64,000 nt of DNA from Varunaivibrio sulfuroxidans (GTDB lineage: Bacteria > Pseudomonadota > Alphaproteobacteria > Rhodospirillales > Magnetovibrionaceae), in assembly GCF_029318635.1 (NCBI RefSeq), contig NZ_CP119676.1:1549001-1613000 (forward strand), given 5' to 3'. The notes below the pieces were generated by a model, which saw only the letters and a program-made list of their open reading frames with translations, did no database searches and was not told where the DNA came from. This document shows positions 1 to 64,000 of the stretch, piece after piece; position 1 is the first letter of the stretch; each line of letters starts with the position of its first letter. The translations under genes and the position numbers were made by a program.

Positions 1-721
1 CGTCCTGCTGCTGCGCCGACAGGTGGGTAACTTGAGCGGACAAATCGGCGAAGCGCTTGGTATTTTTTTTCCACAGCGTTTTGAAATTTTCGGCGTACTT
101 TTTCTCACCAGTCAGCAAATAAGAGCGAATATTGGCCACCCCCATAGCCAACGAGCCTCGAATGTCGGCCATCATTCCCAAAATTTGCACGCGATCGCCG
201 CCAACGCCGACGTCGCCCTGAAGTTCCAGATCGATCATTTTGGAAATATTTTCCATCATGATCGCGACGCCCGGCGCGGCCTGGGTCTCCAAAATTTGCG
301 TCGCGGGCTGTTCCTCGGGCGTCCCGACGATATCCTCGATCCGCTGTTGAGAGTGGCGAAATTCTTTGAGAATCCTTTTGAATTCTTTAAAATTTTCGAT
401 GTCTTTGGGGTCGTCCCAAGATTTGGAAAGGGTGTCCATCTGGACGAGGGTGGCGTCGATATCCGCCCACATTTCGGACCGGTGTTTTTTGTACATCGCA
501 GATCCGGTCAACATATACCCTCGCAAGGTGGCGAGCGTTCCGTAGATATCCTTGACCACGGCGGTGCTCGCTTCTGCGGTCGGCGTCCGCAAGGAAAGGA
601 TGCGCCTTGATGTTCTATTGATTTCCGCCACGTTCCATATCGTCGTTCCGACGGCTATCGCCAGGATGACCGCCATCGCCATGAACCCGAGTATAAGGCG
701 TCCACTAATCTTGATATTCAT
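1..721 (-). CDS. Methyl-accepting chemotaxis protein, N-terminal part (runs off left edge)
   Basis: The reverse strand is open from an ATG at 721 to the window edge, giving 240 codons. The protein starts with a short basic stretch and one hydrophobic helix (about residues 10-28, GFMAMAVILAIAVGTTIW). A long helical, Met/Gln-rich periplasmic region with no cysteines follows, as in four-helix-bundle ligand-binding domains of chemoreceptors. The second membrane helix, HAMP and signalling domains would lie to the left of the window. The call rests on architecture, so another sensor with the same input domain (a histidine kinase or diguanylate cyclase) is possible. It is preceded by an AT-rich gap of about 230 bp that probably holds its promoter. 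Confidence 0.6.
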   Translation of the reverse strand, partial: MNIKISGRLILGFMAMAVILAIAVGTTIWNVAEINRTSRRILSLRTPTAEASTAVVKDIYGTLATLRGYMLTGSAMYKKHRSEMWADIDATLVQMDTLSKSWDDPKDIENFKEFKRILKEFRHSQQRIEDIVGTPEEQPATQILETQAAPGVAIMMENISKMIDLELQGDVGVGGDRVQILGMMADIRGSLAMGVANIRSYLLTGEKKYAENFKTLWKKNTKRFADLSAQVTHLSAQQQD

Positions 722-954
722 TATGCTTCCCCTCGATGCGTCCTCCACGTATTCGAACAGAACGCCGCCCTAACCCGAGAGGAAATGTCATGGTGAAAAT
801 TTATGTTGTGTGAAATTGAGATGTCTCTTGAGAAAATAAACGTTATTTTAGTGTAAAATTTACTTTCGTTGATAGTATATTTGTAAACATTAAAATCATG
901 TAAGGACGGCGCGTTTTTCTTAAAAATCGGCGATCCCGAAGTTGCCTTCACCGG
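722..954. other. AT-rich intergenic region upstream of the chemoreceptor
   Basis: This 233-bp gap lies between two minus-strand genes. It is much richer in A+T than its neighbours, especially around 800-900. It most likely holds the chemoreceptor promoter and the end of the reductase transcript. I see no convincing gene; the one open frame here has no family resemblance. Confidence 0.5.
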
Positions 955-1986
955 TCACGCCACGCCTGGCGACCCTTTTGTGGTCGAATGTTCGAAGTGG
1001 ATTTCCTCGTCCGGGAACAACGCCTTGCGCGCCCCATGCGCGGCCGCCGCGGCCTCGGCGAAGCCGGTCAGAATTAACTTTAATTTCCCCCGATAGGTGA
1101 CGATATCCCCAGCGGCGAAGACCCCGGCCAGGCCGGTCGCTCCGTCGGCGGGGTCGATTTTGATCTGATGACGCTCAAGCGGCAGCCCCCAACCCGCGAT
1201 CGGGCCCAGGTTCTGCGACAGACCGAAGAACGCCAGCAACGCGTCCGCTTCGAGACGACGGTCCTCACCATCCAGGTTCTTGACCATAACGGCCTGCATT
1301 TCCCTATCGACCCCTTCGATCGCGGACAGTTGGTACGGCACCACAAGATCGATGACGCCCGACTCGACCTTGGACATCATCTTCTTGACGCTTTCCGGCG
1401 CGGCGCGAAACTTGGGGCGACGGTGCACCACGGCGACGCTCTTGGCGACGTCACTGAGGGACAGCGCCCAATCGACGGCGGAATCGCCGCCGCCGGCGAT
1501 AACGATATTTTTATCTCGAAAATCCTCGCGTCGGCGCACCATGTAATGCACCCCCCGACCCGGCCCGAGATCTTCGTAATCGGCGATCCCGGTCAATGGC
1601 GGTCGGTTCGGGCCGAACGCCCCGACCCCGGCGGCGACGATCACCGCCCCGGCCGTGATGCGCACGCCTTGCGAGGTCGTTAGCGTCCAGCCTCCCTCTG
1701 CGTCGCCCTCCAATTCGGTGACTTGCTGACCCAAATGGTAGAGGGGTGCGAATGGGCGGGCCTGCTCCTCCAAAAGAGAGACCAACGCCCCCGCTTCGAC
1801 CTTGGGAAAGCCGGGAATATCATAAATCATCTTTTCGGGGTACAATGCCGAAAGCTGCCCGCCCAACGCCGGCAAGGCATCAATAACGTGGCACCTGAGG
1901 TCGAGCATACCGCATTCGAATACGCTAAACAGGCCAACGGGGCCGGCGCCAATAATGGCGACGTCGGTGTTGTGCTGTGCGGACAT
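955..1986 (-). CDS. Ferredoxin/flavodoxin--NADP+ reductase (thioredoxin-reductase-like type)
   Basis: The product is a 343-residue cytoplasmic flavoprotein that moves electrons between NADPH and ferredoxin or flavodoxin. The FAD-binding glycine motif IIGAGPVG is at residues 11-18, an NADPH-binding IAGGGDSAVDWAL lies in the middle, and a C-terminal GVFAAGDIVTY closes the FAD site. This order is that of thioredoxin reductase, but the CxxC redox pair is absent, which marks the TrxR-like FNR family. The ATG at 1986 is preceded by a good GGAGG. The open frame continues upstream through tsaE antisense and is not real there. It is divergent from tsaE, sharing a gap of about 150 bp. Confidence 0.88.
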   Translation of the reverse strand: MSAQHNTDVAIIGAGPVGLFSVFECGMLDLRCHVIDALPALGGQLSALYPEKMIYDIPGFPKVEAGALVSLLEEQARPFAPLYHLGQQVTELEGDAEGGWTLTTSQGVRITAGAVIVAAGVGAFGPNRPPLTGIADYEDLGPGRGVHYMVRRREDFRDKNIVIAGGGDSAVDWALSLSDVAKSVAVVHRRPKFRAAPESVKKMMSKVESGVIDLVVPYQLSAIEGVDREMQAVMVKNLDGEDRRLEADALLAFFGLSQNLGPIAGWGLPLERHQIKIDPADGATGLAGVFAAGDIVTYRGKLKLILTGFAEAAAAAHGARKALFPDEEIHFEHSTTKGSPGVA

Positions 1987-2133
1987 AGGTAAGAGGCCTC
2001 CGAGTGTGCGAAAATTCATTGAATTGACGGATATGTTATATAAAGGGTTCCCCGGCGTTGGGAAAGGGCGACGGCGGTCACGCCGTGGGCGAGAACGCGG
2101 GGCCGAAGCCCGGAGCGGGACGAGGGGACGATC

Positions 2134-2625
2134 ATGACGGACATAAATCCGGCGCAAGATTCGATCGATATCACATTGCGCGGCGTGAAAGCGACCCAGG
2201 AGTTGGCGCAAAATTTGGCGCGTCTCGCCCGCCGGGGGGATGCGATCGCCCTGTACGGCCCCATGGGCGCGGGAAAGACGACGTTCGCGCGCGCCTTCAT
2301 TCAGGCCTGGAGCGGCCGCGAAGAGGAAGTCCTCAGCCCGGCGTTTTCGATGGTTCACGTCTATGAATATCTCGACGGCGATATTTATCATTTCGACTTC
2401 AAACGCCTGGACGAAGCGGAAAAAGCCTTCGAGTTGGGCATCGAGGAAGCCTTCGCCCACGGCCTCTCGCTGATCGAAAGCCCCGAGCGCCTGGGGTCTC
2501 ATTTGCCGCGCCACCGCCTCGACATTACGCTTCGCCCGGCGTCTCGCGGAAAAACCATCCGCGAGGCGTGCCTGACCGGCCACGGCGACTGGCAAGAACG
2601 TCTGCGAGAATCCGGCCATGCCTGA
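2134..2625 (+). CDS. tsaE: tRNA threonylcarbamoyladenosine biosynthesis ATPase TsaE
   Basis: TsaE is the small ATPase that works with TsaB and TsaD to form t6A at position 37 of ANN-decoding tRNAs. The Walker A motif GPMGAGKTT is at residues 42-50 and the HVYEY/DIYHFDFKRL segment typical of the family follows. The length of 163 residues is normal. It opens a tight operon: its stop overlaps the start of the next gene (amgK) by 8 bp, so the two are translationally coupled. Confidence 0.92.
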   Translation: MTDINPAQDSIDITLRGVKATQELAQNLARLARRGDAIALYGPMGAGKTTFARAFIQAWSGREEEVLSPAFSMVHVYEYLDGDIYHFDFKRLDEAEKAFELGIEEAFAHGLSLIESPERLGSHLPRHRLDITLRPASRGKTIREACLTGHGDWQERLRESGHA

Positions 2626-3664
2626 GCGCGCGCGGGCGCTCGACGCCTTTGTCACGCGCGCCGGTTGGGGGCGAGCGTCACGACGCCCCCTTGCCGGCGA
2701 CGCCTCGTTTCGTCGTTATGTGCGCCTGTCCATCGACGACGGAACCGTCCGTGATGGGCGTCCCCACAAACGTACGGCGCTGGTGATGGACGCGCCGCCG
2801 CCACTTGAGGACATCCGCCCTTTTTGTCGCGTCGATCGAATGTTGCTTTCCCTGGGCTTGAGCGCGCCCGAAATCCTCGCCGAAGATACCGAGCGGGGGT
2901 TTTTGTTGCTCGAAGATTGGGGCGACAATACCTACACCCGCCTGCTGGCGGCGGGGGCCGACGAAACCGCTCTGTACGCCCTGGCGGTGGACGTCCTGAT
3001 CGTCCTGCGCCGCCATCCCCTGAGCCCCGTGCTCAGCGCCCAACTGCCTCCCTACGACACCCGGCGTCTGCTCGACGAGGCGTTCTTGTTGACGGACTGG
3101 TACTGGCCCGCGATCTTTGGCCGCCCCCTTTCCCCCGACGCCCGCGCTGCGTACGAAGCGGCGTGGCGTGGCGCCCTCGCCCCGGCGCTAACGGAACCGC
3201 GCGTCCTCACCTTGCGCGATTACCATGTCGATAACCTGATGCGCATCGACGGGCGCGACGGCGTGCGCGCTTGCGGCCTACTCGACTTTCAGGACGCCTT
3301 GGCGGGCCATCCGGCATACGACCTGGTTTCGTTGCTGCAGGACGCCCGGCGCGATATCTCGCCCGCCCTGGCCACGGCGATGCTGGCGCGTTATCTGGAC
3401 GCGTTGGATATTCCCGACCGCGACGCCTTCACCGCCGCGTTCACGATTTTAGGCGCGCAACGCCACGCCAAAGTCATCGGCGTTTTCGCCCGCCTTTGCA
3501 AACGCGACGGGAAAACCGTATACCTTGGGCACATACCGCGTCTGTGGCGCTTGCTGGAAACCGCGCTCGCGCATCCGACCCTCGCCGCAGTCGCCGAATG
3601 GTTCGACGCCTATATTCCACCTGAACGCCGCCTCACCCTCTTATGCGAATCCGAGATTTCATGA
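2618..3664 (+). CDS. amgK: N-acetylmuramate/N-acetylglucosamine kinase AmgK
   Basis: This is an aminoglycoside-phosphotransferase-fold sugar kinase of 348 residues that phosphorylates MurNAc (and GlcNAc) at C1 in the MurU-dependent peptidoglycan recycling route. The catalytic loop LRDYHVDNLM lies near residues 199-208 and the metal-binding GLLDFQDA follows about 20 residues later, both standard for the APH family. The partner uridylyltransferase murU follows immediately with an ATGA overlap, which strongly supports AmgK over a generic phosphotransferase. It acts in the cytoplasm on sugars returned from wall turnover. Confidence 0.88.
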   Translation: MPERARALDAFVTRAGWGRASRRPLAGDASFRRYVRLSIDDGTVRDGRPHKRTALVMDAPPPLEDIRPFCRVDRMLLSLGLSAPEILAEDTERGFLLLEDWGDNTYTRLLAAGADETALYALAVDVLIVLRRHPLSPVLSAQLPPYDTRRLLDEAFLLTDWYWPAIFGRPLSPDARAAYEAAWRGALAPALTEPRVLTLRDYHVDNLMRIDGRDGVRACGLLDFQDALAGHPAYDLVSLLQDARRDISPALATAMLARYLDALDIPDRDAFTAAFTILGAQRHAKVIGVFARLCKRDGKTVYLGHIPRLWRLLETALAHPTLAAVAEWFDAYIPPERRLTLLCESEIS

Positions 3665-4467
3665 TCATGGCATCCAAACCCGCAAAATCCTCTTGCAGGA
3701 AAACCGCCTCTTCCTCTTCACCGAAAGATCCCGACGATATCCCCATCGACACCGCCATGGTGCTGGCCGCCGGTTTCGGCTATCGCATGCGCCCGATTAC
3801 CAATCGTATCCCCAAGGCCCTGGTTCAGGTGTGCGGACGCGCCTTAATCGACTACGCCCTCGACCGATTGCAAAATGCCGAGATCAAAAAAACCGTCGTC
3901 AACGTGCATTATCTGGGGGAACAGGTCGAACGCCACCTGCGCCGCCGTCAGCGCCCGAGAATCGTCTTCAGCCGCGAGGAAAGCCTGCTTGAAACCGGCG
4001 GCGGCATTACAAAAGCGCTGCCCCTGTTGGGAGAACGGCCCTTTTTCGCCGTCAATGCCGACACCTTGTGGCTGAACAGTAACGAGTGCGCATTGGCGCG
4101 CCTGAAAGAGGCCTGGAACGACGCCAAGATGGACGCCCTGCTGTTGCTCCATCACACCGTTGACGCCTACGGTTACGACGGCATGGGCGATTTTCTGGTC
4201 GATGCGGTGGGGCGGGTCGAACGTCGCCCGCCGGTCGAGGTTTCGCCATACGTTTTCACCGGCGTGCAGATCCTCCATCCCCGCCTGTTCGAGGGCGCGC
4301 GGGTCGAACCTTTTTCGCTAAACGTACTTTACGACAAGGCGATCGAGAACGGTCGTCTGTACGCTATTGTGCATGATGGGGAGTGGCTGCACGTTGGGTC
4401 GCCCGAAGGACTGGCCACCGCCGAGCGTTACATGCACGAACGCTATCCCGGCGTAAAACGACGCTGA
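3661..4467 (+). CDS. murU: N-acetylmuramate alpha-1-phosphate uridylyltransferase MurU
   Basis: The product is a nucleotidyltransferase that turns MurNAc-1-phosphate into UDP-MurNAc, bypassing de novo synthesis. The signature VLAAGFGYRMRP is at residues 34-45, with the conserved lysine in IPKAL just after, and NADTLWLN carries the metal-binding aspartate. I chose the ATG at 3661 because it makes a four-base ATGA overlap with amgK; an in-frame ATG 18 bases upstream lies inside amgK. The first 30 residues form a Ser/Lys-rich extension absent from compact homologues, so ATG 3667 or a later start remains possible. Confidence 0.86.
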   Translation: MIMASKPAKSSCRKTASSSSPKDPDDIPIDTAMVLAAGFGYRMRPITNRIPKALVQVCGRALIDYALDRLQNAEIKKTVVNVHYLGEQVERHLRRRQRPRIVFSREESLLETGGGITKALPLLGERPFFAVNADTLWLNSNECALARLKEAWNDAKMDALLLLHHTVDAYGYDGMGDFLVDAVGRVERRPPVEVSPYVFTGVQILHPRLFEGARVEPFSLNVLYDKAIENGRLYAIVHDGEWLHVGSPEGLATAERYMHERYPGVKRR

Positions 4468-4521
4468 CGCGCGTCGCCCGTTTCGGATTATCGCGCGAGG
4501 TTAATAGGGAGACGGCCCGAT

Positions 4522-7500
4522 ATGGCCTCCATCCAGACGCCCCCCACTCCCCGGCTCCGGGTTTACACCATCGCCGGGCACGTTTCCTTCGTTGACGCCT
4601 TGGCCCAAGGTCTGATCGCCCGCGCCGAGGGCGGCCCCCTGGCGCTTGGCGCCTATCGTATCTTGCTGCCGACCCGCCGTTCGTGCCGGGCGCTCGGCGA
4701 CGCCTTCTTGCGTCAAAGCGGCGGCGCGCCGACGCTGCTTGCGCGCATGGAGCCATTGGGCGATGTCGATGAAGAGGAAATCCAAATCGAAACCGGCGCC
4801 TTCGGACTGGACGACGGACCGGACAACGAAGCCCCCGATGGGCCGGACGACCTTCCCCCCGCCATCGGAACGATGCGCAGAACCTTTCTGTTGGCCGATC
4901 TCATCGGGGCGCGCGCCCATGCCGAAGCGCGCGCCCTGCCCCCCGATCAAGCCGTCCGCTTGGCCGGGGAACTGTCGCGTTTTCTCGACCAAGTCCATAC
5001 CGAGCGGCGCGATTTGAACGACCTGAAAGACTTGGCGCCCGAGGCCTTCGCCGAACATTGGCAGGACACCTTGCGGTTTTTGTCCATCCTCGGCGATCAC
5101 TGGCCCGCCATTTTGGCCGGCGAAGGCGCCCTTGATCCGGCGATGAAGCGTAATCTTTTGCTCGAACGGCGCGCCCGACTATGGGCGCAATCGCCGCCGA
5201 AATATCCCGTTTTCGCCGCCGGATCGACCGGCTCCGTCCCCGCCAGCGCCGATTTGCTGCGCGTCGTCGCCCACTTGCCCGATGGTGGCGTGGTCTTGCC
5301 CGGCCTGGATACCGAGGCCTCCCCGGATATGTGGCGAGAAATCGCCGCGGAACCGACCCATCCTCAACATGCGATGGCCAAATTGCTGGAGCATATCGGC
5401 ATTTCTCCCGCAGAGGTTCAACCCTGGGGCGATGACGTCGCCCCCCCCGCCAGGATCGCCAGGATGCGCTTGATTCACCAGTGTCTATCCCCGGCGAGCC
5501 GCCTCGAAACTTGGCGTGAAGCCCCGCCGCCGCCGAGCGAGGCCCTGGATGGGGTGACCCGCGTGGATTGCCCGACCTCCCAAATCGAGGCCACCGTCAT
5601 CGCCTTGATCATGCGTCGCACCCTTAACGTTCCCGGACGCACCGCCGCCTTGGTGACCGCCGACCGGAGTCTGGCCCGGCGCGTCGGCGCGGAGCTTTCC
5701 CGTTGGTCGATCGCACTCGACGATTCGGCCGGCGTTCCGCTAAACAAGACGCCACCGGGGAGCTTTCTACGCCTGCTTTGCGCCATGCTGGACGACGCGT
5801 TTTCTCCGGTAGCGACGCTGGCTTGTCTAAAACACCCCTTGGCCGCCCTGGGCATGGCTCGGCGGGATTTTCGCGCCCGGGTGCGACGTTTGGAAATAGC
5901 CCTCCTGCGCGGCCCTCGCCCGGCGCCGGGCGTCGCCGGATTGCGCGCCGCGCTGACGGCGTACGCCCATGACGTCCAGGCGCGGGCGCACGCCGGCGCG
6001 CACCCTCAAGAACTGGGAGATCTTCTGGATCGACTGGAACGGGTTTGCGCGCCGCTACAATCATTTTTCAACCACGACGCCGCCGGTTTCGACGCCTTCG
6101 CCCACGCCCTCGTCGCCACCGCGGAAGGTTTGGCCGCAGACGCCGAACACGGCGGCGAGGATCGCCTATGGGCGGAGGAAGCCGGCGAGGCGCTGGCCGA
6201 TTTTATCGGCGAGGCGCGCGACGCCGCCCGAGGATGCATGACCATCGCGCCACGCCACAGCGCAGCGCTGCTTGACGTCCTGATGGCCGAAAAGGTCGTG
6301 CGTTCGCGCTACCCCAAACATCCGCGGCTAAGCATTTGGGGCCCCCTAGAGGCCCGCCTTCAGCGTGCGGACGTGGTGATCATGGGGGCCCTCAACGAAG
6401 GATCGTGGCCGCCCGAGGTCCAGCCCAGCCCGTGGATGAGCCGTCCCATGCAGCGCCGTTTCGGGTTGACCCTTCCCGAGAGGCGGGTCGGTCTTTCGGC
6501 GCATGATTTCGCCCAAGCCCTGGGCGCCGAAACGGTTTACATCACCCGTTCCAAGCGGTCCGGCGGCGCGCCGACAAACCCGTCGCGATGGTTGGCGCGG
6601 ATCACGACCTTTCTCGACGGTCATGGCATGGGCGCGGCCCTCACCACCGCGCGCGACGGCGCCGATTGGCTGGGCTGGGCCCATGCGTTGAACGCCCCGC
6701 GATCGCAGACTCCATGTTCGCCACCCGCCCCAACGCCGCCCGTCCACACCCGCCCGGCGTCACTTTCGGTAACCCGCGTCGAAACCTGGATTCGCGACCC
6801 TTATGCGCTTTACGCCCGCCATATCTTGAGACTGAAACCCCTCGATCCGATCGACGCCGACCCCGGCGCCGGGGACCGGGGATCGGTTGTTCACGACATT
6901 CTTGATCGCTTCGTCCGTCATCACCCCGGCGCGCTGGGGCCGGACGCCCTGGACCGATTGCTCGAAATCGGCCGCGACCGTTTCGCGGCGCTCATCGCCT
7001 ACCCCGGCGTGCGCGCCTTTTGGTGGCCTCGCTTCGAACGCATCGCCGATTGGTTCATCGCCTTCGAACGCAACCGCCGGGCGCGGGGCGTCGTCACCGT
7101 CGCCTGTGAAGTGGACGGGAAATTGGCGTTACCCGATCCCAGGGGCGGGAACTTCATCCTCGGCGCGCGCGCCGACCGCATCGACCGCATCGCGGATGGC
7201 GGACTGGAGATCGTCGATTACAAAACCGGCGTCGTGCCCAGCGTCAAGCAGGTCACAAGCGGCCTCGCGCCGCAGTTGCCCTTGGAGGCGGCGATCGCGA
7301 CGGCGGGGGGCTTTGCCGGCGTGCCCAAACAGGCCGTCTCCCGGCTCAGTTACGTCAAGCTGTCCGGGGGCCGCGTCCCGGGTAAGGATATTCCCCTCAA
7401 GGTGGATGTCGATGACCTCGCCGCCGACGCCCTAAGCGGCCTTAAGCGCATGATCGCGCGCTATGGCGACCCACGAACGCCATACCTCTCCCGCCAGCGG

Positions 7501-7584
7501 GTTATGTACGAGCAACGCCAGGGAGATTTCGACCACCTTGCGCGCATCGCCGAATGGTCGGTTCAAGAAGAGGGCGATCAATGA
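4522..7584 (+). CDS. addB: Double-strand break repair protein AddB (alphaproteobacterial type)
   Basis: AddB is the 1020-residue partner of AddA in the helicase-nuclease that resects double-strand breaks for RecA loading. An N-terminal PTRRSCRALGDAF segment stands at the position of helicase motif I but lacks an intact Walker A, as in alphaproteobacterial AddB. The C-terminal RecB-type nuclease is clear: GGLEIVDYKTG near residues 892-902 holds the D and K of the PD-(D/E)xK site. The stop overlaps the addA start in an ATGA, so the two subunits are coupled. The start follows GGGAG at a workable distance. Confidence 0.92.
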   Translation: MASIQTPPTPRLRVYTIAGHVSFVDALAQGLIARAEGGPLALGAYRILLPTRRSCRALGDAFLRQSGGAPTLLARMEPLGDVDEEEIQIETGAFGLDDGPDNEAPDGPDDLPPAIGTMRRTFLLADLIGARAHAEARALPPDQAVRLAGELSRFLDQVHTERRDLNDLKDLAPEAFAEHWQDTLRFLSILGDHWPAILAGEGALDPAMKRNLLLERRARLWAQSPPKYPVFAAGSTGSVPASADLLRVVAHLPDGGVVLPGLDTEASPDMWREIAAEPTHPQHAMAKLLEHIGISPAEVQPWGDDVAPPARIARMRLIHQCLSPASRLETWREAPPPPSEALDGVTRVDCPTSQIEATVIALIMRRTLNVPGRTAALVTADRSLARRVGAELSRWSIALDDSAGVPLNKTPPGSFLRLLCAMLDDAFSPVATLACLKHPLAALGMARRDFRARVRRLEIALLRGPRPAPGVAGLRAALTAYAHDVQARAHAGAHPQELGDLLDRLERVCAPLQSFFNHDAAGFDAFAHALVATAEGLAADAEHGGEDRLWAEEAGEALADFIGEARDAARGCMTIAPRHSAALLDVLMAEKVVRSRYPKHPRLSIWGPLEARLQRADVVIMGALNEGSWPPEVQPSPWMSRPMQRRFGLTLPERRVGLSAHDFAQALGAETVYITRSKRSGGAPTNPSRWLARITTFLDGHGMGAALTTARDGADWLGWAHALNAPRSQTPCSPPAPTPPVHTRPASLSVTRVETWIRDPYALYARHILRLKPLDPIDADPGAGDRGSVVHDILDRFVRHHPGALGPDALDRLLEIGRDRFAALIAYPGVRAFWWPRFERIADWFIAFERNRRARGVVTVACEVDGKLALPDPRGGNFILGARADRIDRIADGGLEIVDYKTGVVPSVKQVTSGLAPQLPLEAAIATAGGFAGVPKQAVSRLSYVKLSGGRVPGKDIPLKVDVDDLAADALSGLKRMIARYGDPRTPYLSRQRVMYEQRQGDFDHLARIAEWSVQEEGDQ

Positions 7585-10500
7585 ACACACCCTCGTCCTC
7601 GGTCAACGCCGACAGCACCACCCAGGCGCAACGGGCCGCGGCCGATCCCGAAAAATCGGTCTGGGTGTCGGCCAACGCCGGCACCGGCAAGACTCGCGTT
7701 CTGATCGACCGGATCACCCGTCTTTTGCTCGACGGCACTCGGCCCCAAGCGATTTTGTGTCTGACCTTCACCAAGACGGCGGCGGCGGAAATGGCGCAAC
7801 GGCTGAACGCCCGCCTGGGAACATGGGCGATGATGGGCGACGGCCTCCTCAAGAGGACCTTAACCGCCCTGCTCGGGCGTCCCCCCGAGGCGCCCCAGGT
7901 CACCCGCGCCCGACGCCTGTTCGCCGATATTCTGGACACCCCCGGAGGCCTTCAAATCCGAACCCTGCATTCCTTTTGCGAATCCCTCCTCGGGCGTTTT
8001 CCCATCGAAGCGGGCGTCGCGCCGCATTTTTCCGTCATCGACGAGCGCACCCAGGGCGAACTTTTGAACGAGGCGCGCGACAGATTGCTGGCCCGGGCCT
8101 TCGAGAATCCCGACGGCGCACAAGCCGCCGCCGTCGCCCTGATCGGCGCGTTGACCGACGAGGGCGGTTTCGCCAAGACAATAGGGGAACTGGCGCAAAA
8201 CCGCGCGCGCCTGCATCGGATGATCCGTATTCACGGTTCGCTCGACGCCTTGAAGGCCTATGTCGCACAAGCGCTCGGCGTTTCCGCCGATGATCGCGAA
8301 GAGGACGTCCTGCGCGCCGCCTTGGGCGATGCGGCGCTCGGTCGCGAAGGCTTGGAACGGGCCTGCGCCGCGCTCGATCACGGGACGGCGGGATCGCAAA
8401 AGAAGGCCGCCGAGATACGCGCCTTCCTCGATAACGACGCCATTCGCCGGGCGGCCGACTTCGACACCGCCTATCGCCCCTTGTTCCTAACCGCGAAAGA
8501 CCAGCCCCTGGCGGCAAAAAACCTGATCACCAACGGCGCGCGCGCCTTCGACCCCGACGCCGAAGCTATTTTACGCGCCGAACAGAACCGTCTCGTCGCC
8601 CTAATCGAAACGCTGCAGGCTTGCCGCGTGCGCGATGCGACGGTCGCCCTGTTAACCGTGGCGGGCGCTCTGATCGATCATTTCGACGCCTTAAAACAGC
8701 GCCACGCCCTGCTCGACTATGACGACCTGATCGACCGCGCCCGCGACCTGTTGGCGCGTGACGGCGGGGCGTCATGGGTGCATTACAAGCTCGACGAGGG
8801 CCTTCAACATATCCTGGTCGATGAAAGCCAGGACACCAGCCCGGCGCAATGGGAAATCGTGCGCGCCTTGGCCGACGAATTTTTTTCCGGGCGCGGGGCC
8901 CACGAAGACGATCCACCCGCCCGGCGCACGATTTTCGCCGTCGGCGATGAAAAGCAGTCCATTTACAGTTTTCAAGGCGCGGAACCGGTCGAATTCGCGC
9001 GAATGCAGGCCTATTTCGCGCGGCGCGCGCGGGAAAGCGCGCGGCCCTTCGAAACCATCCCCCTAAAGTTGTCCTTCCGTTCGACCCGAGCCGTGTTGTC
9101 GTTGGTGGACGAGGTGTTCGCCCGTCCCGAAGCGCGCGACGGCCTGTCGTTCGCGGGTCTGGCCGTCGAGCACGCCGCCCATCGCGCCGATGCGCCGGGT
9201 TTGGTCGAATTGTGGCCGGTGCTGCGCCCCGAAGACGTCCCCGAAAGCGATCCTTGGGACGCGCCGATCGATCGTCCGGATTCGCGAAGCCCCGAGGTCC
9301 GTCTCGCCGAGCGCATCGCCAAAACCATCGACGGCTGGCTGCAAAAGGGCGAAACCCTGGAGGCCACAGGCGAGGCGATCCGCCCCGGAGATATCCTGAT
9401 TTTACTGCGCAAACGCACCGGCGGCTTCATTAGCGCCATGGTGCGGGCGCTAAAAAATAAGGCGATCGCGGTGGCCGGAACCGACCGCATGGTGCTCGGC
9501 CGACAAATCGCGGTGATGGACCTATTGGCGTTGGCGCGTTTCGCCGTTTTATGCGACGACGATCTGAATCTCGCCGCCTTGCTGAAGTCGCCGTTGATCG
9601 GGTTGGACGAGGCGACGTTGTTCGACCTCGCCCACCGGCGCACGGGGAGCCTATGGGCCGCCCTTGGCGAAAAACGTCGCGCGCGCGCCGAGTTCGAGCG
9701 CGCCCACGACAAACTAACCGCCATCTTGGCGCGCGCCGATTTTACCGCGCCTTACGAATTTTTCGCATCCGTCCTCAGCGCGGGAGGCCTGAAGGCGCTG
9801 TTGCAGCGCTTAGGGCCCGACGCCGAGGACCCGATCGACGAATTTCTGTCGCTGGCCCTTGAGTTTGAACGCACGCACGTTCCCTCGTTGCAAGGCTTTT
9901 TGAACTGGTTCGACAAGGGTGAAAGCATCATCAAGCGCGACATGGAAACCGTCGCCGACGAGGTCCGCATCATGACCGTACACGGGGCCAAGGGTCTGGA
10001 AGCGCCGATCGTTTTCCTTCCCGACACCTGCGCCAGCCCGGACGGGCGAAACGACAGCACGGTCCTATGGCGTCACGAACCCGAGGGCGATCTTCCCCCC
10101 GTGGTGCTTTGGAGCGCAAACGCACAAATGCGTCCCGCGCTTTGCCAGACGCTGATCGCGGCCAATAAACGCGCGCGCGAACAAGAATATCGCCGCCTGC
10201 TGTATGTCGCCATGACCCGCGCCCGCGACCGTTTGTACGTCTGTGGTTGGGAGGGCGCGCGCGCGCGTCCCGATTCGTGCTGGTACGAACTCGTCGCGCC
10301 CGTCATGCGCACCTTGGGCGAGAAAGTCTCCGGGCAAGACGACGGCGAAGGGGACGGTGCGGTGTGGCGTTATCACACCCCCGGCGGCGGCCCCGCTCAA
10401 AAGGAATCGCCCGAAAAGACCGCGTCCCGGCTTTCTCCCGCTCTTCCGTCGTGGGCGCGGGAACGCCCCGAAGGCGAACCGACGCCGCCCCGCCCCCTCA

Positions 10501-11090
10501 TTCCGACCCGCCCCGACGATATCGAGCCGCCCGTGTCGGGACCCTTCGCGGGAGACGATATCGATCGGTACAAACGCGGCAAGATCATTCACCGTCTGCT
10601 CGAAATCCTCCCCACACTGCCGCGACGCCGACGCCCCGCGGCGGCGGCGCGCTATCTTGACGCGCCCCTGTACGCTCTCGGCGGCGGCGAACGCGACGCC
10701 ATTATTGACGAAACCCTGGGGATATTGGACGACCCCAGGTTCGCCTTCGTGTTCGGGCCGGGCAGTATGGCCGAGGTCGCTCTTTCCGGCGTCGTGGGAG
10801 GGCGCGTCCTATCGGCCCGGGTCGATCGCCTCTTGGTCCGTGAAGACGCCGTGTGGGTGGTCGATTATAAAACCAACCGTCCGCCCCCTAAAAAAACGGC
10901 GGACACCCCGCCCGCCTACCTGCGACAAATGGCGGCCTATCGCGCCTGCCTGAAAACCATTTTTCCGGGAAAAACCGTTCATTGCCTGCTGTTATGGACC
11001 CACGGTCCTTTTTTAAGCCTTTTGGACGAAAACCTCACCGCCCCCTATGCGCCCACCGGCGCGCTTGACGGAATTCCCCCCCCGGCATAA
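7581..11090 (+). CDS. addA: Double-strand break repair helicase-nuclease AddA
   Basis: AddA is a UvrD-like superfamily 1 helicase with a C-terminal nuclease, 1169 residues from the ATG at 7581. Walker A ANAGTGKTRV is at residues 31-40. Motif II reads ILVDESQDTS, a later helicase motif reads VHGAKGLEAP, and the last reads LLYVAMTRARDRLY. The nuclease site VVDYKTNRPP is near residue 1092. I preferred 7581 over the upstream in-frame start at 7554 because it gives the ATGA overlap with addB and leaves the normal distance to Walker A. It acts with AddB in recombinational repair. Confidence 0.93.
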   Translation: MNTPSSSVNADSTTQAQRAAADPEKSVWVSANAGTGKTRVLIDRITRLLLDGTRPQAILCLTFTKTAAAEMAQRLNARLGTWAMMGDGLLKRTLTALLGRPPEAPQVTRARRLFADILDTPGGLQIRTLHSFCESLLGRFPIEAGVAPHFSVIDERTQGELLNEARDRLLARAFENPDGAQAAAVALIGALTDEGGFAKTIGELAQNRARLHRMIRIHGSLDALKAYVAQALGVSADDREEDVLRAALGDAALGREGLERACAALDHGTAGSQKKAAEIRAFLDNDAIRRAADFDTAYRPLFLTAKDQPLAAKNLITNGARAFDPDAEAILRAEQNRLVALIETLQACRVRDATVALLTVAGALIDHFDALKQRHALLDYDDLIDRARDLLARDGGASWVHYKLDEGLQHILVDESQDTSPAQWEIVRALADEFFSGRGAHEDDPPARRTIFAVGDEKQSIYSFQGAEPVEFARMQAYFARRARESARPFETIPLKLSFRSTRAVLSLVDEVFARPEARDGLSFAGLAVEHAAHRADAPGLVELWPVLRPEDVPESDPWDAPIDRPDSRSPEVRLAERIAKTIDGWLQKGETLEATGEAIRPGDILILLRKRTGGFISAMVRALKNKAIAVAGTDRMVLGRQIAVMDLLALARFAVLCDDDLNLAALLKSPLIGLDEATLFDLAHRRTGSLWAALGEKRRARAEFERAHDKLTAILARADFTAPYEFFASVLSAGGLKALLQRLGPDAEDPIDEFLSLALEFERTHVPSLQGFLNWFDKGESIIKRDMETVADEVRIMTVHGAKGLEAPIVFLPDTCASPDGRNDSTVLWRHEPEGDLPPVVLWSANAQMRPALCQTLIAANKRAREQEYRRLLYVAMTRARDRLYVCGWEGARARPDSCWYELVAPVMRTLGEKVSGQDDGEGDGAVWRYHTPGGGPAQKESPEKTASRLSPALPSWARERPEGEPTPPRPLIPTRPDDIEPPVSGPFAGDDIDRYKRGKIIHRLLEILPTLPRRRRPAAAARYLDAPLYALGGGERDAIIDETLGILDDPRFAFVFGPGSMAEVALSGVVGGRVLSARVDRLLVREDAVWVVDYKTNRPPPKKTADTPPAYLRQMAAYRACLKTIFPGKTVHCLLLWTHGPFLSLLDENLTAPYAPTGALDGIPPPA

Positions 11091-11297
11091 ATTCATCGAC
11101 AGGGGTTTCGCGATAAAGACAGCAAGACCGACGCGGCGCCGTCCGCGCGGAGGATGCGCCGGATTTACGCTACGCGCAGGCATCCCGCGCCCCCCTGACG
11201 GGACCCGACGGCAATAGGAATTCCCGACCCATCCGGCGACCGGCCCGCCATACCGGCGGGCGGCGCGCCGGAGCGATGAAATGATAAGGATACGTAT

Positions 11298-11615
11298 ATG
11301 GCCAAGAACATCACCGACGCCTCTTTCGACGCCGATGTGACCCACGCGCAAACCCCGGTCCTGATTGATTTTTGGGCGGAATGGTGCGGTCCTTGTAAAC
11401 AGATCGCCCCGGCGCTGGAGGAAATCGGTCGGGAACTCGGCGATAAAATCGTCATCGCGAAATTGAATATCGACGAGAACCCAATGACGCCGACAAAGTT
11501 CGGCGTGCGCGGGATCCCGACCTTGATGATTTTCAAGAACGGCGAAGTCGCCAGTCAGAAAATCGGCGCCATGCCGAAGGGAAAGCTGATGGAGTGGATT
11601 AACTCCGTCGTTTAG
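11298..11615 (+). CDS. trxA: Thioredoxin 1
   Basis: This is a 105-residue cytoplasmic disulfide reductant with the canonical active site WCGPC at residues 29-33, preceded by LIDFWAE. The cis-proline loop reads GIPTLMIFKNGE. An AAGGA ribosome site precedes the ATG. The gene lies 207 bp after addA, a neighbour pairing common in alphaproteobacteria, and is followed by strong GC-rich inverted repeats. Confidence 0.96.
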   Translation: MAKNITDASFDADVTHAQTPVLIDFWAEWCGPCKQIAPALEEIGRELGDKIVIAKLNIDENPMTPTKFGVRGIPTLMIFKNGEVASQKIGAMPKGKLMEWINSVV

Positions 11616-11689
11616 CCCCGATGACCTTCTTCCGGCGTGCGCCTTCCGGCTTCCGACGTATGCCTTCCGGCGGGGCCTCCAGAGAATTC

Positions 11690-11744
11690 CCGGCCTAGGG
11701 CCGGCCTGCAGGGAAAGCGCCGACGGCGCGGGGTCCCTGCAGGC
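11690..11744 (+). terminator. GC-rich double inverted repeat between convergent trxA and the PAP2 phosphatase gene
   Basis: An 11-bp perfect inverted repeat (GCCTGCAGGGA at 11704-11714, TCCCTGCAGGC at 11734-11744) encloses a smaller GCGCC/GGCGC hairpin and is preceded by CCGGCC/GGCCGG around 11690-11704. There is no T run, so it is not a textbook intrinsic terminator. It sits where trxA transcription meets the oppositely directed phosphatase gene and probably ends or stabilises both transcripts. Confidence 0.5.
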
Positions 11745-11770
11745 ATGGTCGCGGCGGCGTGGTGGCGGGG

Positions 11771-12370
11771 TTATTTTTTTCCGGTCTTGGCGAAGCGCGA
11801 AACCAGCGCGCGGTGCACCCGTTCCACCCGCGCGAAGAAAATGCCGTCCAGATGTCCCGCCAAGGTCGCCGACAATAGCGCCACCGACAGCGAAATCACC
11901 GCCGACCCCGCCATGTCGAGGGGAAAATGAACCCCCAGGTACACCCTGGCCCAAGCGGTGGCGACACCGACACCGATCAGTACCCACGCCAAGCGAGGCA
12001 TTCCCCTAGACGCCAGAAGGCCAAACCCCAGGGAAAGCAAAAAGGTGACATGGTCGCTGGGAAACGAGGTTTCCAGGCGATGGGCCAGCAAGGTGCGCCC
12101 GATCCCCAACTCGAAGGGACGGGGAGCGTACATCGTGGATGCGAAAATGAAATTTATCGCCAAACCCGCGAGCGTGGCCACCCCGGCGACCATCAAGGCG
12201 CGGCGCTCCGCCGCGCCATGGCGAAACCAAACGAGCAACAGCAGGACAATCACGACCTCGGGCGAAGAGGAGGCGATGACTCTGGCGATGTTGACGATGA
12301 TGGGGCTGGCGTCGGGGTCGGCGTTGATGGCGTGAAATAGTGCTACATTGAGGGGAAAGTGTGTTTCCAT
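11771..12370 (-). CDS. PAP2-family phosphatase, probable undecaprenyl-diphosphatase (BcrC-like)
   Basis: A 199-residue integral membrane protein with about five hydrophobic helices. The PAP2 signature is complete in order: YAPRPFE, then SFPSDHVTF, then RVYLGVHFPLDMAG, supplying the catalytic histidines and phosphate-binding arginines. BcrC/YbjG-type members recycle undecaprenyl diphosphate at the outer face of the inner membrane. I use the ATG at 12370 because AGGA sits at proper spacing upstream; the 12-residue longer version lacks this. A second, unrelated undecaprenyl-diphosphatase (uppP) lies at 43389. The substrate is inferred from family and could be another lipid phosphate. Confidence 0.78.
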   Translation of the reverse strand: METHFPLNVALFHAINADPDASPIIVNIARVIASSSPEVVIVLLLLVWFRHGAAERRALMVAGVATLAGLAINFIFASTMYAPRPFELGIGRTLLAHRLETSFPSDHVTFLLSLGFGLLASRGMPRLAWVLIGVGVATAWARVYLGVHFPLDMAGSAVISLSVALLSATLAGHLDGIFFARVERVHRALVSRFAKTGKK

Positions 12371-12468
12371 GGTCCTGCTTTCGCTTAAAAGGCGTTTTGA
12401 AGCCACCGTCGGCGCGGCGCGGCGAAGGCTGAAATAAAGGTCGCCCGCAAAAAGGGCGATATGAAGGC

Positions 12469-13839
12469 TTAGGCGTTGTCCTTAAGGACGTGACCGGCCA
12501 GATAAAGCGAGCCGGCGATCAAGATACGTCCCGGACGCGATCCGTTGGCGACAATGTCGCGTATTGCTTGGGCGACGTCGGCGGCGGGGGCGGCGTCCAT
12601 GCGCCATCCGGCGGCGGCGGCGGCGGCTTCCTCGGCGCTGAGCGAGGCGTCCTCTCCGGGGATGGCGACGGCGCGCAACAGCTCGACGCGCCCCTCCAGA
12701 GGCTTGAGAAAATCGAGCGGTTTTTTGCTCCGCAACATGGCGAACACCAGATACAGCGGCTTATCGCGCCAAGCGCGGGCTTGCGCCGCGATCGCTTTGG
12801 CGGCGGACGGATTATGCCCACCGTCGAGCCATAGTTCCCAACCCCCGTCTTGCCCGGCTTCGTCCGCGCCGTCGCCCTCGCCGTCATCCGGCAAAAGATC
12901 GAACAAGGGGCCGTTTTTCAAAGGCTGCATCCGTCCCGGCCAGGACACGGTTTTAAGTCCCATCGCGATCGCGCTGTCGGGGACATCGAAACCCAGATCG
13001 AGTCCGTTCAACACCTGGATGGCGGCGACCGCCGCCCCGGCGTTTTTCACCTGATGACCGCCGACCAACCCCGGCATCGGAAAAATCCGCTTTTCACTGA
13101 CCCCGTCGCCTCGATTCCCCGCCGGCCCCAGGCGGCGAAAGGCGAACCCCTCGGGGGCGCGGGCGCGGCCCTGAAGGACGACGTCCCAATCCAGGGCCTC
13201 GCCATATAGCGGGGCGTCGATGTCGCGGGCGCGCTCCTGCATCAGGCGCTGGACGTTGCGCGTTTGCGCGCACAGCACGCAGGGCACGCCGGGTTTCATG
13301 ATCGCCGCCTTTTCCCCGGCGATATCCTGGATGTCGTCGCCGAGATATTGCTGATGGTCCTCGCTGACCGGTGTGATGACGGTCAACGCCGGTTTGTCGA
13401 TCACATTGGTGGCGTCGAGACGCCCCCCCAGGCCAGTTTCCAGCAAGACGACGTCGGCGGGCGTGCGCGAGAAGGCAAGAAACGCCGCCGCCGTGGTGAT
13501 TTCGAAAAAGGTGATCGGATCGCCCGCGTTGACCCGTTCGCATTCCTCCAAAACCGCGATCAGGTCGGCGTCGGAAATTTCCCGTCCCGCGACGCGGATG
13601 CGTTCGTTAAAACGCACCAGATGCGGCGAGGTATAGACGTGGACCCGCTTTCCCGCCGCCTCCAACATCGCGCGCAGGTAGGCGATGATCGACCCCTTGG
13701 CGTTGGTGCCGGCGACGTGGATCACCGGCGGCAGGGATCGTTCGGGATGGCCCAGGCGGGCGAGCAGGGTTTCGATCCGGCCCAGGCTAAGGTCGATCAC
13801 CTTGGGGTGCAGCATGTGCAAACGCTTGAGAATATCCAT
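12469..13839 (-). CDS. folC: Bifunctional folylpolyglutamate synthase/dihydrofolate synthase
   Basis: A Mur-ligase-like ATP enzyme that adds glutamate to dihydropteroate and to folates. The ATP loop reads HVAGTNAKGS, followed by YTSPHLVRFNERIRV, then TVITPVSEDH and LDGGHNPSAA, which are family marks. The ATG at 13839 starts MDILKRLHMLHPK, the normal N-terminus; an in-frame TTG at 13887 would add 16 residues. The resulting length is 456 residues. It lies 63 bp downstream of accD on the same strand, the arrangement usual across proteobacteria, and is probably co-transcribed with it. Confidence 0.92.
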   Translation of the reverse strand: MDILKRLHMLHPKVIDLSLGRIETLLARLGHPERSLPPVIHVAGTNAKGSIIAYLRAMLEAAGKRVHVYTSPHLVRFNERIRVAGREISDADLIAVLEECERVNAGDPITFFEITTAAAFLAFSRTPADVVLLETGLGGRLDATNVIDKPALTVITPVSEDHQQYLGDDIQDIAGEKAAIMKPGVPCVLCAQTRNVQRLMQERARDIDAPLYGEALDWDVVLQGRARAPEGFAFRRLGPAGNRGDGVSEKRIFPMPGLVGGHQVKNAGAAVAAIQVLNGLDLGFDVPDSAIAMGLKTVSWPGRMQPLKNGPLFDLLPDDGEGDGADEAGQDGGWELWLDGGHNPSAAKAIAAQARAWRDKPLYLVFAMLRSKKPLDFLKPLEGRVELLRAVAIPGEDASLSAEEAAAAAAGWRMDAAPAADVAQAIRDIVANGSRPGRILIAGSLYLAGHVLKDNA

Positions 13840-13902
13840 GACGCGGTATCCAGGGGCCAAGGCCCGCCAAGGGAAGGGGGAAATCAAGACGGAAAGACGA
13901 GG

Positions 13903-14796
13903 TTATGCGCCGCCTTTTTCGAGGGCGAGCACGTTGCCCATTGGGGCCGGATTGCGCAGGATCGATATCACCCGCACCAAGGTGTCGCGCAATTCGGCGC
14001 GCGGCGTCACCATATCGACCATGCCGTGCTCGTACAAATATTCCGCGCGCTGAAAGCCTTCCGGCAGTTTTTCGCGGATCGTCTGTTCGATCACCCGCGC
14101 CCCGGCGAAACCGATTTGGCTGCCCGGTTCGGCGATGTGGATATCGCCCAGCATGGCGAACGAGGCCAACACCCCGCCGGTGGTGGGATCGCTGAGGAGC
14201 ACGATGTAGGGCAGCCCGGCTTCCTTGACTTCTTCGATGGCGATGGTGGTGCGCGCCATCTGCATCAACGACAAAATGCCTTCTTGCATGCGCGCGCCGC
14301 CCGACGCGGGCACGATAATCAAGGTCGCGTCCTGAAGCACCGCCAAGCGCGCCGCAGTGACGATCCCCTCGCCGACCGCCGCGCTCATCGAGCCGCCCAT
14401 GAAGGCGAAATTAAACGCCGCGATGACCACGTTATTGCCGCCCATCTTGCCGTGGGCGACGATCAACGCCTCGTCCTCGCCGGTCTTGGCGCGCGCGTCG
14501 CGCAGGCGATCGCTGTATTTTTTAAGATCACGGAATTTCAAGGGGTCGTTGAGCGGGGCCTTGTACTCGGCCTCGTCATAGGCGCCGTCGTCGAACAACA
14601 GTTCCAGGCGGCGACGCACGCCGATCCTCAAATGATGACCGCAATGTTGGCAGACGTGCAGGTTCGCCTCCAGATCGCGATGAAAGATCATCTGCTGACA
14701 CGCCGGACATTGGCGCCACAGGTTGTCGGGAATTTCTTTTTGTCCGCCGACCAGCTCTTTGAGCTTGGGTCGGACGAAATTGATAAGCCAGTTCAT
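13903..14796 (-). CDS. accD: Acetyl-CoA carboxylase carboxyltransferase subunit beta
   Basis: AccD is the 297-residue beta half of the carboxyltransferase that makes malonyl-CoA for fatty-acid synthesis. An N-terminal four-cysteine zinc ribbon (CPAC at about residues 30-33 and CQHC at about 49-52) is followed by the crotonase-fold core with PASGGARMQEG and LSDPTTGGVLASFA. It belongs to the trpFBA-accD-folC run, all on the minus strand, with a 40-bp gap after trpA. Confidence 0.96.
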   Translation of the reverse strand: MNWLINFVRPKLKELVGGQKEIPDNLWRQCPACQQMIFHRDLEANLHVCQHCGHHLRIGVRRRLELLFDDGAYDEAEYKAPLNDPLKFRDLKKYSDRLRDARAKTGEDEALIVAHGKMGGNNVVIAAFNFAFMGGSMSAAVGEGIVTAARLAVLQDATLIIVPASGGARMQEGILSLMQMARTTIAIEEVKEAGLPYIVLLSDPTTGGVLASFAMLGDIHIAEPGSQIGFAGARVIEQTIREKLPEGFQRAEYLYEHGMVDMVTPRAELRDTLVRVISILRNPAPMGNVLALEKGGA

Positions 14797-14836
14797 GCCT
14801 GCCGTTCCTTAGAAACCATTAATTCGCCACGCGCCA

Positions 14837-15691
14837 TCAGCCACGCGCGCCACGCACGGCGCGCGCCAGTTCGCCGACGAACCCGAGCACCGCGTCCACC
14901 AAGCCGGACCGCGCCCGCCCGGCGTCGTCAAGCCCGTCCGCGATCCGTTTTACAATCGCCGAACCGACCACGACCCCATCGGCGTCCAAGGCGATTTCGC
15001 GCGCCGCCTCGGGGGTGTTGATGCCGAAACCGACCGCCACCGGCAATGGGCTATGGCGGCGAATACGCGCCAGCGCGGCGGCGACATCGGCGCTTTTGGC
15101 CGAACGGGTGCCGGTAATCCCGGCGATCGACACATAATAGACGAAACCCGATGCGTTCTCCAACACCCGCGTCAGGCGGACGTCGTCGGAGGTCGGCGTG
15201 GTCAGATAAATGAAATTGATCCCGGCGTTAAGCGCGGGCAGGCACAGCTCGCCCTCTTCTTCGGGCGGCAGATCGACGATGATCAGGCCATCGACCCCGG
15301 CGGCCTTGGCGGCGGCCAAAAAACGATCGACGCCGTAGTGATGGATCGGATTGTAATAGCCCATTAGGACGATCGGCGTGTCGGCGTCTTCGGCGCGGAA
15401 CGCCCCAACCATCGCCAACGTTTTTTCCAGGGTCTGCCCACCGGCCAGGGCGCGTTGGGAACTGAACTGGATCGCCGGGCCGTCGGCCATCGGGTCGGAA
15501 AACGGCATACCCAGTTCGATCACGTCGGCGCCCGCCCGGGGCAGGCCCTTCAACAGCACCACCGCGGTGTCGAAATCGGGATCCCCGGCGGTGATAAAGG
15601 TAACCAGCGCGGCGCGGCCCTCGGCGCGCAAGGCGTCGAAGCGCCGCCCGATGCGGGTGGTGACGTTCCGGGCGTCGGGGTATGCGCTCAT
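14837..15691 (-). CDS. trpA: Tryptophan synthase alpha subunit
   Basis: The alpha subunit cleaves indole-3-glycerol phosphate to indole and glyceraldehyde-3-phosphate. The catalytic glutamate is in [16 protein letters not shown] and the catalytic aspartate in IIVDLPPEE; the phosphate-binding GFGINTPE and GVVVGSAIV follow. The length of 284 residues is slightly longer than the bacterial norm because of a C-terminal tail. Its start overlaps the trpB stop by 4 bp, so the two subunits are translationally coupled. Confidence 0.96.
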
Positions 15692-16899
15692 GGCCGCGCC
15701 TCCATTTGCGCGGCAAGGGTGGCGATGTCCTTATCGCCGCGCCCCGACAGGTTCATCACCATGACATGATCGCCTCCCAAGCCCGGCGCGGTCTTGCAGG
15801 CATGGGCGATGGCGTGAGACGATTCCAGGGCCGGAATGATGCCCTCCAGGCGGGTGCACAGTTGGAACGCCGCGACCGCCTCGCGGTCGGTGACCGAGAC
15901 GTAGGAAACCCGGCCACTGTCATGAAGCCAGGCGTGCTCGGGGCCGATACCGGGATAGTCCAGTCCGGCGGAAATGGAATGAGCCTCGGTGATCTGGCCG
16001 TCGTCGTCCTGCAGCAGGTAGGTGCGGTTGCCGTGCAAAACCCCCGGCGCGCCGGCGCTGAGCGAGGCCGCGTGCTTGCCGGTTTCGACCCCTTCGCCCG
16101 CCGCCTCGACGGCGACGATGTCCACGTCGGCGTCGTCCAGGAACGGGTAGAACAACCCCATCGCATTGGAGCCGCCGCCGATGCACGCCAGCAGGCTGTC
16201 GGGCAGGCGGCCTTCGGCCGCGATGATCTGGTCGCGGACTTCCTCGCCGATCACGGACTGAAAGTCGCGCACCATTTCGGGGAACGGATGGGGCCCGGCG
16301 ACGGTGCCGATCAGATAATAGGTATCCTCCACGCGCGCCACCCAGTCGCGCATCGCCTCGTTCATGGCGTCCTTCAGCGAACACGACCCGGCGGTCACCG
16401 GTACGACCTCGGCCCCCAGCATTTTCATGCGGAACACGTTGGGAGCCTGACGGTCGATATCCTTAGCCCCCATGTAAATGGTGCACGACAGGCCGAACAG
16501 CGCGCACACCGTCGCCGTGGCGACGCCGTGCTGGCCGGCGCCGGTTTCGGCGATGATGCGCTTTTTGCCCATCCGCCGGGCGAGCAGGATTTGCCCAATG
16601 CAGTTGTTGATCTTATGCGCGCCGGTATGGTTGAGATCCTCGCGCTTGAAATAAATTTTCGCCCCACCCAGATGATCGCTCAGGCGCTGAGCGAAATAAA
16701 GCGGGCTCGGCCGCCCCACGTACTGGGAAAAATAATAGGTCATCTCGCGGACGAATTCGGGATCGTTCTGGGCCGCCCGATAGGATTTTTCGACGTCCAG
16801 GATCAGCGGCATCAGGGTCTCGGCGACATAACGTCCGCCGTAAATGCCGAAGTGGCCGTCCGCGTCGGGGCCGGCACGGTAGGTGTTTAACGATGTCAT
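15688..16899 (-). CDS. trpB: Tryptophan synthase beta subunit
   Basis: The PLP enzyme that joins indole and serine to form tryptophan, 403 residues. The PLP lysine is in [11 protein letters not shown] and the cofactor phosphate is held by [18 protein letters not shown] and [11 protein letters not shown] are further family marks. It starts at the ATG at 16899, about 160 bp after the end of trpF, and overlaps trpA by ATGA. It is the middle gene of the trpF-trpB-trpA unit. Confidence 0.96.
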
Positions 16900-17057
16900 G
16901 AAACGGTCGCGATCATTTTCTTGTGGGTCTTTTCATAAGTCGAGCTCGGGGTGATAACGCAAGGCGCGTGGCGGGAGTAAACCATAACCGCACGGCCAAG
17001 GGAAGGCCGCAGCATCGGGGCCGGGGCCGAACAAAAGGGACCCCGCGCGGCGCGCCC

Positions 17058-17699
17058 CTAAAGCGCCGCCGCCAGACGCAAAAATTCCTTGATTTTCCGC
17101 GGGCTTTTTTCGCCCGGCGCATCCTCCACCCCGGAAGATACATCCACCGCCTGAGCCCCGCTGGCGCATACCGCCTGGACCAGATTGCCGGCATGAAGTC
17201 CCCCCGCCAGCATCCACGGTTTCAGCCAAACCCGCCCGGACAGTATCGTCCAATCGAAGGGTTGGGCGTTGCCGCCGGGCAGCGTTGCGCCGGGCGGCGG
17301 TTTGGCGTCGAACAACAGACGGTCCGCCACCTGTTCATACCCGCCCGCATTGATCACATCGCCTTCATCGCCGATCGCCACCGCCTTTATCACGCCAATG
17401 CCGGTCATGGCCTTGACCGCCGCCACCCGTTCGGGGGTTTCCTTACCGTGCAATTGCCATAAATCGATCGGCAATTCATGGCGCAGGGCCTTCAAGACGT
17501 CATCGTCGGGATCGACCACCAACGCCACCTTCAACACCTCCGGGGGGACCAGAGCCATCAAATCGCGGGCCTCGGCGACGGTGACGGCGCGCGGCGAGCG
17601 GGGCACGAAGACGAAACCCAGCATTTTCGCCCCGCCCATGGTCGCGGCGGCGACGGCGTCCGGGTGCTTCACCCCGCAGATTTTAACTTCGAGGGCCAT
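17058..17699 (-). CDS. trpF: Phosphoribosylanthranilate isomerase
   Basis: TrpF isomerises phosphoribosylanthranilate in the tryptophan pathway. The N-terminal VKICGVKHPDAV contains the catalytic cysteine, and LLFDAKPPPG contains the catalytic aspartate near residue 129. MLAGGLHAGN and VDVSSGVEDAPG form the phosphate-binding end of the barrel. The 213-residue length is normal. It is the first trp gene of this minus-strand block; trpE, trpD and trpC are not in the window. Confidence 0.95.
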   Translation of the reverse strand: MALEVKICGVKHPDAVAAATMGGAKMLGFVFVPRSPRAVTVAEARDLMALVPPEVLKVALVVDPDDDVLKALRHELPIDLWQLHGKETPERVAAVKAMTGIGVIKAVAIGDEGDVINAGGYEQVADRLLFDAKPPPGATLPGGNAQPFDWTILSGRVWLKPWMLAGGLHAGNLVQAVCASGAQAVDVSSGVEDAPGEKSPRKIKEFLRLAAAL

Positions 17700-17747
17700 G
17701 ACCGCGCCTTTCCGTTTTTATGCCGCCGTCTTTTTCATGTCTCATCC

Positions 17748-18644
17748 TTAGGCTTCGCTTGGCGCCGGTTCGGAAATTTCCCCGCCCAACCGCCGGTACG
17801 CCAGCGAGAACATGAAGGCGAACAAAATCGTCACGATCACATTACCCAAGGCAAAGGCGATGGCGAGCACGGCGGAGCCGCCGTAAAAACCGTAAATATA
17901 GCCGCCCAGAATTTCCGGCCCAATCAAAACCAAGCCGATAATCAATGTAATCATCATCCAGGCCCCGGTGAGACGCCAGGGGGCGGGGCGTCCGAGACGC
18001 CAGGCCCGTTTCAAGCGGGAAAAAAGCCCCGCCCCCGCATCGACCGCGATCGCGGGGACCACCAACGATAGACGCACGAAGGCCATATACGTGAATATGA
18101 ACGCCCCGATAAAAAAGAGACCCACCGCCATCCCCAACAGGGGGCTGACGTGTGCGTGGGATGGCGCGCCTCCAAGGGCTAACATGAGAAAAAGCATCAT
18201 CCCGAGATAGAACGGGGCAAAGGCCACGATGGCGATCAGCACGCCGTAGCCGATATAGCGAACCTCACGCCAACCGAAATCGAAGCCCAGCGCCGATTTC
18301 GGCATCGTGCGCAAAAGCAGCAGACGGTGGCACGCGATGGCGAGGCCGGAGGCTAAGATCGCGTTGACGAGCCAGCCGGAAACGGTGAAGGTTGTCGGCA
18401 GCCAGGATTCCCCGCCATGCACGCTCGCCTTGAAGACGCCGTTTCGCAGCATTTGCGTAATCATATAAAGTTGGACGAAGCCGAACAGCGCCCAGACCGC
18501 CGCCGGAACGGCGGCGATTTTGACCAGCGCGCGACGCCGGCGATAGATCTCGCCCAAGGTCTCGCCCACCAGCGCGAAGGCGCGGATCCGCGCCGGACCG
18601 ACATTCCCCGGACCGGATGGTGGCGTTTCGAGTGTGTCGTTCAT
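17748..18644 (-). CDS. Multi-pass membrane protein of unknown function
   Basis: A 298-residue protein with about six strongly hydrophobic segments separated by short basic loops. A soluble N-terminus of about 40 residues contains an Arg-rich YRRRRALVK stretch before the first helix. I chose the ATG at 18644, which has an AGGGGG ribosome site, over the upstream ATG at 18680. The layout (regularly spaced helices, basic loop RLKRAWRLGR) recalls the glycerophosphodiesterase-membrane-domain-like and DUF families found in alphaproteobacteria, but I recognise no catalytic motif. It lies between trpF and pyrF; its role is unknown. Confidence 0.7.
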   Translation of the reverse strand: MNDTLETPPSGPGNVGPARIRAFALVGETLGEIYRRRRALVKIAAVPAAVWALFGFVQLYMITQMLRNGVFKASVHGGESWLPTTFTVSGWLVNAILASGLAIACHRLLLLRTMPKSALGFDFGWREVRYIGYGVLIAIVAFAPFYLGMMLFLMLALGGAPSHAHVSPLLGMAVGLFFIGAFIFTYMAFVRLSLVVPAIAVDAGAGLFSRLKRAWRLGRPAPWRLTGAWMMITLIIGLVLIGPEILGGYIYGFYGGSAVLAIAFALGNVIVTILFAFMFSLAYRRLGGEISEPAPSEA

Positions 18645-18791
18645 AGTTCCCCCTACCTCATGACGGGGCCGCGCGTCCACGAGCCGCCCCGGTGGACCTC
18701 GGTGGATCCCGGTGGGCTATGTTACCTTTCGCGCGCGGTTAAACGCACGCAAAAACGGCTCTTTTAGAAAAAAATTGGGCCACGGCGTACA

Positions 18792-19508
18792 TTACGCGGC
18801 CAACTCCGCCGCGATGCGCGCCGCCGCCTGGGCAGGGTTGGGGGCGGCGGTGATCGGTCGCCCGATGACCAGATAGTCGGCGCCCATATCCAGCGCCTCG
18901 CGCGGCGTCACGATGCGTTTTTGATCGTCGCTGGCGGCCCATTCCGGGCGAATACCCGGCGTCACCAACGTGAAGTCGGACCCCAGGTGCTGGCGCAGGG
19001 CCGTGACCTCGCGCGCCGAGCAGACGACGCCGTCGAGCCCGCATGCCTGGGCCAACGCGGCCAGACGCAGGACCTGTTCCTCGGGCGTGGCCTCGATGCC
19101 GACGGCGCGCAAGTCGTCCGCGCCCAATGAGGTGAGGACCGTCACCGCGATCATCAGGGGACGGTTTTCCCCCGCCTCGGCGGCGGCGGCGGCGGCGGCG
19201 CGCATCATCGCCGCCCCACCCCCGGCGTGAACATTGACGATGGTGGGGCGCATCGCCAGCGATGCGCGCACCGCGCCCGCCACGGTGTTGGGAATATCAT
19301 GATATTTAAGATCGACAAACAGGCCATCGTGCCCACCGCGTACCCGGGACACGCCCTGAGGGCCGTGGGCGGTGAAAAACTCTTTACCGATTTTAATCCC
19401 ACCGACGCGTCCGCGCAGGCCCTGCGACAGATTTTCCGCACGTTCGATGTCGGTCGTGTCCAGGGCGACGAAAACGCGGTGCTCGGGCGGCAGAGGGTGG
19501 GGGGGCAT
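18792..19508 (-). CDS. pyrF: Orotidine 5'-phosphate decarboxylase
   Basis: The last enzyme of UMP synthesis, 238 residues. VFVALDTTD carries the first aspartate and GLFVDLKYHDIPNTV holds the catalytic Lys-Asp array (DxKxxDI). TPGIRPEW and GADYLVIGRPIT form the phosphate-binding end of the barrel. A notable alanine run (about residues 103-110, encoded by GCC repeats) lies in a surface helix. The neighbourhood (lapA upstream, trp genes downstream) is conserved in Rhodospirillales. Confidence 0.96.
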   Translation of the reverse strand: MPPHPLPPEHRVFVALDTTDIERAENLSQGLRGRVGGIKIGKEFFTAHGPQGVSRVRGGHDGLFVDLKYHDIPNTVAGAVRASLAMRPTIVNVHAGGGAAMMRAAAAAAAEAGENRPLMIAVTVLTSLGADDLRAVGIEATPEEQVLRLAALAQACGLDGVVCSAREVTALRQHLGSDFTLVTPGIRPEWAASDDQKRIVTPREALDMGADYLVIGRPITAAPNPAQAAARIAAELAA

Positions 19509-19577
19509 CGGGCGTTCTCCTTGGGCTGTCTCGTTAGGGAGGTGCCGTCAGGGGGAGGCGGCACACAAGTTATACCG

Positions 19578-20591
19578 TCACAATTCCCTCCCGGCTAGGG
19601 TCAGGTGTTCCCGGTCCAGCCGCCGATACGCCAACGCCGCCGCCGCCAAATCTTCCAACGCCGCGCCCACCGATTTGAACAGGGTAATCGCCTCCCGCGC
19701 CGTGCGCCCGGCATGTTCGCCTCGGCACAACGCGCCCAGATCGGCGGCGATATCGGCCTCGCCGATGACCTTCCGGGCGAGCGGATCGCAGATGTCGCCG
19801 GCCTCGCGGCACGCCCCTTCGCGGGTATCGACGTAAATCTCCGCCCGCCTCAGCGCCGCGTCGTCCGCCTCGCGCATGGTGGGGCGAAAGCCGCCGACCA
19901 GATCCAGGTGCTGGCCCGCGCGCAACCAGTCGCCATGGATAATCGGGTCACGCGCCAGGGTCGCGGTGGAGACGATATCGGCATTATCAACGCCCTCACG
20001 CAAGTCGCCCACGGCCTCGACGGCGTAGCCTTGATCCGCCAAGTGGCGCGCTACGTCCGCGGCCTTGTCCGGCGCACGGCCCCAAATCAGGATGCGGCGG
20101 ATCGGGCGCACCGCGCTATGGGCGGCGGCCAGATGGGGGGCGAGGCGCCCCGTGCCCGCGATCAATAGGGTGGCGCTGTCCGGGCGGGAAAGGAAGCGCG
20201 ACGCCAGCGCCGAGGCCGCCGCCGTGCGCCGCGCCGTTAGCTCGCCACCGTCCATCACCGCCAGCGGCCGACCGCTATCGCCGTCGATCAGCAGATAACT
20301 TCCCGCCACGGCGGGAAGACCACGCAACCCATTGTCGGGAAAGACGCTGACCACCTTGACCCCGAGCATCGCCGGTTCATCCGCCGGGGCGCAAGCACCG
20401 CCTCCGCCTTGCGCCGTCAACCGCCAAGCCGGCATCAACAACAAGGTGGCGTCGTCTCGCCCGGCGCGGGCGAGGGTATGGTGGTGGCGCACCGGTTGGG
20501 TGCAGCCCCCTTCGAAATAAAGAGCGATCCGCGCGACCAGGTCGGAGTAATCCAGCACCCGGGCGAGATCGGCGGCCGTAAAAAGACGCAT
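19578..20591 (-). CDS. Ornithine cyclodeaminase / mu-crystallin family protein
   Basis: A 337-residue NAD(P)-dependent enzyme of the ornithine cyclodeaminase fold. The N-terminal substrate half contains GCTQPVRHHH and LLLMPAW. The Rossmann half begins with LLIAGTGRLAPHLAAAHSA, and VSTATLARDPI and HLDLVGGFRPTMREAD are family marks. Members make proline from ornithine, reduce pyrroline-2-carboxylate, or act on alanine or ectoine precursors; the sequence alone does not settle which. It is inserted between lapA and pyrF in an otherwise conserved cluster and was probably added there. Confidence 0.82.
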   Translation of the reverse strand: MRLFTAADLARVLDYSDLVARIALYFEGGCTQPVRHHHTLARAGRDDATLLLMPAWRLTAQGGGGACAPADEPAMLGVKVVSVFPDNGLRGLPAVAGSYLLIDGDSGRPLAVMDGGELTARRTAAASALASRFLSRPDSATLLIAGTGRLAPHLAAAHSAVRPIRRILIWGRAPDKAADVARHLADQGYAVEAVGDLREGVDNADIVSTATLARDPIIHGDWLRAGQHLDLVGGFRPTMREADDAALRRAEIYVDTREGACREAGDICDPLARKVIGEADIAADLGALCRGEHAGRTAREAITLFKSVGAALEDLAAAALAYRRLDREHLTLAGREL

Positions 20592-20632
20592 GGCGTTTCC
20601 CCAAAAGGTCGTTTTCCCAAAATGACGGGGAA

Positions 20633-21022
20633 TCAGTACGCGGCGGGCGGCGGCGCGACAACCTCGCCGGTTTTGGCCATCGCCGTTGCAGGCACGCCGC
20701 CGGCGGCGTTCTGCCGCGCTGAATTTTGCGCCTTGTCGAGTTCATTTTTCAAGTAGCGCGCCTCGCGTTCGGCATCTTCCGCGCGGTACATCTGCGCCCG
20801 GCGCGCCCGGCGCGCACGCCCAAGAGCCAACATCATCACGCCAACGCCCAAAATAAACCCGATCAGGACCCCGGCGAATACCGCTATAAATAAAGGCACG
20901 TCAATACGATAGGCGAAAGGCCACAGGTCGAAAGACACCGGGGCGCGGTTGAAAATGGCGAAAACCACCACCACGACACCGATCGGAATCAAAACGATCC
21001 AGGAAATAAGCTTTTTCACCAC
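20633..21022 (-). CDS. lapA: LapA-family (DUF1049) inner-membrane protein
   Basis: A 129-residue protein with two hydrophobic helices (about residues 5-24 and 40-66) and a charged, coiled-coil-prone tail (RAEDAEREARYLKNELDKAQN), the standard LapA layout; in E. coli LapA works with LapB in regulating LPS synthesis. It starts at a GTG (first residues MVKK) preceded by AGAGGAT. It follows ihfB after 300 bp, as in many alphaproteobacteria, though here the gap carries tandem repeats. Confidence 0.85.
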   Translation of the reverse strand: MVKKLISWIVLIPIGVVVVVFAIFNRAPVSFDLWPFAYRIDVPLFIAVFAGVLIGFILGVGVMMLALGRARRARRAQMYRAEDAEREARYLKNELDKAQNSARQNAAGGVPATAMAKTGEVVAPPPAAY

Positions 21023-21179
21023 GGCGATCCTCTTACACGGCGATCCTCTATAAGACCCTCGGTCGCGCCGCCCTCCACCCTAACGGGGCGGCGTGCGCCG
21101 CGCGAAGGGCGACCGCGGATCTGCGAGACGACGCCCCCCCACACCGCCGGTCCACAACACATCGTTGGCCCACCGCGTT

Positions 21180-21248
21180 ATTTGACCCAAGGCGTAATTT
21201 GACCCAAGACATAAATTTGGCCCAAGGCATAATTTGACCCAAGGCGTG
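21180..21248. repeat. Four tandem copies of a 17-18 bp repeat between ihfB and lapA
   Basis: Four head-to-tail units of the form ATTTGACCCAAGGCGTA start at 21180, 21197, 21215 and 21232. Units 1 and 4 are nearly identical, while 2 and 3 carry two or three changes each. They sit in the 300-bp ihfB-lapA gap (21023-21322), which otherwise shows no gene. The unit contains a TTTGACC core that could be a protein site or a replication-slippage tract. An open frame across it merely reads the repeat. Confidence 0.85.
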
Positions 21249-21322
21249 GGGAACGCAAAAGCGCCCGTTCGCTCCCCCTCTCTTCGCCAACGCCTTGGCG
21301 CGTCATCCAAGGCGCGCCCGGA

Positions 21323-21607
21323 TCAGCGCGGAGCGTTTAATTTTTCACGCAACTGTTTGCCGGTTTTAAAATAAGGCGTGGACTTGGCATCGACATGAAC
21401 GGCCTCGCCGGTACGGGGGTTTCGCCCCGTTCGCGCGCCCCGCTCTTTTACCGAAAACGCCCCGAAACCCCTTAATTCAACACGATCGCCATCAGCCAGC
21501 GCGTTGGTGATTTCATCGAAAATAGTGGTTACAATGCGTTCCACATCGCGCTGGTAAAGATGGGGATTCGCCTCGGCCAATTTTGCGATCAATTCAGACT
21601 TGGTCAT
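21323..21607 (-). CDS. ihfB: Integration host factor subunit beta
   Basis: A 94-residue DNA-bending protein. [42 protein letters not shown] and [13 protein letters not shown] are standard HU/IHF sequence, with the GRNPRTGE arm that enters the minor groove. The ATG at 21607 gives the family N-terminus; a 15-residue upstream extension in the same frame is not conserved. It sits in the rpsA-sppA-ihfB-lapA series and probably shares transcripts with them. Confidence 0.95.
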
Positions 21608-21683
21608 CAGCAATAAACCTTTTGGTTGCGGATAGCGCCCAGATCGGCGCACCGATCAGCCCAATGCGATACGATGCGCAAAC

Positions 21684-22601
21684 CTACCCACGACCAGGGT
21701 GCCAAAGCGCGAGCACGCCGTCAAGTCTAACCCGTTCAGAAAACAGTGTTTTTCCTATCATCCCCGTAAGCTGGGAAAACCACCCCCCGATGGGAGGCGG
21801 GGCGGAGACATCGACAACCGGAAGTTTTGCGTCGAGGCCGCGCTGCGTATGCAGCCAGCGCAGCGCCTCCGGTTCAGCGCCGATCTCGTCGATCAGGCCG
21901 GCTTTTAGAGCCTGACGTCCGGTAAACACCCGACCGTCGGCAACCACGCCGATCTGCGTGGGCGTCATATGACGGCGCTCGGCCACCAAATCGACGAACA
22001 TGGCGTAAAGGTCCATGACGACATCGCGATTAGCCTTGCGCGCTGCGGGGTCGAGAGGTTCGGTAAAATTTGGCTGCGCCTTAAGCGGCGAACTCTTGAT
22101 GGTGATCGGCGTAATTCCGATCTTACCCAAAAGCCCGGAGATCTCGGCCGACTGCAAAACCACGCCGATCGAACCGGTAATCGAACCGGCGCGGGCGAAA
22201 ATTCTGTCGGCGGCGATCGCCGCCATGTACGCCGCCGAAGTTGCCGTCGATCCCATAACCACCACCACCGGCTTCTTTTCGGCGATCCCACGCAATCCAT
22301 AAAAGAGGTTTTCTCCACCGACCACCGTGCCGCCGGGACTGTCTATACGCACGATGACGGCTTGCGTTTTAGTGTCATCGGCCAACTTGCGCAGGCGGGT
22401 CTCCAGGATGGTATCTTCGTGGATGACGCCGTCGATATGGAGGCGTGCGATATGCGCCCGGCCTCGCAGAGCATCCCGCGCATGGACGCCAAAAACCATG
22501 ACCGCGATAACGGCCAAGGCCGCGATCGCCACCGCGCGCCATAGGGTCAAGTAGCGCTTTAGGCGACGATGATGGATAATTTTATCAGCCTCGAACGCCA
22601 T
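21684..22601 (-). CDS. sppA: Signal peptide peptidase SppA (short, 36-kDa type)
   Basis: A membrane-anchored serine protease that degrades cleaved signal peptides, 305 residues. One N-terminal membrane helix (about residues 23-41) is followed by the protease domain. The nucleophile serine lies in MGSTATSAAYMAA and the general-base lysine in IKSSPLKAQPN, giving the Ser-Lys dyad. IDSPGGTVVGGENL and GSITGSIGVV are family marks. It is the single-domain type, as in Bacillus. It lies 256 bp downstream of rpsA. Confidence 0.92.
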   Translation of the reverse strand: MAFEADKIIHHRRLKRYLTLWRAVAIAALAVIAVMVFGVHARDALRGRAHIARLHIDGVIHEDTILETRLRKLADDTKTQAVIVRIDSPGGTVVGGENLFYGLRGIAEKKPVVVVMGSTATSAAYMAAIAADRIFARAGSITGSIGVVLQSAEISGLLGKIGITPITIKSSPLKAQPNFTEPLDPAARKANRDVVMDLYAMFVDLVAERRHMTPTQIGVVADGRVFTGRQALKAGLIDEIGAEPEALRWLHTQRGLDAKLPVVDVSAPPPIGGWFSQLTGMIGKTLFSERVRLDGVLALWHPGRG

Positions 22602-22771
22602 GTCCGGTCACACTCCTCTGGGGGCCCGGTCACATTTTTCTGCACCGCCACCATGGACCGCCTCCTTGTCATCGTCAAGAATTTGACACCATCGCCCGCC
22701 ACGCACGGCGAACCGGACGGTATCACAAGCATGGCCGCCGCGACGCAATCTTGAGGATGAATTTGAACGTG

Positions 22772-22806
22772 AAAAAGACCGCCACCGAGAGCCCGGGGCG
22801 GTCTTT
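22772..22806 (-). terminator. Intrinsic terminator after rpsA
   Basis: On the minus strand AAAGACCGCC and GGCGGTCTTT form a 10-bp stem around an 11-13 base loop, followed by TTTTTC. It lies 50 bp beyond the rpsA stop, so it should end the cmk-rpsA transcript. The stem also has A/T flanks on the other side and may work in both directions. Confidence 0.85.
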
Positions 22807-22857
22807 AACCGGTTCATCATCGCACCATCCCCCAGGGGGGGAAAGAAAGGACAACCC

Positions 22858-24609
22858 TTAGGATTTGTCTCCCTCGCCGTCGTCCTTGGCCGCGGCTTCT
22901 TCCGCGGCGGCCTTCCTCTCTTGCAGCGCCGCGCCCAGGATATCGCCCAACGACGCCCCCGAATCGGACGATCCGAAGTCGGCGAGGGCCTGCTTTTCAT
23001 CGGCCACTTCAAGCGCCTTGACCGACAGCGTCAAACGCCGCGAAGCGCTATCGATCTGGGTGATCTTGGCGTCCACCTTCTCACCCGTAGCGAAACGATC
23101 CGGGCGTTGCTCTGAGCGGTCGCGCGACAATTCGGCCTTGCGGATGAAGCCCGGCATACCGTCAACATTGACCTCGATACCGTTATCGACAATCTTGGTT
23201 ACCGTGCAGGTCACGATGGCGCCTCGCTTCAAGGACGACAACGTGCCCTCGAAGGGATCTTCGGTCAGCTGTTTAATGCCGAGGGAGATGCGTTCTTTTT
23301 CCACATCGACGTCAAGCACTTTGGCTTTGACGACATCGCCCTTGTTGTATTCGGCGATCGCCTCTTCACCCGGTTTGTCCCAGGACAAGTCGGACAGATG
23401 CGCCATACCGTCGATATCGCCTTGCAGACCGATAAACAGGCCGAACTCGGTGATGTTCTTGATTTCGCCCTCGACCACGGAACCGATCGGGGTTTCGGCC
23501 AAGAAGGCATCCCACGGATTGTTGCCGCACTGCTTGAGACCCAGCGAGATCCGCCGCTTCTCGGAATCGGTGTCGAGCACCATGACTTCGACTTCCTGGC
23601 TGGTGGAGACGATTTTGCCGGGATGGATGTTTTTCTTGGTCCAGCTCATTTCGGAAACGTGCACCAGGCCCTCGACGCCCGGCTCCAACTCGACGAATGC
23701 GCCGTAGTCGGTGATGTTTGTGACACGACCGGTGAATTTGGCGCCAACCGGATATTTCGCCGCGATGCCGTCCCATGGATCGGATTCGAGCTGCTTCATA
23801 CCCAAGGAGATGCGTTGGGTTTCGGAGTTGAAGCGGATCACCTGGACCTTGACGGTCTGGCCGACCTGCAACGCCTCGCTCGGATGGTTGATACGCCGCC
23901 AGGCGATGTCGGTGACGTGCAACAGACCATCGACGCCGCCCAGATCGACGAATGCGCCGTAATCGGTAATGTTCTTAACTACGCCTTCGAGGATATCGCC
24001 TTCCTTCAAGCCGGAAATCAATTCGGCGCGGGCTTCGGCGCGGGTTTCTTCGAGAACGGCGCGGCGCGAAACCACGATGTTGTTGCGCGCGCGATCCATT
24101 TTCAAAATCTGAAACGGTTGCGGCGTGCCCATCAGCGGGGCGATATCGCGCACCGGGCGGATATCGACCTGCGAGCCGGGCAGGAACGCCACGGCGCCCT
24201 GCAAATCGACGATAAAGCCGCCCTTGACGCGTCCGAAAATCACACCGTTGACCCGTTCGGTCGCCTCGAAGGACTTCTCCAACAGCGTCCAGGCTTCCTC
24301 GCGGCGCGCTTTTTCGCGCGACAGGCGGATCATGCCGTCGCGATCTTCGAAGCGCTCGATGAAGACATCGACGACATCGCCGGCGGACAGATCGCCTTCC
24401 TTGCCCTGACCGAATTCCTTCAGGGGGACGCGGCCTTCGGATTTGAGGCCGACGTCAATCACGGCGACGTCGCCATCGACGCGAATGATGGTGCCACTGA
24501 GCACCTTGCCTTCAAAACGATCGTCTTCGCCGAGGGATTCGGCGAGAAGCTCTTCAAAATTTTCGTCGGTCATCGGGGCGTCTATCGTGGACGCGGCAAA
24601 ATTGGTCAT
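22858..24609 (-). CDS. rpsA: 30S ribosomal protein S1
   Basis: S1 is a 583-residue mRNA-binding ribosomal protein. Six S1 (OB-fold) repeats can be counted; the later four share the pattern of DYGAFVDLGG/VDGLLHVTDI, DYGAFVELEPGVEGLVHVSEMSW, EFGLFIGLQGDIDGMAHLSDLSW and NGIEVNVDGMPGFI. The first two are diverged, as expected for the ribosome-binding end. I keep the ATG at 24609; MTDENFEEL at 24570 is a possible alternative start. It follows cmk as in most proteobacteria. Confidence 0.96.
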   Translation of the reverse strand: MTNFAASTIDAPMTDENFEELLAESLGEDDRFEGKVLSGTIIRVDGDVAVIDVGLKSEGRVPLKEFGQGKEGDLSAGDVVDVFIERFEDRDGMIRLSREKARREEAWTLLEKSFEATERVNGVIFGRVKGGFIVDLQGAVAFLPGSQVDIRPVRDIAPLMGTPQPFQILKMDRARNNIVVSRRAVLEETRAEARAELISGLKEGDILEGVVKNITDYGAFVDLGGVDGLLHVTDIAWRRINHPSEALQVGQTVKVQVIRFNSETQRISLGMKQLESDPWDGIAAKYPVGAKFTGRVTNITDYGAFVELEPGVEGLVHVSEMSWTKKNIHPGKIVSTSQEVEVMVLDTDSEKRRISLGLKQCGNNPWDAFLAETPIGSVVEGEIKNITEFGLFIGLQGDIDGMAHLSDLSWDKPGEEAIAEYNKGDVVKAKVLDVDVEKERISLGIKQLTEDPFEGTLSSLKRGAIVTCTVTKIVDNGIEVNVDGMPGFIRKAELSRDRSEQRPDRFATGEKVDAKITQIDSASRRLTLSVKALEVADEKQALADFGSSDSGASLGDILGAALQERKAAAEEAAAKDDGEGDKS

Positions 24610-24744
24610 GTTAAAGCATTTCCTTAAGGTTTTTCACTGTCCTTGCCAGCCGGTTGTGTCCGGCGGTCTCGCAGCTTTGATCACAAATCCCCGGTGCGCC
24701 GTACGGTGGCGTCCGCGGGGGGAGAAAGACGGTGCGAGGCCTGA

Positions 24745-25392
24745 TCAGGGCCGCTCACCGACATTTCGGGATTTGATAAAATCGACCGCCGTGGCGAAAA
24801 CGCGATCGGCGTCCATCGCGCTGGTGTCGATCACCAAAGCATCGGGCGCCGCAACCAGGGGCGAGACGGCACGGGCCTTATCGCGCGCGTCGCGTTCTTC
24901 CAAATCCTCAAGAACGCGCGCATATATAGCGCTAAGACCGCGATCAAGCAACTCTTTATAGCGCCGTTTTGCGCGAATTTCCGCCGATGCCGTGACGAAA
25001 AGTTTGATTTCGGCATCGGGACAGACCGTGGTCGCGATGTCACGGCCATCCAAAATCGCCCCCTTGGCCGGGGATGGGGGTTGGTGGGCGAAGGTGCGTT
25101 GAAAATCCAACAACGCGGCGCGAACCGGCGCAATCGCGGCGACTTTCGACGCCGCCTGCGCCGCCGCGTCGGAACGCAATGCCGGGTTCGACAGTTCATC
25201 GGGGCGCAACGCCCGCGCCGCGCGCGCCGCGCCTTCTTCATCGTCGAGATCGCCGTCCGCCGCAACGACTTTCATCCCCACCGCCCGATACAAAAGACCG
25301 GTGTCCAAAAGGGCGAAGCCGTAAGCCTCGGCGAGGCGGCGCGCCAGCGTTCCCTTGCCCGCCGCCGCCGGGCCGTCAATCGCGATAATCAT
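24745..25392 (-). CDS. cmk: Cytidylate kinase
   Basis: Cmk phosphorylates CMP and dCMP, 215 residues. The N-terminus MIIAIDGPAAAGKGTLARRL holds Walker A, DTGLLYRAV follows, and ILDGRDIATTVCPDAEIKLF is the substrate-binding signature. The ATG at 25392 gives the family start; the longer open frame into aroA is not real. It lies 35 bp after aroA and 135 bp before rpsA, so aroA-cmk-rpsA is probably one transcript with an added promoter for rpsA. Confidence 0.95.
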   Translation of the reverse strand: MIIAIDGPAAAGKGTLARRLAEAYGFALLDTGLLYRAVGMKVVAADGDLDDEEGAARAARALRPDELSNPALRSDAAAQAASKVAAIAPVRAALLDFQRTFAHQPPSPAKGAILDGRDIATTVCPDAEIKLFVTASAEIRAKRRYKELLDRGLSAIYARVLEDLEERDARDKARAVSPLVAAPDALVIDTSAMDADRVFATAVDFIKSRNVGERP

Positions 25393-25427
25393 AATCGTCC
25401 TCCCTTCCGCCCGACCCCTTTCATGGA

Positions 25428-26783
25428 TTATGCCCCCACGATATCCGCGCCCAAGCTGTTCATAAGCGCACAAAATCCGGGGAAACTGGTTTCGATCGGC
25501 GTCCCGTCGTCGATCCGCACCGGATCGTCGCAGGCCATGCCCAACACCAGGAACGCCATCGCGATCCGATGATCCAGGCGCGCCTCGATATTGCCGCCGC
25601 CGGCCACCCGTCCGCCGCCGGAGAGCACGGCGGCGCCATGCACGCACAGGGTTTCGGCGCCCTCGTCACAGGCCACGCCGCAAGCCTTCAAACCTTCCGC
25701 CATGGCGCTCAGGCGGTCGCTTTCCTTGACCCGCAACTCGCCCAGGCCTTCCATCAGCGTGTCGCCCGCGGCGAAGGCCGCGGCGACCGCCAGGATCGGA
25801 TACTCGTCGATCATCGCCGGGGCGCGTTCGGCGGGCACCGTCACCCCCTTCAACATGCTTGAGCGCACCGAAATATCGCCGACCGGCTCCCCCGCCACGT
25901 CGCGTCGGTTGGTCACCTCGATGTCCGCGCCCATCTCGAACAGGGTCTCGACGATACCGGTGCGCAAAGGATTCAAGCCGACGCCACGGACGATAACGTG
26001 AGAACCCGGCACGATCAACGCCGCCACAATCACAAAGGCCGCCGACGAAATATCCCCGGCGACCCCGATCACGCAGCCTTCCAGTTCGGGCTGGCCGGTT
26101 AGGGCGATTTCGCGCAGGCCCAAGGCGTCGTCGCGAACCGTGACCTCGGCGCCGAAATGGCGCAGCATCAATTCGCTGTGGTCGCGCGTCGGGCGCGGCT
26201 CGACGACCTGGGTGACCCCCGGCGTATTCAACCCCGCCAGCAAAATCGCCGACTTGACCTGAGCCGAGGCCATCGGCAAACGGTAGGTAATGGCCAGCGG
26301 GTCCCGCGCGCCGTGCTGCGCCAGCGGCAGGCGCGTGCCGTCGCGCGACATGAAACGCGCCCCGATCATTGTCAGGGGGGTTGTCACCCGACCCATCGGA
26401 CGACCGCGCAAAGAGGCGTCGCCGGTGAAGACGGCGTGCAGGTCGCAGCTCGCCAGAGCGCCCATCAACAATCGACAGGCCGTACCCGAATTGCCCATGT
26501 CGAGAACATCGCCCGGCTCCGTGAAACCTCCGACTCCAACGCCGTAAACACGCCAGACGCCATCGTCGCGCCGGGTGATTCGCGCGCCGAGAGCGCTCAA
26601 CGCGGCGGCCGTGCGCAAAACGTCTTCGCCTTCAAGCAATCCCTCAATCCGGGTTTCGCCGAGCGCCATGGCCCCCAACATCAAGGCGCGATGGGAGATG
26701 GATTTATCCCCCGGAACGACGACTTCACCGTGTAATCGGTGGGTTCCACATTCGGTTATCGATCGCGACATCAGCGCAGACAC
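25428..26783 (-). CDS. aroA: 3-phosphoshikimate 1-carboxyvinyltransferase (EPSP synthase)
   Basis: AroA joins shikimate-3-phosphate and PEP in aromatic amino-acid synthesis. [57 protein letters not shown] and [10 protein letters not shown] are in the usual order. The RPMGRVxxPL pattern and overall sequence resemble the class II enzymes of Agrobacterium type. The glycine of GNSGT is present where, as I recall, the CP4 variant carries alanine. I place the start at the GTG at 26783, which has AAGGAG six bases upstream (451 residues); the ATG at 26771 has no such site. It is divergent from the zinc-ribbon gene. Confidence 0.93.
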
Positions 26784-27093
26784 GTCAAGCTCCTTATGGT
26801 CAACGTCAAGAGAGCCGCCGTTTTTGCGGGGCGCGTTCGCCTTTAAATAAAGGCGGCTCTTGAACGCGCAACGGGGATGCATTATGTGCACCGGCGCTCT
26901 GTACCACGATCGGCGCGCTTGTGGTAGGGGCGTCTTGTATATCGCATATCGAGGCCTTCGATCATCGCCGCGCGAAGACGTTTTTTCGCCGACAGCGCAT
27001 TTTGCTTTTGACAGAGCGCCCCGATCATGGAAATTAGAAAACTCTTTTATGACCGGTACGCGTGCCCAACCGATCTTTATGGAGGCCACTCAA
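26784..27093. promoter_or_regulatory. Divergent promoter region between aroA and the zinc-ribbon gene
   Basis: A 310-bp gap between two divergent genes; no gene is visible. The plus-strand open frame that begins at 26860 is only an upstream extension of the zinc-ribbon gene. A moderately AT-rich TCTTGTATATCGCATAT stretch near 26930-26950 is the best candidate core promoter for the right-hand gene, but no clean -35/-10 pair can be assigned. Confidence 0.45.
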
Positions 27094-27495
27094 GTGGACA
27101 CATCAGCATTAGGCGTAAAACACACCTGTTCCAAGTGTGATGCGCGTTTTTTTGATTTAAACAAAACACCCGCGGTTTGCCCAAAATGCGAAACCACGGT
27201 TGAAACCGAAAAAAAACCTCGGGTGCGCCGCGCGGCGAAGGAAACGCCCGCACCGCAACCATCCCCGAAAAAAACCGTGAAAAGCACTCTTCCCAATACG
27301 GATTTGGATGACGACGATAATGTCGATATCGGCGACGATGACGATGTCGATGTCGATATCGACGACGATATCGATCTGGACGACGACGACGACGACGACG
27401 ACGATTTGATGGAGGACGCCTCCGATTTGGGGGGAGACGAGGATGACGATATGTCCGGAATCATCGAACACATCGACGACGACAACGAAAAATAA
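27094..27495 (+). CDS. TIGR02300-type zinc-ribbon protein with acidic tail
   Basis: A small alphaproteobacterial family of unknown function. The N-terminus (VKHTCSKCDARFFDLNKTPAVCPKC) has two CxxC knuckles of a zinc ribbon. A Lys/Pro linker follows, then a very acidic tail that includes an unbroken run of nine aspartates. I prefer the GTG at 27094: GGAGG lies eight bases upstream and the protein then begins as relatives do, 133 residues long. An ATG at 27079 would place that GGAGG inside the gene. The acid tail and zinc ribbon suggest nucleic-acid or transcription-machinery contact, but this is inference. Confidence 0.8.
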   Translation: MDTSALGVKHTCSKCDARFFDLNKTPAVCPKCETTVETEKKPRVRRAAKETPAPQPSPKKTVKSTLPNTDLDDDDNVDIGDDDDVDVDIDDDIDLDDDDDDDDDLMEDASDLGGDEDDDMSGIIEHIDDDNEK

Positions 27496-27694
27496 GAGGA
27501 CCCCACTTCCGCCATGGCGCCCCTCCGTTTTTGGGGACGCGGCGCGACAGTCGCCCAAAGCGCGGAAGATCATGCGCCGTTCCCACCGCGCGGAGAAAAT
27601 AAAAAAATAAAATTGGCGTTTTTCCCCTTGCCATCCATCGGGACCGCCGGTACCTTCCGCCACCGCAGACGCCCGTCGTCAAAGGCGTCCCTGT

Positions 27695-27770
<76 letters not shown>

Positions 27771-27772
27771 TC

Positions 27773-27800
27773 GAAACCCTCTGGGAAACCAGGGGGTTTC
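27773..27800 (+). terminator. Terminator hairpin after tRNA-Ala
   Basis: GAAACCCTCTGG and CCAGGGGGTTTC form a 12-bp stem with one T-G wobble and a GAAA tetraloop. The run after it (GTCCGTTTA) is only weakly T-rich. It has the same architecture as the hairpin after tRNA-Val at 49986. Confidence 0.75.
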
Positions 27801-27982
27801 GTCCGTTTAGGCCCTTCTCTTCATCACGCACACTTCAATGACCCGCTGCGCCAAAACCGCGCCCGAAGTCGTTAAGCGTCTCAATCACCCTATTCTGATA
27901 GTCGATGACCTGCCCCCAAAAAACTGTGTCACCGTGAGCGTGGAAGAGAGTTCTCCGTTAAACTTCACCTACGGAGGACGAT

Positions 27983-28204
27983 ATGAAGAAGCGTTTCACA
28001 GAAGAGCGGAACATCAACATCCTGAAGGAACAGGAAGCGGGTTTTTCCGTGAAGGAGATCACCCGCCGCCACGAGTTCGCGTCGCGTCACCAGGGATATG
28101 CCCCTGGTGACGCGACAAGCACCAACAAAGGGCATTTACAGTGCGGCAAAACTATTTTCGTGAATGAGCCGTCTTGGGGAGCGAGTCAGTCCCATCAAGA
28201 ATGA
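27983..28204 (+). pseudogene. Truncated IS3-family transposase OrfA remnant
   Basis: The first 31 residues (MKKRFTEERNINILKEQEAG, then FSVKEITRRHE) match the helix-turn-helix start of IS3-family OrfA and parallel, with differences, the intact OrfA at 60150. The homology stops abruptly at a perfect 15-bp hairpin; the following codons do not resemble the leucine-zipper half of OrfA, and no OrfB follows. It is therefore a remnant, left upstream of the CRISPR locus. A weak ribosome site GGAGG precedes its ATG. Confidence 0.75.
28081..28116. repeat. Perfect 15-bp inverted repeat at the truncation point of the IS remnant
   Basis: GTCGCGTCACCAGGG (28081-28095) and CCCTGGTGACGCGAC (28102-28116) are exact reverse complements around a 6-base loop. 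It lies exactly where the OrfA homology ends. No T run follows. Confidence 0.9.
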
Positions 28205-28369
28205 TTGGAGAGGAGCAACCACACCACCTCCCGTTACGTTACGAAAGGAGGTGATTTAAACGGGATAAATCGTGGCCCCGATTCGCCACACCGCAAAGAT
28301 TCAAGGGGCATGAACACACTGAAATATTAGAAAAACTTGTGAATCAGGTATACCACACCATAACGTACC

Positions 28370-28480
28370 AAAATACCAAAAGGAAAGAGGCCGGATTGAC
28401 CCGACCCCTCATTTTTCGTCATAAAAACTTTATTACGACTGTTGTCCCTTACCGATCAGGATCTGCTACGTTCCCGATAA
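28370..28480 (-). ncRNA. tracrRNA of the type II-C CRISPR system
   Basis: The plus strand at 28447-28469 matches the CRISPR repeat as read on the minus strand at 22 of 23 positions (one mismatch at 28460). A second match, TTACGACTG at 28433-28441 against TTACGGCTG, lies across a 5-base bulge. The minus-strand RNA is therefore the anti-repeat. Downstream on that strand comes a short A/U-rich hairpin and then a GC hairpin (about 28388-28411) followed by TTTCCTTTT, the probable terminator. A -35 TTGACA (28515-28510) and -10 TAACAA (28492-28487), 17 bp apart, predict a start near 28480. The 3' end is approximate. Confidence 0.85.
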
Positions 28481-28486
28481 TCTCAA

Positions 28487-28538
28487 TTGTTAATTGACCG
28501 CCAAGCAATTGTCAACAACCATGAGGAATATTTATTAT
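28487..28538. promoter_or_regulatory. Overlapping divergent promoters of tracrRNA and cas9
   Basis: Minus strand: TTGACA at 28515-28510, 17-bp spacer, TAACAA at 28492-28487 (tracrRNA). Plus strand: TTGTCA at 28509-28514, about 18-bp spacer, TATTAT at 28533-28538 (cas9). The two -35 hexamers lie on the same bases, so polymerase could hardly occupy both at once. CAATTGT occurs twice in the same stretch. Confidence 0.65.
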
Positions 28539-28561
28539 ATAAGCGTACGATAGGGGAGAAT

Positions 28562-31500
28562 ATGAAGAACAACGGCAAAGGGTTCCGATATCGGTTGGGG
28601 ATTGACGTTGGCGTTGCGTCTCTCGGCATCGCGATTCTTGCTCTTGAAGACGACGCCAACCCATCGACCGGGGAACCCGGCTATGACATTTTGGGCGGCG
28701 CCGTGCGCACGTATCCACTGCCCATCGGTGCGGAAGAACGCCGGGGCCAACGCGGCGCGCGGCGCAACACGGAGCGCCTGACGCGACGCCTCGATCGCTT
28801 GTCCGAACTGCTGAGCGGTCACGGCGTCGGCTACCCACGCAAGCAAGCGACCAAGGACTTACTCGACCTCTCACCAATAAAGCTCCGAGCCAAGGCGTCG
28901 CGGGAAAAGGTTGAACTGCCCCATCTCGCACGCGCGCTGTTGCACATGGCGCGCCATCGCGGCAGCAGCGCCATCCGTGAAGCGGATATCGAACAAGACG
29001 ACAAAGAAGCCCGGCAGACCGCGGAAGGCATCAAATGCCTACGCCGGGAAATGGAGAATCTGGACTTTACGACTTACGGCCAGTATCTGCGCTGGCGGGA
29101 AAAGCAGAATAAACCCATCCGCATCGACCAAACGAAAATGGCCGCCAGCGGGGATGGCTACGCTTTTTATCCCAGCCGCGAAATGTTACGCGAGGAATTT
29201 TCAATCATCTGGGGCAAACAGGCTGAGTTTCACCCACAAACCTTGACCGATGCACTCAGGGCGGGGGTCGAAAAAGAACTTTTTTTCCAGCGCTCCATCA
29301 CCCCGCCCCCACCCGGTGACTGTCCTTTTTTTCCCAATGAAAAACGGCTGCCCAAAACGTCCCGCCTGTTTCAGACCCGCCGCATCTACGAAGCGGTCAA
29401 TCATCTTCGGTTTTACGACAAGCAAGGCCGCCTCCTACCGTACACACTTGAGCAGCGGGATCGTATCGTCGCGCGTTTGATGGCGGGCGAGGACCTAAGT
29501 ATAGCCGAAATCAAAAAGGAAATTGGCCTGTCGAGAACCGATAAAGCCCGTGTGGAAGAAAGCGCTGCCGGGCCGAAACCAATCAAAGGTTACCCATTTG
29601 ACCGAGTATTGTGTGACGAGGTCATTCTCGGAAAGCGTTGGACGCAGTTGTCTTCGGACAAACAGGATGAAATCCTAAACATCTTGGCGACGGAGCATGA
29701 TGACAGTCTCGCCATCGAAGATATACGGCACGCACTTGGCGGTGACGCGGGGACTGCGTTCAAGATCGTCCAAGCGCCCCTGCCGTCTGGCTACGGCAAC
29801 ATGGGTGCGCGGGCAACGGAAATGATTCTTCAAGAACTCAAAAAAGACGTAGTGCCTGCCCGCGTGGCTCAGGACCGGGCCGGGCTTGTGCATGCCACGT
29901 CCCCGGACGGCGTCGTTTACGAACGTTTGCCGTATTACGGTGAAATCCTGGTCGGCCACACCGTAAAACCCATGTGGGAATCGCGCTATAGACGTGAGAC
30001 CGACACGCCGCCGAATACCGACGCCAATGAGCAACGTTTCGGACGTATCCCCAACCCCGTCGTGCATACGGCGCTTAATCAAATCCGCAAGGTCGTCAAC
30101 GCCGTTATCAAACGCTACGGCCAGCCGGAAACCATCCACATCGAATTGGCCAGGGACCTTAACAAAAGCGCCGAGGAACGGGATGCCATCACCAAGCGCA
30201 ATGAAGACAACCGCAAGAAAAACGACGCAATACGAAAAGAATTGACCGCACTAAAGGTCCCCACGGACCGACTGAACATCCAGAAGTACAAACTTTGGGA
30301 CGAACAAAAAAGCCTATGCGTCTACACCGGAAGAACCATCGAGCTGAGCGATCTTTACGGTGGTGACGCCGACGTGGACCACATCCTGCCGCGCTCCAAG
30401 ACCTTTTCCGACGCCTTGAACAACAAGGTCGTCTGTTGCCGCGCCGCCAACGCAGATAAAGATAACCGCTCGCCCTACGAGGCATTCGCCGACAATCCCA
30501 ATTACAATTGGAACGCCATCTTGCGCCGCATCCCAAAGGGCAAGGAATGGCGTTTTAAGGCCGATGCCATGGACAGGTTCAAGGACGAAGAAGGCTTCCG
30601 CGCCCGCTACGGCACGGACAATTCCTACATCGCCCGTGTCGCCGCCCAATATTTAAGCTGCCTGTACGGCGAGCCGTCCAAGGTCGTCGCGGTCAGCAGC
30701 CACATCGTCGGCCTGCTGCGCGCGAAGTGGGGGTTGCAAAAAATTCTTGGCGGCAAGGATGACGGCAAAAAAGCCCGCGACGACCATCGCCACCACTTCA
30801 TCGACGCCCTGGTCGCGGCCTGCGCGACCCGGAGCATGGTGCAACGCATCCAGACCGAAGCCAAGCGCTGCGAACGCGAGAAACTCGGCGCGTTCGTCGA
30901 AAAAATAACGCCGCCTTTCGGCGATTCCAAGGCATTTTTCAACGCCGCGCGGGACGCGGCGTTGAACCGGGTCACCGTGTCGCGCAAGGCCGATCACGGC
31001 GCCGGCGGGCAACTGCACGAGGATACTTTGCTGGGCATTGTCGGGGATGGTCCGGATGACAAAGGCCGCTATATCTGCCGCAAACGCAAAAAATTGACCG
31101 ACTATGCTTCTCTAGACGCCCTGAACAAGGCGAAAATTGAAAAGACCTTGCCCAACCTCGAAGCAATCACCGTGGCCAAGAAAGACCTCAAAGCGCTCAA
31201 GGAATCGCTCAAAAATCTATCCGCCCAGGCTGTTCAAGAGCTAGAAGACGAACGTCAAGCCGCCATAGAGGTCGGGAAAAAAGGCAAAAAAATCACGGCC
31301 ACCGCCATATATGCGCGGGCGGTCAGGCTGCACGAGGCCAAAGGCGGTAAAGCAACGTTCACCCTTTTCGAGCGCCAAAAATTGGTCAATATCCGCCGCA
31401 CCCCCGACAACAACCGACCTTACGGCGGATACAAAAGCGGGCGCAACCACCGGGTGGATGTCTACCTGGACGCCAAGGGCAAGGTGAAATGGCAGTTGAT

Positions 31501-31822
31501 TTCCATGCTGCAAGCCAACGACAAGGGCTTCGTTCCCGAAGCAACCCAGCCCGACCACGATCTGTTGTGGTCCGCGCACAAGGAAGACGTGCTTGTGATG
31601 GACAATCCCGACAACCTCGCTGAACGCATCCGCGTGACGGTGGCCTGGTTCAGCGAGGGAAAGCTTGTCGTCTGCCCCATCACCGATGCTCGGGACGCCA
31701 AAACACGCAAGACGTGGGGGGAAAAAGGCTTGTCCTTTTATGCGCGGCACCGCGCCCAACGAATAGTCACGGATGCGCTGGGCGACATTACGTGGCGCTT
31801 TCCCACCTTGCCCAATCCGTAA
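28562..31822 (+). CDS. cas9: Type II-C CRISPR-associated endonuclease Cas9
   Basis: The RNA-guided DNA nuclease, 1086 residues, the short size of II-C enzymes. RuvC-I reads YRLGIDVGVASLG with catalytic D15. The arginine-rich bridge helix is RRGQRGARRNTERLTRRL near residues 60-80. RuvC-II reads ETIHIELARDL. The HNH motif reads DADVDHILPRSKTFSDALNN, and RuvC-III reads DDHRHHFIDALVAA. All catalytic residues are present, so it looks active. The ATG at 28562 follows GGGGAG and matches the usual start; an in-frame ATG 75 bases upstream lies in the promoter region. cas1 follows after 13 bp, and no csn2 or cas4 is present, which defines II-C. Confidence 0.97.
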   Translation: MKNNGKGFRYRLGIDVGVASLGIAILALEDDANPSTGEPGYDILGGAVRTYPLPIGAEERRGQRGARRNTERLTRRLDRLSELLSGHGVGYPRKQATKDLLDLSPIKLRAKASREKVELPHLARALLHMARHRGSSAIREADIEQDDKEARQTAEGIKCLRREMENLDFTTYGQYLRWREKQNKPIRIDQTKMAASGDGYAFYPSREMLREEFSIIWGKQAEFHPQTLTDALRAGVEKELFFQRSITPPPPGDCPFFPNEKRLPKTSRLFQTRRIYEAVNHLRFYDKQGRLLPYTLEQRDRIVARLMAGEDLSIAEIKKEIGLSRTDKARVEESAAGPKPIKGYPFDRVLCDEVILGKRWTQLSSDKQDEILNILATEHDDSLAIEDIRHALGGDAGTAFKIVQAPLPSGYGNMGARATEMILQELKKDVVPARVAQDRAGLVHATSPDGVVYERLPYYGEILVGHTVKPMWESRYRRETDTPPNTDANEQRFGRIPNPVVHTALNQIRKVVNAVIKRYGQPETIHIELARDLNKSAEERDAITKRNEDNRKKNDAIRKELTALKVPTDRLNIQKYKLWDEQKSLCVYTGRTIELSDLYGGDADVDHILPRSKTFSDALNNKVVCCRAANADKDNRSPYEAFADNPNYNWNAILRRIPKGKEWRFKADAMDRFKDEEGFRARYGTDNSYIARVAAQYLSCLYGEPSKVVAVSSHIVGLLRAKWGLQKILGGKDDGKKARDDHRHHFIDALVAACATRSMVQRIQTEAKRCEREKLGAFVEKITPPFGDSKAFFNAARDAALNRVTVSRKADHGAGGQLHEDTLLGIVGDGPDDKGRYICRKRKKLTDYASLDALNKAKIEKTLPNLEAITVAKKDLKALKESLKNLSAQAVQELEDERQAAIEVGKKGKKITATAIYARAVRLHEAKGGKATFTLFERQKLVNIRRTPDNNRPYGGYKSGRNHRVDVYLDAKGKVKWQLISMLQANDKGFVPEATQPDHDLLWSAHKEDVLVMDNPDNLAERIRVTVAWFSEGKLVVCPITDARDAKTRKTWGEKGLSFYARHRAQRIVTDALGDITWRFPTLPNP

Positions 31823-31835
31823 AGGGGGCCTGATC

Positions 31836-32768
31836 ATGAGTTGGCGCATCATCGACATCACTCAAGACGGGCGCTACCTCCATGCCGAACGCGAATGGCT
31901 GGTCATCCGTGAGGAGCAAACGGAAATCGGGCGCGTCCCATTGCCGGACATCCAAAGCGTTCTGGTTCACGCGGGCCACGCCACCTATTCGCACGGCTTG
32001 CTGTTGAAACTCTCGGCCCATGATATTCCGTTGGTCATTTGCAACCACCGCCACGAACCGGTGTCCATCTTAGCCCCCCTGTCGTCACATCATTTGCATG
32101 CGGGCCGCGCCCGTGCGCAGGCGGAAAGCCCCCTGCCCGTGCGCAAACGCATGTGGCGTGAATTGATCCGCGCGAAAATCGCCGAGCAGGCCCGGACCCT
32201 GGCGCCGTTCGATTCCACCGGCGAAGAGGGCTTGAAAAAAATGATCCGCCAGGTCCGCTCCGGCGACCCGGACAACACCGAGGCGCGCGCCGCCCGCTAC
32301 TATTGGCGGCGGCTATTTGGCAAGGACTTCCAGCGCGACCGCACACGCCCCGGCCTGAACGGTCATTTGAATTACGGCTACACCATATTGCGTTCGGCCT
32401 TGGCCCGGGCCGTCGCCGCGTCGGGGCTCGTGCCTTCTTTGGGGGTTGGACATATCAACATGCGCAACAATTTCGCATTGGTTGACGATTTGATCGAACC
32501 CTTCCGCCCCCTGGTGGATCGTCTTGTGTACGCACACCGCCACACTTGGGAAGGGGACGTATCCCCAGAGGCCAAAACGCTGCTCGCCGGGATGATGGAA
32601 CGAACCGTGCGCGCCCAGGATGGAGAAACCGACTTGTTTCGCATCATGGCCCTACTTGTCAACAGTCTGGTCCACCAGTTCGAAGGGCAGGACACAAAAC
32701 TGGAGCTTCCGGAAAAACTGGAATTTATCTCAAACCCGTCGTTGCCGGGACTGGACGGATATGGATAG
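31836..32768 (+). CDS. cas1: CRISPR-associated endonuclease Cas1
   Basis: Cas1 is the spacer-integration integrase of the Cas1-Cas2 complex, 310 residues. The metal-ligand glutamate is in NTEARAARYYWRRLF, the histidine in SLGVGHINMRNNF, and the acidic pair in LVDDLIEPFRPLVD, matching type II Cas1. The start at 31836 has a GGGGG ribosome site and removes a spurious extension into cas9. It is spaced 13 bp from cas9 and 11 bp from cas2, so all three are one operon. Confidence 0.96.
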   Translation: MSWRIIDITQDGRYLHAEREWLVIREEQTEIGRVPLPDIQSVLVHAGHATYSHGLLLKLSAHDIPLVICNHRHEPVSILAPLSSHHLHAGRARAQAESPLPVRKRMWRELIRAKIAEQARTLAPFDSTGEEGLKKMIRQVRSGDPDNTEARAARYYWRRLFGKDFQRDRTRPGLNGHLNYGYTILRSALARAVAASGLVPSLGVGHINMRNNFALVDDLIEPFRPLVDRLVYAHRHTWEGDVSPEAKTLLAGMMERTVRAQDGETDLFRIMALLVNSLVHQFEGQDTKLELPEKLEFISNPSLPGLDGYG

Positions 32769-32779
32769 CACGATCCACC

Positions 32780-33106
32780 ATGTTATCGGCGTTTAAAATC
32801 ATGTGGCTTGTCGTTGTGTTTGATCTCCCGGTCGGCACGAAAACCGAACGGCGCCGTGCGTCCGGTTTTCGCAACATGCTGATTGACGAAGGCTTCATGA
32901 TGAAGCAGTTTTCTGTATACTTGCGCCCATGTCAAAACCGGGCCGCCGCCGAATCTCTTGCGGATCGAATCGGTAAATGCTCACCGCCCGAGGGCGACGT
33001 GTCCGTCATGTTTTTTACGGACAAGCAATACGGATTGACCCGCAACTATGCCGGTCGCGCCGAGCTGGAACCGGAGAAAAAACCGGACCAATTCACGCTT
33101 TTCTAG
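32780..33106 (+). CDS. cas2: CRISPR-associated endoribonuclease Cas2
   Basis: The small partner of Cas1, of ferredoxin-like fold. MWLVVVFDLPVGTKTERRRA carries the conserved aspartate after the first strand, and FRNMLIDEGFMMKQFSVYLR is typical of type II Cas2. Two starts are possible: the ATG at 32780 (108 residues) or the ATG at 32801, which begins MWLVVVF as most relatives do; neither has a strong ribosome site, and coupling to cas1 is likely. It ends 73 bp before the array. Confidence 0.93.
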   Translation: MLSAFKIMWLVVVFDLPVGTKTERRRASGFRNMLIDEGFMMKQFSVYLRPCQNRAAAESLADRIGKCSPPEGDVSVMFFTDKQYGLTRNYAGRAELEPEKKPDQFTLF

Positions 33107-33131
33107 GTTGAAAAATTGTATTTTTTTAAAA

Positions 33132-33170
33132 GAAAACTCACCCTAACGCATTGTTTTAAGGTGAGTTTTC
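33132..33170 (-). terminator. Hairpin between cas2 and the array; terminator for minus-strand array transcripts
   Basis: GAAAACTCACCCTAA (33132-33146) and TTAAGGTGAGTTTTC (33156-33170) pair at 14 of 15 positions around a 9-base loop. On the minus strand the stem is followed by TTTTAAAAAAA, and its own 3' arm ends in TTTTC, so it resembles an intrinsic terminator just after the last repeat read on that strand. The 73-bp cas2-array gap is otherwise AT-rich. Confidence 0.65.
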
Positions 33171-33179
33171 ACAATATGG

Positions 33180-33597
33180 AGTGTAGCAGATGCTGATCGG
33201 TAAGGCAGCCGTAACATGATGGACGGCGAAACGTGGCTTGGGGCGAGTGTAGCAGATGCTGATCGGTAAGGCAGCCGTAACGCGATCCGCCAAGCCGCCG
33301 ATGGCAAGGGCAGTGTAGCAGATGCTGATCGGTAAGGCAGCCGTAACCACGAACTGGGGCACGCCACCGGACACGCTAGTGTAGCAGATGCTGATCGGTA
33401 AGGCAGCCGTAACGCGCAAAAACTTGGGCCATAAAAGTCCCCTAGTGTAGCAGATGCTGATCGGTAAGGCAGCCGTAACAGGTCCTCGTGATAGGCGCGA
33501 TCCTGCCCCAGTGTAGCAGATGCTGATCGGTAAGGCAGCCGTAACGCGAAAAAGGCGTTGGACTGGGTGTCTAACAGTGTAGCAGATGCTGATCGGC
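33180..33597 (-). CRISPR. CRISPR array, six full repeats plus one truncated repeat, six spacers
   Basis: Six identical 36-bp repeats start at 33180, 33246, 33312, 33378, 33444 and 33510. A seventh at 33576 keeps only 21 bp before diverging. All six spacers are exactly 30 bp (33216, 33282, 33348, 33414, 33480 and 33546 onward), so the period is 66. The anti-repeat in the tracrRNA and the repeat 3' end TGCTACACT (extended -10, like the Neisseria repeat end TGCTACAAT) both place crRNA on the minus strand, opposite to cas9-cas1-cas2. The truncated repeat lies at the far end from cas2. Spacer targets cannot be identified by eye. Confidence 0.98.
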
Positions 33598-33644
33598 ACC
33601 CAAGCCGCCAGCGGATGAACACGATGTCCTTCGTGTCCTTACGC

Positions 33645-34037
33645 CTATAGAGCTTGGTCGGACGGCCACGCGCCGGCGATCCGACTCGATAATGGCGACG
33701 GGCGCGCGGGCGTTGTGCTTTCAGCGCCGAAAGCACCGTTCATCCAACGCTCCAGGGCCCACTGGCTCGACGCGGCGACCTGATTTCCGGGGTCAACTTT
33801 AAGCAAGTGAACCTGAGCCTTGCCGCCAAACGGGGCATGTTCGACCCGGTAGACGTGGGTCCACAGTTCCCCGCCTGCGCGATGTAAGATCACATAAAGG
33901 CGCATGTAGCGCAGATGTCTGCGGCGCGGGGCGCGCATCCCTTCGCATAGGCGCACCACAATATCCCCGTCGTGGTGCAGGGGCGCCACTTCGGCGGGGC
34001 GGAATTCTTCACAAAAATCATTAACGGCGGCACACAT
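33645..34037 (-). CDS. Hypothetical protein beside the CRISPR array, possibly frameshifted
   Basis: A 130-residue open frame of unrecognised family, starting MCAAVNDFCEEFRPAEVAPL, with mixed alpha/beta-looking sequence and no membrane segment. Its ATG is seven bases after a perfect AGGAGG, but that site is held in a hairpin. Near its end (about 33720) a second frame reads on with basic, protein-like sequence (GRPTKLYRRKDTKDIVFIRW) up to the truncated CRISPR repeat. A frameshift at about 33715-33725 could therefore have cut a longer gene. I do not recognise a function. Confidence 0.5.
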   Translation of the reverse strand: MCAAVNDFCEEFRPAEVAPLHHDGDIVVRLCEGMRAPRRRHLRYMRLYVILHRAGGELWTHVYRVEHAPFGGKAQVHLLKVDPGNQVAASSQWALERWMNGAFGAESTTPARPSPLSSRIAGAWPSDQAL

Positions 34038-34068
34038 AAAAAAACCTCCTGGGCCATGGCCGAGGAGG
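34038..34068 (-). promoter_or_regulatory. Hairpin that sequesters the ribosome site of the 34037 gene
   Basis: On the minus strand CCTCCT (34068-34063) can pair with AGGAGG (34050-34045), with GGCCATGGCC between them. AGGAGG is followed by seven T and then the ATG at 34037. The same bases thus form a terminator-like hairpin with a U tract and the only ribosome site of the gene. Confidence 0.6.
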
Positions 34069-34132
34069 ACTGACGGAGAGGCTGAATATCCCGTTTGTTT
34101 GCCGGTTACAGCCGCATTTCCCTTTTACAAAG

Positions 34133-34171
34133 GACACCACCTTGCCCGGGAGGCAGGTTGGCGTGGGTGTC
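34133..34171. other. Structured element upstream of the 34037 gene
   Basis: GACACC (34133-34138) pairs with GGTGTC (34166-34171), and inside it CTTGCC (34141-34146) pairs with GGCAGG (34152-34157, one wobble). It lies in the 200-bp gap between the 34037 gene and the DUF423 gene, downstream (minus strand) of a possible -35 TTGACA at 34224-34219. It could be a leader RNA element; I recognise no known riboswitch. Confidence 0.35.
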
Positions 34172-34241
34172 AGCCCAACTCTTAATGCTGGACCGAGGCT
34201 ATGTCCTTAAACTTATTTTGTCAATGGTGCGCAGGCCTCTT

Positions 34242-34649
34242 TCATGGCTGGGGTCGGGTGCGCATGCGCTTATAGCCAAACCAAGAAAGGATCGCCCACG
34301 CCGATATCCAGACGGCTCCACCGACGGGTGCGGCGCCGTTGACGGGCATCGCGCCAAGGGTCGAAAAAAGGTATAACGAGCCCGAAAACAAAACGATACC
34401 GAGGGTGAATAGGCTGCCGGCGAGGGTGAGAAGGCGCGAGGCCGGCGCGCGCTCCGCCAACACCGCCACGCCCACCAGCGCCAAGGCATGCCACATATGG
34501 TAATTGACGGCGAGCATGAATATACTCCGCATCGCCTCGTCGCCGGCCAAGTCATGCCAGCCGTATGCGCCCAATCCAACCGCCAGGGCGCCGTTCAGCC
34601 CTCCGAGGAAAAGCCAGGGTTTTCCGTTCGTCTTTTTTTCGTCGCCCAT
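34242..34649 (-). CDS. DUF423-family membrane protein
   Basis: A 135-residue protein with four hydrophobic helices. GGLNGALAVGLGAYGWHDL, AVNYHMWHALALV and LFSGSLYLFSTLG are marks of the DUF423 (YgdD-like) family, whose role is unknown. The ATG at 34649 has an AGGG upstream; the longer frame to 34700 adds a polar, non-conserved leader. It is divergent from the diguanylate cyclase gene, sharing 60 bp. Confidence 0.85.
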   Translation of the reverse strand: MGDEKKTNGKPWLFLGGLNGALAVGLGAYGWHDLAGDEAMRSIFMLAVNYHMWHALALVGVAVLAERAPASRLLTLAGSLFTLGIVLFSGSLYLFSTLGAMPVNGAAPVGGAVWISAWAILSWFGYKRMRTRPQP

Positions 34650-34709
34650 TCTAACGGACCCTACTCGACCTTTAACGTAATCTTGAAGACTTCTCGGCAT
34701 CTATAGGCC

Positions 34710-35966
34710 ATGCGCGTAAAAACCATCTTAACAGCTTTAAGCCCGTCGGCGATGATTTTGCTGGGAGGCTTCGTGCTTAGTGCGCATTCGGGATGGGTTT
34801 TCCCTCGATTCGCGACGCTGATAACGGCCGGACCGTTCATTCTCGGGGGCGTAATCGGCGTCGTGGCGTTATGGTTCCGCGCCCCCCGCATCATTCTTGC
34901 GTGTGCGTTGGTGGTGCTGACGCAGATGATTTTGACACACTTCACGCCGCTTCCGGCGCGTGCGGAAAATCTTGGGGCGGGCGTCATTTATCCGGCCCTA
35001 ACGATCATCTTTCCCGCGGCGATGATTATTTTTTCGACCCAAGCGCGCGGGCGCATATTCACGGTTGGGGCGCTATGGCGAGGCGCGCTCGTCACGGGGG
35101 CGTTAGGCGTCGCCATCGGAATCGAAATCGAAATCGGCGATACCGCGGGCTTGCCCATTAAAAACGTCGAAGCACTTTTGAACGCCAAATTCTTACCGCC
35201 CTTTTTCGACGCCTGGACCGTCCTCCCCCAACCGGCGCTCGTCGCCTTCGCGCTTGCCGGGGCGTGGCTGTGTGTGCGCGCCGCGATGAACCGCCATGTC
35301 GCGGAGGCGGCGATGGGCATCGCCTTGATCGCCGCCGTCGGCGCGTTTCACCAGGTGGGTCATCCACCACGGGAGGATATTCTATGGTCAAGCGCTCTGG
35401 CCATCCTCGGCATCGGCCTTATCCAGGACAGTCACGCCATGGCGTTCATCGACGAGTTGACGGGGCTGGCGGGGCGGCGGGCGCTGACGATGGACATGAA
35501 CGCCATGGGCGGGCGCTACGCGGCGGCGATGCTGGACGTCGATCACTTTAAAAAATTCAACGACACCTACGGCCACGACACCGGGGATCAGGTGCTGAAA
35601 ATGGTCGCCTCGAAAATGGCCGCCGTCGGGGGCGGGGGCCGAGCTTATCGCTACGGCGGTGAAGAGTTCACTGTCTTGTTCCCCGCGTCACGCGCCGCCG
35701 ACGCCCGCCGACATCTGGAGGCGGTGCGCACGGCGATCGCGGAAACCCCATTTCGTATCCGAGCACAAAACCGCCCAAAAAAGAAACCGGGCGCGACGAC
35801 AAAACAAAAAAAGAAAAAGAGCGCGGATCGCAATGTCACGGTTAGCATCTCGATCGGCCTTGCACACCGCGGCGGCGGCGCGCAAACGCCTCAGGACGTG
35901 CTCAAGCGGGCGGATACGGCGCTTTATCGGGCGAAAAAAACCGGGCGCAATCGACTGTGTGTATAA
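34710..35966 (+). CDS. Membrane-bound diguanylate cyclase (GGDEF)
   Basis: Makes the second messenger c-di-GMP. The N-terminal 225 or so residues contain about seven hydrophobic helices and no recognised sensor motif. The GGDEF domain starts at DELTGLAGRRAL, has the metal-binding LDVDHFKKFNDTYGHDTGD, and the signature YRYGGEEF is intact, so it should be active. No RxxD inhibitory site precedes the signature. A lysine-rich loop (RPKKKPGATTKQKKKK) interrupts the C-terminal part; similar loops occur in many cyclases of this kind. The end is a standard TALYRAKKTGRNRL. Confidence 0.9.
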   Translation: MRVKTILTALSPSAMILLGGFVLSAHSGWVFPRFATLITAGPFILGGVIGVVALWFRAPRIILACALVVLTQMILTHFTPLPARAENLGAGVIYPALTIIFPAAMIIFSTQARGRIFTVGALWRGALVTGALGVAIGIEIEIGDTAGLPIKNVEALLNAKFLPPFFDAWTVLPQPALVAFALAGAWLCVRAAMNRHVAEAAMGIALIAAVGAFHQVGHPPREDILWSSALAILGIGLIQDSHAMAFIDELTGLAGRRALTMDMNAMGGRYAAAMLDVDHFKKFNDTYGHDTGDQVLKMVASKMAAVGGGGRAYRYGGEEFTVLFPASRAADARRHLEAVRTAIAETPFRIRAQNRPKKKPGATTKQKKKKSADRNVTVSISIGLAHRGGGAQTPQDVLKRADTALYRAKKTGRNRLCV

Positions 35967-36067
35967 GCTCTCTTCACATTACCCCCCGCCGCCCCTATAT
36001 CAGCAACCAGACGTTCGCAGAAACGTCGTCAAACAGGAAATTGGCGCAACAGGTAGGGAGGCGTGCG

Positions 36068-36649
36068 ATGAGCCCGCTCGAACAGGCGGATCTGATCCGC
36101 AATATCGTGACCTTTTGGTTTGGCGATCCCGGCAGTGACGATTTCGCCGCCCCGCGCAGGCGATGGTTCGTCGCCAATCCGACCTTCGACGATGAAATTC
36201 GAAACCGCTTTTCCGAAGTGATTGAACGCGCCCGGACGGGCGCGCTCGATGATATGTACTGCTGTCCGGAAGGGGCGTTGGCGTTGATCTTGGTTTTGGA
36301 TCAGTTTCCGCGCAACATCCATCGCGGCACGCCGCAGGCCTTCGCCACCGACGCCAAGGCCCGCGCGCTTGCCGCGCGCGCCCTGGACGACGGTTTCGAT
36401 CGCGCCTTGTTGCCGATGCAGCGCCTGTTCATGTATCTGCCCTTCGAACATAGCGAGGACATCCAGGACCAGCTGCGCGCCGTCGCCCTGATCGACGCCT
36501 TGGGCGCGGGTGAGCAGGTCGATTACGCACGTCGCCATTTGGAGATTATCGACCGCTTCGGGCGTTTTCCCCACCGCAACGAAACGCTGGGACGGCCCAG
36601 CACCCCGGAGGAAAGGGCTTTTCTGAAACAACCCGGATCGTCTTTTTAA
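36068..36649 (+). CDS. DUF924-family protein
   Basis: A 193-residue soluble protein with VTFWFGDPGS near the start, LILVLDQFPRNIHRGTPQAFATD in the middle and YLPFEHSEDIQDQ toward the end, all hallmarks of the DUF924 family. The fold is TPR-like and the role unknown. The start at 36068 has GGGAGG; an upstream frame overlapping the cyclase gene is not real. It lies 100 bp after the cyclase gene, same strand. Confidence 0.87.
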   Translation: MSPLEQADLIRNIVTFWFGDPGSDDFAAPRRRWFVANPTFDDEIRNRFSEVIERARTGALDDMYCCPEGALALILVLDQFPRNIHRGTPQAFATDAKARALAARALDDGFDRALLPMQRLFMYLPFEHSEDIQDQLRAVALIDALGAGEQVDYARRHLEIIDRFGRFPHRNETLGRPSTPEERAFLKQPGSSF

Positions 36650-36687
36650 CGCAATTAACGCGTTCGAAAATTCATCCGGAGCGCCGG

Positions 36688-36921
36688 TCAACCCAGGCCG
36701 CAGGCTCCCCCCATGCAACCGTTCGGCGCGCCGCAAGGGGCGATGTCGGGAGCGGCGGATTTACCGACGTTAGGGGCGCTCAGGCCTTTTTCGATATCGT
36801 GCGACCCGCAGGTCGGGCAGCTTAGGGTCTTGGCGTCGGCCTGGGTCCGGTAGTCGTCGTAATTGTCGAAGGTGTCGCTGTGCTCATGGCCCTTGGCGCA
36901 AATCAGCGTGTAGGTAATCAT
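36688..36921 (-). CDS. Small zinc-ribbon protein, DUF1178-like
   Basis: A 77-residue protein beginning MITYTLICAKGHEHSDTFDN, with CPTCGSHDIEKGLSAP in the middle. This is the start of the DUF1178 family, which is usually about twice as long; here the C-terminus is a short Cys/Gly-rich tail (CGAPNGCMGGACGLG). The four cysteines at C8 and the CPTC knuckle probably bind zinc. It lies 46 bp from gltD on the same strand. Function unknown. Confidence 0.72.
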   Translation of the reverse strand: MITYTLICAKGHEHSDTFDNYDDYRTQADAKTLSCPTCGSHDIEKGLSAPNVGKSAAPDIAPCGAPNGCMGGACGLG

Positions 36922-36967
36922 GACGGTTCTCCGTTTCTTTAAAATTCAACCGGTTCGAGCGAAGGCT

Positions 36968-38410
36968 TCAACGCGGCAAATCGCTGGCGCCCATTAGATA
37001 TTCGTCGATCGACCGCGCACACTGGCGGCCTTCGCGGATCGCCCACACCACCAACGATTGGCCGCGGCGCATATCACCCGCCGCAAACACCTTATCGACC
37101 GAAGTTTTATAGTCGTCCGTATTGCCCGCGACGTTGCCCCGAGCATCCTTAGCGACGCCGAGTTGGGCGATCATGCCGTCGTGCGTCGGATGGACGAAGC
37201 CCATCGCAAGCAGAACCAGATCGCATTTTACGGCGAACTCCGAACCGGGGACTTCGTTCATTTTCCACTGCCCGTTTTCATCCATCGCCCATGACACGCG
37301 CACGCATTGAGCCTCGGTGAGTTTACCGTCCACGCCGGAAAACGCCTTGGTGGTGACCGCCCACTCGCGGGTGCAACCTTCTTCGTGACTGGTCGAGGTG
37401 CGCATCTTGTTGGGCCAGTCGGGCCACGTCGTCATCTTGTCTTCGTTTTCCGGAGGCTTCGGCATGATTTCGATCTGGGTGACGCCGGCGGCGCCCTGGC
37501 GGATCGAGGTGCCGACGCAATCGGCCCCGGTGTCGCCGCCGCCGATAACCAGAACGTTTTTCCCCGTGGCGAGAATTTTGGGGACGTCTATGGGTTCCCC
37601 GGCAATGCGATAGTTTTGCTGGGTCAGAAAGTCCATCGCGAAATGAACGCCGCCCAGATCGCGCCCGGTCACGGAAAGATCGCGCGGCGCCTCCGAACCG
37701 CCGGTCAGGGCGATGGCGTCAAAGTCCTCGAGCAAGCGGGACGCCGGAATATGGTAGCCGATATGCATGTTGGGGCGAAACTCGACCCCTTCGGTCTGCA
37801 TCTGCGACATCCGCCGGTCGATCAATTTCTTGCTCATCTTGAAATCGGGGATCCCGTAGCGCAACAAACCGCCGATACGGGGATTCTTTTCGAACACCAC
37901 CACCGAATGGCCGGCGCGGGCCAATTGTTGGGCGCAAGCGAGGCCGGATGGACCGCTGCCGACGACCGCGACCCTTTTGCCGGTATGCTTCAAGGGGACC
38001 TGAGGCTTGATCCAGCCTTTCGCCCAGGCCTTATCGACGATGGCGCATTCGATGGTCTTGATGGTCACCGCCTCGGCGGTAAAGTTCAAGGTGCACGCCG
38101 CCTCGCACGGGGCGGGGCAAATGCGCCCGGTAAACTCGGGGAAATTATTGGTCGAATGCAGAACCTCGATCGCGGCGCGCCAATCGTCGCGATAGACCAG
38201 ATCGTTCCAATCGGGGATGATATTCATCACCGGGCAGCCCTGATGGCAATACGGAACGCCGCAATCCATGCAGCGCCCACCCTGCCGGGACAGTTCCTCG
38301 TCCTTCAAGGGAACATAAAATTCGCCATAGTGCGCGACGCGTTCCTTGACCGGCGCATAAGCGCGGTCTTGGCGGTCGGTTTCTAGAAATCCGGTTGGTT
38401 TACCCATCAT
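36968..38410 (-). CDS. gltD: Glutamate synthase (NADPH) small subunit
   Basis: The FAD and NADPH subunit of GOGAT, 480 residues. The N-terminal cysteines for two [4Fe-4S] clusters are in [15 protein letters not shown] and [12 protein letters not shown] is bound at [18 protein letters not shown] and NADPH at [15 protein letters not shown]. The gene begins 8 bp after the gltB stop, preceded by GAGGAT, forming the gltBD operon for ammonia assimilation. Confidence 0.96.
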
Positions 38411-38418
38411 TTAAATCC

Positions 38419-41400
38419 TCAATCTCCAACCGACGTACTAACGCCGTCGTGCTCGGCGTTACGCGATTGCGCCTGCATTTCGCGCAAGGCGCGGCGGTAT
38501 TCCACCGGCATGACCTTGACGAATTTGGGCAAGAACCGATCCCAGTTATTAAGGATGGTCTTGGCCCGCGTGCTGGCGGTGTAATGGTGATGTTTTTCGA
38601 TCAACGTTTTCAAGCGTTGGGCGTCGAAGCGCGTCATATCATGCTCGATGCCGACACGGCCGTGGGTTTCCAGGTCGCCGCCCTGGTGGGCGATTTCCTC
38701 AAGGGCGCGGTCCTCGTCCTCGATCGGTTCGAGATCGACCTGGGCGAGATTGCAATGGCGTTCAAAATCGCCGTCTTCATCGAGCACGTAGGCGATCCCC
38801 CCGGACATCCCGGCGGCGAAGTTGCGCCCGGTGCGTCCAAGCACGACGACGATACCGCCGGTCATGTACTCGCAACCGTGATCGCCGACCCCTTCGACCA
38901 CGGCGATGGCCCCGGAATTACGCACCGCGAAGCGTTCCCCCGCGACGCCGCGCAGATAGCATTCCCCGGTGGTGGCGCCGTAAAGAACGGTGTTGCCGGC
39001 GATCATGTTTTCTTCGGGCGTGATCGGGCTTTCGTCGGCGGGGCGAACAACGATACGCCCGCCCGACAGGCCCTTGCCGACATAATCGTTGGCGTCGCCC
39101 TTCAGGTCGATGGTGACCCCCTTGGCGAGCCAGGCGCCCAGGCTCTGCCCGGCGGTGCCCTTGGCGTCGATGACGATGGTGTCGTCGTCCAAGCCCGCCG
39201 CACCATAACGTTTGGCGATTTCGCCCGACAACATCGCCCCGATGGTACGGTTGACGTTAAGGAACATCGCCTCGATCCGAACCGGCTTGCGGTCGTTCAA
39301 CGCCGGGGCGGCCTGGGCGATCAAGGCGTTGTCGAGCGCCTTGTCCAGACCGTGATCTTGGGTCTGGGTGTTGTAGCGGGCGACCTCTGCGGGCATGTCG
39401 GGACGATGCAGAATTTTCGAATAGTCCAGGCCGCGCGCCTTCCAGTGGTCGATCGCGTCCTGCATTTGCAGCACGTCGCTGCGCCCGATCATCTCGTCGA
39501 TGGTGGCGAAGCCCAGTTCGGCCATCAGTACGCGAACCTCCTCGGCGAGGAAGGTCATATAGTTGACGACATGAGCAGGCTGGCCGGGAAACAATTTACG
39601 TAGCTGCGGGTTTTGCGTGGCGATGCCGACCGGACAGGTGTTGAGATGGCACTTGCGCATCATCAAACAGCCCGCCGCGATCAGGGCCCCGGTGGCGAAA
39701 CCGAATTCGTCGGCCCCGAGCAAGGCCCCTATGACAACGTCGCGCGCGGTGCGCAGGCCGCCGTCCACCTGCACCGCGATGCGCCCGCGCAGCCGGTTGA
39801 GCACCAGGGTCTGATAGGTCTCGGCGAGGCCGATTTCCCATGGACTTCCGGCGTGCAGGATCGAGGTGATCGGGCTCGCCCCGGTGCCGCCGTCGAAGCC
39901 CGATATGGTGACGTGATCGGCGTGCGCCTTGGCGACCCCGGCGGCGACCGTGCCGACGCCGACCTCGGAGACCAATTTGACCGAAATACGCGCCTTCGGA
40001 TTGACGTTCTTCAGATCGTGGATCAGTTGGGCGAGATCCTCGATCGAGTAAATATCGTGATGGGGCGGCGGCGAGATCAGGCCGACGCCGGGCGTCGAAT
40101 GGCGCACTCGGGCGATCCACTCATCGACTTTGTGCCCGGGCAACTGACCGCCCTCACCGGGCTTGGCGCCCTGGGCCATCTTGATTTGAATGTCGTCGGC
40201 GTTGACCAGATATTCGGTGGTCACACCGAACCGGCCCGAGGCGACCTGCTTGATCGCCGAGCGCATCGAATCGCCGTTTTCAAGGGGGATGAAGCGTGAG
40301 GCCTCCTCGCCGCCCTCCCCGGTGTTCGACTTGCCGCCCAGGCTGTTCATGGCGATCGCCAGGGTGGTGTGGGCCTCCCACGAGATCGAGCCGAACGACA
40401 TCGCGCCGGTGGCGAAGCGCTTGAGAATCGCCTCTATGGGCTCGACCCGATCGAGAGCGATCGAGGCATTGGGAGAGTTAAAGCGAAACAGGCCGCGCAG
40501 GTTCTTAAGGACGGAGTCCTGATCGTTCACGGCAGCCTCGAAACGCCGATAGGTGTCCCGATCGCCCTTGCGTACGGCGTGCTGCAAAAGGGATATCGTC
40601 TCGGGCGTCCAGACATGGGCCTCGCCGCGCTGACGGAAGGCCAGATCGCCGCCGACATCCAAGTGCTTGGCGTAAATCGGCGCTTGGCCGAAGGCGTCGC
40701 GATGGCGCCGCGTGGTTTCCTCGGCGATCTCGGCCAAGCCGACGCCGCCGATGGCGGATTTGGTATTGGTGAAATAGGTGTTGATAAAGGCGTCCGACAA
40801 GCCGACGGCGTCGAAAATTTGCGCCCCGCAATAGGACTGATAGGTCGAAATCCCCATCTTCGAAAACACCTTGAGCATCCCCTTGGAAACCGCCTTGATA
40901 TAGCGCTTGTGCGCCTCGCGCTCGTCGATATCGTCTTCCAACGTGTGACGCAGGGAAGAGATGGTGTCGAAGGCGAGGTAGGGGTTGATCGCCTCGGCGC
41001 CGTATCCCGCGAGCAGGCAAAAATCGTGCACGCAACGCGCCTCGCCGGTTTCCACCACCAGTCCGACCTCGGTGCGCAAGCCTTGGCGGATCAAGTAATG
41101 ATGCACCCCCGCAGTGGCGAGCAGGGCCGGAATGGCGATATGATAGGCGTCCATGTCGCGATCCGACAGAATCAGGATGTTATAGCCCTCGCGCACGACA
41201 TCCTCGGCGCGCCGGAACAACCGTTCCAGCGCCGGTTCCATCCCCGCCGCGCCGGCGTCGGCGGAATAGGTGATGTCCAACGTATAGGTGCGAAACGCGT
41301 TATCGACGTGACTTTCGATGCGCCGGATTTTTTCCAACTCCAGGTTGGAGAGGATCGGTTGGTGGACCTCCAGGCGTTTATGCGTCCCGGCGTGATCGGG

Positions 41401-43080
41401 GTTGAGCAAATTGGGGCGCGGTCCGATCAGACTGACCAGACTCATCACCAGTTCCTCGCGGATCGGGTCGATCGGCGGGTTGGTGACCTGGGCGAAGGTC
41501 TGGGAAAAATAATCATAGAGAATCTTGGGCCGCGCGGAGAGCACCGCGATCGGGGTATCGCGTCCCATCGAGCCGATCGGGTCCATCGCGGTCGCCGACA
41601 TCGGCCGCAAGAACACCTTGATGTCTTCCTGGCTATAACCGAAGGCCTGTTGGCGATCGAGCAGGATGTCGTCGTCGGGCGCCATCGGAGCGACTTCGTC
41701 GGGCAGATCGGAAAGGTGAATCTGCGTGCCGTCGAGCCATTTTTGATAGGGCTTGGCGCGCGCCAAATCGGACTTGATTTCGGCGTCGTCGATGATCCGC
41801 CCCTGTTCGAGATCGATCAAGAACATCTTGCCGGGCTGAAGCCGCCACTTCTTGATGATTTTTTCTTCCGCGATCGGCAACACGCCAACCTCGGAGGCGG
41901 CGATCACGAAATCGTCGTCGGTAATGACGTAGCGCGCCGGGCGCAGGCCGTTGCGGTCCAGCGTCGCGCCGATCTGCCGCCCATCGGTGAAGCAAACCGC
42001 GGCGGGGCCGTCCCATGGCTCCATCAGGGCGGCGTGGTATTCGTAAAAGGCCTTGCGGTCGGGGTCCATCAGCGGGTTGCCGTCCCACGCCTCGGGGATC
42101 ATCATCATCATCGCGTGGGCCAACGAATAACCGCCCGCGACCAACAATTCGAGGGCGTTGTCGAAGGTCGCCGAATCCGATGCCCCGTCGCCGATCAACG
42201 GCCACAATTTGGCCAGATCATCGCCTAAAATATCGGACGTCATCGAGCTGCGGCGCGCCTGCATCCAGTTGATGTTACCGCGCACGGTGTTGATTTCGCC
42301 GTTGTGGCACAGATAGCGGAACGGCTGCGCCAACTTCCATGACGGGAAGGTGTTGGTGGAAAAACGTTGGTGTACCAGGGCGAGGGCGGATTCGACCCGC
42401 GAGTCCTGCAGATCGAGAAAATATTTCGCCAGGTTGCCCGACAGCACCATTCCTTTGTAAACGATCAAGCGGGTCGAAAGTGAGGTCGTGTACAATTGAT
42501 CGCCGTCAACGAGAGCCTCGGCTTCGCAGTGGTCCCATACGGCATGATGGGACACCTTGCGGATGACGAACAGCTTACGTTCGAACGCCGCCTCGTCGGC
42601 GCACCCGGCGCCCCGCTTGATAAAGACCTGCCGGATCACCGGCTCATCGGCTTTAACGCTTTCACCCAGGTGGGAATTGTCAACCGGCACGTCGCGCCAA
42701 CCGAGGATTTCCTGGCCTTCCTCGTGGGTGACCCGCTCGATCGCCTCGATGCAGCGCCGGGCGGTGCGTTCGTTGCGCGGCAGGAAAATCTGCCCCACGG
42801 CGTAGTCGCCGGGTTCGGGCAGATCGAAACCGAGGTTCGCGCATTCTTCCTTGAAAAAGGCATGAGGGATCTGGATCAGAATGCCCGCGCCGTCACCCGC
42901 CATGGCGTCGGCGCCGACCGCCCCGCGGTGATCGAGGTTGACCAAAATTTGCAGGCCTTGGCGAACGATCTCATGGCTTTTCGCGTTTTTGATATGCGCG
43001 ATAAAGCCGACGCCGCAATTGTCATGCTCGTTCGCGGGGTCATACAAACCTTGTTTATGCGGGAGAGAACCTCGATACAT
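38419..43080 (-). CDS. gltB: Glutamate synthase large subunit
   Basis: GltB transfers the amide of glutamine to 2-oxoglutarate, 1553 residues. The glutaminase nucleophile is Cys22 in [12 protein letters not shown], so a 21-residue propeptide must be removed. The FMN-binding synthase domain contains [13 protein letters not shown] and [16 protein letters not shown], and the [3Fe-4S] cysteines are in [17 protein letters not shown]. The C-terminal GXGXG helix domain ([21 protein letters not shown]) is complete. An AAAGGGA ribosome site precedes the ATG. A 308-bp leader region lies upstream. Confidence 0.97.
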
Positions 43081-43146
43081 AATGTCCCTTTATTTTTGTG
43101 CCTCAAAACTATTGAATTCGTTGAATTTAGAGCGGCCTTACCTTCT

Positions 43147-43174
43147 CTCCGCCGACCTTGGGGTCGGCGCGGAG
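43147..43174 (-). promoter_or_regulatory. Hairpin in the gltB leader
   Basis: GCCGACC and GGTCGGC form a 7-bp stem with a 4-base loop, extended by CTCC/GGAG across a 2-base bulge. It lies about 70-95 bases upstream of the gltB start, in the 43081-43388 gap. The minus-strand promoter is not clear. It could be an attenuator or simply an mRNA 5' structure; no T tract follows. Confidence 0.4.
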
Positions 43175-43335
43175 CCGGTTCCGCCGCCTAAGTGATATGA
43201 ATTAGGAGCCGCGCAGGGTACCCAATATCGTCACAAAAGGCAAAACAATGAACGTATCGGGACATTATAAACGACATTTTTCTTCAAAAAATAGATCAAG
43301 ACGGAACAATCCCGAAAGAGGACGATTTCTGTTCT

Positions 43336-43363
43336 TTGGGCTGTAACATGAGAGTGCTATAAA
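43336..43363 (+). promoter_or_regulatory. Candidate promoter of uppP
   Basis: TTGGGC (43336-43341) and TATAAA (43358-43363) are 16 bp apart, 25 bp before the uppP start. This right part of the 308-bp gltB-uppP gap is AT-rich compared with its surroundings. Confidence 0.5.
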
Positions 43364-43388
43364 AAGGCCAACGAATTCGGGGGGTGTC

Positions 43389-44204
43389 GTGCCGCTATTA
43401 CATATTGCTATTTTATCGCTGGTTCAGGGGATTACCGAGTTTCTGCCGATATCCTCATCGGGCCATCTCGTCCTGGTGCCGTTCGTGGCCCACTGGAAGG
43501 ATCAGGGATTGATCGTGGACGTCGCCGTGCACGTCGGCACCCTGGGCGCCGTGATGTTGTATTTGTGGCGCGACATCTGGTTCATGATCAAAGGCGCTCT
43601 GGAAATGATCGCCAACCGCACCGTGACCCCCGGCGGGCGGCTCGCCATGTTGGTGATCGCCGCAACCATTCCCGTGGTGATTTTCGGATTCGCCATGAAC
43701 CATTATTATAAAGACGGTCTGCGCAGCGTGACGGTCATCGGGTGGACAACCCTGGTATACGGCGTCATTCTTTACATCGCCGATAAGGTTGGTCTGACCA
43801 TGCGGCGGATGGAACATCTGCGTTTCGCCGACGCCATCACTATCGGACTGGCCCAGGTGTTGGCCCTGATTCCCGGCACGTCGCGCTCGGGGATCACCAT
43901 GACGGCGGCGCGCATGTTGGGCATGGAGCGCACGGAATCGGCGCGCTTTTCGATGATTTTATCGGTGCCCACGATCATCGGCGCCGGACTGCTCAAGGGG
44001 CTCGACCTCTACCATAGCGGGAACGCTGCGCTGGACGCCACCGTCGCCATCGCGGTTGGCTTGTCGTTTGTCTCGGCGCTGGTGGTGATCGTGCTTTTGA
44101 TGTCGTGGCTGAAACGCGCCACCTTCACCCCCTTCGTGATTTACCGCATCGCCTTGGGCGGGTTTCTGCTGGCGTGGGCGTACGGGTTTATCGCCCCGTT
44201 TTAA
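43389..44204 (+). CDS. uppP: Undecaprenyl-diphosphatase UppP (BacA family)
   Basis: An integral membrane enzyme that dephosphorylates undecaprenyl diphosphate for reuse in cell-wall synthesis, 271 residues. Both signatures are intact: QGITEFLPISSSGHL at residues 14-28 and PGTSRSGITMTAARMLG near residues 160-176. About eight hydrophobic segments are present. It starts at a GTG with GGGG upstream. The stop overlaps the convergent GIY-YIG gene by 4 bp. Confidence 0.95.
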   Translation: MPLLHIAILSLVQGITEFLPISSSGHLVLVPFVAHWKDQGLIVDVAVHVGTLGAVMLYLWRDIWFMIKGALEMIANRTVTPGGRLAMLVIAATIPVVIFGFAMNHYYKDGLRSVTVIGWTTLVYGVILYIADKVGLTMRRMEHLRFADAITIGLAQVLALIPGTSRSGITMTAARMLGMERTESARFSMILSVPTIIGAGLLKGLDLYHSGNAALDATVAIAVGLSFVSALVVIVLLMSWLKRATFTPFVIYRIALGGFLLAWAYGFIAPF

Positions 44205-44482
44205 GAGCTTGGAACGTCCTCGTCGGATGCGCCGAATAAATTCTCGGCAACCTCGCGGCGCAACGCACGCGCGCGTTTGAGACGCCATTCCCGGCTCATC
44301 GCCGCGTTCCGGGTAGCGAAGCGTTCGCCATAGAGCAGCACCCAGCGCCGACCACGGGTCGATTTAGCCCCCCGCCCCGCGTTATGGCGACGAAGGCGCG
44401 CTTCGATATCCGTGGTCCAACCGACATAGGTGCGCACCCCATCCTTGTCTCGACACCCCAACACGTAGACGTAACACCACAC
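44201..44482 (-). CDS. GIY-YIG nuclease-domain protein (UPF0213/YhbQ-like)
   Basis: A 93-residue single-domain protein. The motif reads YVYVLGCRDKDGVRTYVGWTTDIEARLRRH, with a short insertion between the two strands, followed by GAKSTRGRRWVLLYGE and the catalytic-glutamate helix (MSREWRLKRA). Such small GIY-YIG proteins are widespread, and their DNA targets are mostly unknown. It is convergent with uppP and upstream (minus strand) of no partner. Confidence 0.88.
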   Translation of the reverse strand: MWCYVYVLGCRDKDGVRTYVGWTTDIEARLRRHNAGRGAKSTRGRRWVLLYGERFATRNAAMSREWRLKRARALRREVAENLFGASDEDVPSS

Positions 44483-44515
44483 GGTTCGCGCCTCTTCGAC
44501 CTCAGCGCCGCGCGA

Positions 44516-44713
44516 TCAATCGTCGGTCAGCTTTTTCGCCAGTTCGGAGATTTCTTGATCGTGCTTATAAATCTCCGCCAAAATCCCCGCCGCCTCCTTG
44601 GGTGCGTGCGTGAACGCCAGACGCAAAATATCCATCCAGTTTTTGTTGTTACGGCCGCGTATTTTTTCGATTTCGTCAATCAAGTCCAAGTAATACCGTG
44701 TCTGTTCGCTCAT
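44516..44713 (-). CDS. Small conserved hypothetical protein
   Basis: A 65-residue, highly charged helical protein (YYLDLIDEIEKIRGRNNKNWMDILRLAF, ending ISELAKKLTDD). A good AAGGGA ribosome site precedes the ATG. I have the impression of similar short proteins beside nonulosonic-acid or acetyltransferase genes in alphaproteobacteria, but I cannot assign a function. It lies 13 bp after the acetyltransferase gene and is probably coexpressed with it. Confidence 0.7.
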   Translation of the reverse strand: MSEQTRYYLDLIDEIEKIRGRNNKNWMDILRLAFTHAPKEAAGILAEIYKHDQEISELAKKLTDD

Positions 44714-44726
44714 CTCATGTCCCTTT

Positions 44727-45173
44727 TCACTTCGGCGGGCGCGGCGCTTCGCGATAAAAATGGAAAATCCCGCCCTTTTCCTCGCCCAGGCGAAACCCCG
44801 CGTGGACGCACATTTTTTGCGAGGCGACGTTGCTCGCCTTGACCTCGGCCCGATAGCGCCCAGGGTAACGGGTGACGAAAGACCAAAGCATCGCCTTGCC
44901 CAGGCCCCGCCCCCGGTAATCGGGGTTCAGGGTCCAGCTGAGCACACTGAGCGCGCCTTCGTCATCGCGCCGGATCACGCCGATCGGGGCGGCGGCGTCG
45001 CCCTGGCAGACAAACAGATCCCGGCGGGCGTCCGTCAGACTTTTGTCCAGCCACGCCAAATGATCGCTGAAGGCGATTTCGCGCCCGTCATGGGACATCG
45101 CCCGGGTGTGCGCGTCGTTGCGCCAAGCAAACAACAAATCGGCGTCGGCCATTGTCGCGCGCCGGAAATTCAT
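44727..45173 (-). CDS. GNAT-family N-acetyltransferase
   Basis: A 148-residue acetyltransferase. FRRATMADADLLFAWRND begins the fold, IGVIRRDDEGALSVLSWTLNPDYRGRGLGKAML holds the acetyl-CoA loop, and ASNVASQKMCVHAGF follows. The N-terminal pattern resembles PseH/RimJ-type members that act on amino sugars or proteins; the substrate is unknown. AGGAGA lies upstream of the ATG. Confidence 0.85.
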   Translation of the reverse strand: MNFRRATMADADLLFAWRNDAHTRAMSHDGREIAFSDHLAWLDKSLTDARRDLFVCQGDAAAPIGVIRRDDEGALSVLSWTLNPDYRGRGLGKAMLWSFVTRYPGRYRAEVKASNVASQKMCVHAGFRLGEEKGGIFHFYREAPRPPK

Positions 45174-45185
45174 GCTCGTCTCCTG

Positions 45186-45653
45186 TTACGTTAGGAAGGA
45201 TTCTTCGTCATCGACGATAAGCCTTTTACCGTAAACGGCGCAATCCTGCCGTGCATAACCGAGGGCTTGGTAAAAAACGGCAACCTCCGCGTTGCTTTCG
45301 CGCACCAGCAGATTGATCTTCGCACAACCCATCGCGATCAACGCCCGTTCGAGCGTGTGCATCAGCGTCTTGCCGACCCCTGCGTTTTGGAAGTCGGGAT
45401 GCACCGCCAAAGAATACGCCCCACCCCGGTGGCCGTCGTAGCCGCCCATGACGGCGCCGATGAGCGCGCCGTTTTCACCCTCGCCCCCTTCCTCGTCCTC
45501 GGCGACGAAGAACAGGCCCTGGCCCAGCCGCTCGGTGCGCGCGATGTCCTTAAGCGGGTCGTTCCACGATCGCGTCAGTCCGCATGTCCGCCAAAGGCGG
45601 ACCACGTCCCCGCGGTCGGCGGGTCGATAGCCGCGCACGTTGTACGTCTTCAT
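45186..45653 (-). CDS. GNAT-family acetyltransferase, YpeA-like
   Basis: A 155-residue acetyltransferase. It begins MKTYNVRGYRPADRGDVVRLWRTCGL, then has GAVMGGYDGHRGGAYSLAVHPDFQNAGVGKTLM with the CoA-binding loop, and NLLVRESNAEVAVFYQALGY. This matches the YpeA group, whose substrate is not established. The ATG at 45653 follows GGAGG; a 10-residue longer reading starting at 45683 is unlikely. It lies 33 bp after glmS. Confidence 0.86.
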   Translation of the reverse strand: MKTYNVRGYRPADRGDVVRLWRTCGLTRSWNDPLKDIARTERLGQGLFFVAEDEEGGEGENGALIGAVMGGYDGHRGGAYSLAVHPDFQNAGVGKTLMHTLERALIAMGCAKINLLVRESNAEVAVFYQALGYARQDCAVYGKRLIVDDEESFLT

Positions 45654-45686
45654 GATGTCCTCCGTTCCCGCGCCGCGCGTCAAAGC

Positions 45687-47510
45687 CTACTCCACGGTCA
45701 CCGATTTCGCCAGGTTGCGCGGTTGATCGACATCTGTGCCCTTGATCACCGCGACATGGTAGGCCAGCAGTTGCGCCGGAATGGCGTACAGGATCGGGGC
45801 GACGAAGGGATCGACGTGGGGCAGGGCGACGGTGGCCGCGGCCAGATCGCCCAATTTTTGCGCCCCCGGCCCGTCGGACAGGAAAATCACCCGCCCACCC
45901 CGGGCGATGACTTCCTGCATGTTGGATGCGGTCTTGTCAAACAGATCGTCCGACGGCGCGATTACGATCACTGGCACGCTTTCGTCGATCAGGGCGATCG
46001 GGCCGTGCTTCATTTCGCCGGCGGCGTAACCTTCGGCATGGATGTAGGAAATTTCCTTGAGCTTGAGCGCCCCTTCCAGGGCGATCGGATAGCTCGACCC
46101 GCGCCCCAGGTAGAGCACGTCGCGGGCCTCGCTGACGCTTTCGGCCAGGGCGCGCAGGCGCTCGTCGTGATTGAGGACTTCGGCGGCGCGGGCCGGCACC
46201 TCGACCAGGGCGTTCATCAATCGCGCCTCGTCGTCGTGGTCGATCGCGCCGCGGGCCTTGGCGGTAACGATGGCGAGGCACGCCAACACCACCAGTTGGG
46301 TGGTGAACGCCTTGGTCGAGGCGACGCCGACCTCGGGTCCGGCGCGGGTCAGCAGCGTGGCGTCGGATTCGCGCGCGATCGTGCTTTCGGGGACGTTGAC
46401 CACCGACAGGATATGCTGGCCCTGGGCGCGGGCGTAGCGCAGCGCCGCCAGGGTGTCGGCGGTTTCCCCCGATTGCGAGATAAATATCGCCGCCCCGCCT
46501 TCGGGCATCAAGGCGCCGCGATAGCGAAATTCGGAGGCGACATCGACCTCGACCGGAACGCGGGCCACCTTCTCGAACCAATATTTGGCGACCAGCCCCG
46601 CGTAATAGGACGTGCCGCAGGCGATGATCGTCAGTTTGGAGATCGCGGTCGGATCGAACGGCAGGCCGGGGATCGTCAAGGTGCGTTCGGCGGCGTTGAT
46701 ATACCCTTGCAGGGTATCGCCGATCACCTGGGGCTGCTCGTAGATTTCCTTGAGCATGAAATGACGGTAGCCGCCTTTTCCGACGGTGGCGCCGCTAAGC
46801 GCCGTCAGGCGCACCTCGCGCGTGACAGGGGCGTTATCCTCGTCGAACACCTCGGCCCCGTCCGGGTGCAGCACCGCCCAATCGCCGTCTTCCAGGTACA
46901 TGATTTTCTTGGTCAGCGGGGCCAATGCCAGGGCGTCGGAGCCGAGGAACATTTCGCCGTCGCCAAACCCGATGGCGAGCGGACTGCCGCGCCGCGCCGC
47001 GATCATCAGGTCATGGCGTCCGGCAAAAATAATGCCCAAGGCGAAGGCCCCTTCCAGGCGCGCAAAGGCCTTGGCGCACGCCTTTTGTGGGGATAGGCCT
47101 TGGTCCAGGTACAGGGTGATCAGATGGGCGACCACTTCGGTATCGGTTTGCGACGACAGGCGGCGGCCGGCGGCGGTGACTTCCGCGCGCAAGGACTGAA
47201 AGTTTTCGATAATGCCGTTGTGCACGATCGCCACCTTGTCGGTGGCGTGAGGATGGGCGTTGATCTCGTTGGGCACGCCGTGGGTGGCCCAGCGGGTATG
47301 GCCGATCCCGATCGTCCCGCTTAGCGGCGCGGCATTGATAGTCCCGACCAGATTATCCAGCTTGCCCTGGGCGCGGCGGCGTTCGATGCCGCCGTTGTCC
47401 AGGGTCGCCACGCCCGCCGAATCGTAGCCTCGGTATTCCAGGCGCTTGAGCGCCTCCACAATCAGGGGCGAGACCTCGCCCTTGCCGATGATGCCGATGA
47501 TGCCGCACAT
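45687..47510 (-). CDS. glmS: Glutamine--fructose-6-phosphate aminotransferase (isomerizing)
   Basis: GlmS makes glucosamine-6-phosphate, the first step to UDP-GlcNAc, 607 residues. MCGIIGIIG has the N-terminal nucleophile Cys2. RLEYRGYDSAG and GHTRWATHG belong to the glutaminase domain, two SIS domains follow (CGTSYYAG, SQSGETADT), and the end DQPRNLAKSVTVE is canonical. It lies 21 bp after glmU. I looked for a glmS ribozyme, which is a Firmicutes feature, and there is no room for one. Confidence 0.97.
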   Translation of the reverse strand: MCGIIGIIGKGEVSPLIVEALKRLEYRGYDSAGVATLDNGGIERRRAQGKLDNLVGTINAAPLSGTIGIGHTRWATHGVPNEINAHPHATDKVAIVHNGIIENFQSLRAEVTAAGRRLSSQTDTEVVAHLITLYLDQGLSPQKACAKAFARLEGAFALGIIFAGRHDLMIAARRGSPLAIGFGDGEMFLGSDALALAPLTKKIMYLEDGDWAVLHPDGAEVFDEDNAPVTREVRLTALSGATVGKGGYRHFMLKEIYEQPQVIGDTLQGYINAAERTLTIPGLPFDPTAISKLTIIACGTSYYAGLVAKYWFEKVARVPVEVDVASEFRYRGALMPEGGAAIFISQSGETADTLAALRYARAQGQHILSVVNVPESTIARESDATLLTRAGPEVGVASTKAFTTQLVVLACLAIVTAKARGAIDHDDEARLMNALVEVPARAAEVLNHDERLRALAESVSEARDVLYLGRGSSYPIALEGALKLKEISYIHAEGYAAGEMKHGPIALIDESVPVIVIAPSDDLFDKTASNMQEVIARGGRVIFLSDGPGAQKLGDLAAATVALPHVDPFVAPILYAIPAQLLAYHVAVIKGTDVDQPRNLAKSVTVE

Positions 47511-47531
47511 GTCGTTTTCCCGCCCCGCGCC

Positions 47532-48929
47532 CTAAGCGCCGTTGCCCTTGGCCGGTGTCCCCGACGTGGTTTCCTCGCCCGCGCGCGCTTTCAGGTCCCG
47601 CTGGCGTTCGCGATAGCGCGCCGCGCCGCCGGGCACGATTTTCACCGCCGCGCGAGTTACCGCGATGGCGTCGTCCGGCACATCCTCGCCGATCGTGCTG
47701 CCCGCCCCGACCAGCGCCCCCGCACCGATCCGCACCGGAGCCACCAGGGCGCTGTTGGAGCCGATAAAGGCACCCGCGCCGATGTCGGTGCGGGCCTTGG
47801 TAAAGCCGTTGTAATTACACGTAATCGTCCCCGCCCCGACGTTCGCCCCCGCGCCGACGCGGGCATCGCCGATGTAGCTTAAATGATTGACCTTAGCCCC
47901 GCTTTCGACGGTGGCGTTTTTGATCTCGACGAAATTGCCGACATGGCTGTCCTCGTCGAGAACCGCCCCGGGGCGCAGCCGGGCGAACGGTCCGACGGTC
48001 GCATTCTCGGCGATATGCGCGCCCTCGATATGGCAAAACCCCTTGATAACGACACCGTCGCCGACACGCGCCCCCGGCCCGAAAAAGACACTGGGGCCGA
48101 TCGTCACGTCGCGCCCGATCTTGGTGTCGTGGCACAGCCAGACCGTGGACGGGTCAAGCAACGTCGCCCCGCCCTCCATCGCCCGGGTGCGCAGCGCGTC
48201 TTGGGCCAAGGTCTCCACCATCGCCAGATCGACCCGGGTATTGACCCCGATCAGTTCCTGTTCCTCGCCTTCGACCCAAGCGCAGGAAAATCCGTCTTCA
48301 CGGGCCAAGGCGACCAGATCGGTAAGGTAATACTCCCCCTTGGCGTTGCTGTTGGACAGTCGCGATAGCAGTTGCGGCAGTACCGCGCCGTCAACCGCCA
48401 TCAGGCCGGAATTGCACAGGCCTATATCACGCTGTTCGGCGGTGGCGTCCTTGGCCTCGACGATGGCTTCGAGCCGACCGTCCTCGGGGTCGATCACTAG
48501 GCGGCCATAGGCCCCCGGATCGTCCGGCTCGAAACCCAACACCACCACCGCCGGGCGCGGCGCGGCGCGGCGGCGCTCAAGCATCGCGAAAATCGTCTCG
48601 CGGGCAATCAGCGGGGTGTCGCCGAAGACCACCAAAACGTCGCCCTGGAACCCTTTCAAGGCGCTCATCGCGGCCTTCACCGCATCGCCGGTGCCCAGGC
48701 GCTCGTGTTGGACGACACACGGGATAGGAGCCACCGCGTCCGCGATCTCCTGCTGATCCGGACCGACCACCACGACGATGCGGTCCATCTCGACCCGCCT
48801 CAGGGTATCGAGAAGGTGGCGGATCATGGGTCGCCCGGCGATCGGATGCATAACCTTGGGAAGGGTCGATTTCATGCGGGTGCCCAGACCCGCGGCCAAA
48901 ACGATGGCGGCTGTTTTATTCTTGGTCAT
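47532..48929 (-). CDS. glmU: Bifunctional GlcN-1-P acetyltransferase / GlcNAc-1-P uridyltransferase
   Basis: GlmU makes UDP-GlcNAc, 465 residues. The N-terminal pyrophosphorylase has AIVLAAGLGTRMKSTLPKVMH. The C-terminal left-handed beta-helix shows hexapeptide repeats and ends in GSNSALVAPVRIGAGALVGAGS. The tail after the last helix is Lys/Arg-rich. It is in operon order glmU-glmS. Together with amgK/murU at the left of the window, it supplies UDP-amino sugars by de novo and recycling routes. Confidence 0.96.
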   Translation of the reverse strand: MTKNKTAAIVLAAGLGTRMKSTLPKVMHPIAGRPMIRHLLDTLRRVEMDRIVVVVGPDQQEIADAVAPIPCVVQHERLGTGDAVKAAMSALKGFQGDVLVVFGDTPLIARETIFAMLERRRAAPRPAVVVLGFEPDDPGAYGRLVIDPEDGRLEAIVEAKDATAEQRDIGLCNSGLMAVDGAVLPQLLSRLSNSNAKGEYYLTDLVALAREDGFSCAWVEGEEQELIGVNTRVDLAMVETLAQDALRTRAMEGGATLLDPSTVWLCHDTKIGRDVTIGPSVFFGPGARVGDGVVIKGFCHIEGAHIAENATVGPFARLRPGAVLDEDSHVGNFVEIKNATVESGAKVNHLSYIGDARVGAGANVGAGTITCNYNGFTKARTDIGAGAFIGSNSALVAPVRIGAGALVGAGSTIGEDVPDDAIAVTRAAVKIVPGGAARYRERQRDLKARAGEETTSGTPAKGNGA

Positions 48930-49139
48930 TGTGCCTGTGTATACTTAACTGCCTGACTATTGCGGGAATACGCGACGATAGGGCGCATGGACGTCCTCTA
49001 ACCATAATTTCGTCAAGGGTGTTGATTTTTCGTCGGAATATCCGCACCCTTTGGCCCTTGCCATAAAAAACCTCGCCATGGGGGACCTTGCCATAGGGCG
49101 CAAGCGCCGCCAAGTCAAAGATTATTACGGAACTTTACA

Positions 49140-49832
49140 ATGATCGACACGACCCACCGCGGCCCGCTCAAGGCGGTTTTGTTCGACCTCGACGGCACCT
49201 TGATCGACAGCGCGCCGGACCTGCACGGCGCCGCCAATCACATGCTGACGGCCCTCGGTCGGCGCGAAGTGTCGCTGCGCGAAGTTCAAATGATGATCGG
49301 CGACGGCGTGCCCATGCTGGTGCAACGCTGTTTCGCCGCCACAGGAGACACCCCCGACGCCGACGCCTTGGCCGAACATACCCGGCGCTATGTCGAATAT
49401 TACGAGCCGCGCAGCACGGTGCTCACCGCCCTATACCCCGGGGCTACGGACGCCCTTGCCGCACTCAAAGATCGCGGCGTCGGCCTCGCCATCTGCACCA
49501 ACAAAGTCGGCGGGGCGACGATGGAAATTCTGGCGAAACTGGGCATCGACCACTACTTCGATTGCGTCATCGCCGGCGATACCCTGCCCGGGATTAAAAA
49601 GCCCGACCCGCGCCACCTGGGCGCCGCGCTGGAGCGGCTGGAAACAACGGCCGAGAACGCGGTGATGATTGGCGACAACGCCAACGACGTAATCGCCGCC
49701 CATGGCGCGAACCTACCGATCGTCTTGCTCGGTCACGGCTACACGAAAATCCCGGTCCACGAACTCGGCGGCGAGGCGGTCATCGATCACTTCGACCAGC
49801 TTCCTCAAGTCCTGCGCCGGTTTGGTGGATAG
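49140..49832 (+). CDS. gph: Phosphoglycolate phosphatase
   Basis: A 230-residue HAD-superfamily phosphatase that removes 2-phosphoglycolate. Motif I FDLDGTLIDSAPDL is at residues 15-28, ICTNKVGG supplies motif II, and KPDPRHL plus MIGDNANDV supply motifs III and IV. It is divergent from glmU across 210 bp, which should hold both promoters. The next feature downstream is tRNA-Val. Confidence 0.92.
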   Translation: MIDTTHRGPLKAVLFDLDGTLIDSAPDLHGAANHMLTALGRREVSLREVQMMIGDGVPMLVQRCFAATGDTPDADALAEHTRRYVEYYEPRSTVLTALYPGATDALAALKDRGVGLAICTNKVGGATMEILAKLGIDHYFDCVIAGDTLPGIKKPDPRHLGAALERLETTAENAVMIGDNANDVIAAHGANLPIVLLGHGYTKIPVHELGGEAVIDHFDQLPQVLRRFGG

Positions 49833-49908
49833 GTCCCCCATACCCGTTCACCCCGCTACACTTGACAGGCACACCGCTTCACCGTATATCGGCGCTTCGG
49901 CACATATC

Positions 49909-49983
49909 GGGCGCGTAGCTCAGCGGGAGAGCACTGCCTTCACACGGCAGGGGTCACAGGTTCAATCCCTGTCGCGCCCACCA
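49909..49983 (+). tRNA. tRNA-Val (CAC), integration site of the element
   Basis: A 75-nt cloverleaf. GGGCGCG pairs with CGCGCCC, the D-arm reads AGCTCAGCGGGAGAGC, the anticodon stem CTGCC/GGCAG encloses loop TTCACAC (anticodon CAC), and the T-arm reads ACAGGTTCAATCCCTGT. CCA is encoded. Its last 48 bases are repeated exactly at 60016-60063. Confidence 0.97.
49936..49983 (+). repeat. attL: 48-bp direct repeat (3' half of tRNA-Val)
   Basis: The stretch from GCCTTCACACGG to GCGCCCACCA is identical to 60016-60063. It covers the anticodon loop to the encoded CCA, the usual target of tyrosine integrases. Confidence 0.95.
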
Positions 49984-49985
49984 TC

Positions 49986-50020
49986 GAAAAGCCTCGGGAA
50001 ACCGGGGCTTTTCGTTTTTT
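49986..50020 (+). terminator. Intrinsic terminator after tRNA-Val (on the element side)
   Basis: GAAAAGCCTCGG and CCGGGGCTTTTC form a 12-bp stem with one T-G wobble and a GAAA tetraloop, followed by GTTTTTTC. It lies beyond the att core, so it belongs to the element as now integrated. Confidence 0.9.
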
Positions 50021-50053
50021 CTGGCCTTCCCAACCTCCCTGTTTTATAATTTT

Positions 50054-50073
50054 TGGGACACAAATGGGACACT
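50054..50073 (+). repeat. 20-bp repeat near the left end (arm-type integrase site, copy 1)
   Basis: TGGGACACAAATGGGACACT is identical to 59893-59912 near the right end and contains TGGGACAC twice. Its position, 70 bp inside attL and just before int, fits an integrase arm-binding site. Confidence 0.75.
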
Positions 50074-50101
50074 CACGTCTCAGGGCTGGAGGGTAACAAC
50101 C

Positions 50102-51115
50102 ATGGCAACAATTGAGCAGCGCGGCCCTTATCAGTGGCGTGCCAAGGTGCGGCGCAAAGGCTACCCAGTCCAAACCAAGACCTGTGATTACAAAGCCGAA
50201 GCAGAGGCCTGGGCGCGTGACATCGAAGGGCAGATGGACAGGAGCGCTTTTGTTGATCGCTCCCTCTCTGAACGCGAAACCTTCGAAGAGGTGATCAAAG
50301 CCCACCTCAAGAACATAACGCCGACGCACAAGGGTGCTGAATCGGAGAAAATGCGCTTGGATAAATTCATGCGTGATGAAAATGAGCTGTGCGCTTATGC
50401 GATGGCCAACCTACGCACCGAACATTTTGAAGACTACCGCGACCGGCGGCTAGAACACGTCAAACCTGGCACAGTTGCACGTGAGCTCAATCTTCTCCAT
50501 AGCGTGATCCAGCACTGCCGCCGCCGCCTATCCCTACTTGAAAACCCAATTTCTCATGTCAAACGACCAAAGGTTAGAGACGCCCGCTTTTCACGCCTTG
50601 AAGACGGTGACGAAGAAAAACTTCTGACTGCCATGGATGACTGCAGAAATGAATTTATCAAGCCCGCCGTAATTTTGGCCCTGGAAACGGCCATGCGACG
50701 CGGTGAACTGCTTTCGCTAAAATGGGACGATGTAGACCTGACCAAGCGAACAGCAACGCTTCACGACACCAAAAATGGAGAAGCGCGGGACGTGCCCTTG
50801 ACCACACGCGCCGTTGGCGTATTTCAAAATCTCCAGGATGCACGCGACAAAAAGAAAGTCGTCGGCATTAAGCGCGACCTCCGGGTATTCCCCATATCAG
50901 ACCAAAGCCTCAAATGCGCCTGGGAGCGCGGGCGCAAGCGCGCGGGGAAAGAGGACTTCACTTTCCACGATCTACGCCACGAAGCCATCTCGCGGCTATT
51001 TGAGAGAGATTGGGACGCCATCAAGGTTGCTGCTATCAGCGGACACCGAAACATGCAGTCGTTGAAGCGTTACGCCAATTTCAGGGCTGAGGATTTAGCG
51101 AAGGAGTTGGGTTAA
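50102..51115 (+). CDS. int: Tyrosine-type site-specific integrase
   Basis: The recombinase that inserts and excises the element, 337 residues. The N-terminal arm-binding part (residues 1-60, YQWRAKVRRKGYPVQTKT) and SAM-like core are followed by the catalytic domain: Arg in ETAMRRGELLSLKWDD near residue 198, HxxR in FHDLRHEA near 288, and His plus Tyr in ISGHRNMQSLKRY near 316-327. All catalytic residues are present. It starts 118 bp after the tRNA, the usual place. The glycosylase gene begins four bases after its stop. Confidence 0.94.
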   Translation: MATIEQRGPYQWRAKVRRKGYPVQTKTCDYKAEAEAWARDIEGQMDRSAFVDRSLSERETFEEVIKAHLKNITPTHKGAESEKMRLDKFMRDENELCAYAMANLRTEHFEDYRDRRLEHVKPGTVARELNLLHSVIQHCRRRLSLLENPISHVKRPKVRDARFSRLEDGDEEKLLTAMDDCRNEFIKPAVILALETAMRRGELLSLKWDDVDLTKRTATLHDTKNGEARDVPLTTRAVGVFQNLQDARDKKKVVGIKRDLRVFPISDQSLKCAWERGRKRAGKEDFTFHDLRHEAISRLFERDWDAIKVAAISGHRNMQSLKRYANFRAEDLAKELG

Positions 51116-51118
51116 GGC

Positions 51119-51745
51119 ATGGATATGCAATTCATTGATGACGCAGTCATCGTACTCTCTGCCCAAGACGCCGTGATGCGTGAGGTATTAAGGTCCATTG
51201 AACCAATATCGCCGCCCTCGAAAGACCTTTGCTTTGAAAACACGGCAAGAATTGTAATTAATCAGCAGCTTTCAGGGAAAGCCGCTAACACAATTTTTTC
51301 CCGAATATTAAATGTAGTAGAAGAGTTCACCCCTTCATCAATTATCGAGACGCCTACGGACAAACTTAGAAATTGCGGATTATCCCGTGCGAAGATTCAA
51401 TATATCAAAGCGCTTGCAGAAAAATGTCAGCATGATCAAAGCTATTTAACTTCATTCATAAGCATGACTGACGAAGCGGCCTTTGCTCGCATTCGTGAGA
51501 ACAAGGGCTTTGGTGATTGGAGCGCCTATATATTTTTGTTATTTCACTTGAAGCGCCCCAACATATTCCCCGAAGGGGATGCCACGTTAAACTCAGTAAT
51601 TAGCGAACTGTATGGTGTGTCGAAGTCAAACACGGATGATATCTGTCGTATGTCTGACAAATGGTCTCCATATAAAAGCATCGCATGCTTGGCACTATGG
51701 AGATGGGCGGATTCTGGAAAGCCAGCCATCAACACCCATGTGTGA
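51119..51745 (+). CDS. HhH-GPD DNA glycosylase, AlkA-like
   Basis: A 208-residue base-excision glycosylase. TARIVINQQLSGKAANTIFSRI is the AlkA-type substrate-pocket region. LRNCGLSRAKIQYIKALA and NKGFGDWSAYIFLLFHL form the helix-hairpin-helix, and the catalytic aspartate is in FPEGDATLN. WSPYKSIACLALWRW closes the fold. The gene is separated from int by three bases, so it is co-translated with the integrase. Together with the C5 methyltransferase in the same element it recalls the mismatch glycosylase encoded next to a C5 methylase on the archaeal plasmid pFV1; the true substrate is unknown. Confidence 0.83.
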   Translation: MDMQFIDDAVIVLSAQDAVMREVLRSIEPISPPSKDLCFENTARIVINQQLSGKAANTIFSRILNVVEEFTPSSIIETPTDKLRNCGLSRAKIQYIKALAEKCQHDQSYLTSFISMTDEAAFARIRENKGFGDWSAYIFLLFHLKRPNIFPEGDATLNSVISELYGVSKSNTDDICRMSDKWSPYKSIACLALWRWADSGKPAINTHV

Positions 51746-51787
51746 TTGCTCTAGCACATCACACTAATATCTAAAATTGACCGGGGA

Positions 51788-52870
51788 TTATTCAGTTTTG
51801 AATATTTCATTCCAGCCGGTCTTCGTTTTGATTGGCCTACCTATATCTTCTATGAATCCCCTCAATTCCAATAATATTTCTTCAATTTGAGATGCCGTAA
51901 GCAAGGAAGAAATTGAGTATATGAACTGCCTAATGTCGACAAAATTTATAGTCTTACCTTTAAAGTTTAGTGCGTTATTTTGAACCCCATCCAGCTCCTG
52001 GATGTCTTCAGGAATTCTGCAAATAAATTGCACTGGCCGATCAAGCAAGCTTAAGGAATCCAGCGCCTCAATGCAGTCATCCAACCGCTTTTTATCAATC
52101 TTCTTTACAGTAATTTCAAATAAATTAACCGGGTTACCATCTAGCTCGAGCCAAATATCTGCAGGCTTTTTTGATGTTGTATTCGTGCCAAAGACGCTTT
52201 CATCACCACCCTCAATTTTATTACATGAACCATCATATAGCTTCTGTAGCAGCCTTGAGACAACGAACTGAGGAACAGTTCCGCTTTCTGGATATTCAAG
52301 CAAAAATGTTGAACACTTGTGAGCAAATTTTTGATTAGACAAGCCCCGCTCATCTGGTGCGCAAACAGCTATAGCTGCAACTGTAGCTGCATACTCCACT
52401 AGCTTAAAAAAGAAGAAGTCAACTAAGCTTTCTCGTTCCTCGGCGGGTGCTGACTGGATATACCGGAGATAATCTACAGCTGCTTGAGCTGCTACCTGTG
52501 GACGTTTACCCTGCGCCCAATTTTCATCTAAAACATTAGTATTTTTAGCTACGTTTAGCGGGTCTGATTTCCCACAAGGGATACGGCCTTGATAGGCATA
52601 AAATATGCCTTGCTCGAATATCGCACGTGGGTTGCAATCATAAAATCTGTTCAGGGGGTCATATTGCGCATCTATAAATTGACCAGTTATTGCCGTAGCA
52701 ACGACTCCCCTAAAGCCCATGGCTTTTGTAAATATCAGATTTTGTAAAGTTGTTTTCAGTTGTTCGTAATCTGTCAGTGCACTGAAATCAGCTTCTGATA
52801 GGCTAGCCACATGCTCTAGTTTTCGTTCGATAAATTCTTGAGCTTTTTTGTTTCGCACATCTGTACTCAT
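51788..52870 (-). CDS. Probable type II restriction endonuclease
   Basis: A 360-residue protein of unrecognised exact specificity. A PD-(D/E)xK-like core is visible near residues 240-262: PADIWLELDGNPVNLFEITVKK, with the aspartate, the glutamate and a nearby lysine. The helical N-terminal half and a GNPxxLxExxxK core remind me of the SacI family, whose enzyme is also about 358 residues and is linked to a C protein and a C5 methylase, but I cannot test this. It overlaps the controller gene by ATGA and is divergent from the methyltransferase, the normal restriction-modification layout. Confidence 0.7.
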   Translation of the reverse strand: MSTDVRNKKAQEFIERKLEHVASLSEADFSALTDYEQLKTTLQNLIFTKAMGFRGVVATAITGQFIDAQYDPLNRFYDCNPRAIFEQGIFYAYQGRIPCGKSDPLNVAKNTNVLDENWAQGKRPQVAAQAAVDYLRYIQSAPAEERESLVDFFFFKLVEYAATVAAIAVCAPDERGLSNQKFAHKCSTFLLEYPESGTVPQFVVSRLLQKLYDGSCNKIEGGDESVFGTNTTSKKPADIWLELDGNPVNLFEITVKKIDKKRLDDCIEALDSLSLLDRPVQFICRIPEDIQELDGVQNNALNFKGKTINFVDIRQFIYSISSLLTASQIEEILLELRGFIEDIGRPIKTKTGWNEIFKTE

Positions 52871-53130
52871 TTGTCATTCAACCCGAAGAATTCTTTAACG
52901 AGTTGGTTCAATTTGGCATTTTCGCGAATGCGATAAAAATCCAAAAGTTGTTTGAACTCCCATACATCCAAACGCTGTTCACAAGTTTCTATTTTAGAAA
53001 CTTCTGACTGTGTCCTCCCGAGTGCTTGCGCTACCTCATCTTGCGAGAGGCCCAAGCGTTTGCGTTCTGCGCACAGTTCCTCGATAAACTTCGCGTACTG
53101 CTCAATATGAATTGATTTTGCTCTTTTCAT
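52867..53130 (-). CDS. Controller (C) protein, XRE-type helix-turn-helix
   Basis: An 87-residue regulator. ERKRLGLSQDEVAQALGRTQSEVSKIETCEQRLDVWEF is a standard XRE helix-turn-helix. Size, position just upstream of the nuclease with a 4-bp overlap, and divergence from the methyltransferase fit a restriction-modification controller, which delays nuclease expression until the host is methylated. Its operator should be in the 63-bp gap to its right. Confidence 0.85.
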   Translation of the reverse strand: MKRAKSIHIEQYAKFIEELCAERKRLGLSQDEVAQALGRTQSEVSKIETCEQRLDVWEFKQLLDFYRIRENAKLNQLVKEFFGLNDK

Positions 53131-53193
53131 GCCTGCAAATATCTTCTATAAGTCAAAATATTCGAAAATAGAATAAAATGGGGACTGTTAAGA
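53131..53193. promoter_or_regulatory. Divergent promoter/operator of the restriction-modification system
   Basis: The 63-bp gap separates the controller and the methyltransferase. TTCTAT (53144-53149) and ATAGAA (53168-53173) form an inverted repeat around an AT-rich centre containing AATATT. This is a plausible operator for the controller. GGGGA at 53180 is the methyltransferase ribosome site. Confidence 0.55.
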
Positions 53194-54264
53194 ATGAAAG
53201 CTGTTTCACTTTTTTCGGGCGCTGGCGGTATGGATGTCGGGGCTATCAGAGCAGGGTTTGAAGTTGTTGCAGCCTCAGAGATAGATGCTCACGCTTGCTC
53301 CACTTACCGGCGAAACCACCCGGGAACAGTTCTGATTGAAGGCGATATTGACAAACGCATGTCCGAGATAATGAGTTTTAAGGGCGTTGATTTAGTCATT
53401 GGTGGCCCTCCTTGTCAGGGCTTCTCAGTTGCTGGAAAAATGGACCCTTCTGACCCCAGGTCAAAATTAGTTTTCTCATTTTGTTCAGTTGTAGAGAAAT
53501 TACTCCCAAGAGCATTCGTTATGGAGAATGTTAAGGCTCTTGGAAAGTTGGCTAAATTCGAGGACGTCCGTCGAGAAATAATTCGTAGAATGCGTAACGC
53601 AGGTTATCAAACGACAGTTCATATTTTAAACGCAAAAGATTTTGGAGTCCCACAATCTCGTGAGCGTGTTTTTTTTATCGGAACAAGAGCCTGCTCAACC
53701 GTCCTTGAAACAAACGATTTTGAAAAGTTCAAACAAGAGGCAATTTCCCTCCGCCACGCCATTGCTCACCTAGGAAGAGCAGGATCACTAAACAATTCAC
53801 CAATAACAAAGGCTAAAATTACCTTAGCTAAAAAACCAGTACTTAGAAAATCTCCATACGCTGGCATGCTGTTTAATGGTCAGGGCCGCCCACTTAACCC
53901 TGATGCTTGGTCTAGCACCTTGCCTGCAAGCATGGGGGGGAATAGAACGCCTATAATTGATGAAGAACACCTCTATGGTGGCGCTCAAAGTTGGGTTGAG
54001 GAGCACCATAGAAAAATACTATCTGGAGCAATACAGAGTGAGTACAAAGAAGCCCCTAGCAGACTAAGGCGGCTAACTATTCGTGAAGCTGCAGTCTTGC
54101 AGTCCTTCCCTGAGAGCTATTGTTTCGAGGGGCCTCAGTCTAGAATTTTTAGCCAAATTGGAAACGCTGTACCATGCAAATTAGCTGAATCAGTCCTAAA
54201 AGCCGTCAAGCATACGCTCTCAAATACTGCCACGGACCTACGGATTGCAAAACAATCAGCCTAG
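53194..54264 (+). CDS. DNA (cytosine-5-)-methyltransferase
   Basis: A type II C5 methyltransferase of 356 residues. Motif I SLFSGAGGMDVGAIRAGF is at residues 4-21. Motif IV GGPPCQGFSVAGK has the catalytic cysteine near residue 75, motif VI reads VMENVKAL, motif VIII is in DFGVPQSRERVFFIG, and motif X reads QIGNAVP. The target-recognition part lies between residues 190 and 290. All catalytic residues are present. It is divergent from the controller and restriction genes and protects the element's target sites. Confidence 0.95.
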   Translation: MKAVSLFSGAGGMDVGAIRAGFEVVAASEIDAHACSTYRRNHPGTVLIEGDIDKRMSEIMSFKGVDLVIGGPPCQGFSVAGKMDPSDPRSKLVFSFCSVVEKLLPRAFVMENVKALGKLAKFEDVRREIIRRMRNAGYQTTVHILNAKDFGVPQSRERVFFIGTRACSTVLETNDFEKFKQEAISLRHAIAHLGRAGSLNNSPITKAKITLAKKPVLRKSPYAGMLFNGQGRPLNPDAWSSTLPASMGGNRTPIIDEEHLYGGAQSWVEEHHRKILSGAIQSEYKEAPSRLRRLTIREAAVLQSFPESYCFEGPQSRIFSQIGNAVPCKLAESVLKAVKHTLSNTATDLRIAKQSA

Positions 54265-54482
54265 CCTCCCTCATTCCGTTTGATACTGTAAAATACGGCT
54301 TCAGAACTTGTCTGCAAGGAGTACGAATTCTTGGATAAGCCATAACGCCCAATTTGCCCGCTATGAGCCGTGTTGCACCGCCAGCATCCATCTAGCTGAC
54401 AAGGCTAGACTTGTGCTACCATTGCAAGAACATGAATTCGAAAGTAATATTCGTTCACCATTTACCAGGGGGGATAGATAGA

Positions 54483-55322
54483 GTGCGTGTTCAGACTGCA
54501 TTAGGGATCGTAAATACTATTCAGCTTGCCAATGCGAATTCGAAACTTTCGCGAATGCAAAACGATCTGGCATATCAGGCTCAACAGGCTTTCTCTCAAG
54601 CTCAACGACAGTTACAAGTTGAGCAAGTTAGACAACTGATATTTGATGCGCGTGTCCAGTGGGAGGAGATTGAAAACATCGCCACAACGGACCCAATTCA
54701 AGCGTATGTATTTTCACGCTCAACGAATAACCTTTTACAAAACATTTCCCCTGAAATGCTGCCTGAAATTAGCGACAAAGAATACCTCCACAAGGTCAGC
54801 AAATATGCGAACTCTATCAATGCAAACCTAGAGCGCACACTTGGTCAAGTTGCTCTCATTAAAATTGACAGAAGTGAAGAACTTGGAGAGATCATTAAGC
54901 AGCTGTCATACATGATTTTCTTGGTTTCATCCTTAGATCACGTACGTTCAAGCTTTTTTGGAGGTGCAAAAAAACTCCGTAAAAAAGGGCTAGAGCAAGT
55001 CCTAAACGTAGCAGATGAATATGGAATTTCAGAGCTTCTGGAAAATGGTCAGAGCCTTATCGAAAAATATCAAAATGGTCGCGTCAAAAAATCCGTTCTC
55101 ATTAATGAAATCAAGGCTCAGGCGAAGCTCATGAGGGGGAACGGTATGGACTTCATTGATAAGTATCTCCTCACAAGCTTGCCACATGAAATCCGCTTAA
55201 AAAACGACATTCATGGGCTTGACCCAATGTTAGAAGAAGCAAAATCAGAACAAGCCACGATCATCAACGACTTACTTCCAGGCACTACACCTGCATCCGA
55301 AGCTGCACTTGCGAACACATGA
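54483..55322 (+). CDS. Hypothetical helical protein in the element
   Basis: I do not recognise this protein. From the GTG at 54483 (GGGGGG nine bases upstream) it has 279 residues; earlier in-frame ATGs at 54411 and 54432 lack ribosome sites. A long Gln/Ala-rich helix (about residues 20-60, AYQAQQAFSQAQRQLQVEQV) looks coiled-coil. A short hydrophobic stretch (LSYMIFLVSSL) is near the middle, and a basic KKLRKKG follows. It sits alone between the methyltransferase and the mobilization genes and may be cargo, possibly related to defence, but there is no direct evidence. Confidence 0.6.
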   Translation: MRVQTALGIVNTIQLANANSKLSRMQNDLAYQAQQAFSQAQRQLQVEQVRQLIFDARVQWEEIENIATTDPIQAYVFSRSTNNLLQNISPEMLPEISDKEYLHKVSKYANSINANLERTLGQVALIKIDRSEELGEIIKQLSYMIFLVSSLDHVRSSFFGGAKKLRKKGLEQVLNVADEYGISELLENGQSLIEKYQNGRVKKSVLINEIKAQAKLMRGNGMDFIDKYLLTSLPHEIRLKNDIHGLDPMLEEAKSEQATIINDLLPGTTPASEAALANT

Positions 55323-55440
55323 ACCAACTGCGGTTTAATATCCGCATTGGAGGAGAACCTTATGCATTAGTACCGGCGTAAGATTCCTGATCATGCCCAA
55401 ACGATTGATCATGGACATTGGAGTCAGAAATCGTCCGTAT

Positions 55441-55767
55441 TCAATTTGACAATGCCATCCACACTCCGCTCTGAACCATTCTAAAAACTTCCTGTTCCAT
55501 AATTGGTTCACCTGTTAATTTGCGCCAACCCGTACCAGTTCTAAAGCAAGTAGCCCGCCATTCGTGGTCCAGAGCCACCATTAAAACACTCTGGTCGAGC
55601 TCAACTGAAAGCTCCCCTATTAAACTGTCCACGTTTGCAAAAAATATATCGAAGCCATCTTTGCATGCCCAGTCTGGGTTAGGTCCTCTGTACGAGGAAC
55701 CTATCGCCACTGAATAGTCAGTTGCGATCTCGGTTAACGCAGCCTTTTCAGAATAATTTATTATCAT
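55441..55767 (-). CDS. Small hypothetical protein
   Basis: A 108-residue acidic protein with no recognised family (EIATDYSVAIGSSYRGPNPDWA, LDHEWRATCFRTGTGWRKLTGEP). AGGAAA lies at proper spacing upstream of the ATG, and the composition matches the element. The alternating hydrophobic pattern suggests a small alpha/beta domain. It is the last gene before the relaxase terminus; function unknown. Confidence 0.5.
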   Translation of the reverse strand: MIINYSEKAALTEIATDYSVAIGSSYRGPNPDWACKDGFDIFFANVDSLIGELSVELDQSVLMVALDHEWRATCFRTGTGWRKLTGEPIMEQEVFRMVQSGVWMALSN

Positions 55768-55863
55768 TGTTGTTTCCTAACTTGAGGGCCCGCGAAGCGG
55801 TGCTCGAAAGCAAGCGCCAATTCATGCCCCCGCCCTAGCGGATGTATGACATTGGCATCGCTT

Positions 55864-55929
55864 GCACATACCCTTTTTTAAAACTCTACCCCTCTAGCAC
55901 ATACCCTTTTTTAAAACTCTACCCCTCTA
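55864..55929. repeat. Tandem duplication of 33 bp at the relaxase 3' end
   Basis: 55864-55896 and 55897-55929 are identical (unit begins GCACATACCC). The second copy contains the last codons and stop of the relaxase gene, so the tail of the gene has been duplicated downstream of itself. Confidence 0.92.
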
Positions 55930-57887
55930 GTTTTTGTCCGTTGTTTCTTTAGATGATTAGCCGGTATTTTCAGACCATGCTCCCTCATGAAGGCTTTCAA
56001 TATTCTTTCGCCAGCGTCAAACAATCGTCTTTCCTTTGGCCCCGCAGGACCCTCTATCTTTTTTGCATTAAATGCCCACTGACGGGTGACCTTAAGAGTA
56101 GCCTCCAACTCCGCCTCGCACATTTTTGCAAACTTGTCGTGCATGGCTTGAAGCCGCCTTTGCGCTGCTTGTTTCCTCTCATAGTTTATCTCGTAGTTTG
56201 CCAATCCTTCATCATCGAAACGAATGGGTTCTATAGTAGAAGGAGCAGGTTTTTCATAAGCCTCTAGCTCAAGTATAATTTCAGCTTGTTCTCCATAGGG
56301 CCGAAGAATGGTTTTGGCCCTTTCCAAGCCTTCAATCAGAATGCGTACATCAACATCAAAGGGGTCACTTTCAAGTGCCTTGAGCAAAGCACCGTGTGCC
56401 TTGCTCGTCATTGTTAAACAAGCTGCGTTCATGCGGTCTGACATGGCATCAATTTTCTTTCGTCCATCCAACAAACTCAGGTGAACAATTTTGAGATCGC
56501 TAAGACCCTTTATTCGAAGCGTATTGTCAAAGTCGATTGAATGCGTGCCTATCGAGATTGGGTATGGTTTAGACGGGTTTGGCTTTTCTTTTGCTGGCTT
56601 CGACATGTCTCTATCTCCTAAAATTCTGGGTGAAGGTGAAGGCTTAAAATGTTGCGTTGTGACTTGCGTCTCCCTTCCATCAACAAGGCCTTCCTTTTGA
56701 ATTGGCTCCGTCGCACGTAGTTTTGTTTTAGCTTTCACGCGCTCATGACGGCGTTTCTCAAAAAATTCCATTTTTCTTTGCTCCGGTGTGATCGCGGGAA
56801 CACGGTCATATTTTTCTGACCGATAGCGCTCCCATGTCATACGAAACCGCTGTTGCAGTTTTTCACGCCCAAGACCTTTTCCGGAAACCTGCGTAAGTTT
56901 GCATTCATCACCAGCACTGTTTTCAATGACCATGCCGCGCCCTTCGGCCCGCAAATAGTAGCGATGTTTTTGCAGTGCGTTTTCTAGCTCATCCCAACTC
57001 TTGGCGGTGCTGAATGGTTTTGTCTGGCCAAGATTTTCAGCTACCTCACGAGCAAACTTTTTCATTGAGGCCGGACTTTTATTTCTACGCTTTCGCGGCA
57101 AAATGATTTCACCCGTCCTCACTTTTTCCCAGTCGTAAGCATTCCCAGTCTTAGGGTCTATCCAGCGCCCCGGCGTAACCTTCAAGCCATAGCGCTTCTC
57201 AAAATTACGATTCAGGGCCTGGAGCTTCACCAAATCGAATGACGGATCATTAACCCGAGCAGACGTTGGGTGAACCTTGTTGATTGCGAGGTGCATGTGA
57301 GGAGAGCCCGTATCGCAATGTACGACCAACAAGGCCTGGTGCTCAGTCATCCCGAGCGCATTAAGTGCCTCACGCGTATATTCATTCCAAAATTCAGAGG
57401 TTGCCTTTTTACGATCAGATGCGGGGAGAGAGACGACATAATGCAATGATGCAGATTGTTGCATCCTGGTATTCAGCGCCGCCGTTTCACCCATCTGCTC
57501 CGCGACTTGGCTTATCTGTTCTGCAGTCAATCTCTCTCCATCAAAAAAGTTTGTGTTAAATGCAGCCGCAAACTCAACACGTCCTTCTCCGCTAGGTGCG
57601 GCGCGCTCTCCATTTTTGCTCTCTCTCCCCTCCACTAGATACGCTGTGAGTTGCCGGAAATCGCGCTTGTGCTGAGCACGCATTCGAGGTTCAAGTGTAC
57701 GATTAACTTGGCGTCTTTTCGTTTTAGTGCGTGATCCAGATCGCGAACCAGCGCCAATTTTGAACTGGCTGTTTGGCCGAGTACGAGTCAATTCACGTAG
57801 GGCTGCTTCCTCGTCTTTTGAACAGCCCCTCCCTACACGATTATGATCATCATCACGGCGCATGATCTTCTTAGTGATCATGACCAA
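55911..57887 (-). CDS. MobA/MobL-type relaxase (MOBP-like)
   Basis: The nicking enzyme that starts conjugal transfer, 658 residues. The histidine motif LVVHCDTGSPHMHLAINKVHP near residues 184-204 is motif III of MOBP-type relaxases. The N-terminal domain begins with Lys/Arg-rich DNA-binding sequence. The region after residue 300 has no known helicase or primase motif and is rich in charged helices. The gene overlaps the MobC-like gene by 17 bp. It identifies the element as mobilizable. Confidence 0.85.
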   Translation of the reverse strand: MVMITKKIMRRDDDHNRVGRGCSKDEEAALRELTRTRPNSQFKIGAGSRSGSRTKTKRRQVNRTLEPRMRAQHKRDFRQLTAYLVEGRESKNGERAAPSGEGRVEFAAAFNTNFFDGERLTAEQISQVAEQMGETAALNTRMQQSASLHYVVSLPASDRKKATSEFWNEYTREALNALGMTEHQALLVVHCDTGSPHMHLAINKVHPTSARVNDPSFDLVKLQALNRNFEKRYGLKVTPGRWIDPKTGNAYDWEKVRTGEIILPRKRRNKSPASMKKFAREVAENLGQTKPFSTAKSWDELENALQKHRYYLRAEGRGMVIENSAGDECKLTQVSGKGLGREKLQQRFRMTWERYRSEKYDRVPAITPEQRKMEFFEKRRHERVKAKTKLRATEPIQKEGLVDGRETQVTTQHFKPSPSPRILGDRDMSKPAKEKPNPSKPYPISIGTHSIDFDNTLRIKGLSDLKIVHLSLLDGRKKIDAMSDRMNAACLTMTSKAHGALLKALESDPFDVDVRILIEGLERAKTILRPYGEQAEIILELEAYEKPAPSTIEPIRFDDEGLANYEINYERKQAAQRRLQAMHDKFAKMCEAELEATLKVTRQWAFNAKKIEGPAGPKERRLFDAGERILKAFMREHGLKIPANHLKKQRTKTRGVEF

Positions 57888-58203
57888 CCCTCCTGATCGC
57901 GGGGGCTAAGGTATCAAATACAAGCCGATACACTTCGTCCTCAAGGTGCGTAAGGCCATCTTGGTGTGCTCGCCTGACAATCTGATTCAGGTTATTACCG
58001 ATCAAAGTTAACTGCCTAATCGTCGCACGGTCAGAACTAGCCAAAATCTGGCTCAAACCACGTCTGCGGGTATACGTTGAGACACTCTTAATTCCGGCCT
58101 GGGCAGCCAACTCTTTAAGTTTTTCAAGCTCGGATTTTGATACGCGCACCGACAGTACAAGTGTGCGTTTTTCTTTTTGGGTACGATCATCAATATCAGG
58201 CAT
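57871..58203 (-). CDS. MobC-like relaxosome accessory protein
   Basis: A 110-residue DNA-binding protein. LVLSVRVSKSELEKLKELAAQAGIKSVSTYTRRRGL is a ribbon-helix-helix pattern, and RQLTLIGNNLNQIVRRAHQDG is typical of MobC/BexC-type mobilization proteins. It overlaps the relaxase start and would hold the oriT open for nicking. The oriT is expected in the non-coding region to its right (58204-58660). Confidence 0.82.
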   Translation of the reverse strand: MPDIDDRTQKEKRTLVLSVRVSKSELEKLKELAAQAGIKSVSTYTRRRGLSQILASSDRATIRQLTLIGNNLNQIVRRAHQDGLTHLEDEVYRLVFDTLAPAIRRVGHDH

Positions 58204-58660
58204 AAGACCTCCGCGAATTCAGAACTTGGGAGGTGGAACTTGGGAGGTGCTTGGGAGGTGCTTGGGAGGTGCTTGGGAGGTGCAAGCGATGCCAATGTCA
58301 TACATTCGCCAGAGCGAATGACCTGAATTGACGCTTGCTTTCGGGCACGCTGGCGCGGACCTCAAGGATGTGCATAACGTTCGCAACAGAAATGGGTTCA
58401 TCACAAAACCCCACTCTGCAGACAGCGCCACAGGCGTAAGGTGCGCGCCCTTGGGCGCATATGGCACCTGTTGAGGCCAAAGGCCGAGACGCCAGGTTGT
58501 CGCCCGCAGGCGACGCAATTCCATCTTGTTCGATAGGCCCAGGCCCGGTGTGGTGCTGCTCCGGTCGCTACGGCGCTATGTGAGGCGCGCTCCCTCCCAC
58601 AGCACCACACCAGGCCGAGAATTCTTAAGGTTCTTGTTAGCAGGACACCAATGTCCGGGA
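58204..58660. other. Non-coding transfer/replication region with iterons and inverted repeats
   Basis: About 460 bp between mobC-like and the Rep-like gene. CTTGGGAGGTG occurs five times from 58225 to 58282, the last four in exact 11-bp steps. GGTGTGGTGCTG (58547-58558) and CAGCACCACACC (58600-58611) form an inverted repeat that extends to 16 of 17 bp. A GCGCCC/GGGCGC hairpin lies near 58440-58470. Open frames here have no protein-like character. The likely contents are the oriT, for the relaxase, and perhaps a replication origin. Confidence 0.6.
58225..58282. repeat. Five iterons of 11 bp
   Basis: CTTGGGAGGTG starts at 58225, 58239, 58250, 58261 and 58272. The first two are separated by an extra GAA, the others abut. 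Just downstream of the Rep-like gene and upstream of mobC, such iterons are typical Rep-binding sites. Confidence 0.9.
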
Positions 58661-59224
58661 TCATGACGAATCCCCCCCACTGGTGTCCGCTATTTGGCCC
58701 TCACTCCAGACATTGGTGTCCGGAGACATTTGTATGTTTATGTCACCCTTGTGTACGTCAATATTGATGTTGATATCGCCAATATTGATTATGTTTCCGC
58801 TTCGATGTGCACCTAGCTCTTGTGAAAGCTTCTTAATCATTTTTTCCATTAGAGAGGGGATATAGTCGAACTCAATTAATTCATATTTTCCCGGCTCGGT
58901 TTCGACTCGGAGATAATCAACAATTGTATATTCGTACCCGCGACCACGTGGTGTTGCCTTTAACAAAGGTAACTCACGTTCACGCAAATCCTTTAAGGCA
59001 CGCCGACTCGTTTTTTCGCAATGACCAGCTATTTTGGCGATTTCATCAGCGGATGGAAAGCTGAGTCCCGAATATAAATTTGTGTGAGCTCTCACGATCA
59101 GCCATGTTTTTATTACCCCTTCATTCATGTCTCGTAAGCCGCCAGACAAAATGAAGTCATTCATTAATCTCGACCACGTGGCGTTAAAAAAAGGGTATTC
59201 TTTTTGAGAACTCTGCCGTCCCAT
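58661..59224 (-). CDS. Helix-turn-helix protein, possible replication initiator
   Basis: A 187-residue protein. The winged-helix part FPSADEIAKIAGHCEKTSRRALKDLRERELPLL is of the HTH_36 type common in plasmid replication proteins. Its C-terminal tail is Ile/Asn/Asp-rich (NIINIGDININIDVHKGDINIQ), with an alternating pattern that looks like a beta-strand repeat. It lies beside the iterons and follows the AlpA-like gene with shared bases at 59224. A role in replication or its control is inferred from position only; a transcription factor is equally possible. Confidence 0.6.
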   Translation of the reverse strand: MGRQSSQKEYPFFNATWSRLMNDFILSGGLRDMNEGVIKTWLIVRAHTNLYSGLSFPSADEIAKIAGHCEKTSRRALKDLRERELPLLKATPRGRGYEYTIVDYLRVETEPGKYELIEFDYIPSLMEKMIKKLSQELGAHRSGNIINIGDININIDVHKGDINIQMSPDTNVWSEGQIADTSGGDSS

Positions 59225-59562
59225 TACTCACCTCCTTTTTTAGAGGTGATTGTCAATTTAGGGCGTTTTCTTTGTCGTCCTGGAGAGCGTTTTTTGCGCA
59301 GGTTCTCACCACGCTTTGATTTACGGCATGGAGCATCATTCCAAGTTGGAATTTCCTTCCCTAAAAGCCAGTCATTCACATCTTGAAGCTGGTAAAGATC
59401 ATAGCTGAAGCCCTCGGGCCTAATGCACACAGGCCCACGGTGTTCTCGTGCCATCGCATGTAATGTTGGAACCGCTATTCCGCTAATGCGGCTAAATTCA
59501 CTGCGTGAAATAGTAACGCGACTTGCAGGAATGCTTTGTACGTTTTTACTGGTGTGTGCCAT
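59224..59562 (-). CDS. AlpA/excisionase-like helix-turn-helix protein
   Basis: A 112-residue protein. VTISRSEFSRISGIAVPTLHAMAREHRGPVCIRPEGFSYDLYQLQDVNDWLL has the helix-turn-helix and YxxxDVxxWL strand of MerR/AlpA-like DNA-binding proteins, which often act as excisionase or regulator in integrative elements. A basic tail (RKKRSPGRQRKRPK) follows. The next gene starts at its last base. Upstream lies a 450-bp control region with long imperfect repeats. Confidence 0.68.
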   Translation of the reverse strand: MAHTSKNVQSIPASRVTISRSEFSRISGIAVPTLHAMAREHRGPVCIRPEGFSYDLYQLQDVNDWLLGKEIPTWNDAPCRKSKRGENLRKKRSPGRQRKRPKLTITSKKGGE

Positions 59563-60015
59563 CTGCCATCTACTCTTGTGTTCGATGGCTACCCAGTATG
59601 GGCACGGTTTCTGTGCTGTCTACAAGCAAAGCGTCCGTGATATACCGAAGGTCAGTTTTTTACCCGTAAAATCAATACGTTACGAAGCAACTTTTTTCGG
59701 CTTTATATTTTTGCCATCTAATCTTGTATGTTCTGATGACTACCGATTATGGGCATATTTAGTAGCTTGTCTACAAGCCAAGCGTCCGTAGAGTGACGAA
59801 TACATTGATTTTAGTAAGTAATTTCAGATTGTTATAAAGATATATTTTTTAACTTACGCATCAATTTTCGACACGATCAACATCCCATAGCGTGGGACAC
59901 AAATGGGACACTAAATGCAAATACATTAAATAAGAACCAATAAGGTCGTATAAGTTAAATTGTTCTATAACAAAGGGTTGATAGGTAAAACCCCGGCAGG
60001 GATTGCATTATTTTC
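59563..60015. promoter_or_regulatory. Non-coding right-end region of the element
   Basis: About 450 bp, AT-rich, no gene seen. Two imperfect copies of an 86-89 bp sequence (59564-59649 and 59712-59800) share TGCCATCTA, TCTTGT, TATGGGCA, TGTCTACAAGC and AAGCGTCCGT in the same order. A 20-bp copy of the left-end repeat is at 59893-59912, about 100 bp from attR. It probably holds the promoter of the AlpA-rep genes and integrase or excisionase sites. Confidence 0.65.
59893..59912 (+). repeat. 20-bp repeat near the right end (arm-type integrase site, copy 2)
   Basis: TGGGACACAAATGGGACACT is identical to, and in the same orientation as, 50054-50073 inside the left end. Confidence 0.75.
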
Positions 60016-60063
60016 GCCTTCACACGGCAGGGGTCACAGGTTCAATCCCTGTCGCGCCCACCA
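60016..60063 (+). repeat. attR: 48-bp direct repeat (3' half of tRNA-Val)
   Basis: An exact copy of 49936-49983, without the 5' half of a tRNA in front of it, marking the right boundary of the element. Confidence 0.95.
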
Positions 60064-60149
60064 CAAAAACCCAGACCCTAAAGGTTGACGTGAGACCCGA
60101 AATTTCCTCCATTTTAAAGTAGAGTCCATCACCGAAGAAGGAGATGGAT

Positions 60150-60416
60150 ATGAAGCGTTCACGTTTCACGGAAGAACAGATCATCGGGATTTTGCGGGAG
60201 CAAGAGTCTGGCCAGAAGACGGCTGATGTTTGTCGTCGCCACGGCATCAGCGAAGGCACGTTTTACAAATGGAAGTCGAAATTTGGCGGCATGGACGTGT
60301 CAGACGCCAAGCGCTTAAAAGCGCTGGAGGCGGAGAACAACCGGCTCAAAAAGCTATTGGCCGAGACCATGCTCGACAACGCCATGCTTAAAGACATCAA
60401 TTCAAAAAAGTGGTGA
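60150..60416 (+). CDS. IS3-family transposase OrfA
   Basis: An 88-residue helix-turn-helix and leucine-zipper protein. [17 protein letters not shown] and [21 protein letters not shown] are the HTH_Tnp_1 signature, and [25 protein letters not shown] is the zipper. Two starts exist: the ATG at 60144 and the ATG at 60150, which begins MKRSRF as relatives do; GAAGGAG lies upstream. It overlaps OrfB by 7 bp, where a -1 frameshift normally makes the full transposase. Confidence 0.93.
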
Positions 60417-61303
60417 CGCCCGCCGCCAGGCGAGAGGCTGTCGCTCATCTTCGAAAAACCTATGAGGTGAGCGAGCGGCGGGCGTGCCGCACCACAGGAA
60501 CGGACCGTAGCTCGGTTCGTTACCGGTCCATCAAACCGGACGATGCACCGATCCGGGGGCGTCTTCGTGCGTTGTCTGCGGAACGTCGGGGATTTGGCTA
60601 TCGTCGTTTGCACATTATGCTGTCCAGGGAAGGCGTACACATGAACCAGAAGAAGCTGAGGCGCTTATATCGAGAAGAAGGCCTTCAGGTGCGTAAACGC
60701 GGCGGGCGCAAACGTGCTTTGGGCACACGGGCACCGATGCTGCTGCCTCAGGGGCCGAATCAGCGTTGGTCGCTGGACTTTGTCTCAGACGCCTTGGACG
60801 ACGGAAGGCGGTTTCGCATTCTGTGTATCGTTGATGACTTCACGCGCGAATGTATTGGGCTTGTCGCCGATACGTCCTTGTCGGGTCTGCGAGTGGCTCG
60901 GGAACTGGATGATATCATCAAACAACGTGGCAAGCCGCGTATGGTGGTCAGCGACAACGGCACGGAGCTGACCAGTATCGCAATCCTCAAATGGTCACAG
61001 GAGCGGCGGATCGAGTGGCATTACACTCAGCCGGGCAAGCCAACGCAGAACGCCTTCGTGGAAAGCTTCAATGGACGACTGCGAGATGAGTGCTTGAACG
61101 AGACGCTGTTCTCCACGGTGAGGCACGCGAGGGCCGTGCTGACGGCTTGGAAGTATGACTACAATCACATCCGCCCACATTCCGCTCACGGCGGAGCCAC
61201 GCCAGTGGAATTTGCCGATCAAGCTGATATGGGGCATGCCCCATATCAGCTTGATCAAAGAGCCCGCAAAGGGCAATGTTTTGAAATCGGGCTCTCCTCA
61301 TAG
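60410..61303 (+). CDS. IS3-family transposase OrfB (DDE integrase core)
   Basis: A catalytic subunit of 297 residues read from about 60410. The DDE residues are visible: [22 protein letters not shown] and [19 protein letters not shown] with the DD(35)E spacing. The N-terminal [21 protein letters not shown] part is the HTH_21 segment. The last 25 residues are encoded by a 40-bp perfect palindrome and its flank, an unusual tail. Expression should need a -1 frameshift from OrfA. Confidence 0.93.
61217..61256. repeat. Perfect 40-bp palindrome inside OrfB
   Basis: GATCAAGCTGATATGGGGCA (61217-61236) is followed without a loop by its exact reverse complement. It lies within the last codons of OrfB. 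Confidence 0.95.
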
Positions 61304-61321
61304 GTGGGGGAAACTTGGGTC

Positions 61322-62234
61322 TCACGTCACCTGTTCGGAGGTGGCGGCCTGAAGGCTGTTCAGGTAATCAACGGCGCGCTGTGCGTGAGCGGCTGCGGTG
61401 AAGATGGCCCGTTTGTCTTTCTTGAGAACTTCAAGCCAGCTTTCGATATAGGCAGCGTGGTCGTCCCGGACCTCCAGCGTAATCCCAAGATCAGCGGAGA
61501 GGAATGCTGATCCTAGCTCGGCAACCAGTTCTTCCTGTGCATAGCCTTCGTCGCCCCAGCGTTTTCGACCGAAGCTACGATCCAGCCGGTTCGGATGACG
61601 AGTCCAATGCGTGGTCTCATGCGCCAGTGTGGCGTAATAGCTTTCCGCGTCGCGGAAGCTTTCGAAGGGCGGAAGCTGGATACGGTCTGATCCGATGGCG
61701 TAGTAGGCCTGATTACCGCTATGGCTGATATTGGCCTCGGTGGCGGCGAAGTATTCTTCGGCGTGATCTATGCGCTGGACAGGATCAAGAACCGGCTCGG
61801 CGAGTTGGTAATAATCAGAAGGCAAGCCTTCGATCTGCTCGACGTTAAAGACGGTATAGCCTTTCATGAAGGGGATGGCGTGTTCGGATTCCTCGCCGTC
61901 GGCGTTTTCCTCGGTGCGGGTGATGGTATTGGCGTAGACGACCAGTTCGCCCTTCTCGCCTTTGCGGACAGTGGCATCAAGTTCCTTGGCTTGGCGGAAT
62001 GTCATCCAGATCGGAGCAGCGTGGCCTTTTTCCATGGCGGCGGACCAAAGCATCAGAATGTTGATGCCGTTATAGGGCTCGCCGTTGTGGCGTAGTGGCT
62101 TTGTAATGCGTCCTGCGGCATGTTCTGCGTTCCAGGGTTTCATCCATGTTCTGACGCCTTGTTCAAGATCAGCGATGATTTTATTTGTGACGCGGCTGGT
62201 AAACGTCCTGCCGGGGTTTGTCTTTGCTGGTCAT
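61322..62234 (-). pseudogene. ardC: ArdC-type antirestriction protein gene, frameshifted and cut at the IS
   Basis: The main frame (61322-62143) encodes the ArdC N-terminal ssDNA-binding part (MKPWNAEHAAGRITKPLRHN, PIWMTFRQAKEL) and the zincin protease site LAHETTHWTRHP with its later ligand ELVAELGSAF. The true start is at 62234, with AAGGAG ahead of it, and reads MTSKDKPRQDVYQ. That frame joins VTNKIIADLEQGVRTWMKPW only after a one-base shift near 62190-62196, and it stops at once if unshifted. At the other end the stop codon lies inside the IS inverted repeat. The gene is therefore damaged at both ends. ArdC proteins protect incoming DNA from restriction. Confidence 0.75.
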
Positions 62235-62632
62235 GTTCCGTCTCCTTATTTGCGGTTTTTCTCAACACGCGAAAACAGAAGACGGACGAAATAGACGGAT
62301 GGTCACCGAAGGAGCACGGCCAACACGGCTCATGCAATGAGGTGGTGCGGGCAGGCCGTTGACCGGACGACGCGTCCGGCTAGATGCAGCGTGAAAGTTG
62401 AGAAGAACCGCGAAGGAGACGGTGGAAATGAACCACAAATCCCCCTTGGTGGGCTATTCCGCAGCCACAACAACAGAGCTGTCTACGCACCGGCTCACAA
62501 GGCTATAAACCTATACACCACAATATGTTAGCAGAATAACCTATAAATCGTTCGACACAATAACCTAAATATGATACAACATAATAACCGATGATTTGTA
62601 CGTCACGATAACCTAAAGGAAGCACGAAACAA
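62235..62632. promoter_or_regulatory. Non-coding region upstream of the Fic gene with four 24-bp repeats
   Basis: About 400 bp with no convincing gene. From 62535 the sequence becomes AT-rich, and AATAACCTA-like boxes occur at 62535, 62559, 62583 and 62607, exactly 24 bp apart (third copy AATAACCGA, fourth GATAACCTA). The last one abuts the AGGAAG ribosome site of the Fic gene. This is an operator-like array. Confidence 0.7.
62535..62630. repeat. Four 24-bp-spaced direct repeats (operator-like)
   Basis: Units start at 62535, 62559, 62583 and 62607. Each begins (A/G)ATAACC(T/G)A, and the bases 14-24 positions later are also similar (ending ACAC, ACAT, TCAC, AAAC). The spacing is constant to the base. 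Confidence 0.85.
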
Positions 62633-64000
62633 ATGGCAACCCCAGCCGAGAAACTGGCGCAATCGCTGGAAGTCCTTCAAGGGCTTCAGAACCGGAACGT
62701 AATCGCCATCCGTTCAGGGGACCTGCTGCGCGTTCATAGAGAGCGCCTACTCGCGAATGGCTTCCTGCACGAAGTCATGAAGGGTTGGTACATCCCGTCT
62801 CGACCGGACGAAGCTGCCGGGGAAAGCACCGCTTGGTATGCGTCCTACTGGAGTTTCTGTGCCGCATATCTTAACGAACGCTTCGGCAAGGGTTGGTGCC
62901 TGTCGCCCGAACAGTCACTGTCCCTGCATGCCGGAAACTGGACGGTGCCAGGCCAACTCCTTGTGCGTGCACCGAAGGGCGGTAACAAGGTAACAGCGTT
63001 TCCTCACAATACGTCATTGCTGGACGTTCGCTCCGCCATGCCAGAATCGGAAAATGTTGAAGAGAAGGACGGGCTGCGCTTGTACTCTCCGACTTCAGCG
63101 CTGGTCGGTTGTCCGCCGGGATACTTCAATCAGAACCCGACAGACGTTCGCGCCGTTTTATCCATGGTACGTGACGCGTCCGATATTTTGGCCCAACTGC
63201 TTGAAGGCGGACATACCACGATTGCCAGCCGCCTTGCCGGCGCATTCCGGAATATTGGCCGTGACCGAATCGCTAATGACATTGTGAAGACAATGCGAGC
63301 CGCCGATTATGACGTGCGCGAAATTGATCCTTTCGAGACCAAGCCGCTTGCCCTCTTGGGCTCCCGTGAAACATCCCCCTACGTCAATCGCATCCGCCTC
63401 ATGTGGGCAGATATGCGCGAAGGCGTGATCGGACGTTTCCCCAAAGCCTCAGGCTTGCCGGAAGACATTGAAGCCTACATGGCGCGTGTCGATGAGGTCT
63501 ACGTCACCGACGCTTACCACTCCCTATCGATTGAGGGCTATCGCGTCACTCCTGAATTAATCGAGAGGGTCCGAAGTGGCAACTGGAATCCAGACAATGA
63601 CGAAGCGGACCGAACGCACCGCGATGCTCTTGCCGCTCGAGGCTACTACCAGGCTTTTCAGGCGGTCAAAGCGAGTGTTGGTCGCATCTTGGGCGGCGAG
63701 AACTCCGGAACAGTTGTCGATGAAGACCATGGGACATGGTATCGCGAGTTGTTCGCGCCCAGTGTAGTTGCCGGCGTCATCAAGGCGGCTGATCTGGCAG
63801 GCTATCGCAATGGACCGGTCTTTATTCGACAATCCATGCACGTCCCGCCAAGCCGCGAGGCGGTGCGCGATCTCGTGCCAGCTTTCTTTGAATTACTTCA
63901 AGAGGAAACGGATGCCACGGTTAGGGTTGTTCTCGGGCATTTCATGTTTGTCTACATCCACCCCTATGTGGATGGCAACGGACGTATGGGCAGATTCCTG
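62633..64000 (+). CDS. Fic-family protein with N-terminal AbiEi-like region (runs off right edge)
   Basis: An open frame from the ATG at 62633, after AGGAAG, to the window edge: 456 codons with no stop. The last residues HPYVDGNGRMGRF form the Fic AMP-transferase signature HxFx(D/E)GNGRxxR. An inhibitory-helix motif (S/T)xxxEG is present as SLSIEG near residues 297-302, on the N-terminal side of the Fic core, so this is a self-inhibited class II Fic. The first 120 residues (RNVIAIRSGDLLRVHRERLL, then GFLHEVMKGWYIPS) look like the winged-helix start of AbiEi-type antitoxins. The protein may thus bind its own 24-bp operator array. The extreme C-terminus is not seen. Confidence 0.85.
   Translation, partial: MATPAEKLAQSLEVLQGLQNRNVIAIRSGDLLRVHRERLLANGFLHEVMKGWYIPSRPDEAAGESTAWYASYWSFCAAYLNERFGKGWCLSPEQSLSLHAGNWTVPGQLLVRAPKGGNKVTAFPHNTSLLDVRSAMPESENVEEKDGLRLYSPTSALVGCPPGYFNQNPTDVRAVLSMVRDASDILAQLLEGGHTTIASRLAGAFRNIGRDRIANDIVKTMRAADYDVREIDPFETKPLALLGSRETSPYVNRIRLMWADMREGVIGRFPKASGLPEDIEAYMARVDEVYVTDAYHSLSIEGYRVTPELIERVRSGNWNPDNDEADRTHRDALAARGYYQAFQAVKASVGRILGGENSGTVVDEDHGTWYRELFAPSVVAGVIKAADLAGYRNGPVFIRQSMHVPPSREAVRDLVPAFFELLQEETDATVRVVLGHFMFVYIHPYVDGNGRMGRFL

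Follow-up and report, generated by a model that had tools for sequence, protein, structure and literature searches.

The usual companion of C5-cytosine DNA methylases is Vsr, a T:G endonuclease whose fold differs from that of the glycosylase described here. MIG/TDG-type T:G glycosylases carry the Fe-S cluster motif CX6CX2CX5C, and one of them, the pFV1 T:G mismatch glycosylase Mig.MthI, is an HhH-GPD enzyme with an Fe-S cluster whose gene adjoins that of a C5 methylase on a mobile replicon. The EcoT38I restriction-modification (R-M) system recognizes the site GRGCYC and has a C5 methylase. Eukaryotic C5 DNA methyltransferases (DNMTs) make 3-methylcytosine (3mC) and co-evolve with ALKB2 (PMC9246332), and Deinococcus radiodurans AlkA2 excises 3-methyladenine, 7-methylguanine, 1-methyladenine (1mA) and 3mC, but not ethenoadenine or hypoxanthine (PMC5128194). 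DNA glycosylases are also known as anti-phage effectors, and homologues of Brig1 are reported in the vicinity of defence genes that include restriction endonucleases (PMC11078745, PMC13160076). In searches of the open-licence literature (including PMC10273834, PMC12707154, PMC4081073, PMC8557920 and PMC8547433), we came across no AlkA-type gene described as travelling with an R-M system.

We analysed a 64,000-nucleotide stretch of the Varunaivibrio sulfuroxidans genome (the window; contig NZ_CP119676.1, positions 1,549,001 to 1,613,000), which contains a 10.08-kb element at tRNA-Val. The element is integrative and mobilizable, with an integrase, att repeats at the tRNA gene and a relaxase, and no transfer-channel gene of a conjugation apparatus was found among the ORFs scanned inside the att repeats. 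Its features, in window positions, are as follows:

49909..49983, + strand: tRNA-Val (CAC), the integration target (ARAGORN)
49936..49983, + strand: attL, 48-nt repeat of the tRNA-Val 3' end, an exact direct repeat of 60016-60063
50102..51115, + strand: tyrosine integrase, int (Pfam PF00589, E 2.3e-30)
51119..51745, + strand: AlkA2-type HhH-GPD DNA glycosylase, 208 aa, with Trp134 and Asp154 (Pfam, PDB sequence match, AlphaFold model)
51788..52870, - strand: type II restriction endonuclease, R, of EcoT38I fold, 360 aa (PADLOC REase_II, E 3.6e-4; AF2 model)
52867..53130, - strand: HTH controller, C protein-like (PF13560, E 6.8e-9)
53194..54264, + strand: C5-cytosine DNA methyltransferase, M (PF00145, E 1.4e-69; nearest PDB entry M.HaeIII)
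54411..55322, + strand: ORF, 303 aa, no family above the cut-off
55911..57887, - strand: MobA/VirD2-type relaxase (PF03432, E 3.3e-24)
57871..58203, - strand: NikA/MobC-like mobilization protein (PF21983, E 9.2e-16)
58661..59224, - strand: ORF with an HTH_36 match under the Pfam cut-off
60016..60063, + strand: attR, 48-nt repeat identical to attL

The glycosylase gene lies between int and a type II R-M system with a controller (R-C/M), in which the HTH controller gene overlaps R and the methylase gene is divergent; it is convergent with R at a distance of 42 nt and 1.45 kb from M. Most mapped relatives of this system have the same layout, with the controller upstream of R. The original prediction had correctly named the C5 methylase but left the intervening endonuclease and controller-like HTH gene unnamed. 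The EcoT38I assignment of R came only from its structure model (AF2, pLDDT 91), which matched EcoT38I (7edb) with Z 22.6 over 330 residues; a profile compared with PDB sequences gave no match and phmmer nothing significant.

The glycosylase itself matches Pfam HhH-GPD (PF00730) above the cut-off (E 4.7e-15). Among PDB sequences it is closest to AlkA2 of D. radiodurans (2yg8, 2.2e-22), followed by 2h56 and Schizosaccharomyces pombe Mag2 and Mag1, and the neighbours of its AlphaFold model (mean pLDDT 87), Mag2 (Z 20.4) and 2yg8 (Z 19.6), agree with the sequence search. Together with the HhH-GPD match, these fold neighbours bear out the AlkA-like fold first attributed to the protein. Within GFGDW...PEGD, Trp134 follows the HhH GxGx and Asp154 is the predicted catalytic residue; both are invariant in an 11-row alignment (A5). 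The top fold match is Mag2, whose entry title describes a glycosylase homolog that acts at abasic sites, and with this as the best match to the model a non-catalytic role is possible. In a tree of relatives, the window enzyme sits on a very long branch (2.56) without a supported place among the R-M-linked clades, so that it may have been captured independently.

Association of this glycosylase family with R-M genes is well supported. As the early tie to a C5 methylase implied, its members are repeatedly found next to C5 methylases and R-M systems, be it in phages, in genomes or in a plasmid module. We counted 26 viral or phage contigs with a glycosylase relative, comprising 16 (L042, L043, L152-L156, L158-L162, L169, L170, L252 and L253) and a further 10 (L293-L302); L157 was treated as a repeat of L156 because its match figures are identical, L163-L168, L171 and L292 lie on contigs already counted, and L159, L161, L252 and L253, which have the appearance of bacterial chromosome fragments within viral or phage collections, were kept. 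L302, which ends 48 nt past the match, was scored as a miss, as was L162, where the glycosylase reads as fragmentary and a weak N6/N4-type methylase match lies about 1 kb off (1.8e-8), although the same match in a control was scored as a hit. Scans of viral contigs with a single protein as query, glycosylase or R, returned no relative because the patterns were exact 8-residue stretches, whereas alignments did find relatives; the scans with A3 and A8 took members linked to R-M as seeds.

In the first set, an R or M gene was close by in 8 of 16 viral or phage contigs versus 7 of 48 integrase-control clusters (p 0.007), a comparison tilted toward the finding because R-M genes were called with phmmer, Pfam, PADLOC and map reading in glycosylase loci and with phmmer alone in controls, some probes were drawn from the glycosylase loci themselves, and many control loci had sequence on one side only. 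The first set also differed from chromosomal relatives, here those on a genome contig, none of which was so linked among the 20 with larger flanks (up to about 6 kb), a subset of 59 (p 0.0004). A scan seeded with an R-M-linked clade added ten contigs, nine of them R-M-linked; the enlarged set as tested gave 15/26 versus 7/48 with the same tilt (p 0.0002), and L298 and L300, scored as linked later from PADLOC calls, brought the total to 17/26, reached partly through R-M-linked seeds, with 5/10 under a mixed seed. Counted alone, a C5 methylase was not significantly enriched in the first set (4/16 versus 6/48 integrase controls, p 0.25) and was found within about 3.6 kb of the gene in 11 of 26 contigs in the enlarged set (versus 6/48, p 0.008). 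On the tree, the R-M label changes 7 times, compared with a mean of 10.5 after shuffling, and 0 of 500 shuffles gave so low a value.

The linked systems are varied. Endonucleases include EcoT38I-like enzymes (the window, L043, L296 and L073), Eco47II (L153), HincII (L169), a SacI-family member (L038) and others. Phage loci L294-L297 and L299 have, beside the glycosylase, a methylase 53-55% identical to that of the window; the gap between glycosylase and R is 2-15 nt in L294-L297, and in L073 a GTG start would place the first 4 nt of the glycosylase gene across the stop of R. In L154, Vsr and glycosylase genes belong to a single gene run, where an unassigned ORF lies between M and Vsr. The methylase is not of the C5 type in at least four of the linked systems (D12 in L038 and L155, N6 in L169, the N6/N4 family in L152), so 3mC alone cannot explain the family. 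Plasmids yielded 33 matching records, and one of seven distinct contexts examined was R-M-linked (L038), another (L041) being nearly without annotation; Comamonas carries the same module as L038. Among relatives of the window's own R-M system, the glycosylase accompanies 2 of 35 genome loci (L068 and L073) and none of three plasmids, some of the loci being truncated at contig edges, and is thus optional there. The L068 gene overlaps one resembling rng, and it may have a housekeeping function, with the R-M system inserted next to it. When 66 neighbour proteins of at least 90 aa, hand-picked from 111 in the same slot, were compared with Pfam, a single base-repair family, HhH-GPD (2 members), had two or more matches.

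We tentatively propose, at somewhat below even confidence, that the glycosylase serves a mobile type II R-M system as an accessory and most likely starts base excision repair where methylases have erroneously put methyl groups on ring nitrogens. Recurrence in unrelated phages and plasmids suggests that it cleans up faulty methylation by its partner rather than helping integration. A methylase would occasionally methylate N3 instead of C5, the misplaced N3 methyl would block base pairing, the glycosylase would flip out and remove the cationic base using Asp154 and the Trp134 pocket, and host AP endonuclease, polymerase and ligase would complete the repair. The putative substrates are 3mC for C5 methylases and possibly 1mA for relatives beside N6-type methylases. 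It is possible, though we hold this broader claim with less confidence, that R-M systems of bacteria and phages bring along a repair enzyme for methylation errors, with an AlkA2-type glycosylase removing 1mA and 3mC as off-target products of N6-adenine and C5-cytosine methylases.

Two other roles had been attached to the gene from its surroundings. That it begins three bases after the int stop is confirmed (int ends in TAA, followed by GGC and an ATG at 51119); this spacing makes one transcript probable, and integrase and glycosylase would then be made together. Such proximity would favour a function in integration, repairing or protecting the att site or the entering strand, as would viral contigs L161 and L170, where a relative lies no more than about 1 kb from an integrase gene and which look like element edges beside chromosomal genes, but the supposed link found no support in a survey of 297 genomes of the order: among 29 integrase loci from the higher-ranked matches, one of which (L111) ends at a contig edge, the glycosylase followed int in none of the 28 relatives with downstream sequence. 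In 14 of the 28, a different ORF, 60 aa or longer, begins between -20 and +60 nt relative to the stop codon of int, a raw count without a chance control, and nine of ten such ORFs scanned with Pfam had no family. Neighbours of the glycosylase in R-M-linked maps were R, M, HTH, Vsr or unassigned ORFs, with no integrase recognized beside it (int was probed for in part of these maps). The R-M association likewise argues against integration service, which we regard as highly improbable; the concern that the pair might occur only here holds for int and glycosylase in the sample examined but not for methylase and glycosylase, which recurs. Repair of deaminated 5-methylcytosine by a T:G or U:G glycosylase, as a counterpart of Vsr and of Mig.MthI, accords with the C5 methylase in the same element and near 11 of the 26 viral or phage relatives, and with the Vsr companion of the host's other C5 methylase. 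The window enzyme, however, has an AlkA-type Trp134 and not the Tyr found at the HhH position of MIG/TDG-type enzymes, and lacks their Fe-S cluster loop and CX6CX2CX5C, a motif present in the other two of the three host HhH-GPD matches. The solved structures closest to it are those of alkyl-base enzymes and of Mag2, the family is also linked to N6-type methylases, and L154 pairs the glycosylase with Vsr, so the thymine glycosylase suggested at the outset is disfavoured and quite improbable.

Linkage to R-M systems in general rather than to C5 methylases alone, and several loci with the glycosylase directly adjoining R, would also suit a second weapon of the defence module, excising modified bases from phage DNA that escapes restriction, like Brig1. 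We know of no phage base that is an obvious AlkA2 substrate. The best structural matches of Brig1 are uracil-DNA glycosylases (PMC11078745), against the AlkA2 fold and AlkA-type Trp and Asp of the window enzyme, and the weapon explanation, to which the precedent of glycosylase effectors lends some weight, is improbable. Somewhat less so, though still unlikely, is general alkylation-repair cargo, kept for a host without AlkA and AlkB and hitch-hiking at its place beside the R-M genes. No AlkB match was found in the host genome, where the other two HhH-GPD genes both have the Fe-S motif, and the glycosylase gene's optional status in the R-M family fits cargo; against it are two Tag-family matches in the host, tight linkage repeated with different R-M systems and the unlinked chromosomal relatives. 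AlkB does not track the gene and is uninformative on whether its absence is a reason for keeping the glycosylase: it is found in 12 of 33 genomes with this R-M system (of 35 loci, with L056 and L062 left out), and of the two glycosylase-bearing loci, L073 is in a genome with AlkB and L068 in one without.

If repair of methylation errors is the true function, the family would parallel the DNMT-ALKB2 pairing independently and through gene linkage, and DNA methylases in general would incur a cost from off-target N-methylation, next to the T:G cost that Vsr takes care of. It would add to deamination a second hidden cost of bacterial DNA methylation, open to direct measurement in laboratory E. coli with small modules of methylase and glycosylase, with or without Vsr. 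The family would also be a candidate R-M accessory, one that escapes searches aimed only at T:G repair genes.

Compared with known systems, the window enzyme most resembles D. radiodurans AlkA2 (DR_2584, 2yg8), a short AlkA without the N-terminal domain that has the same fold (Z 19.6 over 197 residues) and aligned W and catalytic D, but at about 30% identity and with the window enzyme on a long branch; to our knowledge, AlkA2 has no R-M link. EcoT38I shares its fold with R (Z 22.6) at 15% identity. Vsr beside C5 methylases is likewise an accessory DNA-repair gene travelling with R-M, and Mig.MthI differs in its Tyr at the HhH position, where the window enzyme has Trp and no Fe-S motif. Brig1, Brig3 and R.PabI are glycosylases in prokaryotic defence (PMC11078745, PMC13160076, PMC10273834), but Brig1 resembles uracil-DNA glycosylases and PabI is itself the restriction enzyme. 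In DNMT-ALKB2 (PMC9246332), a repair enzyme for methylase-made 3mC is likewise kept with the methylase, there as a dioxygenase with genome-wide co-occurrence and here as a glycosylase with gene linkage.

The glycosylase is encoded on a mobilizable element of the 3.07-Mb Varunaivibrio sulfuroxidans genome (window G000:C1:1549001-1613000), and its likely partner there, a new point, is the neighbouring restriction-modification (R-M) system in place of the integrase. Two identical 48-nt copies of the tRNA-Val 3' end, spaced 10,080 bases apart, bound the element, which is laid out as follows:

49936-49983, first tRNA-Val 3'-end copy
50102-51115 (+), tyrosine integrase (int)
51119-51745 (+), glycosylase, 208 residues
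51788-52870 (-), restriction gene R, convergent with the glycosylase
52867-53130 (-), controller-like HTH gene (C)
53194-54264 (+), divergent C5 methylase (M), then an ORF, and a relaxase with its NikA/MobC partner
60016-60063, second tRNA-Val 3'-end copy

Just inside both att ends are identical 20-nt repeats (50054-50073 and 59893-59912), candidate integrase/excision arm sites, and long inverted repeats, one of 42 nt (88% complementary) and one of 38 nt (79%), flank the relaxase genes (55787-55872 and 58275-58361). Transposase genes (60077-61338 and 61322-62143 (-); PF01527; PF00665/PF13683) lie immediately outside attR, with an ArdC-type antirestriction gene (PF08401, PF18818) beyond them; these are perhaps part of a neighbouring element.

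The spacing on which the original prediction rested is borne out: three bases separate the int end (51115) from the glycosylase start (51119), and an AGGAG 12 bases upstream of the glycosylase ATG falls within int. The tie to integration built on that spacing found no support in a survey of int-glycosylase adjacency. Integrase matches at E <= 1e-30 occur in 87 of 297 genomes of the order (the window's own counted), and among 28 integrase-relative loci (29 were returned, one stopping at a contig edge) none has the glycosylase after int. An ORF of >= 60 aa starts between -20 and +60 nt from the int stop in 14 of the 28 (a raw count), and nine of the ten such ORFs scanned have no Pfam family; the position after int is likely a cargo slot. 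The counter-case is a pair of viral contigs, L161 and L170, in each of which an integrase gene and a glycosylase relative lie no more than about 1 kb apart; these contigs look like the margins of elements that abut repair genes of the chromosome. By eye, L170 carries an AlkA gene and then an Ada-like gene. GC content (int 0.54, glycosylase 0.44, R 0.41, M 0.45; three flanking host genes 0.64-0.66) places the glycosylase nearer the R-M genes than int. The sequence observation stood, and the integrase gave way to the R-M system as likely partner.

R has no significant match in Pfam or among PDB sequences, and its predicted structure (mean pLDDT 91) is closest to EcoT38I, at Z 22.6 over 330 residues; Z falls to 8.0 for the next other entry. 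The R-C/M layout is kept in most of the relatives that were mapped. Relatives of R were found at 35 genome loci and on three plasmids, and a glycosylase, optional within the R-M family, adjoins the system in two of these. At L073 it runs on the same strand as R, its GTG start overlapping the R stop by 4 nt; at L068 it overlaps an rng-like gene and so may be a housekeeping gene. The L073 record is titled Klebsiella pneumoniae MAG, and its contig (mutM, R-M, alkA, deacetylase-like order) looks unlike Klebsiella by eye, possibly a binning error.

Genome-contig relatives of the glycosylase had no methylase or restriction gene of the probed kinds nearby (0/59 with 1.5-kb flanks; 0/20 in a subset with flanks up to about 6 kb). 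On distinct viral or phage contigs, in collections that include some chromosome pieces, an R-M gene lay near the relative in 5/10 (mixed-seed scan), 8/16 once two more sources were added, and 17/26 after a further scan seeded with an R-M-linked clade; numbers are small and seeds were partly taken from linked members. Among 48 control clusters of viral integrase loci, where R-M detection was less rich than in glycosylase loci, 7 had any such gene and 6 a C5 methylase. The 8/16 differs from this control (Fisher p 0.007) and from the 0/20 (p 0.0004); C5 methylase alone does not (4/16 vs 6/48, p 0.25). We regard the glycosylase-R-M association as well supported.

Gene order at R-M-linked loci
L154: C5 methylase, ORF, Vsr, glycosylase
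L153: C5 methylase, Eco47II-family R, glycosylase 4 nt further
L293: glycosylase, REase, C5 methylase
L042: HTH, glycosylase, two REase-like ORFs, two C5 methylases
L169: N6 methylase, HincII-family R, glycosylase
L155: D12 methylase, REase, HTH, glycosylase
L156: glycosylase, C5 methylase, HNH gene
L152: glycosylase, possible REase (E 0.004), N6/N4-type methylase
L038: D12 methylase, SacI-family R, glycosylase
L298, L300, L301: glycosylase, ORF, methylase (C5 in L301)

Among the phage loci nearest the window arrangement, L043 and L296 carry an HTH gene followed by the glycosylase and an R 28-30% identical to that of the window; the L296 methylase (55% identical to M) lies past a transposase-like ORF (as read) and a second HhH glycosylase, and the sole C5 methylase found in L043 is ~26 kb off, amid structural genes. 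L294, L295, L297 and L299 pair a methylase of the window family (53-55%) with a different R, matching PADLOC PDLC03473 in L294, L295 and L299 and 67% identical to that of L294 in L297. R starts 2-15 nt after the glycosylase in L294-L297; in L299 the glycosylase frame stops early, 162 nt ahead of R, and may be broken. In these loci R varies and the glycosylase remains paired with the methylase. R and the C5 methylase are separated by a second HhH glycosylase in L297 (6735-7547; closest to Clostridium 8-oxoguanine glycosylase, E 1.3e-49) and L296 (8279-9106; found only via the glycosylase profile), with remnants by eye in L043 (6728-7009) and L295 (6734-6943). In two Nostoc plasmids (L035, L036) the gene after an AlkA-type gene encodes a methyltransferase of small-molecule type (PF08241) and is not an R-M gene.

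A quick tree built from 94 relatives, with L169 scored as not R-M, requires 7 changes of the R-M label (shuffled mean 10.5; 0/500 as low). One clade (SH-aLRT 97) joins L073, L154, L038 and L155, all linked to different R-M systems, with genome-contig gene L122/L269, around which about 6 kb contain none of the probed R-M genes; another (99) holds L042, L043 and L169, all R-M-linked. The window glycosylase has a very long branch and is not firmly placed, so its tie to R-M may have arisen separately.

The best phmmer match of the glycosylase in PDB is DrAlkA2, which, according to PMC5128194, excises 3meA, 7meG, 1meA and 3meC and not ethenoadenine or hypoxanthine, in a bacterium, D. radiodurans, for which the same paper reports no AlkB gene found. 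C5 DNMTs produce 3mC off target, and eukaryotic ALKB2 co-evolves with them, according to PMC9246332. Nothing in the host genome matches the AlkB family (PF13532); its other HhH-GPD genes all carry an Fe-S motif, and there are two matches to the Tag family. A 3mC glycosylase beside a C5 methylase would fit such a host. AlkB absence does not track presence of the glycosylase. Because N6-type methylases, which presumably make 1mA off target, are also partners, a wider role in repairing misplaced ring-nitrogen methylation (3mC and 1mA) may be envisaged. Glycosylases used in defence are known from Brig1, and such a use is a fair rival. T:G repair fits the C5-partner loci only, and both L154 and the host already have Vsr. 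The host Vsr (G000:C1:1332687-1332893, L291) has a GIY-YIG gene and the end of a C5 methylase as neighbours, making up another C5 R-M-like cluster, this one accompanied by the classical repair partner. For repair of ring-nitrogen methylation, the substrate is what we infer, and it is testable.

The predicted AlkA-like fold, unlike the pFV1-type enzyme, agrees with the family evidence. The protein belongs to Pfam HhH-GPD, and among solved structures it is closest, in sequence and in fold alike, to D. radiodurans AlkA2, Bacillus halodurans 2h56 and S. pombe Mag1/Mag2. Its model has Mag2 as top fold match, an entry whose title describes a glycosylase homolog that acts at abasic sites. No Fe-S motif was found in its sequence; both other host HhH-GPD proteins, taken for MutY and Nth, have one. 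Trp134 follows the HhH GxGx motif and, with catalytic Asp154, is invariant in an 11-row alignment; a simple pattern finds Trp there in 86/94 relatives (in the remaining eight rows it hit another G-x-G stretch six times and nothing twice). By these relatives, residues and the absent motif, the enzyme is AlkA-like in the tested features, and not MIG-like: this position, as given in PMC11754123, holds Trp in AlkA, Ser in MutY, Lys in EndoIII and OGG1, and Tyr in MIG, whereas the window glycosylase has Trp134.
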